A stretch of 21,468 nt of DNA, taken from IMG/VR virus record IMGVR_UViG_3300014325_000049, positions 1-21,468 of that record; one strand, given 5' to 3'. A program made the position numbers and the translations under genes. Positions 1 through 21,468 of this stretch are shown here, piece by piece (positions within the stretch are counted from its first letter, which is position 1; each line of letters opens with the position of its first letter). The notes beneath the pieces are model-generated. The model saw only the letters and a program-made list of their open reading frames with translations. It was not told where the DNA came from and ran no database searches. The stretch is from a virus.

Positions 1-839
1 ATGTTGGGACAGGTTCCCAATGAGGTGACGGTCAGCACGCCATTGGTGATGGAGCCTTGGAAGGTCCCCGATCCCCAGCCCAGCTTGACGGTTGGAATGA
101 CATAGCTCGCCCACGTACTGGCTATAGGAACGGGCCCATAGGTCGTAGATCCATCATTGAGCTCGATGGGACTCAACCAACCAAACGAGTCCCCCAGTGG
201 GGTACGAGCCGCATGATCTGAAATGGAGATGTTCTGGCTCAGCACCGTGCCCGGATCGATATCGATGATGAAATTCGTGTAGCCCATGCCAATGACGAGA
301 TCGAATCCCCCGGCCAGCGGTTGCTGAGAAATGGGCTGAGCGCCACCGCCGTTAAAGTTGAACTGGTAACACGTCCGACCATCCATCGTGGCGCCCCACA
401 CCTCGGAGGCCGGCGGAATACCGAATGAAAACGAGCCGTTCGAGCAATTGGACACACCGCCTTGGTAGAAATAGCACTTCGGCGTGACCGGCGTACTTTC
501 GCCAGCCCCATTGAACGCAGTGAGCCGATAGGCGTAGGAATCCAGAAATGCTTGGTAGTTCGGATCGTTACTGTTCGTGCACGATGTGTCGGTATACGTG
601 AAGGTCGTATTCGACAAATCACCCCCGATCTGCGTAAAGGCACCGCCATTCTTACTCTGATACAGCCGATAGCCTGATACAGATGGCCCTCCGATCGGGG
701 CGGCCCAGTTATGCTTCTGGCTATTGGTGACCGGTGAACTCGCGTTGTTTGTGCCGCCCTGCTGGACCAACAGAAACTGGGTGGGCGGATTTGGCACACC
801 ACCTGTAACGATGTTGCGCGGAACAACGATAACTCTCAT
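1..839 (-). CDS. FN3-containing virion/tail protein, 3' end beyond window
   Basis: This open frame starts at ATG 839 and stays open for 279 codons to the left edge, so the protein is truncated by the window. The N-terminus begins MRVIVVPRNIVTGG. Residues around 40-120 read like a fibronectin type III domain (GYRLYQSKNGGAF, then SYAYRLTAFNGAGES with the typical Y-x-L/V-x-A-x-N-x-x-G-E-S end). The following part is rich in G, S, T and N with beta-like alternation. Near the edge, GSITNGVLTVTS resembles the GSISGTTLTVT motif in the 629-residue protein at 4603-6492. The start overlaps the stop of the gene at 836-1264 by ATGA, so it is probably translated by coupling. A tail fibre, appendage or adhesin role is inferred from the domain and position. 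The specific function is unknown. Confidence 0.75.
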   Translation of the reverse strand, partial: MRVIVVPRNIVTGGVPNPPTQFLLVQQGGTNNASSPVTNSQKHNWAAPIGGPSVSGYRLYQSKNGGAFTQIGGDLSNTTFTYTDTSCTNSNDPNYQAFLDSYAYRLTAFNGAGESTPVTPKCYFYQGGVSNCSNGSFSFGIPPASEVWGATMDGRTCYQFNFNGGGAQPISQQPLAGGFDLVIGMGYTNFIIDIDPGTVLSQNISISDHAARTPLGDSFGWLSPIELNDGSTTYGPVPIASTWASYVIPTVKLGWGSGTFQGSITNGVLTVTSLGTCPN

Positions 840-1264
840 GCAATCTGAATCAACGCAGTGCCCGGCGCATTGACAGGCATGGACAAGCTGAAATTACCTG
901 CCGTCACGGTCTGAGCGCTGAAAGTGTGGACCGAGAGAGCTTTGTTCGACTTGCTCGAGTTGTAAACCAGCACCGCATCAAAAGCGGTCGAAAGCGTCAC
1001 CGTCGTCCAGATGAAATTGGCCGTGGGGGTGAAAATAGCCGTAGTGCCACTCAAGGAAGGCGCGGCGCCGCTCGTAACCGTGATCCCTCCGGCGGTATAG
1101 TTCGTGCCTGCTACCTCACCTGTGGCGCTATAGACTGTTGTGGAGGCTCCCAGGGAAGCCGTCGTCACGTAGAGCGCTGCTTTCAGCGTATCCGTGCCGA
1201 GCACGTGGACACCCGTCATGTATTCGACTTTGGCACTCGAGCAGAAGGCTTGACTATTCGCCAT
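836..1264 (-). CDS. Small phage virion protein (142 aa), unknown function
   Basis: This is a 142-residue protein with no charged core. It is rich in T, A, S and G, which is typical of beta-structured phage virion proteins. The pattern LKAALYVTTASLGASTTVY, then a GEVAGTNYTAGG motif, and a closing VYNSSKSNKAL-type strand matches a family of small proteins that I recall as frequent among phage tail and head genes; it has no assigned biochemical role. The ATG at 1264 is preceded by TAGGGGCGACCG, a plausible ribosome binding site, and overlaps the end of the 62-aa gene by 11 nt. Its own stop overlaps the next gene by ATGA. The context between the gp10-type gene and an FN3 protein suggests a tail component. 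Confidence 0.8.
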   Translation of the reverse strand: MANSQAFCSSAKVEYMTGVHVLGTDTLKAALYVTTASLGASTTVYSATGEVAGTNYTAGGITVTSGAAPSLSGTTAIFTPTANFIWTTVTLSTAFDAVLVYNSSKSNKALSVHTFSAQTVTAGNFSLSMPVNAPGTALIQIA

Positions 1265-1442
1265 CGGTCGCCCCTACCCACACAGAGCGGTGAACGAGTT
1301 CGTCGTTCTCCCAGAACTCGATCCAGTGAGTTTTCTGGCCGTTGGTCTCATCTACCCAGCCTTCACGACGTTCGAGCATGGCCGGATCTTTGATGCCACG
1401 GGTCGTATGCAGTTGTCCGTTCACCAGCCAGTGTTCTCTCAT
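1254..1442 (-). CDS. Small hypothetical protein (62 aa)
   Basis: This is a 62-residue acidic protein rich in W and E (MREHWLVNGQLHTT; THWIEFWENDELVHRSVW). It overlaps the upstream gp10-type gene by ATGA and the downstream 142-aa gene by 11 nt, so it is embedded in a coupled late operon. It looks like a small two- or three-stranded beta protein. I do not recognise the family. Being locked between two virion genes makes an accessory tail or assembly role possible, but nothing in the sequence shows this. Confidence 0.7.
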   Translation of the reverse strand: MREHWLVNGQLHTTRGIKDPAMLERREGWVDETNGQKTHWIEFWENDELVHRSVWVGATDGE

Positions 1443-3385
1443 TTTGCTGCTCGTTTCAGATTCGCACCGACAATGTCGCGCTTGACCGGATCAATCACTC
1501 GCACTTCCATCACTCCATCACGGGTGAAAGCCAACTTGCGCCAGATCACCCGATTTAAGTAATTGCCGACTTTCCCCAAACTGCGGGCGAACATCTGACT
1601 CCAGGTCTGGCCTCCATCCCGAGAAGTCTTCAGGTACACCTGTGGGTCGTATCCCGTACCGCTCTGATTACCCACGCCGGGGGCGAATTCGATCTGCAGC
1701 GAGCCCATATAGACCCGCTCGCGGGCTCCGCCGTCCCAGATGTGCGGGGTGCGACGCAAAGCCAGTAATGGCCAACCCGCATCCGTGAAGGCATTGCGCG
1801 TCATCTGATAGACCGATCCATTTTGATAGTCCCCCACCAATCTTTGATTCTGGAAGTTCAGGAAGCAGTTGGATCGATGGCGGTGGAAGCTGTCGGTATA
1901 CGGATCGTAGGATGCGCGTTTGTGCCACATCTCCGTGGACCCATCGAAACACCATGTCTTATCCGCACTAGGGAAGGTCAGGACATAGAATTCGTGTCCA
2001 TCTTCCTGATACGTGTAACCGATCGCATCGGCGACATACGCATAGGTCGCGATCTCATCCGAGACCGCAGGCGTGCTCACCACTTGAGCTTCAAACCCCC
2101 GGGTGCGGATGACGACATTTTCACCGCGATCCGAGCGGCCAAACCAGATCAATCCGTCCTGTCCCGCATCATTGAACCGCGTCAAGGAATGCGGAGCCGA
2201 ACAGCCCACCTGGAGCATGGTGGAAACCAGGCGCTGGAAGCCAAAGAACTGACCCCCGGCGTCGTACCAGATCTCCGTATGCTTCTCGCAGATCAACCAC
2301 AGCTCTTCCTTGTTCTCCATCAAGGTCACGAGCTTGTCAGTCGCGGCATCGGCGAGTGCAAAGAAGCTCGCATCAAACTCGATGCTGTAGGTGGACTTCG
2401 GCGTATAGAACACCTGAGTCCCCGGCTGATTGAAGATCCACCAGCCATCGATGAACGCCACCTTGTCCGCCCCTAGGAAAGCAGGGTCGCTGATCTGAGT
2501 GAACTTCTGCGTTTTGATGTTGTAGAGGTACCCATTCGGACCATCCACAATCACCACATACCCACCCGCACCGTTGTCTCGAATCCCCACCGGTCCGCTC
2601 GAGGTGGAGAGCGTACCCACCCGCTTCATGGCAAACGTCGCTGGCGTATACGCACTGGCGGCCGTCTTCACGGTCATGAGGAATGCGCCGTTCCCAAAGA
2701 CCCAGATCGCCTGCTGGCCTCCCGGCAGTTCCCACGCCCCACGTCCGGGCAGGTTCGTGACCGTCGAGGGCGGTGGCCACGGGGTGGGCGGAGGCGGGAC
2801 CGGAGGCGGTGGCAGCGGCGCTTCGGTCGGTAGCAGCGTGACAAACCACGAGGGTTTGTTCGGCCAATCAAATACCCTCGCCTCTTCAAAGACGGCCGGT
2901 TTGCGCCGTAGGGTCGTCAGATCTCCTGCCGGCGGAGGATTCGGTCGCAGCGAGGTCTGAAGCACCGATCGCTGCGGCTGAATGAACTCCTGTGGCGGAT
3001 CAACATGAGTGGATCGCTTGACCCGCTGGATATCTTGAGCGGGGTTATACGGTACGTTCTGAGTCAGAACGACCGGCAGCGATCCTTTTTGCGCCTGAAT
3101 GAATGGAGGTTCCGGCTCTCCACTGCCGATGAAGTTATCCCATCCCGAAACAATATCCGTGGGATAGGCATTCAGGATCAGCCGGGACTTGAAACTCCAC
3201 GGCTGAATGAAGGTTTGCGATTCATAAACATCCGTGTTGGGCTTGTAATGAACAAAGTTCGGTGTGGCGGCCGCAGCCGTGCCCAATAAAATGAGCCAGA
3301 CATTGCGGCCCCGGGAAGTGACGATCCGAGTACCGTTATCCACCACCTCAGCCTTGGGTGGTTGATTGATAGTCGGATCGGCCAC
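1439..3385 (-). CDS. gp10-type packaged-DNA stabilisation (tail hub) protein, C-terminal bulk fused to a repeat/proline-rich N-terminal domain
   Basis: This is a 648-residue protein with two parts. From about residue 208 to the end it matches the P22 gp10 (Phage_stabilise) family, whose members cap the portal/gp4 ring and hold in packaged DNA. Diagnostic stretches are GTLSTSSGPVGIRDNG, FIDGWWIFNQPGT, ELWLICEKHTEIWYDAG, VSDEIATYAYVADAIGYTYQ, GHEFYVLTFPSADKTW and RLVGDYQNGSVYQM. The usual N-terminal 60 or so residues of gp10 are missing; they are encoded separately at 6489-6680. In their place residues 1-207 hold a hydrophobic patch (about 29-42), three FIQ-type repeats (FIQPWSF at 59, FIQAQKG at 95, FIQPQRS at 134), a DWPN motif (173) and a proline-rich linker (about 189-206). 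I do not recognise this N-terminal domain. The start is GTG, directly after the TAA of the upstream gene. The stop overlaps the next gene by ATGA. Confidence 0.88.
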   Translation of the reverse strand: MADPTINQPPKAEVVDNGTRIVTSRGRNVWLILLGTAAAATPNFVHYKPNTDVYESQTFIQPWSFKSRLILNAYPTDIVSGWDNFIGSGEPEPPFIQAQKGSLPVVLTQNVPYNPAQDIQRVKRSTHVDPPQEFIQPQRSVLQTSLRPNPPPAGDLTTLRRKPAVFEEARVFDWPNKPSWFVTLLPTEAPLPPPPVPPPPTPWPPPSTVTNLPGRGAWELPGGQQAIWVFGNGAFLMTVKTAASAYTPATFAMKRVGTLSTSSGPVGIRDNGAGGYVVIVDGPNGYLYNIKTQKFTQISDPAFLGADKVAFIDGWWIFNQPGTQVFYTPKSTYSIEFDASFFALADAATDKLVTLMENKEELWLICEKHTEIWYDAGGQFFGFQRLVSTMLQVGCSAPHSLTRFNDAGQDGLIWFGRSDRGENVVIRTRGFEAQVVSTPAVSDEIATYAYVADAIGYTYQEDGHEFYVLTFPSADKTWCFDGSTEMWHKRASYDPYTDSFHRHRSNCFLNFQNQRLVGDYQNGSVYQMTRNAFTDAGWPLLALRRTPHIWDGGARERVYMGSLQIEFAPGVGNQSGTGYDPQVYLKTSRDGGQTWSQMFARSLGKVGNYLNRVIWRKLAFTRDGVMEVRVIDPVKRDIVGANLKRAAK

Positions 3386-3853
3386 TTAGAACTCTTCGAT
3401 GGAGATCGAACCCGAGATCGTCGGTGTTCCCGGTGCGGTGAGGAAGTTCAACGCCCAGATCTGACCAGCCGCAATTTCCGGGATCAGAATGTCCTTGCCA
3501 TTCACGATATCCATCGGATTGGCACCGTTCCACTGCCAGTTATCCAGCACCACCGAGACGGCACCGGGAGTCGTATACCCGGAAATCGCCGTCGTGGCCG
3601 CGGAGGTCGTATTCTTGCGAATGATGGCCCGCGGCGTGATGGAAGTGGTGGTGCCACCGGAACCCGTAGCGGATGCAATGACCATCTGCACCTGCAAAAT
3701 CGCCTGCGTGGAACCGGTTTGGTTGCTCTGCAACTGAATGCGATGAATGCCAAACGGACTTCCTGCAGCGGCGGTCAACTGAAAAATGGTTGACGACACG
3801 TTGGTGAAGGCCGTAGGCGCCAAACTGACCAAATAGCCTAAACCCTGAGCCAT
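3386..3853 (-). CDS. Virion-associated hypothetical protein (155 aa)
   Basis: I place the start at ATG 3853 (MAQGLGYLVSLAP) rather than the in-frame ATG at 3880. The sequence GGAGTGATTGAT before 3853 gives a good ribosome binding site, whereas the upstream ATG has none. The 155-residue product is almost free of charged residues until its acidic tail (SISIEEF) and alternates polar and hydrophobic residues, so it is probably an all-beta virion protein. Residues near 40-60 (PFGIHRIQLQSNQTGST) and the FLTAPGTPTISGSI end look like jelly-roll strands. The stop TAA touches the GTG of the gp10-type gene. It is the last of three genes inserted between the two gp10 pieces. Family unknown. Confidence 0.75.
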   Translation of the reverse strand: MAQGLGYLVSLAPTAFTNVSSTIFQLTAAAGSPFGIHRIQLQSNQTGSTQAILQVQMVIASATGSGGTTTSITPRAIIRKNTTSAATTAISGYTTPGAVSVVLDNWQWNGANPMDIVNGKDILIPEIAAGQIWALNFLTAPGTPTISGSISIEEF

Positions 3854-3892
3854 ATCAATCACTCCAAGTAATTGGCCCAATGGGCCGGTTGA

Positions 3893-4606
3893 TTAAAACT
3901 GAACGATGGTTTCGGACACGAATGTCTGTTTGGGCCAGCTCAAGAGGGCCTGCGGGTCAGGCACTCCCGGTAACAGCGCGGCAATCACGGCATTGCGCGA
4001 GGCAGACGCATCACTCGAGATGGTCCAGGTACCTGCCGTGATGTTGGTGGCCGTGGTCTGAATCTTGTAATCCCAGACCATGCACATTCCGGCCGCTGAA
4101 TGCTGTTCGTCGATTTCCGCATCAAAGGGGCTCGGTACATTGAATCCAGAACAATTGGCCGGCTTACACCCCGTCACGACCACGAGACAACCAGGTTGCG
4201 TGATCGTGAGACTCGGATAGCCGAGACCCGTAGTGACCCCGAGTCCTGCCGTATTCGTGGCATGTACATTGCCGGTAATCGTGCTCGGACCCCCATCAAA
4301 GCAGCACATCTCGGCATACGCCTGACCACTATTGGTCGGGCGTGTCACCAACATGGTGCTGCCTTCGGACCCCGTCGCTACTTTCCAGAATAGGTAACTG
4401 CTGGCGTTCGTCGTGCGACTGACGATTAGCTGGAAATCCGTATCCGCCAGCGTCGGGGCTGCTTGTCCGGTCGGGCCTGCGTGATAGGCGCAGAATAGAA
4501 TCTTTCCCGCCGCAGTCCCACTGGGATAGCCAATGGAGCCCGAAGCAACCGCGTTGAACTCAAAAGGGGTCCCGACACTATTGAGACCGGTCCATGCACC
4601 GCTCAT
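3893..4606 (-). CDS. Virion/appendage hypothetical protein (237 aa)
   Basis: This is a 237-residue, G/T/S-rich protein with beta-strand-like alternation. It contains features common in phage and bacterial surface beta-sandwich proteins: GKILFCAYHAG, the pattern SSYLFWKVATGSEG, CLVVVTGCKP, ITAGTWTISSDASASRNAVIAALLPG. It has seven cysteines, several of them close together (CC, C-x(5)-C-x(4)-C), which is notable in a presumed virion protein. The ATG overlaps the stop of the FN3 protein by ATGA. The gene is the middle of the three that separate the gp10 fragments. The ending SRNAVIAALLP is reminiscent of small beta-sandwich domains that I recall next to tail fibre modules, but I cannot name a family with confidence. 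Confidence 0.75.
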   Translation of the reverse strand: MSGAWTGLNSVGTPFEFNAVASGSIGYPSGTAAGKILFCAYHAGPTGQAAPTLADTDFQLIVSRTTNASSYLFWKVATGSEGSTMLVTRPTNSGQAYAEMCCFDGGPSTITGNVHATNTAGLGVTTGLGYPSLTITQPGCLVVVTGCKPANCSGFNVPSPFDAEIDEQHSAAGMCMVWDYKIQTTATNITAGTWTISSDASASRNAVIAALLPGVPDPQALLSWPKQTFVSETIVQF

Positions 4607-6492
4607 TGCGGTAAATTGGTCGGATAAGAATTATTCGTCAGGGGATTGCTGGCGAACAACGGCATCGCCGTGTTCCAGTTTGCCCACGCCGCTGAGCCAG
4701 TTCGACCCGTGATGTGGCTGAAGAAACACACCGCCGCACCCCAACCGAGGTTCAATGCCAGCGCCAAGTCAGCGACATTCTGCGTGCGCACCTGATCGGC
4801 ACTACTATCCTGCACATCGATAATCGCGCGAGACTGCGGACGCCGGTCGAGGATTCCCGTCACCGGTGTACCGCCCACACTGAAGGGCGTGCCGGTGAAG
4901 CAGTTGAATCCCCACTGCATGCCGTTGTACGGCGGCGAAGAAGTGATCACCCCGTACATGGACTCACTGGCGACGGTTTGCGAGATGCTGACTTGGTAGG
5001 TACCGACCCCTCCTGTCGTGCCGCTCAACTGGCTCACGATACGTTGGCCGGCCGCGAGATTGCCGGTGAGGTCATCGATCCCTCGATTGGTATAGATCGT
5101 GCCGTTAGAGACCGCTGTGACCGTGAGCGTCGTTCCAGAAATGCTGCCGGTGAAAATGCCGCCGATATATCGCGCCCCGTAAGTATCGGCTGTTCCCTGC
5201 AGTACCCCTCGGGCGACCATGTCCTCACAGACGGTCTCACTTTGCTGGCCGTCAAACTGGAAAGTGGCTTGGGCGTAGGTGGGGGTTTGAGTGAATGCGG
5301 TTCGCATGGCCTGATAGACCGACATCCAAGCCGCTCTGAACTGACCACTCAATCCCGTCGAGGACAGCGGAATCATGTTGGAGTCTTCGCACAGTCCTAT
5401 GAAAGCAAACTGAGGGTTCCCATCATACCGACGGGCCATCGCTTGAATGCTATTGATGACCTGAGCGCGGACATTGGCATTGGTGATATTGGCGCAATAG
5501 CCGCCAGTCTGTTGCTCGTAATAGCCGCCCTGTCCGGTCGGATCGCCGCTCGGGAACCCCGGTCCGTAGGTGCCTGTATTGTTCAACATGTAGGAAGGTA
5601 TAGTGTCGGTCGAACCATTGGGCCGGGCGGGTGTTGAGTTATTGAACACGCCAAGGTTGTATTGAATGGCAAACTTCCTAGGTGCGATTCTAGCCATAGC
5701 CGCATCGATATCGGCCCAGTGGTAGTTGGCATCGACTCCATTTGCATTGTTGGGGTCGATGTGAGCAAACGTTACGAACATCCGATAACCGATAGTAGCC
5801 GCCGAGGATGTATCCAAATCGCTATATTCTGGCGTGAAATGCACATCATTCCACGCACGACCATTGGTCAATACTGCATTGGATCCCATCCACCAACCGG
5901 TATTACCGGTCCACTTCATCTGCGTTCCACTTTCAGCGGCCAACGTGGTCCCAAATGCATTAGCAGACGGAAGTCCGTTACCTGCATTGTTGGTTGCGAT
6001 GATGTTGTATTGATACGTCGTGGCTTGCGTCAGACCCGTATCATTGAAAGTCAGTCCCGTGACTGTCGTGATATTGATACCGTTTCGCTGGACGATGTAA
6101 TTGGTCGCTCGGGCCGTATTCCCCCAGGACAGATCGATTTCACTGGTCGATACCGGATTGGTGACGACGCCCATAACCTGATCCGGAGGCTGGAGCGCCG
6201 CTTGCGTCGTCGCAAGTACGGGCGTGGATTGTTGACCCTCCCCGAAGGTATTAATGGCCGCGACCGTGAAACTGTACTGAGTCTGTGGTGCCAGCTGAGT
6301 GAACTGCGCATTGGTTACCGGAAGGGTCACCACCGGATTACCGAAGATGCGCACGGTATAGTTCTGCGCCCCTGCGATCGCCGTCCAAGTCAGATCAATT
6401 TCCGTCGAGCTGATGACGGTGGCCACGACGCCTTGAACCGCCGCGGGCGTTTGCGGAACCGTTCCCAACGGCCGTATGAAGCTGACCTTCAC
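4603..6492 (-). CDS. FN3-repeat protein with hydrolase-like body (tail appendage candidate)
   Basis: This is a 629-residue protein starting at GTG 6492, which overlaps the stop of the gp10 N-terminal fragment (GTGA). Two fibronectin type III domains are visible at about 15-95 and 103-184 (IDLTWTAIAGAQNYTV...YSFTVAAINTFGEG; IDLSWGNTARATNYIV...YQYNIIATNNAGNG). The body from about 190 has TIM-barrel glycosidase-like signals: HWADIDAAMARIAPRKFAIQ (259-278) and a strand FAFIGLCEDSN with acidic residues at 369-370, followed by ATFQFDG (409-415). A beta domain of about 70 residues (447-516; GSISGTTLTVTA to GTYQVSISQTVASES) seems inserted in the body. That motif is common in phage structural proteins. 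A role in binding or degrading a surface polysaccharide is inferred; catalysis is not shown. It interrupts the gp10 locus. Confidence 0.8.
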   Translation of the reverse strand: MKVSFIRPLGTVPQTPAAVQGVVATVISSTEIDLTWTAIAGAQNYTVRIFGNPVVTLPVTNAQFTQLAPQTQYSFTVAAINTFGEGQQSTPVLATTQAALQPPDQVMGVVTNPVSTSEIDLSWGNTARATNYIVQRNGINITTVTGLTFNDTGLTQATTYQYNIIATNNAGNGLPSANAFGTTLAAESGTQMKWTGNTGWWMGSNAVLTNGRAWNDVHFTPEYSDLDTSSAATIGYRMFVTFAHIDPNNANGVDANYHWADIDAAMARIAPRKFAIQYNLGVFNNSTPARPNGSTDTIPSYMLNNTGTYGPGFPSGDPTGQGGYYEQQTGGYCANITNANVRAQVINSIQAMARRYDGNPQFAFIGLCEDSNMIPLSSTGLSGQFRAAWMSVYQAMRTAFTQTPTYAQATFQFDGQQSETVCEDMVARGVLQGTADTYGARYIGGIFTGSISGTTLTVTAVSNGTIYTNRGIDDLTGNLAAGQRIVSQLSGTTGGVGTYQVSISQTVASESMYGVITSSPPYNGMQWGFNCFTGTPFSVGGTPVTGILDRRPQSRAIIDVQDSSADQVRTQNVADLALALNLGWGAAVCFFSHITGRTGSAAWANWNTAMPLFASNPLTNNSYPTNLPQ

Positions 6493-6680
6493 AACCCTTG
6501 AACGCTCGCGACCTGAACTAGCCCGGGACAGCCCAAGAGAGCTACAACCGTTTTAGAACTCTTCATCTTGTCCACGGATACTTCCGGATACCAGTTGATC
6601 GTTTCCTGGCGGTCCTGATAGGGATCGGGAGCGGTATAGGACTCACCGACGAACCCCCAGTCACTGTTGGCTTGTGGCAT
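6489..6680 (-). CDS. Separate N-terminal fragment of the gp10-type stabilisation protein (63 aa)
   Basis: This 63-residue gene encodes the canonical start of gp10-type proteins: the SDWGFVGESYTA patch, DRQETINWYPEV and VVALLGCPGLVQVASV. In intact homologues this N-terminus (…NWYPE…LLGTPGL…) runs straight into the region that here begins at about residue 208 of the 1439-3385 product. Translation stops just after VASVQGL, near the point where homology resumes (VTNLPGRG) 3.7 kb away. The ATG shares one base with the stop of the tailspike-like gene (TAATG). The TGA is interleaved with the GTG of the next gene (GTGA). The precise couplings suggest the fragment is translated rather than a decaying remnant. 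It might complement the larger piece in trans, or it might be non-functional. Confidence 0.8.
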   Translation of the reverse strand: MPQANSDWGFVGESYTAPDPYQDRQETINWYPEVSVDKMKSSKTVVALLGCPGLVQVASVQGL

Positions 6681-8371
6681 TAGAACTGCACCTGTTTCGT
6701 CCCCGGTAGAGCGCCCATATCAATACCCATTTCATAGGCCGCCCAAGTCACCCCGCTCGCCGGGTAACCCGCATTCGTGATGATCAGATCCCCCGAGGTG
6801 CTCACGCTGAACGTTCCACCGCCATAGCCTGCGGTGTTGTTGACGTTCTGGGACCACAACTGCGAGGCATAGCCAGCAGCGCCATAGCCGTTGTGATTCA
6901 CCAGTAGCAGGTAACGGAAGTCATAGTTAGTCCCGGCCAACTGCAAATGAACCAAGCGGGTGCGTGTCTTTGCGGCAGATGTGATGGTATTAGCGCCCGT
7001 GGTAATCGTTCCCTTGAAGCCGGTCTGACTACCAGCATTCAATACAGTGCTGTCAGAAAAAATAACTCCCGCGGCCCCTCGAATAAACGTGCCGGCGGAT
7101 ACACTGTCGCCTGTGCCGGCCACGGGACCATCGAAATAGACGGTATTCGTGGCGCCCAGCGTCAAACTGCCGGAGTTCTGCTCGAAGGTTAGTTTCCCAA
7201 TGAATGAACAGGGCAGTGTGCTCGCATTGGCTATCAGGGTTGCAGTGCTCCCATTGGTCCAGAACTGAGCATCCAAAGCTGCGAGATAAGGCTTGCACCC
7301 AGATCCGATCGAAATAGCGGTTCCGCCGCTGGGAATATTGACCGTACAACGATTGTTGAGCCCGGTTCCGTTGAAAGAATTGGTGCCCGAGGTGACCTTA
7401 TATTGAATTGCGGTCAAACAACTGACTCGAAAGTCACAATCCTGGGCCTCAACATATTCGGTGAAGGTCGAGGCCGCTTCATTATGCGGCTGAATCCCAA
7501 CGAGGTTATCTTCAAACCCACAGCGGATGAACTTAAAGCCGCAGACTCCGGCGGGCATGATACCGATGCTGTTGGCATCGCCTTTAAAGGAGATACCGAC
7601 GTAAATACAACCCTGTTGTAAGCCGGAACCGCCGACAAACTTCAATCCAGTCGCAACCCCTGGATAGCTCCAGAAAGTACGCTTCTTTCCCACCCCATAA
7701 CAACTTGGTGCTGTCGCGGATTGAGCGCTGCTGCCGATCCCAAATACGGTACCCGTGATGAGATAAGTTCCGGCCAATTGACGAATATCAATGTCGCCTG
7801 CGCCGTGGGCAAAGGCACGACAGGCATTCATAGCGGCCGTGCAATCGGTTGTTCCATCTGATTTCGCGCCAAACCATTCGTCATAACAGAACTGATTCAA
7901 TGGTGTGCCTGTGATTGAACCTCCGGCTGACAAATCGAATATCTGCCACGCCCCTGCATTGATCGCGCCATTAATGGTGACGGTTCCAGTGGGCTTGATC
8001 AGGCCGCCCCAGAAGGTGAGTTGTATATTCGACGGAATAGTGAGCGAGCTGATTGCAACCGGACCGCTGATCACGAGATTCGTCGCTGTCGTTCCGATCT
8101 TTGACAACAAAGTGGTGAAAGCCGCGGTGGCGTCGGTCACCCCATCTTGAGGGACTCCAGCCGCGGCCAAGGAGGCCGTATTGGCATAGGGCACCCACGC
8201 AACACCATTGCTATAAACGGGCCCTAAATCGGTCGTATAAGCGTCTGTACCAACTTGATACTGGGCTACCGATGGCAGATCGGTCGAAACCGGCGCAATA
8301 CCCGTATTTTGCAAGGTAATGCCCATTTCAGACTGCAAGGGAGATCGCGCAGAAGACGCCGGAGCCGCCAT
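6680..8371 (-). CDS. Tailspike / tail-fibre-like protein with pectate-lyase-type beta-helix
   Basis: This is a 563-residue protein. The N-terminal 60 residues (ending in PVYSNGVAWVPY) resemble a short virion-attachment segment. It then has the entry motif of pectate-lyase-superfamily beta-helices, AAGVPQDGVTDATAAFTTLL (70-89), and a second copy of the same type, DEWFGAKSDGTTDCTAAM (164-181). The central part (about 190-430) has the short repeating G/N/F pattern of a right-handed beta-helix (KFIRCGFEDNLVGIQ, EAQDCDFRVSCLTAI). The C-terminus is G/Y-rich and may be a trimerisation or receptor-facing domain. The start has a strong AGGAGG upstream and overlaps the gp4 stop (TAATG). The position right after gp4 supports a virion role, most likely receptor binding or polysaccharide cleavage (inferred). 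Confidence 0.82.
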   Translation of the reverse strand: MAAPASSARSPLQSEMGITLQNTGIAPVSTDLPSVAQYQVGTDAYTTDLGPVYSNGVAWVPYANTASLAAAGVPQDGVTDATAAFTTLLSKIGTTATNLVISGPVAISSLTIPSNIQLTFWGGLIKPTGTVTINGAINAGAWQIFDLSAGGSITGTPLNQFCYDEWFGAKSDGTTDCTAAMNACRAFAHGAGDIDIRQLAGTYLITGTVFGIGSSAQSATAPSCYGVGKKRTFWSYPGVATGLKFVGGSGLQQGCIYVGISFKGDANSIGIMPAGVCGFKFIRCGFEDNLVGIQPHNEAASTFTEYVEAQDCDFRVSCLTAIQYKVTSGTNSFNGTGLNNRCTVNIPSGGTAISIGSGCKPYLAALDAQFWTNGSTATLIANASTLPCSFIGKLTFEQNSGSLTLGATNTVYFDGPVAGTGDSVSAGTFIRGAAGVIFSDSTVLNAGSQTGFKGTITTGANTITSAAKTRTRLVHLQLAGTNYDFRYLLLVNHNGYGAAGYASQLWSQNVNNTAGYGGGTFSVSTSGDLIITNAGYPASGVTWAAYEMGIDMGALPGTKQVQF

Positions 8372-9129
8372 TATCGAAATCCTCCTGTCAGAATCCAGCT
8401 CGCATCGGTACGATTGCCTTGCGGTAAACGCTCATCGATCAAGCTGACGCGGGCTGGTACTTGATTCAGAGACTTCACCATGGCAATCGCTTCATTGCCG
8501 TTCACTTCAATTTCTTTGGATAGCGGGAATCCGTATTCGGCGCAGAGTTCCTTCGCCAATGCCCATTTCAATGCCCTGTTGTAACCGCGCGGCAGATTCA
8601 CCACCTGCGTGAGTGTCAGAAACTGAGTGAAGATCTGATCCGTGAAGAGATGCAGTTCCGCTCCATCCGAAGGGGCAGGATAGAAATTGAGCAAGCCCAA
8701 GGGGAACGTTGGGTTGTACCACAGGCCCAAAGGCCATGGGGCCGGCTGATTCTTCAGCAGGAATGAGTTGTATGTTTGCTCATCCCAATCGGTGTCCATG
8801 ATGAAATCGAGGCCCGAGAAACTAGTATAGGCACTCGTGATTCTCAACGGCCGGTCTACTCCGGCGCCTGTCACGGCATCAACTTGGAAATCACCTCCGG
8901 GACCAATCGTGTACTGATACTTGTTCGCCGTGAAGTTGAAGATGTTCTCGGGTGAGGCATAGACGTAGGCGTGATCTGTGGACCAGGAGTCCAAGAGATC
9001 ATTCAGCGCTTCCAAACAGTCATTCGCATCGGGAGCGGCAATCTGCTCCCCACTTTGATACGAGTTGATCCGCCGCAGCGCCGCCTTGATGATGGTCTGC
9101 GCCGTGGTCGTGAGGATCGTCGTTGCCAT
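8371..9129 (-). CDS. P22 gp4-type tail accessory factor (head completion)
   Basis: This is a 252-residue protein resembling the P22 gp4 family, which binds below the portal ring and starts tail assembly after packaging. Typical features are the N-terminal helix TIIKAALRRINSYQSGE, the segment DCLEALNDLLDSWSTD (41-56), then PENIFNFTANKYQYTIGPGG and PWPLGLWYNPTFPLGLLNFYP. A closing helix NLPRGYNRALKWALAKELC precedes the segment of conserved type (AEYGFPLSKEIEVNG). P22 gp4 itself is about 166 residues; longer members like this one occur in other podoviruses. It sits after the coat and small virion genes and before the tail genes, as gp4 does in P22. Its start overlaps the 118-aa gene (TGATG) with AAGGG upstream. 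Confidence 0.88.
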   Translation of the reverse strand: MATTILTTTAQTIIKAALRRINSYQSGEQIAAPDANDCLEALNDLLDSWSTDHAYVYASPENIFNFTANKYQYTIGPGGDFQVDAVTGAGVDRPLRITSAYTSFSGLDFIMDTDWDEQTYNSFLLKNQPAPWPLGLWYNPTFPLGLLNFYPAPSDGAELHLFTDQIFTQFLTLTQVVNLPRGYNRALKWALAKELCAEYGFPLSKEIEVNGNEAIAMVKSLNQVPARVSLIDERLPQGNRTDASWILTGGFR

Positions 9130-9485
9130 CAGGGCCCTTCGAGAGCCAGATGGATATACAAATCCCCTGCTCCCACCGCGGCGGTATCACTGAAAGCCAC
9201 GCCCGTCGTGGTCGCAAACCACAAGGGGCCGGAGGACTGCAAGCACTGCCAGTCAGGCACCACGTTATCGAGAGTCGTTCCCACACTGGCCGTCAGGAGC
9301 ACGGTCAGGAAAGGAACGGTAGTCCCGACGACCGGAACGGCTCCTGTCTGGGTCACACTGTAGAACTTGATATAGCGGGTCGCGGCATTGGTGTTGATGA
9401 CATAGCCGCCGGCCAGATTGCAGTTGCCTAGGTTGGTGAGATTGGTGGTAGCGGCAGAGAGCAGAAAGTACGGACGCGCGGCCAT
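9129..9485 (-). CDS. Small virion protein (118 aa)
   Basis: This is a 118-residue protein with a hydrophobic beta-rich sequence (ATRYIKFYSVTQTGAVPVVG; VPFLTVLLTASVGTTL; GDLYIHLALEG). The conserved-looking arrangement, a YIKFY strand followed by GTTVPFLTVLL and an acidic LALEGP end, fits phage head or neck proteins with a small beta-sandwich. The ATG is preceded by AAGGAGACACC, a strong ribosome binding site. The stop overlaps the gp4-type start. In P22 no gene of this size lies between coat and gp4, so it is an accessory of this lineage, perhaps head decoration or a neck part. The function is not known. Confidence 0.75.
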   Translation of the reverse strand: MAARPYFLLSAATTNLTNLGNCNLAGGYVINTNAATRYIKFYSVTQTGAVPVVGTTVPFLTVLLTASVGTTLDNVVPDWQCLQSSGPLWFATTTGVAFSDTAAVGAGDLYIHLALEGP

Positions 9486-9494
9486 GGTGTCTCC

Positions 9495-9833
9495 TTACAG
9501 CGCGTTGGTCGGTAATGCCCCGAAGGCTTGACCCTCGTATCGCTGCCAATTGACCACAATGTTGACGGCGGCGGCGGAACTGACTGTCGAGCCGGTTTCA
9601 CTGCTGAAGTAAATCGTGAGGGTGTTTGCCGCCGAGACCCAGGCATTCACCATCGAATAGGTGGTGACGGCGCTGGTAAAATACGGCTGCACCAAATCTC
9701 CTACCAGAAGACCCTGAACGGTGTAATTACCGGCCGTGGCGGCCGTAGTCACGATGGATGCGGGTGGGGTGATGTTGAGACCAAAGACGGTATCCACCAG
9801 CAGATTGCCACGCGAGAGTTGGGAACCTGACAT
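9495..9833 (-). CDS. Small virion protein (112 aa), paralogue-like to the 136-aa neighbour
   Basis: This is a 112-residue protein with a good ribosome binding site (GGAGACAATGC before ATG 9833). The core, GNYTVQGLLVGDLVQPYFTS followed by VNAWVSAANTLTIYFSS, repeats the layout of the next gene (FTATGIGLQVGDYVSV, then VNASVSAADALTIQFVN). That suggests an ancient duplication or shared fold. Proteins with this TVxGLxVGDxV...VSAAxTLTIxF layout are frequent close to capsid genes. Function unknown; capsid decoration or a neck role is an inference from position. Confidence 0.75.
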   Translation of the reverse strand: MSGSQLSRGNLLVDTVFGLNITPPASIVTTAATAGNYTVQGLLVGDLVQPYFTSAVTTYSMVNAWVSAANTLTIYFSSETGSTVSSAAAVNIVVNWQRYEGQAFGALPTNAL

Positions 9834-9884
9834 GCATTGTCTCCAAAGAGAGAGGGGCCGTGGGCGCCCCTCATGAGGAAGTAA

Positions 9885-10295
9885 TTACCAGTCCAGCTGA
9901 GGCTCGCTGGCCGGTGCCGTCCACAACGGCTGCGGACGAACGACATACACCAGGTATGGCGTGCTCGCGGTCGGTGTGAGGTTGCCGGCGGTGGGATTCA
10001 CAAACTGAATCGTCAGTGCATCGGCTGCACTCACACTCGCATTGACGATGCCCACACCGGCTGTAGGGGCCGTACAGGTCACGGACACGTAATCGCCCAC
10101 CTGAAGGCCGATACCGGTGGCAGTGAACGTCTGCTCCGCTGCGGTGACGGTGTTGACCTGGGCTGGAGACAAGGTGATGGTGAAGAGACCGGACTTCCAG
10201 ATATTGCCCGTGGGCAACTGGATCGTGTCCGGCAGGAGAGTAACGTTCGGGCCCGAGTTCGTGCCGTCAACGTTGGTGACAGTTGGATTTGCCAT
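9885..10295 (-). CDS. Small virion protein (136 aa) next to coat gene
   Basis: This is a 136-residue protein directly after the coat protein; only 6 nt separate the stop and start. Residues about 36-110 form a beta module (LFTITLSPAQVNTVTAAEQT; GLQVGDYVSV; VSAADALTIQFVN) that mirrors the 112-aa neighbour. The tail is short and W-rich (PQPLWTAPASEPQLDW), a possible peptide contact with another virion part. A weak GGGG precedes ATG 10295, so it is probably translated by re-initiation after the coat gene. The place and size fit a head decoration or stabilising protein. No family with a known function was recognised. Confidence 0.75.
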   Translation of the reverse strand: MANPTVTNVDGTNSGPNVTLLPDTIQLPTGNIWKSGLFTITLSPAQVNTVTAAEQTFTATGIGLQVGDYVSVTCTAPTAGVGIVNASVSAADALTIQFVNPTAGNLTPTASTPYLVYVVRPQPLWTAPASEPQLDW

Positions 10296-10301
10296 GTCTG
10301 A

Positions 10302-11669
10302 TTACCCCGCCAGCCGGGCGCCGAGCTGCGTGTACAGGCTGTCAAACCCGTAAAGCACGTCCATTCTCGTGGGCTCTGCGTCATTGTTGATGGTGTACTG
10401 AGTCGCAATACGGATCGCGAGACCCAGGTCTTCGTCATAGGCCCGTGAGGCCTCCACTGCGGTCCGTGGCAGCGGCAGATCCGCAAAGGCCATGGCGTAC
10501 GCATCCCGGAAGAACAAGAGGTTCTGCGGGCTCTGAGTGCCTGCGGCAGCACCGCCATTGACGGTAAGGGCTGGGGTACCAGTGAAGGCACTCGAAGCCA
10601 CACAGTTCTGGAACTGACCTCCAGTGATGGCGCATTCCTTGACTGTGAGATCGAGCAGTCCACCGGAAGTGGAGCTGTAAACACCCGTGGTGGCATTGAA
10701 GGTGCCGTTGGTGAGTGTCGCGGCTGCGAAACTCGGCCCACCTGGGGCTGCTGCACCGTTGATCGGCGCATAACCACCCGGAGGCACGACCACAAACTGC
10801 TTGGTGGTCTTGCCGTACTGGCCACGGTTCTGTGGGTTCACCGGGAAGAGTCCGGCGACCTGGATCACATCGCCCACCGTCACGCGCGGATTGGCGGATG
10901 AGGTCCAACCGGAAGTCTTCATGATGCCCTGTTGGGCCCAGCCGGTAGACAGCAGGAACGATCCGCCTGTGGCGGCCGTCACGCCCGCCAGCGTCGGCGA
11001 ACCGCCGCCCGCACCGGTTGTGAAGATCGGGATGTTCTCATCCTCAAACCAGTTGAAGCCGGCCGTCTTACGGGCCACTTCGCCGGTTTCGTAGATCTCC
11101 CCGATTCGGGCTTGGGGATTGAACAGGCCTTTCAGCGCATCGGCCATGGAGCTCATGGAGAGCGGATCGAGCACCGCATCGGGTGTCATGCCCTTCGGCG
11201 ATCCTTCAAAGCGCAAGATGGCGCGCGTGTCGCTGAAGGACTTGAACGCTGTAGGCGCTACTCCAAAAGTCCCCTGCGTAATGGCCGTGTTCTGAAATGC
11301 GAAGTACGCCCCGTCCGAATCCATGCGATTGGCGATGGCGGCAGTGGCGGGCTTGATGAAGCGCTCTTTGAACTCGGCGATGTCCAAGAGCATGTTCACG
11401 GTGTTGAACTGAATATCAACGTGGAATTGATACTTCAGGGATACCGGAACGTAGGTCTCGACACTGGGCTCGACATTCAGTGCGGGACCGAACGTGCCGA
11501 AGTAGCGAGGCGGTTTTCGGACGTTGACGGTGGCGCCGATGAGCGCGTCTTTGCGCGCGTATTCGTCGGAGTATTGACGGTTGAATTTATCCGTCAGGAC
11601 CAGCTGATTACTCAACACAGGCAAGGCCCGGTTGGTGATCATGCTGATCGTCAGCAATTGATTGGCCAA
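10302..11669 (-). CDS. P22 gp5-type major capsid (coat) protein
   Basis: This is a 455-residue protein of the P22 coat family with the HK97 fold. The start MANQLLTISMITNRALPVLSN, the NVRKPPRYFG segment (about 50-59) and the VETYVPVSLKYQFHVDIQF strand, with the following IKPATAAIANRMDSDG helix (106-121), are typical of this branch. P22 coat is 430 residues, so the length fits. Residues about 220-370, with many G, T and A, should contain the I-domain or insertion. It follows a scaffold gene, as in P22. The start codon is TTG with AGGAG 9 nt upstream; no ATG or GTG is available there in frame, which is unusual for the most abundant virion protein. Confidence 0.92.
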   Translation of the reverse strand: MANQLLTISMITNRALPVLSNQLVLTDKFNRQYSDEYARKDALIGATVNVRKPPRYFGTFGPALNVEPSVETYVPVSLKYQFHVDIQFNTVNMLLDIAEFKERFIKPATAAIANRMDSDGAYFAFQNTAITQGTFGVAPTAFKSFSDTRAILRFEGSPKGMTPDAVLDPLSMSSMADALKGLFNPQARIGEIYETGEVARKTAGFNWFEDENIPIFTTGAGGGSPTLAGVTAATGGSFLLSTGWAQQGIMKTSGWTSSANPRVTVGDVIQVAGLFPVNPQNRGQYGKTTKQFVVVPPGGYAPINGAAAPGGPSFAAATLTNGTFNATTGVYSSTSGGLLDLTVKECAITGGQFQNCVASSAFTGTPALTVNGGAAAGTQSPQNLLFFRDAYAMAFADLPLPRTAVEASRAYDEDLGLAIRIATQYTINNDAEPTRMDVLYGFDSLYTQLGARLAG

Positions 11670-11683
11670 GGAAATATGCTCCT
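11667..11683 (-). promoter_or_regulatory. Ribosome binding site fixing the TTG start of the coat gene
   Basis: On the minus strand AGGAG (11683-11679) is followed by 9 nt and then TTG at 11669. The reading frame between the site and the TTG contains no ATG or GTG. The next in-frame ATG (ISM, residue 10) would remove conserved N-terminal residues. The TTG is therefore the best start. Confidence 0.7.
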
Positions 11684-11708
11684 AAAAGGGTGGAGCGCCC
11701 CCTAAAAA

Positions 11709-12710
11709 TCAGTGCCGCTTGCGAGTGGAGTGGGCCTCTCGGGCCTGTCGGTACTCGTCATCGATATGCTCTTTGGTGCTCATGTCCCGTGGGTCTTTGC
11801 GGACATTCCCGGAAGCATTCGAGAGGGGGGCAATGGGGTCGGGTGCGCGGGGTTTGCCCTTGGGTGCGGTGTCCTCTTTGGGGAGCACCTTTTCCTTCGG
11901 GGCAGTCAGTGTCAGTTCGAGTTTGGCAATCTCACGGATTGCCTTGATGGTCGGCAGTGCGTTCAGGCGTTCCAACTCATCCGGATTGCGTGCAAAGTGT
12001 GCCAAGAGGGGCGCGGGGGCTTCAGACTCGCGGATGTAACCGGTGAGTGCACCGCTGACATTCAAGTCAGCCGCACCTTCACAGATCTCATTCCAGTCCT
12101 CGATGCCCTTGGCCGATTCCTTCACGCGTCCCAGGTACTCCTGGTAACTGCGTGCTTCGGCCGCTTCCTTCTGAGCTTTCTCCTGCTCTTTGCGATCGGC
12201 CTTCACCGCCTCTTCGGCGGAGAACTTGGCCAGCGCTTTCGCATATCCGAAGGCGTCAAATTCGCCCTTCTCGTTCGTAAAGTCTTTCGGGTCCGGCTCT
12301 TTCGCTTCGGCCGGGGCGGGCTTACCCTTCTCTTCCAGAGCCTTTAGCCGGCTCTCCAACTCCTCTGCCCTACGCTCTGCCGCACGTCGCTCGCGATACT
12401 GCTCCTCCGCGAACTCGTCAGCCTCTTTCATCGCCCGATGCTTCTTGTTGACGGTGCGTTGCTGCTTTTCAGTCAGCGCGGCAAAGTCCTCATCAGACAG
12501 ATCGGACTCATTTTCGACCTTCGTCGCTTTCGGCTTCTCCTCAGCCTTCGCCTCCGTAGGCTTCTCGTCCTTTGGCTTGTCATCGTTGCCGGCAAATCGC
12601 CCCCGTCGATCTCGAGGGAGTTCCACATCATCAACTCGGGGCTGGGCTTCAATCTCTTTGCCCAACGCCTGGTCAATCTGGGTCTGACGGTCAACGACAA
12701 CTACAGCCAT
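11709..12710 (-). CDS. Scaffold protein (capsid assembly)
   Basis: This is a 333-residue, highly charged protein, rich in K, E, A and R and with very few aromatics. It has long predicted helices and coiled coil (about 80-190: EEQYRERRAAERRAEELES, EEAVKADRKEQEKAQKEAAE) and a basic C-terminal helix with tail (DDEYRQAREAHSTRKRH). P22 gp8 scaffold (303 residues) likewise ends in a basic helix-turn-helix that binds coat protein. The location, immediately before the coat gene and after the portal group, also fits. Primary sequence is poorly conserved in this class, so the call rests on composition and position. The ATG has GGAG 7 nt upstream. Confidence 0.85.
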   Translation of the reverse strand: MAVVVVDRQTQIDQALGKEIEAQPRVDDVELPRDRRGRFAGNDDKPKDEKPTEAKAEEKPKATKVENESDLSDEDFAALTEKQQRTVNKKHRAMKEADEFAEEQYRERRAAERRAEELESRLKALEEKGKPAPAEAKEPDPKDFTNEKGEFDAFGYAKALAKFSAEEAVKADRKEQEKAQKEAAEARSYQEYLGRVKESAKGIEDWNEICEGAADLNVSGALTGYIRESEAPAPLLAHFARNPDELERLNALPTIKAIREIAKLELTLTAPKEKVLPKEDTAPKGKPRAPDPIAPLSNASGNVRKDPRDMSTKEHIDDEYRQAREAHSTRKRH

Positions 12711-12770
12711 AACTCACTCCATAGTGCTATTGCCCTTGCGGGCGGGTAAAATGGGAATCAGCGTACTCGG

Positions 12771-12788
12771 GCTGTCTTCAATGACAGC
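12771..12788 (-). other. Intergenic hairpin upstream of the scaffold gene
   Basis: GCTGTC-ttcaat-GACAGC forms a perfect 6-bp stem with a 6-nt loop inside the 140-nt gap between the Ig-like gene and the scaffold gene. No run of T follows on either strand, so it is not an ordinary terminator. It could be an mRNA processing or stability element that separates expression of portal-group and head genes. This is inferred from position only. Confidence 0.35.
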
Positions 12789-12850
12789 GGGAACTATCAA
12801 TGCGACGTGGCCAGTTGCCCTAAATAGCAACCGCGCCCGGGACGCACCTC

Positions 12851-13267
12851 TTACTTGCCGACCTGCGTCGAACTCGTGGTCACATTCGGACTCGGGTTCG
12901 AACCACCGGCATCTGGTTGACGCGCCACCGCAGTCAGGGTGCCCGCAGCCGGCGGGGCCAAACTCTGCTGACCCACCACCGTCACGGAAACCGGTGCACT
13001 GGTGTCACCTTGGGTTCCAGCGGTGTCGGTAACGAAGAAGCTGTACACATCCGACCCGGAGGCCGGGGCGACATCCGTAAAGGTCGCCGTACTGCCATTG
13101 AACGGCCCATTCAACGTGGTGAGCGTAGCCACCCCGGTACCGGGATCGCGCAGGATGGTCGCGGACTGAATCTCATTGAGGTTGAGTGCCGTGCCATCCT
13201 TGCGCTCAGTCGGCAAGGTGAGGGTGATATCAACAACGGGAAGCGTGACGCCTGCAATGGTGGCCAT
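12851..13267 (-). CDS. Ig-like virion protein (138 aa)
   Basis: I place the start at ATG 13267 (MATIAGVTLPVVDITL), which has AAGGA 8 nt upstream. A longer frame opening at 13396 (MGQVEDW...) exists but has a composition unlike a gene. The 138-residue protein has a single Ig-like or cadherin-like beta domain at about 10-100 (SATILRDPGTGVATLTTLNG, GSDVYSFFVTDTAG, SAPVSVTVVG). A flexible A/P/S-rich tail follows. Ig-like domains are common as accessory surface parts of phage virions. Its place between portal and scaffold is lineage-specific. Function is inferred as capsid surface or accessory only. Confidence 0.72.
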   Translation of the reverse strand: MATIAGVTLPVVDITLTLPTERKDGTALNLNEIQSATILRDPGTGVATLTTLNGPFNGSTATFTDVAPASGSDVYSFFVTDTAGTQGDTSAPVSVTVVGQQSLAPPAAGTLTAVARQPDAGGSNPSPNVTTSSTQVGK

Positions 13268-13382
13268 GTGTGTTTCCTTGATCGTGAAACCGAATAGGAC
13301 GGGCGCACGGGGCCTCGCCTTTCGGTGGGGGTGATGATGAAAGGGGTACCAACGGTCGGTACAGATGTCCCAGAACCAATCC

Positions 13383-13556
13383 TCAACCTGACCCATGGGC
13401 GCTCTCGTAAGCTTGCAGTTCGGCCCGGGCTTTCTTGACCGCATCCTGTTGGGATTTCAATTCCAAGTGTCGAGAGACATCCTTTCGGATCTCCAACATC
13501 TTGGCTTCTTCAGCGGCCACCTGGTTGCGCAATACCTGAAGCTCAGTGGGCGCCAT
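13383..13556 (-). CDS. Small coiled-coil protein (57 aa) overlapping the portal 3' end
   Basis: A 57-residue protein starts at ATG 13556 inside the last codons of the portal gene (14-nt overlap). It reads MAPTELQVLRNQVAAEEAKM, then helical sequence through LEIRKDVSRHLELKSQQ, and ends in a short GSG tail. The heptad-like spacing of L, V and M with many K, E, R and Q predicts a single amphipathic helix or coiled coil. The overlap makes coupled translation likely. There is no clear nearby ribosome binding site. Short helical peptides just after the portal gene occur in other podoviruses and may take part in assembly, but the role here is unknown. Confidence 0.6.
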   Translation of the reverse strand: MAPTELQVLRNQVAAEEAKMLEIRKDVSRHLELKSQQDAVKKARAELQAYESAHGSG

Positions 13557-15699
13557 TGGCCCGACTTTCGGCCTTCTCGGCCGCTTCGGCGGTCATCTTG
13601 GCGAGTTCCTTCTCATGTGTGCGGTCCTGGTTGGAGTCGATCAGCTTCGCCCCCGCGTTGATCTCGGCCACGTTGATGGCCTTGTCGTAACCCACTTCGT
13701 CCGAATGCTTCTTGACGAGTGCGTCCGTATGTTTGTTGCGCGTGTCCACTTCGGCCTTGACATGGGTCTTCTCGCGCTCGACTTGCATCCAGCCCTTCTC
13801 CACGCTGGTCTTGTACTTCAACTCCAACTGCGCTTCCTGGAGCGCCTGTTGAGTCTGCTGCAACTGCTGCTGCATGGCCGCCACAATGGCTTGGCCCTGC
13901 TTCGGCAGTTCCGAAATCGCCTTGTTCATGGCCTCGGGGTTCAAGGGAACCAAACGGTCTGCGAGATCCGAAGCCCCCGCAAAGTCCATGTTGCGCACGA
14001 TCAGATCGGCGCCCACTTTGGCGATCGGTTCGCCCAAGGGAGTCTTGAGCAAGTCGATCATGGCCTCGGCCCCTTCCTGGCGCTTGGTGTCATAACCGGG
14101 ACCGGTATCCATGACGATGTCGTATTCGCCCACGGTCAGATCGTTCTTGACTCCATCGGCGGTCTTCTCGTTGATCTTCACCAAGGCCGGCATGCCATCT
14201 TCACCGATGATGCGTTGCATGCGTTCGGTGGAGTAGATGAGCGGGAACCACTCGAGCATGATCCGGCCGCCAAAGGCGATGGAATGGGTCTGGTTGTCGT
14301 AGTACTGGAAATGCGTGATATCAGCGAGTTCGCGACGCTCCTGTAAGGCAACGCCTGAGATCACCTCGCCCTTGGCATCCTGTCCCGGTTCATGCGGTTG
14401 ACCCGCCATGGCCATGAGCGCGGTATAGGCACTTTGCATGGCTTCTGACATGCCCGCTTCCACGGGAGCCGGTTGCTGTTTGACCGGTAGCGGCAGCAAT
14501 TCATCATTTGGGCCCCGAACCGCTTTACCCACCAGCACCGAATAGCTCTTGCGGTTCGCATCAATCCATTCGTTGTGCCCTTCAATCACTCCTTCGTAGG
14601 CCACCCACTCCGCTTTGGGTGCGAGTGCCAGGCGTTCGGTCTTCATGGTCTCCCAGTAGTTGACCATGCGCGCCGGCTCCATCAGGTTCTCCACCATCCC
14701 GGAGAAACAGCGCTTGCCCCCAATACTCGAGGAATTGCCCTCGACAGCCACAATGGGGATGTGTTTGATGTGCTCGGGCGGATACTCCCGCCTGTCTACG
14801 ACCTTGTTGCCATTCAGCTTGAACCACTGCACTTCGCGGTAGCTGCTCTGGCGTTCGACCACGGAGCCATCGCGTTCCACGTGAAACCCATGCTTTTCGG
14901 GCTCTTTCAACGCTTGTTTGAGAACACCCGGAGCGAAATCGCGCTCGAAACGGGTCGTCCCGTCCTTCATCTTGTAGAGCTTTTCGGGCTTGGTGACGAT
15001 CCGGTAATACTCAGCCAGGCGAATGCTGTCCGAGCTCTCCCAGTTCAGATCATCCCCCAAAGAACCCGGCACCCAATCGACGATGGGTTCGCCGGGGTTC
15101 TCGAGCTTGTACTCCTTTCGGGTCTGCTTGCGCGTGATGAGATAGCGCATGGAATCAGACCCATCCGGTAACACGCTGTTAGGGTCGCGATAGACCGTGT
15201 AGGTGTTCAGGATCGGGACGATCCGCAGCTCCTGGTCCATGCTGCGTTCGTCCACCCACTCCGGGATGATCCGAAAATAGCCCCAGCCAATGGTCAGGGC
15301 GGAAGAAACGGCCGCGTCATAGGCAATACTGGCCTGGGAGCGGTTCTCAACGTGTCTGGTGAGTCCGTTGATCAGGTCCGCCTTATCCACTGTGGCCTGC
15401 TCCCCCACGGGGTGGCACTTGATCCGCGGTCGCTGCTGCTTGATGGCATTCTCGACCCGCGTCACAAACATATCGCAGTGGTTGATGGTCAAAGACAACC
15501 GCCCATCGACCTCACGCTCTTTGTAGAGCGTCTGCGGCCACTGCTCGGGCTTACCCCCTTTACCACGGAAGCGTTCGGCTTCTAGCCCGCGTTTGCGATT
15601 GTCGCTCTCGAAGTCCTCACACAGGCGCAGGAAGTCCCGAGCTTCCTCGTAGATCTCCTTGTCTGTTTGGGCGTATCGATCGCGCTGATCTTCCTTCAT
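13543..15699 (-). CDS. P22-type portal protein
   Basis: This is a 718-residue protein, very close in length to P22 gp1 (725). It belongs to the P22-type portal family: the N-terminal helix DKEIYEEARDFLRLCEDFES, then LTINHCDMFVTRVENAIKQQRPRIK (split here to MFVTRVENAIKQQRPRIK), GWGYFRIIPEWVDE, LNTYTVYRDPNSVLPDGSD, GMVENLMEPARMVNYWETMK and SGVALQERRELADITHFQYY. About 100 C-terminal residues (from QLQQTQQALQEAQLELKYK) are strongly helical and correspond to the barrel region of P22 portals. It follows the large terminase gene as in P22. No good ribosome binding site precedes ATG 15699. The 139-nt gap before it (15700-15838) contains no supported gene; I see only weak AT-rich promoter-like matches there. 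Confidence 0.93.
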   Translation of the reverse strand: MKEDQRDRYAQTDKEIYEEARDFLRLCEDFESDNRKRGLEAERFRGKGGKPEQWPQTLYKEREVDGRLSLTINHCDMFVTRVENAIKQQRPRIKCHPVGEQATVDKADLINGLTRHVENRSQASIAYDAAVSSALTIGWGYFRIIPEWVDERSMDQELRIVPILNTYTVYRDPNSVLPDGSDSMRYLITRKQTRKEYKLENPGEPIVDWVPGSLGDDLNWESSDSIRLAEYYRIVTKPEKLYKMKDGTTRFERDFAPGVLKQALKEPEKHGFHVERDGSVVERQSSYREVQWFKLNGNKVVDRREYPPEHIKHIPIVAVEGNSSSIGGKRCFSGMVENLMEPARMVNYWETMKTERLALAPKAEWVAYEGVIEGHNEWIDANRKSYSVLVGKAVRGPNDELLPLPVKQQPAPVEAGMSEAMQSAYTALMAMAGQPHEPGQDAKGEVISGVALQERRELADITHFQYYDNQTHSIAFGGRIMLEWFPLIYSTERMQRIIGEDGMPALVKINEKTADGVKNDLTVGEYDIVMDTGPGYDTKRQEGAEAMIDLLKTPLGEPIAKVGADLIVRNMDFAGASDLADRLVPLNPEAMNKAISELPKQGQAIVAAMQQQLQQTQQALQEAQLELKYKTSVEKGWMQVEREKTHVKAEVDTRNKHTDALVKKHSDEVGYDKAINVAEINAGAKLIDSNQDRTHEKELAKMTAEAAEKAESRANGAH

Positions 15700-15838
15700 A
15701 TGCGCATAGAGTCAGGCGTGCGCCCGGGGTTTGACTTCATTCTATGCACCCTGGCCTATTTTATTCGCATGAACGTGCATAATCAGAATCCCCATTGCTT
15801 GGGTCGCGGTGGAAGGGGCCTAGCCGGCTCTAGCGGGG

Positions 15839-17152
15839 TCACAATCTCAGGCAGAAGTCAGAGATGGCCCAGACCATGGCATCGGCCCTGTTCGGACTGG
15901 TTTCACCCATGAAGCCGTGCGTGGTGAAGCCATACAGCTCATCCTCCAACTGCGGGTGATTGCCCACCAACCGAACGCGACCGGTCTCCATCAAGCTGGA
16001 CACAGGCTCAGCTCGCACAGCCTTACCACGACTCGCGGTAACGGCTTTGAAAGGCGTCCGTGGGCGGGCGGATTGGATGACGTTTCTCACCATCGCCCCG
16101 CCGAAGTTCACTTCCGCGAGGACAGTATTTGCCTGATGGCGTTCGAAAGCCTGAGTGGCGACTTTCCCCCACGTCGCAGGGCCTGCTTTGCAGGTGCAGT
16201 CCTCGAGTACGTAGCCAACACCATCTGTTCCGAGACCGGCGACGATGATTCCGATCTCATCGTTATCGATATTGTCGGTGTCGTCGGCTCCGGAAGGATC
16301 GACGGCGACAACCACCCGGACCATATCCGGCAAATCATCGTTGATGACCCGCCAGCGTTCGAGGATTTCATCGACAAAGAGCGCATTCGGCGCTGACTCA
16401 CGAAACTCCCCATCCAGAAATCGCTTGCGCAGTCGGGCTGACAGCCCCTGTAGCGTCTTTAAGTAATCCGCCCCCAGATTGGCCTGGTTATCCCCGGGGT
16501 TGAGCTGCATCGAGGCGTAACGTTCCGGTTCTTCCAGGGGCTTCTTGGTCTCCGGATCCACCTTGGACTTGAAGACTTTGTAGCTCCAATGCCCTTTGTC
16601 CGGGGGGTTCTCGTCGTAATACATCTTCAGCGGTAGCGCGCGCTGGTCTCGAATGTTCTCGTGTACCAACTGCGCAAGCCGAGTCACTGCAATGTTGCGA
16701 GAGCTCCACGGAATCTGACTGCACTCATTGAGATGAATCGTGGCGTATTCATTGCCCAGGATCTTCTCAGTGCGTTCCTTGTCGTCCAATCCCCCAAACC
16801 AGTATTCACTGCCATTCGGAAACTGGGCATAGAGGTCTGTCTTGTTCAGCTCGTACGGTGTGTCGGGAAAACATAGCTTCATCACCTTGGGAAAGGTGTC
16901 GAGCACGATGCTGCTCTTGATGTGTCCCAACCGGTAACGCAATGAGACGTGACGGCTTCCGGAAGCCTTGAGAGCGCGTACACAGATAGCCCGCACGATA
17001 AGGAAGGTCTTTCCCGATCGGCTGCCTCCGAACAGCATGATGTGCTGAGCGGGGCTTGCGAGGAGTCGGTTAGCCTCCTCCTGTTTGGGCGTGAGACTAA
17101 AGGTCGGCGTCGGTATTGGTGATCGTGATGGACGTGGCGCCGGAATGTTCAC
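15839..17152 (-). CDS. Terminase large subunit (packaging ATPase/nuclease)
   Basis: This is a 437-residue terminase large subunit that pumps DNA into the prohead and cuts it. The ATPase part has Walker A GGSRSGKT (42-49) and a Walker B strand ending in the catalytic acid, YATIHLNE (136-143). The C-terminal RNase-H-like nuclease shows the first acid in VVAVDPSGADD (D285), a second in LAEVNFGG (E347) and a third in NRADAMVWA (D424). The start is GTG 17152, 56 nt inside the preceding small-subunit gene, so the two are translationally linked. A headful (pac) mechanism is likely by similarity of the gene set to P22, but this is inference. The order terS-terL-portal matches P22 genes 3-2-1. Confidence 0.95.
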   Translation of the reverse strand: MNIPAPRPSRSPIPTPTFSLTPKQEEANRLLASPAQHIMLFGGSRSGKTFLIVRAICVRALKASGSRHVSLRYRLGHIKSSIVLDTFPKVMKLCFPDTPYELNKTDLYAQFPNGSEYWFGGLDDKERTEKILGNEYATIHLNECSQIPWSSRNIAVTRLAQLVHENIRDQRALPLKMYYDENPPDKGHWSYKVFKSKVDPETKKPLEEPERYASMQLNPGDNQANLGADYLKTLQGLSARLRKRFLDGEFRESAPNALFVDEILERWRVINDDLPDMVRVVVAVDPSGADDTDNIDNDEIGIIVAGLGTDGVGYVLEDCTCKAGPATWGKVATQAFERHQANTVLAEVNFGGAMVRNVIQSARPRTPFKAVTASRGKAVRAEPVSSLMETGRVRLVGNHPQLEDELYGFTTHGFMGETSPNRADAMVWAISDFCLRL

Positions 17153-17426
17153 GCTGTTGTACGTCCTTCCAGCCCAGTTGCTTCAAACTGAAGATCGCCA
17201 TGGTGCAGTTCACATCGCCCTTGAGTGCTTTGGACTCCAGCGCGAATTCTTTCTTGGCGATGCACGCTTTTAGAGCGTCGGATAATTCTTCCATTGCATA
17301 GAGCTGGTCGCGACTGATACCTCGGGTATAGGCGAACTCAGCAACGATGGGAATATCTGTGTTTTCAACGTATTGAAAGAACTCTTCACAGAGTGCTTCT
17401 CGGTCCCATTCACGCGGGCGAGCCAT
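17097..17426 (-). CDS. Terminase small subunit-like protein
   Basis: This is a 109-residue protein. It begins MARPREWDREALCEEFFQYV and contains a helix-turn-helix-like stretch (IVAEFAYTRGISRDQLYAME, residues 27-46). Helical KKEFALESKALKGDVN follows and then LKQLGWKDVQQREHSG. The last motif, a Trp-Lys-Asp near the C-terminus of a helical domain, is common in phage small terminase subunits (…LG(W/Y)KD…). These recognise the packaging site and hand DNA to the large subunit. It lies immediately upstream of the large subunit, overlapping it by 56 nt. Length is at the short end for the family. Identity is inferred from context plus motif. Confidence 0.8.
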   Translation of the reverse strand: MARPREWDREALCEEFFQYVENTDIPIVAEFAYTRGISRDQLYAMEELSDALKACIAKKEFALESKALKGDVNCTMAIFSLKQLGWKDVQQREHSGATSITITNTDADL

Positions 17427-17826
17427 CGGCTACTCCACACACATCCGCTTCTCGACAAATGAGGTGCGTCTTGCCCTCGATCATCACGTCCTGGAATTGA
17501 TAGCCCTGGCCATCGAATACGTTGAGTCCCCCGAGTTCTACGATATCCCCGGGTTTCACTTCGGTGGGCACGAAGGTCAGGGTGTCCTGGTAGCCGCAGC
17601 GTTGACGGTTACCTTCCTTGGTCGTGGTGTAGCGCCAGCGTTTCTGATAGCAACCGGGACCGATGGCTTTGACGATTCCGCGTAAGGGTCTGCCGAAGCG
17701 GACGAGGTCGATGACGTGACTGGGTTGCCAGTCGATGGGTTCGAGCAGAATGTTGTCGCGGAGCATCCGGAGCGTTTCCCCGGGAGCGACAATATCGACA
17801 ATTTTCCGTTCAAACGGGAGGGTCAC
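17410..17826 (-). CDS. GroES-like (Cpn10-fold) phage protein
   Basis: This is a 138-residue protein with the layout of a co-chaperonin: LRDNILLEPIDW (22-33), RGIVKAIGPG (49-58), a 25-residue insertion rich in K, R and Y, then FVPTEVKPGDIVELGG (85-100), GYQFQDVMIEGKTHLICREA (108-127) and DVCGV. Cpn10 proteins show the same order (LxDRV...GxVxAVGxG...VKxGDxVxF...Y...EexxImxExDIxAiv). The position equivalent to the mobile GroEL-binding loop (about 33-48, QPSHVIDLVRFGRPLR) is present but not of the usual IVL type. GTG 17826 overlaps the stop of a 34-aa gene (GTGA). It overlaps the small terminase gene by 17 nt. Help in folding capsid with host GroEL, as T4 gp31 does, is the natural hypothesis. 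A general beta-barrel role is also possible. Confidence 0.72.
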   Translation of the reverse strand: MTLPFERKIVDIVAPGETLRMLRDNILLEPIDWQPSHVIDLVRFGRPLRGIVKAIGPGCYQKRWRYTTTKEGNRQRCGYQDTLTFVPTEVKPGDIVELGGLNVFDGQGYQFQDVMIEGKTHLICREADVCGVADGSPA

Positions 17827-17927
17827 TTCGCTTTGGGCTTCTGTTTGGTCGCGCGGTACTGCTCATAACTCTGTTTCTTGGGTGCCTTGGCGCCCATAAG
17901 CTCGGCGAGGGATGTTGCTTTGGCCAT
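17823..17927 (-). CDS. Small basic peptide (34 aa)
   Basis: The short frame from ATG 17927 encodes MAKATSLAELMGAKAPKKQS followed by a Y-E-Q-Y-R and K-rich end (34 residues). It is strongly basic at the C-terminus. The stop overlaps the GTG of the GroES-like gene (GTGA), which argues for real translation. It lies directly downstream of the ops-like leader. The ribosome binding site is weak. It could be a leader peptide that couples translation to the next gene, or a small protein in its own right. Confidence 0.5.
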   Translation of the reverse strand: MAKATSLAELMGAKAPKKQSYEQYRATKQKPKAK

Positions 17928-17931
17928 AAGA

Positions 17932-17962
17932 GTGGCTGCCGCCCTGCAACGCAAGGCTACCG
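17932..17962 (-). promoter_or_regulatory. JUMPstart/ops-like leader downstream of the RfaH-like gene (candidate)
   Basis: Read on the minus strand, the 67-nt gap between the RfaH-like gene and the 34-aa gene contains CGGTAGC (17962-17956). Eleven nt later it has GGGCGGCAGC (17944-17935). E. coli JUMPstart elements, as I recall them, have GGTAGC, about 10 nt, then GGGGCGGTAGCGTG (the ops part in bold reading is GGCGGTAGCGTG). The first block matches seven consecutive ops bases. The second block, extended to GGCGGCAGCCAC, matches 8 of 12. RfaH pauses RNA polymerase at ops and loads there. CGGTAGC occurs once more on this strand, inside the tailspike-like gene, so the motif alone is not significant. 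Its location between the two genes is what makes it notable. Confidence 0.4.
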
Positions 17963-17994
17963 GAAGCGGAACCTAATGCAGATGTTGGAAAAGT

Positions 17995-18501
17995 TCAAGA
18001 GGCACTCTTCAATTCTATGACGTGTTCCGGAAGTTGAATCGATCGCTCCTGACCCAGGATATCAAGCAGAACGAGTACGCGAGCTTCCCCACACTCGCGG
18101 ACGAAGATCGCTTCAACACCTTCGAAGGGTCCTTCTTTCACTCGGACACGATCATTTCGTTTCGGCCATGTTTGAGGGCCTGAGTGTAAACCGCGAGCGT
18201 CCGCACGTCTCTTGAGCTGTTCGATAACCCGCGGGGGTACGACTGCGTAATCCTCCCCAAACCGCACAACGGATAGCACTCCACGGGTGGACCGAACGGG
18301 ATGAAGCGATTGTTCTCCGCATCGAATTGCAACAAATAGGTAACTGGGGAACAGTGGAACGACAGTAACCGTACGTTGGTCGAGTCGCCTAACCCGTTTG
18401 ATCCATCGAGGGAAATAGGCTTCGTATCCTTGTTGCTCAAGGTGGTCATAGCTTTGTTGCTCGGCATTGGTCTTGGTGCGCAGCAGGTACCAGCGGTTCA
18501 T
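17995..18501 (-). CDS. RfaH/NusG-family transcription antiterminator
   Basis: This is a 168-residue protein aligning along its whole length with E. coli RfaH (162 residues). The NusG N-terminal domain is clear: WYLLRTKTNAEQQSYDHLEQ (4-23), PLFPSYLFV (49-57), STRGVLSVVRFGEDYAVVPP (71-90). A KOW-bearing C-terminal domain follows (DRVRVKEGPFEGVEAIF, 117-133; GEARVLVLLDILG). By this alignment the RfaH residues K10, H20, Q24, T72 and R73, which contact the ops element or polymerase, are present at the same numbers; R23 is Q. RfaH-type factors bind paused polymerase and suppress termination over long operons. The gene overlaps the nuclease-like gene by ATGA and sits just before the packaging and virion operon, where a lambda Q-type regulator would sit. 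A late-gene role is inferred. Confidence 0.88.
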   Translation of the reverse strand: MNRWYLLRTKTNAEQQSYDHLEQQGYEAYFPRWIKRVRRLDQRTVTVVPLFPSYLFVAIRCGEQSLHPVRSTRGVLSVVRFGEDYAVVPPRVIEQLKRRADARGLHSGPQTWPKRNDRVRVKEGPFEGVEAIFVRECGEARVLVLLDILGQERSIQLPEHVIELKSAS

Positions 18502-18911
18502 ACGGTCTCTACGGTGATGCCGAGGGAATGTTGAAGCTCGTCACGCTTCACCGCCCAATCCTTCGTAACCATCCCTTTCGTGTCAATCCAGCGAATGGAT
18601 AAATCATTCTCGATTCGCATGAAGTCGATTCGCAGCGATCGCTTACCACTGGGTAAGGGAATGGTGACTTCACACGCAAATCCCCGAATCTCCCCCGCCG
18701 CCTTCAACAATACAAGCTGTTTGTAGTAGTCAGCTTGCTTCTTGCTGGGGAACTTACGGCCGTCCACTTCGACGGGGATGTTGCGATACTTCGCCTGACG
18801 GGCATGACCGCCGAGACGGGCAATCTCCACTTTGCGCTCCGGGGAGATATTGCGCGGGTCCTGCCGGCGCAGCACCTCACGCAGTTGCTCTTCGGTCCAG
18901 TGCAGGTTCAT
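18498..18911 (-). CDS. DUF1064-like phage nuclease (PD-(D/E)XK type)
   Basis: This is a 137-residue protein matching the DUF1064 family of phage endonuclease-like proteins. It has KYRNIPVEVDGRKFPSKKQA (41-60), a helix YYKQLVLLKAAGEI, and then the nuclease core: LRIDFMRIEN (D96), IRWIDTKGM (D110-x-K112) and a final K/R-rich helix (TKDWAVKRDELQ). In many members an E follows SKK; here it is Q59, so metal binding at that point may differ. The N-terminal 35 residues (EEQLREVLRRQDPRNISPE) are an extra helical segment. It overlaps both neighbours by ATGA (54-aa gene before, RfaH-like gene after). A role in recombination, DNA repair or processing before packaging is inferred. Confidence 0.75.
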   Translation of the reverse strand: MNLHWTEEQLREVLRRQDPRNISPERKVEIARLGGHARQAKYRNIPVEVDGRKFPSKKQADYYKQLVLLKAAGEIRGFACEVTIPLPSGKRSLRIDFMRIENDLSIRWIDTKGMVTKDWAVKRDELQHSLGITVETV

Positions 18912-19072
18912 GACTTGGGTTCCTTGTGAGCGAGCACGAGGCGGAATCGTTCGATCTCGTTACGGCGTATGAGTTGTTCGGGTGTGGGTGCCTGCGGTCC
19001 GCGTTGCTGCCATTCCTTGAACCAATCAGAGGACTTCCAGGGGCTTCTGGCTCTGCGACCCAGGCGCCTCAC
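18908..19072 (-). CDS. Small basic hypothetical protein (54 aa)
   Basis: The frame starts at GTG 19072, which overlaps the stop of the 126-aa gene (GTGA). It ends in an ATGA overlap with the nuclease-like gene. It encodes MRRLGRRARSPWKSSDWFKE, then a proline-rich bend (QAPTPEQ) and a helix RRNEIERFRLVLAHKE. The start is very Arg-rich, so nucleic-acid contact is possible. The overlaps on both sides are the main evidence that it is a real gene. No family recognised. Confidence 0.6.
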   Translation of the reverse strand: MRRLGRRARSPWKSSDWFKEWQQRGPQAPTPEQLIRRNEIERFRLVLAHKEPKS

Positions 19073-19449
19073 GTGCTCACCTTGCGCAAATGCGCATTGG
19101 CTGCTTCCTGGGCTTTCTCAAAGCTCTCCAGGCCTATCGCAATCTGTCTGAACCAATGGTCGGGTACGAGTCGCCAGACTTCATACGTGGTCTTTCCACT
19201 GACAGTGACTTTGGAGCAGGAGTAACGACCGCAGGTGGTTTTGACTCCCGTGGCTCCCTTGGCGGGTTTTTCCCATTCGAGACTTGGGAGCACGCGAGCA
19301 GGCGAAGTGTTTTCCACCACTGCCTCAACCTTCGCGAGGGAAGCGTGACTTGTTCTTTTGGCATGTTTCTCCAGAATGGCCAGCATGTCTGCTTGAGAGA
19401 CCTCTTTTTGAGGGCCTTTCATCGGCTGATAAGGCATTTCACGACTCAT
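19069..19449 (-). CDS. Hypothetical protein (126 aa)
   Basis: This is a 126-residue protein with AAGGA seven or eight nt before ATG 19449. The N-terminal third is helical and basic (VSQADMLAILEKHAKRTSHA). The C-terminal part holds a small beta-alpha unit: TTCGRYSCSKVTVSGKTTYE, then WRLVPDHWFRQIAIGLESFE and AQEAANAHLRK. This second part resembles short DNA-associated or AP2-like modules (Y-x-C-x-x-V, a strand pair and a helix), but the similarity is weak. It shares its start with the stop of the 50-aa gene and its stop with the start of the 54-aa gene. Function unknown. Confidence 0.7.
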   Translation of the reverse strand: MSREMPYQPMKGPQKEVSQADMLAILEKHAKRTSHASLAKVEAVVENTSPARVLPSLEWEKPAKGATGVKTTCGRYSCSKVTVSGKTTYEVWRLVPDHWFRQIAIGLESFEKAQEAANAHLRKVST

Positions 19450-19598
19450 GGCACGATCCTTGCTAACATTGCCGACATGGAGGCCCTGATCAAACTGTTA
19501 CTGGCGCATCCGGAGCGCTTTGCTCGAAGCGAGGTGCCATGCTGTCTGTGGGGATTGTTGGATTTCATGGAAGCTTCTCGATCAAATTCGCTGCTCAT
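19446..19598 (-). CDS. Small hypothetical protein (50 aa)
   Basis: The frame from ATG 19598 encodes MSSEFDREASMKSNNPHRQH and a basic, S/A/R-rich end (SLRAKRSG, then SLIRASMSAM). CCGGAG stands 6 nt before the ATG, a good ribosome binding site. The stop overlaps the next gene by ATGA. The frame is open for a further 30 or so codons upstream without an ATG or GTG, and that stretch (PEYRQWIDPDGKG) reads like protein. The gene could therefore be the remnant of a longer one that has lost its beginning. Low complexity and lack of a known family limit confidence. Confidence 0.5.
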   Translation of the reverse strand: MSSEFDREASMKSNNPHRQHGTSLRAKRSGCASNSLIRASMSAMLARIVP

Positions 19599-19914
19599 CA
19601 AATACTCCGGACAAACTCCAACCCCTTTCCCGTCTGGATCTATCCACTGACGGTACTCAGGTGCCCTCGCCTGTTCAGCGCCCCTTGCGGGGTTCCACTA
19701 CGACCAGGATGCAATTGGGTCAGCAGAGCCTGGAATTCAGCCTTTGGTGTCTAGTTACCTAGCTCCATCGACAGGGACGACATTGCGTCCAACCAAACGT
19801 ATTCCGGTCGCCACCTTGAAAGCCGATCAAAACTGATAGAGAATGCCTATCGCGGATTGCACGTTGATAGACGACACCAGAACCCCCGGATGGCTTTCCT
19901 CCACCGGGGGTTTT
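19599..19914. other. Region without a supported gene
   Basis: No convincing gene was found on either strand. It carries the plus-strand terminator near 19881 and a short stem GATAG...CTATC (about 19836-19852) just before it. A 19-codon minus-strand GTG frame at 19755-19814 and protein-like pieces after it are interrupted by stops and shift frames, which could reflect a decayed gene. Otherwise I see nothing here. Confidence 0.5.
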
Positions 19915-19915
19915 T
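19881..19915 (+). terminator. Rho-independent terminator
   Basis: AACCCCCGG (19881-19889) pairs perfectly with CCGGGGGTT (19904-19912). A possible inner TGG/CCA pairing exists, and the hairpin is followed by TTTTTC on the plus strand. It is a strong intrinsic terminator for rightward transcription. On the minus strand it lies directly after the stop of the winged-helix gene, but there it is followed only by TTCTGG, so it would be weak for leftward transcription. No rightward gene that it would serve was found. Confidence 0.8.
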
Positions 19916-20220
19916 CATTTCCACTCCAATCGGTATTCCCACAAGCCCTTACGAGCTTCGCCACGACGACGACGCTCGATGATGAATCCACCAAACTTGG
20001 GCTTGCGAAGGTCTCTCAGACGGGCACTGATAGCGGCTTCGGAACTATCGCCGGTGTGTGCGGCGATCTCTCCGAGCGTGTACCAGCCCCCTTTACACAT
20101 CACTCCAAATACCCGCTTGAGCTGACCGCTCAGACGCTGGTAGTCCAGCTTCGGGTCGTAGGTGATTCCATCGAAAGTGGCCTGGCGCAGACATTCCTGG
20201 ATCAGGTCTATCTGCGTCAT
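19915..20220 (-). CDS. Winged-helix (HTH) phage protein
   Basis: This is a 101-residue protein from ATG 20220 (MTQIDLIQECLRQATFDG); the upstream in-frame ATG at 20268 lacks a ribosome binding site and adds atypical residues. It has DYQRLSGQLKRVFGVMCKGG, then a winged helix: WYTLGEIAAHTGDSSEAAIS (recognition helix SEAAISARLRDLRK) and the wing KFGGFIIERRRRGEARKGLW, closing in EYRL. This matches a common family of small phage HTH proteins. I recall them mostly among replication or ninR-like gene clusters, without a firm function. It is the first gene of the leftward block after the control region. DNA binding is supported by the fold; the target is unknown. Confidence 0.75.
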   Translation of the reverse strand: MTQIDLIQECLRQATFDGITYDPKLDYQRLSGQLKRVFGVMCKGGWYTLGEIAAHTGDSSEAAISARLRDLRKPKFGGFIIERRRRGEARKGLWEYRLEWK

Positions 20221-20286
20221 GAAGGGTGCCCCCAGCCGATGGGAAGCGTTACACTGCTCCCATAACAACTAAACACAGGGAACGTG

Positions 20287-20430
20287 ATGGCGAAAAAAGC
20301 GATTCTTGTCCTATCCCTGCTCGGCAGCATCGCTCTCGTTGTCTTTTTCTGCTGGCGGCTCACCGATGTTTCTCCCCATCGCGGCGCCAGCTCCGTGCTG
20401 AAGCTGACGACTCCTAAGGAGTCCAAATGA
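20287..20430 (+). CDS. Small single-pass membrane peptide (47 aa)
   Basis: A plus-strand frame starts at ATG 20287 with AGGGA seven nt upstream. It encodes MAKKAILVLSLLGSIALVVF, then FCWRL and a polar tail (TDVSPHRGASS...PKESK). One hydrophobic segment of about 19 residues (6-23) after two lysines predicts an N-in membrane anchor or an uncleaved signal. It lies convergent to the cro-like gene and divergent from the winged-helix gene, so it is transcribed against its surroundings. A superinfection-exclusion, lysogenic-conversion or host-membrane role fits such prophage morons, but this is inferred. Confidence 0.6.
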   Translation: MAKKAILVLSLLGSIALVVFFCWRLTDVSPHRGASSVLKLTTPKESK

Positions 20431-20474
20431 TCTAGGGAGTTATGTTGCCTTGCGCTTGCGATCGACTCCTTGTT

Positions 20475-20493
20475 TGTTACCATGTCAGTAACA
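20475..20493. promoter_or_regulatory. Operator-like site A
   Basis: TGTTACCATGTCAGTAACA has the same 8+3+8 layout as the sites at 20725, 21291 and 21315. It sits just past the end of the cro-like gene. Its outer arms (TTGTTAC/GTAACAA) form a perfect inverted repeat. No T run follows, so it is unlikely to be a terminator. A repressor binding site is inferred from the repeats alone. Confidence 0.5.
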
Positions 20494-20496
20494 AGA

Positions 20497-20715
20497 CTAA
20501 TTACGAGTGGACGACTGGCCCCAAATATCGGGGCGTAACGATTCCAGAGGGATGCGGCGACCACTTTGCTCATGTAGCGTTTTGGCCATCGCAGGCCCCG
20601 GCGGCTTGATGCCGTAGTGCAGTTGCGCCAGGTAATTGGCAGTCGTTCCACATCGGGCGGCGAACTCGCGTCGCTCGGCGGGCTTCATTGCATCGAGGAA
20701 CTTTCGAAGATCCAT
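20497..20715 (-). CDS. Cro/YdaS-like HTH regulator
   Basis: This is a 72-residue protein starting MDLRKFLDAMKPAERREFAA. I chose ATG 20715 because family members begin with M-D-L and the longer frame runs back through the promoter. The HTH is RREFAARCGTTANYLAQLHYG followed by PPGPAMAKTLHEQ and the closing IPLESLRPDIW. The pattern GTSxxYLxQLxxGxRxPSxxLA...L-R-P-D matches the YdaS/Cro antitoxin-like family, which acts as Cro in several lambdoid prophages. It diverges from the repressor-like gene at 20810. The -10 box of its promoter ends about 7 nt before the ATG, so the mRNA may be leaderless. It probably represses the opposing gene and balances the lytic switch (inferred). Confidence 0.8.
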   Translation of the reverse strand: MDLRKFLDAMKPAERREFAARCGTTANYLAQLHYGIKPPGPAMAKTLHEQSGRRIPLESLRPDIWGQSSTRN

Positions 20716-20722
20716 GCCTGGA

Positions 20723-20752
20723 AGTATAACCACCATGGTAATAGGACCGCAA
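20723..20752 (-). promoter_or_regulatory. Leftward promoter of the cro-like gene
   Basis: On the minus strand TATACT (20728-20723) is a good -10 box with TTGCGG (20752-20747) 18 nt upstream as a weak -35. Only seven bases separate the -10 from ATG 20715, so transcription would start at or one base before the A of ATG and give a leaderless or nearly leaderless mRNA. Operator B covers the -10 and spacer. Confidence 0.6.
20725..20743. promoter_or_regulatory. Operator-like site B over the leftward promoter
   Basis: Read on the minus strand it is TATTACCATGGTGGTTATA, the best copy of the repeated 19-bp operator. It is a near-perfect inverted repeat of TATTACCA and TGGTTATA around TGG. It overlaps the -10 and spacer of the cro-like gene promoter, so a bound protein would block that promoter. 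Confidence 0.6.
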
Positions 20753-20757
20753 GCAGC

Positions 20758-20792
20758 TATTACCGGAACGCTCATTTCGCTAAATGGTAATA
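20758..20792. promoter_or_regulatory. Operator half-site pair C/D
   Basis: TATTACCG (20758-20765) and TGGTAATA (20785-20792) are half-sites of the same operator facing each other, 19 nt apart. Their partner half-sites are poor. They stand before the repressor-like gene, where its rightward promoter should lie, and so may serve autoregulation. I found no convincing -35/-10 pair for that promoter. Confidence 0.45.
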
Positions 20793-20809
20793 GCCTCCAC
20801 GATTTACGG

Positions 20810-21154
20810 ATGGAGGACGTTTATTCCACCCGCAGGAAAAACCTGCAGCAGCTGTGTGTACAGCGCCACGAAGGCAATCAATCAGCCATGGGACGGGATT
20901 TAGGAATCGAGCCTAATCTGGTGAACCGCTGGCTTCGGGGAACCAAGCAGATCGGCCCAGAAGTGGCCCGGGACGTAGAGAAAAACTACAAATTGGAGAA
21001 GGGTTGGATGGATCACATACACCCATCGGACGAAGAGTCCGCTCTCATCCAGGCGTATAGGAACGCCACCGATGACCGCCGCACTGCCGTAAAACTGCTC
21101 CTCGAGCTTCAGGCCGTAGCGCCCAATCAGGGTTTGAGCCGGTCACGGACCTGA
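20810..21154 (+). CDS. HTH repressor-like regulator (CI-type candidate, no peptidase domain)
   Basis: I start this protein at ATG 20810 (MEDVYSTRRKNLQQLCVQRH), giving 114 residues; the longer frame reads back through the operators and the cro-like gene. The Cro/CI-type HTH is at about 10-50: NLQQLCVQRHEGNQSAMGRD, LGIEPNLVNRWLRGTKQIGP. Then come EVARDVEKNYKLEKGWMDH and a final helix EESALIQAYRNATDDRRTAV. The K-L-x-x-G-W-M/L-D element after the HTH is typical of phage repressors. There is no S24 autocleavage domain, so SOS-type self-cleavage is not expected. It diverges from the cro-like gene and is flanked by operator-like sites on both sides. Roles of repressor and Cro could be swapped, but layout and length favour this assignment. 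Confidence 0.8.
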   Translation: MEDVYSTRRKNLQQLCVQRHEGNQSAMGRDLGIEPNLVNRWLRGTKQIGPEVARDVEKNYKLEKGWMDHIHPSDEESALIQAYRNATDDRRTAVKLLLELQAVAPNQGLSRSRT

Positions 21155-21155
21155 T

Positions 21156-21194
21156 CACGGACGTCCGTGTACTGGACATCCTGCAGTCGCAGGA
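21156..21194. repeat. Perfect 14-bp palindrome and hairpin after the repressor gene
   Basis: CACGGACGTCCGTG (21156-21169) is a perfect palindrome starting two bases after the repressor stop. A second hairpin, TCCTGC-agtc-GCAGGA, follows at 21179-21194. A CACGGAC copy also lies in the last codons of the gene. No T run follows, so it is not a classical terminator. It may be a protein binding site or an mRNA 3' structure. Confidence 0.5.
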
Positions 21195-21290
21195 CCCGAT
21201 ATCTCATAAGCCGCCTGAATAATTCTTAACCTGCGTTAAACCAAAATCGTATACCCGCCTCGGGTAGTGGCGTATAAATATTTTTGCGCC

Positions 21291-21309
21291 TATTACCATT
21301 CTGGTATTG
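21291..21309. promoter_or_regulatory. Operator-like site E
   Basis: TATTACCATTCTGGTATTG shows the 8+3+8 layout (TATTACCA-TTC-TGGTATTG) and overlaps the first half of the -35 box of the rightward promoter. Its centre is 24 bp from that of site F, a spacing that suits binding of two dimers side by side. Confidence 0.6.
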
Positions 21310-21335
21310 ACACCTGTTACCGTGCTGGTTATAGT
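21307..21335 (+). promoter_or_regulatory. Strong sigma70-type rightward promoter
   Basis: TTGACA (21307-21312), a 17-nt spacer and TATAGT (21330-21335) make a near-consensus promoter. It drives the gene at 21367, with a start point near 21342. Operators E and F cover the -35 and the spacer/-10, so this is probably a repressed early promoter (lambda PL- or PR-like). Confidence 0.8.
21315..21333. promoter_or_regulatory. Operator-like site F
   Basis: TGTTACCGTGCTGGTTATA (TGTTACCG-TGC-TGGTTATA) lies in the spacer and over most of the -10 of the rightward promoter. It shares the TGGTTATA half-site exactly with site B. Confidence 0.6.
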
Positions 21336-21366
21336 CCCTCCACGCTACGAAGCAACGGAGAGACAG

Positions 21367-21468
21367 ATGAGCGTCCTGGATAAGATCGAAGCGGTCATAC
21401 AGACCCCTACCTATAAGGCTTACTGCAATCTAATCGGCGCCACGATCTTCCGCGCCGCGATGGGTGAC
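21367..21468 (+). CDS. Rightward early gene, 3' end beyond window
   Basis: The frame opens at ATG 21367 with GGAG 6 nt upstream and remains open for 34 codons to the edge. It encodes MSVLDKIEAVIQTPTYKAYC, then NLIGATIFRAAMGD. It follows the strong operator-controlled promoter, so it should be the first gene of the rightward early operon. The visible N-terminus is a helix without a recognisable domain. No function can be assigned from this fragment. Confidence 0.65.
   Translation, partial: MSVLDKIEAVIQTPTYKAYCNLIGATIFRAAMGD

Follow-up and report, generated by a model that had tools for sequence, protein, structure and literature searches.

We report that the tail hub of the virus represented by IMG/VR record IMGVR_UViG_3300014325_000049 is encoded in two separated genes, and that its products probably make up a two-chain gp10-type hub, in which a strand carried by a short N-terminal chain (the N-piece) would be supplied non-covalently, in trans, to a longer chain carrying the rest of the protein (the C-piece). 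The window analyzed here is the whole 21,468-nucleotide stretch of this record. In P22-like phages the gp10-type hub forms the ring that retains the DNA and plugs the head at its bottom. A preliminary description of this DNA had offered three options, namely a two-chain hub, a protein built in trans, and a recent insertion tolerated by the phage. The first of these fits best: the split recurs in relatives, both pieces are under purifying selection, and the break falls in a flexible loop. All the split examples are metagenomic contigs known from their genes alone (the window contig being a fragment), and it is from sequence and structural models that we infer the presence of both chains in the virion, the non-covalent nature of their bond and the role of the strand.

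The two pieces of the hub gene and their locus

On the minus strand of the window, the genes for a gp4-like protein, a spike-like protein, the 63-aa N-piece, three intervening proteins of 629, 237 and 155 aa, and the 648-aa C-piece follow one another in this order. The features of the locus are as follows:

1439-2782, minus strand: core of the C-piece (residues ~202-648 of the 648-aa protein), beta-propeller and C-terminal domain (PHROG 578, AF2)
2783-3385, minus strand: N-terminal extension of the C-piece, ~201 aa, Pro-rich at its end
3386-3853, minus strand: 155-aa gene, directly upstream of the C-piece
3893-4606, minus strand: 237-aa gene between the pieces, with the C-terminal motif KQTFVSETIVQ, which its counterparts in relatives share
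4603-6492, minus strand: 629-aa gene between the pieces (Pfam fn3, E 5e-16)
6489-6680, minus strand: N-piece of the gp10-type hub, 63 aa, N-terminal arm and probable closing propeller strand
6680-8371, minus strand: 563-aa tail-spike-like gene, inserted between the gp4-like gene and the N-piece
8371-9129, minus strand: 252-aa gp4-like head-tail adaptor (weak PHROG 637 (Ad3) match; adjoins gp10 in unsplit relatives)
10302-11669, minus strand: P22-type coat protein (PF11651)
13543-15699, minus strand: P22-type portal protein (PF16510, E 4e-128)

The preliminary description had recognized the gp10 N-terminus in the gene at 6489-6680 and the remainder of gp10 in the protein coded at 1439-3385, and both assignments were borne out, with open reading frames at these coordinates and support from profile and tblastn searches. 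In the 648-aa protein the match to PHROG 578 ('head closure Hc3', the gp10 family) spans profile positions 85-468 of 486 (E 3e-88). The shorter protein, of 63 aa, covers positions 8-57 of the same profile in a match that is weak when taken alone (E 0.08); nevertheless, its homology to the gp10 N-terminus can be regarded as secure through its tblastn matches to the N-termini of intact gp10 genes (40-58% identity). Since the profile score of such a piece alone is not significant, annotation pipelines are likely to miss N-pieces, which are 57-63 aa in length.

The N-piece ends in ...GLVQVASVQGL and the C-piece picks up at ...PWPPPSTVTNLPGRG, while in the unsplit contig L005 the same two homologous stretches are bridged by a Gly/Pro-rich linker (...GLNQLVAAPGGGAPGFTSTTTMWPGPSSVTNLPVRG...). 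As the two stretches are joined by a linker in unsplit relatives, the break lies inside this linker. In the C-piece the homology sets in at residue ~202, slightly ahead of the residue ~208 given earlier, with the motif W-P-x-P-S-x-VTNLPxRG, which is common to the unsplit relatives. The other details of the junction stand as first described. The two ends meet with little missing or duplicated, only a Gly-rich linker of roughly 14 residues being absent. The breaks are tidy, with TAATG and GTGA overlaps flanking the N-piece: its ATG overlaps the preceding TAA, its stop overlaps the next GTG, and the GTG of the C-piece comes immediately behind the TAA of the gene before it. The pieces are separated by three genes (of 629, 237 and 164 codons, the last reduced to 155 by its conserved start), and the C-piece has gained a new N-terminal region ahead of its core in the form of the ~201-aa extension, which belongs to no known family.

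The gp4-like gene is the normal direct upstream neighbor of gp10 in unsplit relatives. The N-piece follows it with one spike gene between them in the window and none in the split contig L003, and the portal and coat proteins are both P22-type. The profile match over most of the protein, the propeller with its C-terminal domain and the genome position are those of a gp10-type hub, which departs from the type in not being a single polypeptide, since it is coded by two genes in six contigs. A second or full-length gp10 elsewhere, a prospect raised in the preliminary description, was found neither in the 21.5-kb window contig, itself a fragment, nor in any of the five further contigs that carry the split, among them the 44.3-kb contig of the closest relative. 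The 629-aa product, with two fibronectin type III domains and a C-terminal domain, is probably a surface or receptor-binding protein, and the genes inserted between the pieces would be those of receptor-type tail proteins.

The spike-like genes near the hub have a ~65-residue N-terminal domain in common and differ in their remainder (window 8170-8360; L003 3402-5123; L021 6094-6288). Their position relative to the gp4-like gene varies between relatives. This pattern has the appearance of typical spike swapping.

The split in related viruses

Relatives with the same split, which had been proposed as a check, do exist: a viral-contig scan of IMG/VR recovered two contigs with the same split and the same order of intervening genes, 3300024331_000116 (44.3 kb; L021) and 3300032893_000314, and more with other inserts. 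In these two, the N-piece is followed by a fibronectin type III gene, a 238-242-aa gene, a 155-aa gene and a C-piece with a related extension. In a fourth contig of this lineage (lineage 1), 3300047328_000104, an N-piece with the same GL* end precedes a 9.3-kb stretch of different genes, including one of the pectate-lyase family; the C-piece lies at the far end of this insert, is cut by the contig end and has an unrelated repeat extension. A distant lineage 2 comprises 3300047552_002153 and 3300049893_000558, with N-pieces of 57 and 59 aa and inserts in which kelch, PKD and depolymerase-type domains occur; their C-pieces (508 and 426 aa) start directly at the core, without an extension. A survey of reading frames across all loci gave 168 with a joined gp10 frame versus these six split contigs, a count that comes from a query-biased sample and is not a frequency. 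No further splits were found in additional viral-contig scans and no prophage relatives in two scans of genome contigs. Three contigs with only the core (L136, L178 and L193) were considered as splits and rejected, as they begin inside the gene.

The window being a metagenomic fragment, an assembly or sequencing artefact might be entertained as the source of the arrangement. We give this a negligible chance, given that the same arrangement recurs, at 64-87% identity, in distinct contigs that come from different metagenomes, and that the gene junctions are tidy in each of the split contigs compared.

To place the split contigs we used a tree of the core region, from which 3300047328_000104 was left out, having too little core for placement. 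Lineage 1, with its three testable contigs, forms one group (SH-aLRT 99) beside twelve unsplit relatives, and the two contigs of lineage 2 form another (97) elsewhere in the tree, again beside unsplit ones. The split state needs two changes on this tree, and forcing all five split contigs into one clade costs 226 log-likelihood units and is rejected (AU p = 3.7e-6). The phylogeny indicates that the split arose at least twice, independently.

The unsplit IMG/VR relatives (e.g., 3300050020_000005 and 3300021559_000022) and Xanthomonas phage PBR31 are 52-63% identical in the C-terminal part and have the same N-terminus, but code for the hub in a single frame. In them the break site corresponds to a Gly/Pro-rich loop of 4-33 residues or to a large in-frame insert of 256-334 residues. 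Of the 157 joined genes that are complete, all but those of three close relatives, which account for the large inserts, have a junction linker no longer than 33 residues. In one of the three (L015, 3300021559_000022) a LamG-type lectin domain makes up the insert. Because the junction of relatives takes up such large in-frame inserts, the split has fallen in a loop that was already permissive. A second insert site is seen near the gp10 C-terminus, with LamG domains at the same position in two distant phages (L022 10345-11058; L020 8485-9168).

Selection on the two pieces

Comparison of the window with L021 showed the N-piece to be the most conserved of the hub segments, with 87% identity versus 82% for the core and 43% for the extension. 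Its pN of 0.08 and pS of 0.80 (saturated) correspond to a pN/pS of 0.10 (bootstrap 0.04-0.18), against 0.10 for the gp4-like gene, 0.17 for the core, 0.20 for the 155-aa gene and 0.60 for the extension. In lineage 2 the ratio is 0.32 for the N-piece and 0.35 for the C-piece. None of the six contigs has a stop or frameshift in the N-piece, and every N-piece retains N-W-Y-x-E and PGL, which are residues of intact gp10. Given its low pN/pS with saturated synonymous sites, the N-piece is under purifying selection comparable to that on its structural neighbors, and this has persisted long after the split. The split itself is real, common to relatives and old. The idea of a recent insertion tolerated by the phage is ruled out, the synonymous sites being saturated while the N-piece protein is still 87% identical.

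The same data bear on whether the 63-aa frame might be what is left of a broken gene, with the C-piece and its extension constituting the whole hub. Such a reading could draw on the related extension present in three of the four contigs of lineage 1, and on the aligner having set extension residues ~68-73 near the empty strand position, albeit at a pLDDT of ~25. However, the leftover would be the best conserved segment of the hub and free of stops and frameshifts in six contigs, the lineage 2 C-pieces have no extension at all, and that of the fourth lineage 1 contig is unrelated. We therefore consider it very unlikely, and the decaying remnant envisaged in the preliminary description is contradicted by the pN/pS of the N-piece.

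A somewhat better, though still improbable, alternative is that the N-piece is selected but acts outside the hub, as a free assembly factor, an adaptor cap or a fiber anchor, with the C-piece hub closed in some other way. A free chain could acquire a new role, and it is by inference that the N-piece is placed in the hub. Nonetheless, its conserved residues are those of intact gp10, it keeps the gp4-gp10 position, and the split point is identical in the two lineages, all of which argue for a hub component.

Predicted structure and the position of the break

An AlphaFold (AF2) model of the unsplit hub of L008 (518 aa), computed from a 49-sequence alignment (pLDDT 89.3), matches P22 gp10 (8eap_D; Z 36.9, rmsd 2.5, 445 residues) and also the Sf6 gp8, Pan3 and Pam1 hubs. 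Unrelated propellers (e.g., RACK1-type chains) align to this model from residue ~58-62 to ~402. Two of its strands, 55-60 and 63-69, fall in the part that corresponds to the N-piece, while those from the break to residue 400 form blades of about four, the last with three clear strands (375-381, 384-389 and 394-399), in a grouping that is our own, based on strand order and alignment ranges rather than on coordinates. From these two strands and the three of the last blade, the model suggests that the N-piece probably carries the strand closing the last blade of the propeller. According to a study of podovirus hubs, gp10 (tubeB) has a section that is a beta-propeller, the conserved part of which lines the tail tube; that study counts six domains (PMC10386132), and we do not insist on a blade number.

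The model of the window C-piece has a confident propeller and aligns with P22 gp10 residues ~50-472 (8eap_D, Z 31.1), whereas its residues 1-210 have a pLDDT below 50. The C-terminal domain is predicted with less confidence here than for the unsplit relative, which may reflect the missing N-piece or a shallower alignment.

We propose that the N-piece (63 aa) would contribute the N-terminal arm and the beta-strand closing the last propeller blade, and the C-piece the remaining propeller, the C-terminal domain and the new N-terminal extension. The break lies in an insertion-tolerant loop, which would separate the closing strand from the strand that opens blade 1. The two chains would fold or dock without a covalent bond, with the N-piece strand joining the open last blade, and the usual hexameric ring would be built from 6+6 chains. 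In lineage 1 both chains might be co-translated, as the overlapping stop and start codons around the N-piece suggest coupled translation.

The structural core is complete across the junction, as would also be expected if intron splicing, a split intein or ribosome bypass joined the pieces into a normal single-chain hub. To reach such a product, whole genes that begin and end with start and stop codons of their own would need to be taken out. Each piece, too, has its own start and stop, and the spacer consists of open coding genes over 2.3 to 9 kb. Moreover, no Rfam intron family was found in the window (one sub-threshold, unrelated match) and no Pfam intein domain in the C-piece, and the lineage 1 C-piece retains its long extension. 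This makes joining highly improbable, and the option of a protein built in trans, taken as a covalent product, lacks support, the intron and intein searches being empty. Overall, a remnant, an assembly error, an intron and an intein are all disfavored relative to the two-chain hub.

Comparison with known hubs

The hub of P22 (gp10) and Sf6 (gp8) (PDB 8eap, 7sg7; PHROG 578) has the same fold over its full length as the model of the unsplit relative (Z 33.9-36.9), and its locus has the same neighbors as the window, namely the portal, the P22-type coat and the gp4-like adaptor. Whereas the solved hubs of P22, Sf6, Pam1 and Pan3 are each one chain, that of the window would be two chains from two genes, with three genes between. 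In the Velcro closure common among beta-propellers, a strand from one end of the chain completes the blade at the other (PMC4735018); in the window, the closing strand would be a separate polypeptide. If true, the locus would provide a natural example of a beta-propeller closed in trans. A podovirus hub in phage PhiGT1 is likewise thought to need two different chains (tubeA; PMC10386132), but this concerns the neighboring tubeA/gp4 ring (two rings or a heterodimer) and not a gp10 cut in two.

We found no split gp10 in named phages, the closest records having both halves adjacent or in one annotated gene; three suspicious named-phage records and PBR31 were rejected on inspection, showing no split. 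Nor did we find a report of a split tail hub or tail tubular protein B in a search mainly of the open-access literature. Within that literature and the named phages, a split gp10-type hub is previously undescribed. A possible exception is the circular record MW202796.1 (36423-38042), in which the annotated stabilization protein starts with no recognizable gp10 N-terminus and the 53-aa gene before the hub gene is not an N-piece; this is possibly another rearranged hub.

A natural split repeated at one loop marks where the hub ring can apparently open without losing function. The same loop is a candidate display site, since relatives insert lectin-like domains at it. More tentatively, and with a little more doubt than confidence, we suggest that the hub works as two non-covalent chains and that the split recurred because the loop before blade 1 is exposed and tolerant. 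Opening this loop would allow exchangeable receptor-type genes to be accommodated inside the hub locus and a new N-terminal domain to be attached to each subunit of the hub.

The C-piece extension and its neighbors

Besides the window, the C-piece extension is common only to the two closest split contigs. It has no confident fold, and it matched no Pfam family and nothing in named phages. The 155-aa gene next to it is 78-85% identical in the same two contigs and was found in no other contig in the IMG/VR scan. Within the extension, a hydrophobic stretch (window 3265-3300: VWLILLGTAAAA; LFLIVILGTAAAA in L021) resembles a signal or membrane segment.

Directly after the C-piece of L021, the protein coded at 14035-14850 starts with a copy of the first ~60 extension residues (42% to the window), followed by a PASTA domain. 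The start of the extension hence looks like an N-terminal module on two neighboring L021 tail proteins. Finally, a motif of the form (K/S/V)QTF(V/I) is present both at the C-terminus of the 237-aa protein and in the C-piece extension in three of three contigs (window 3893-3940 and ~3190-3230; L021; L003), and is possibly a common docking peptide.
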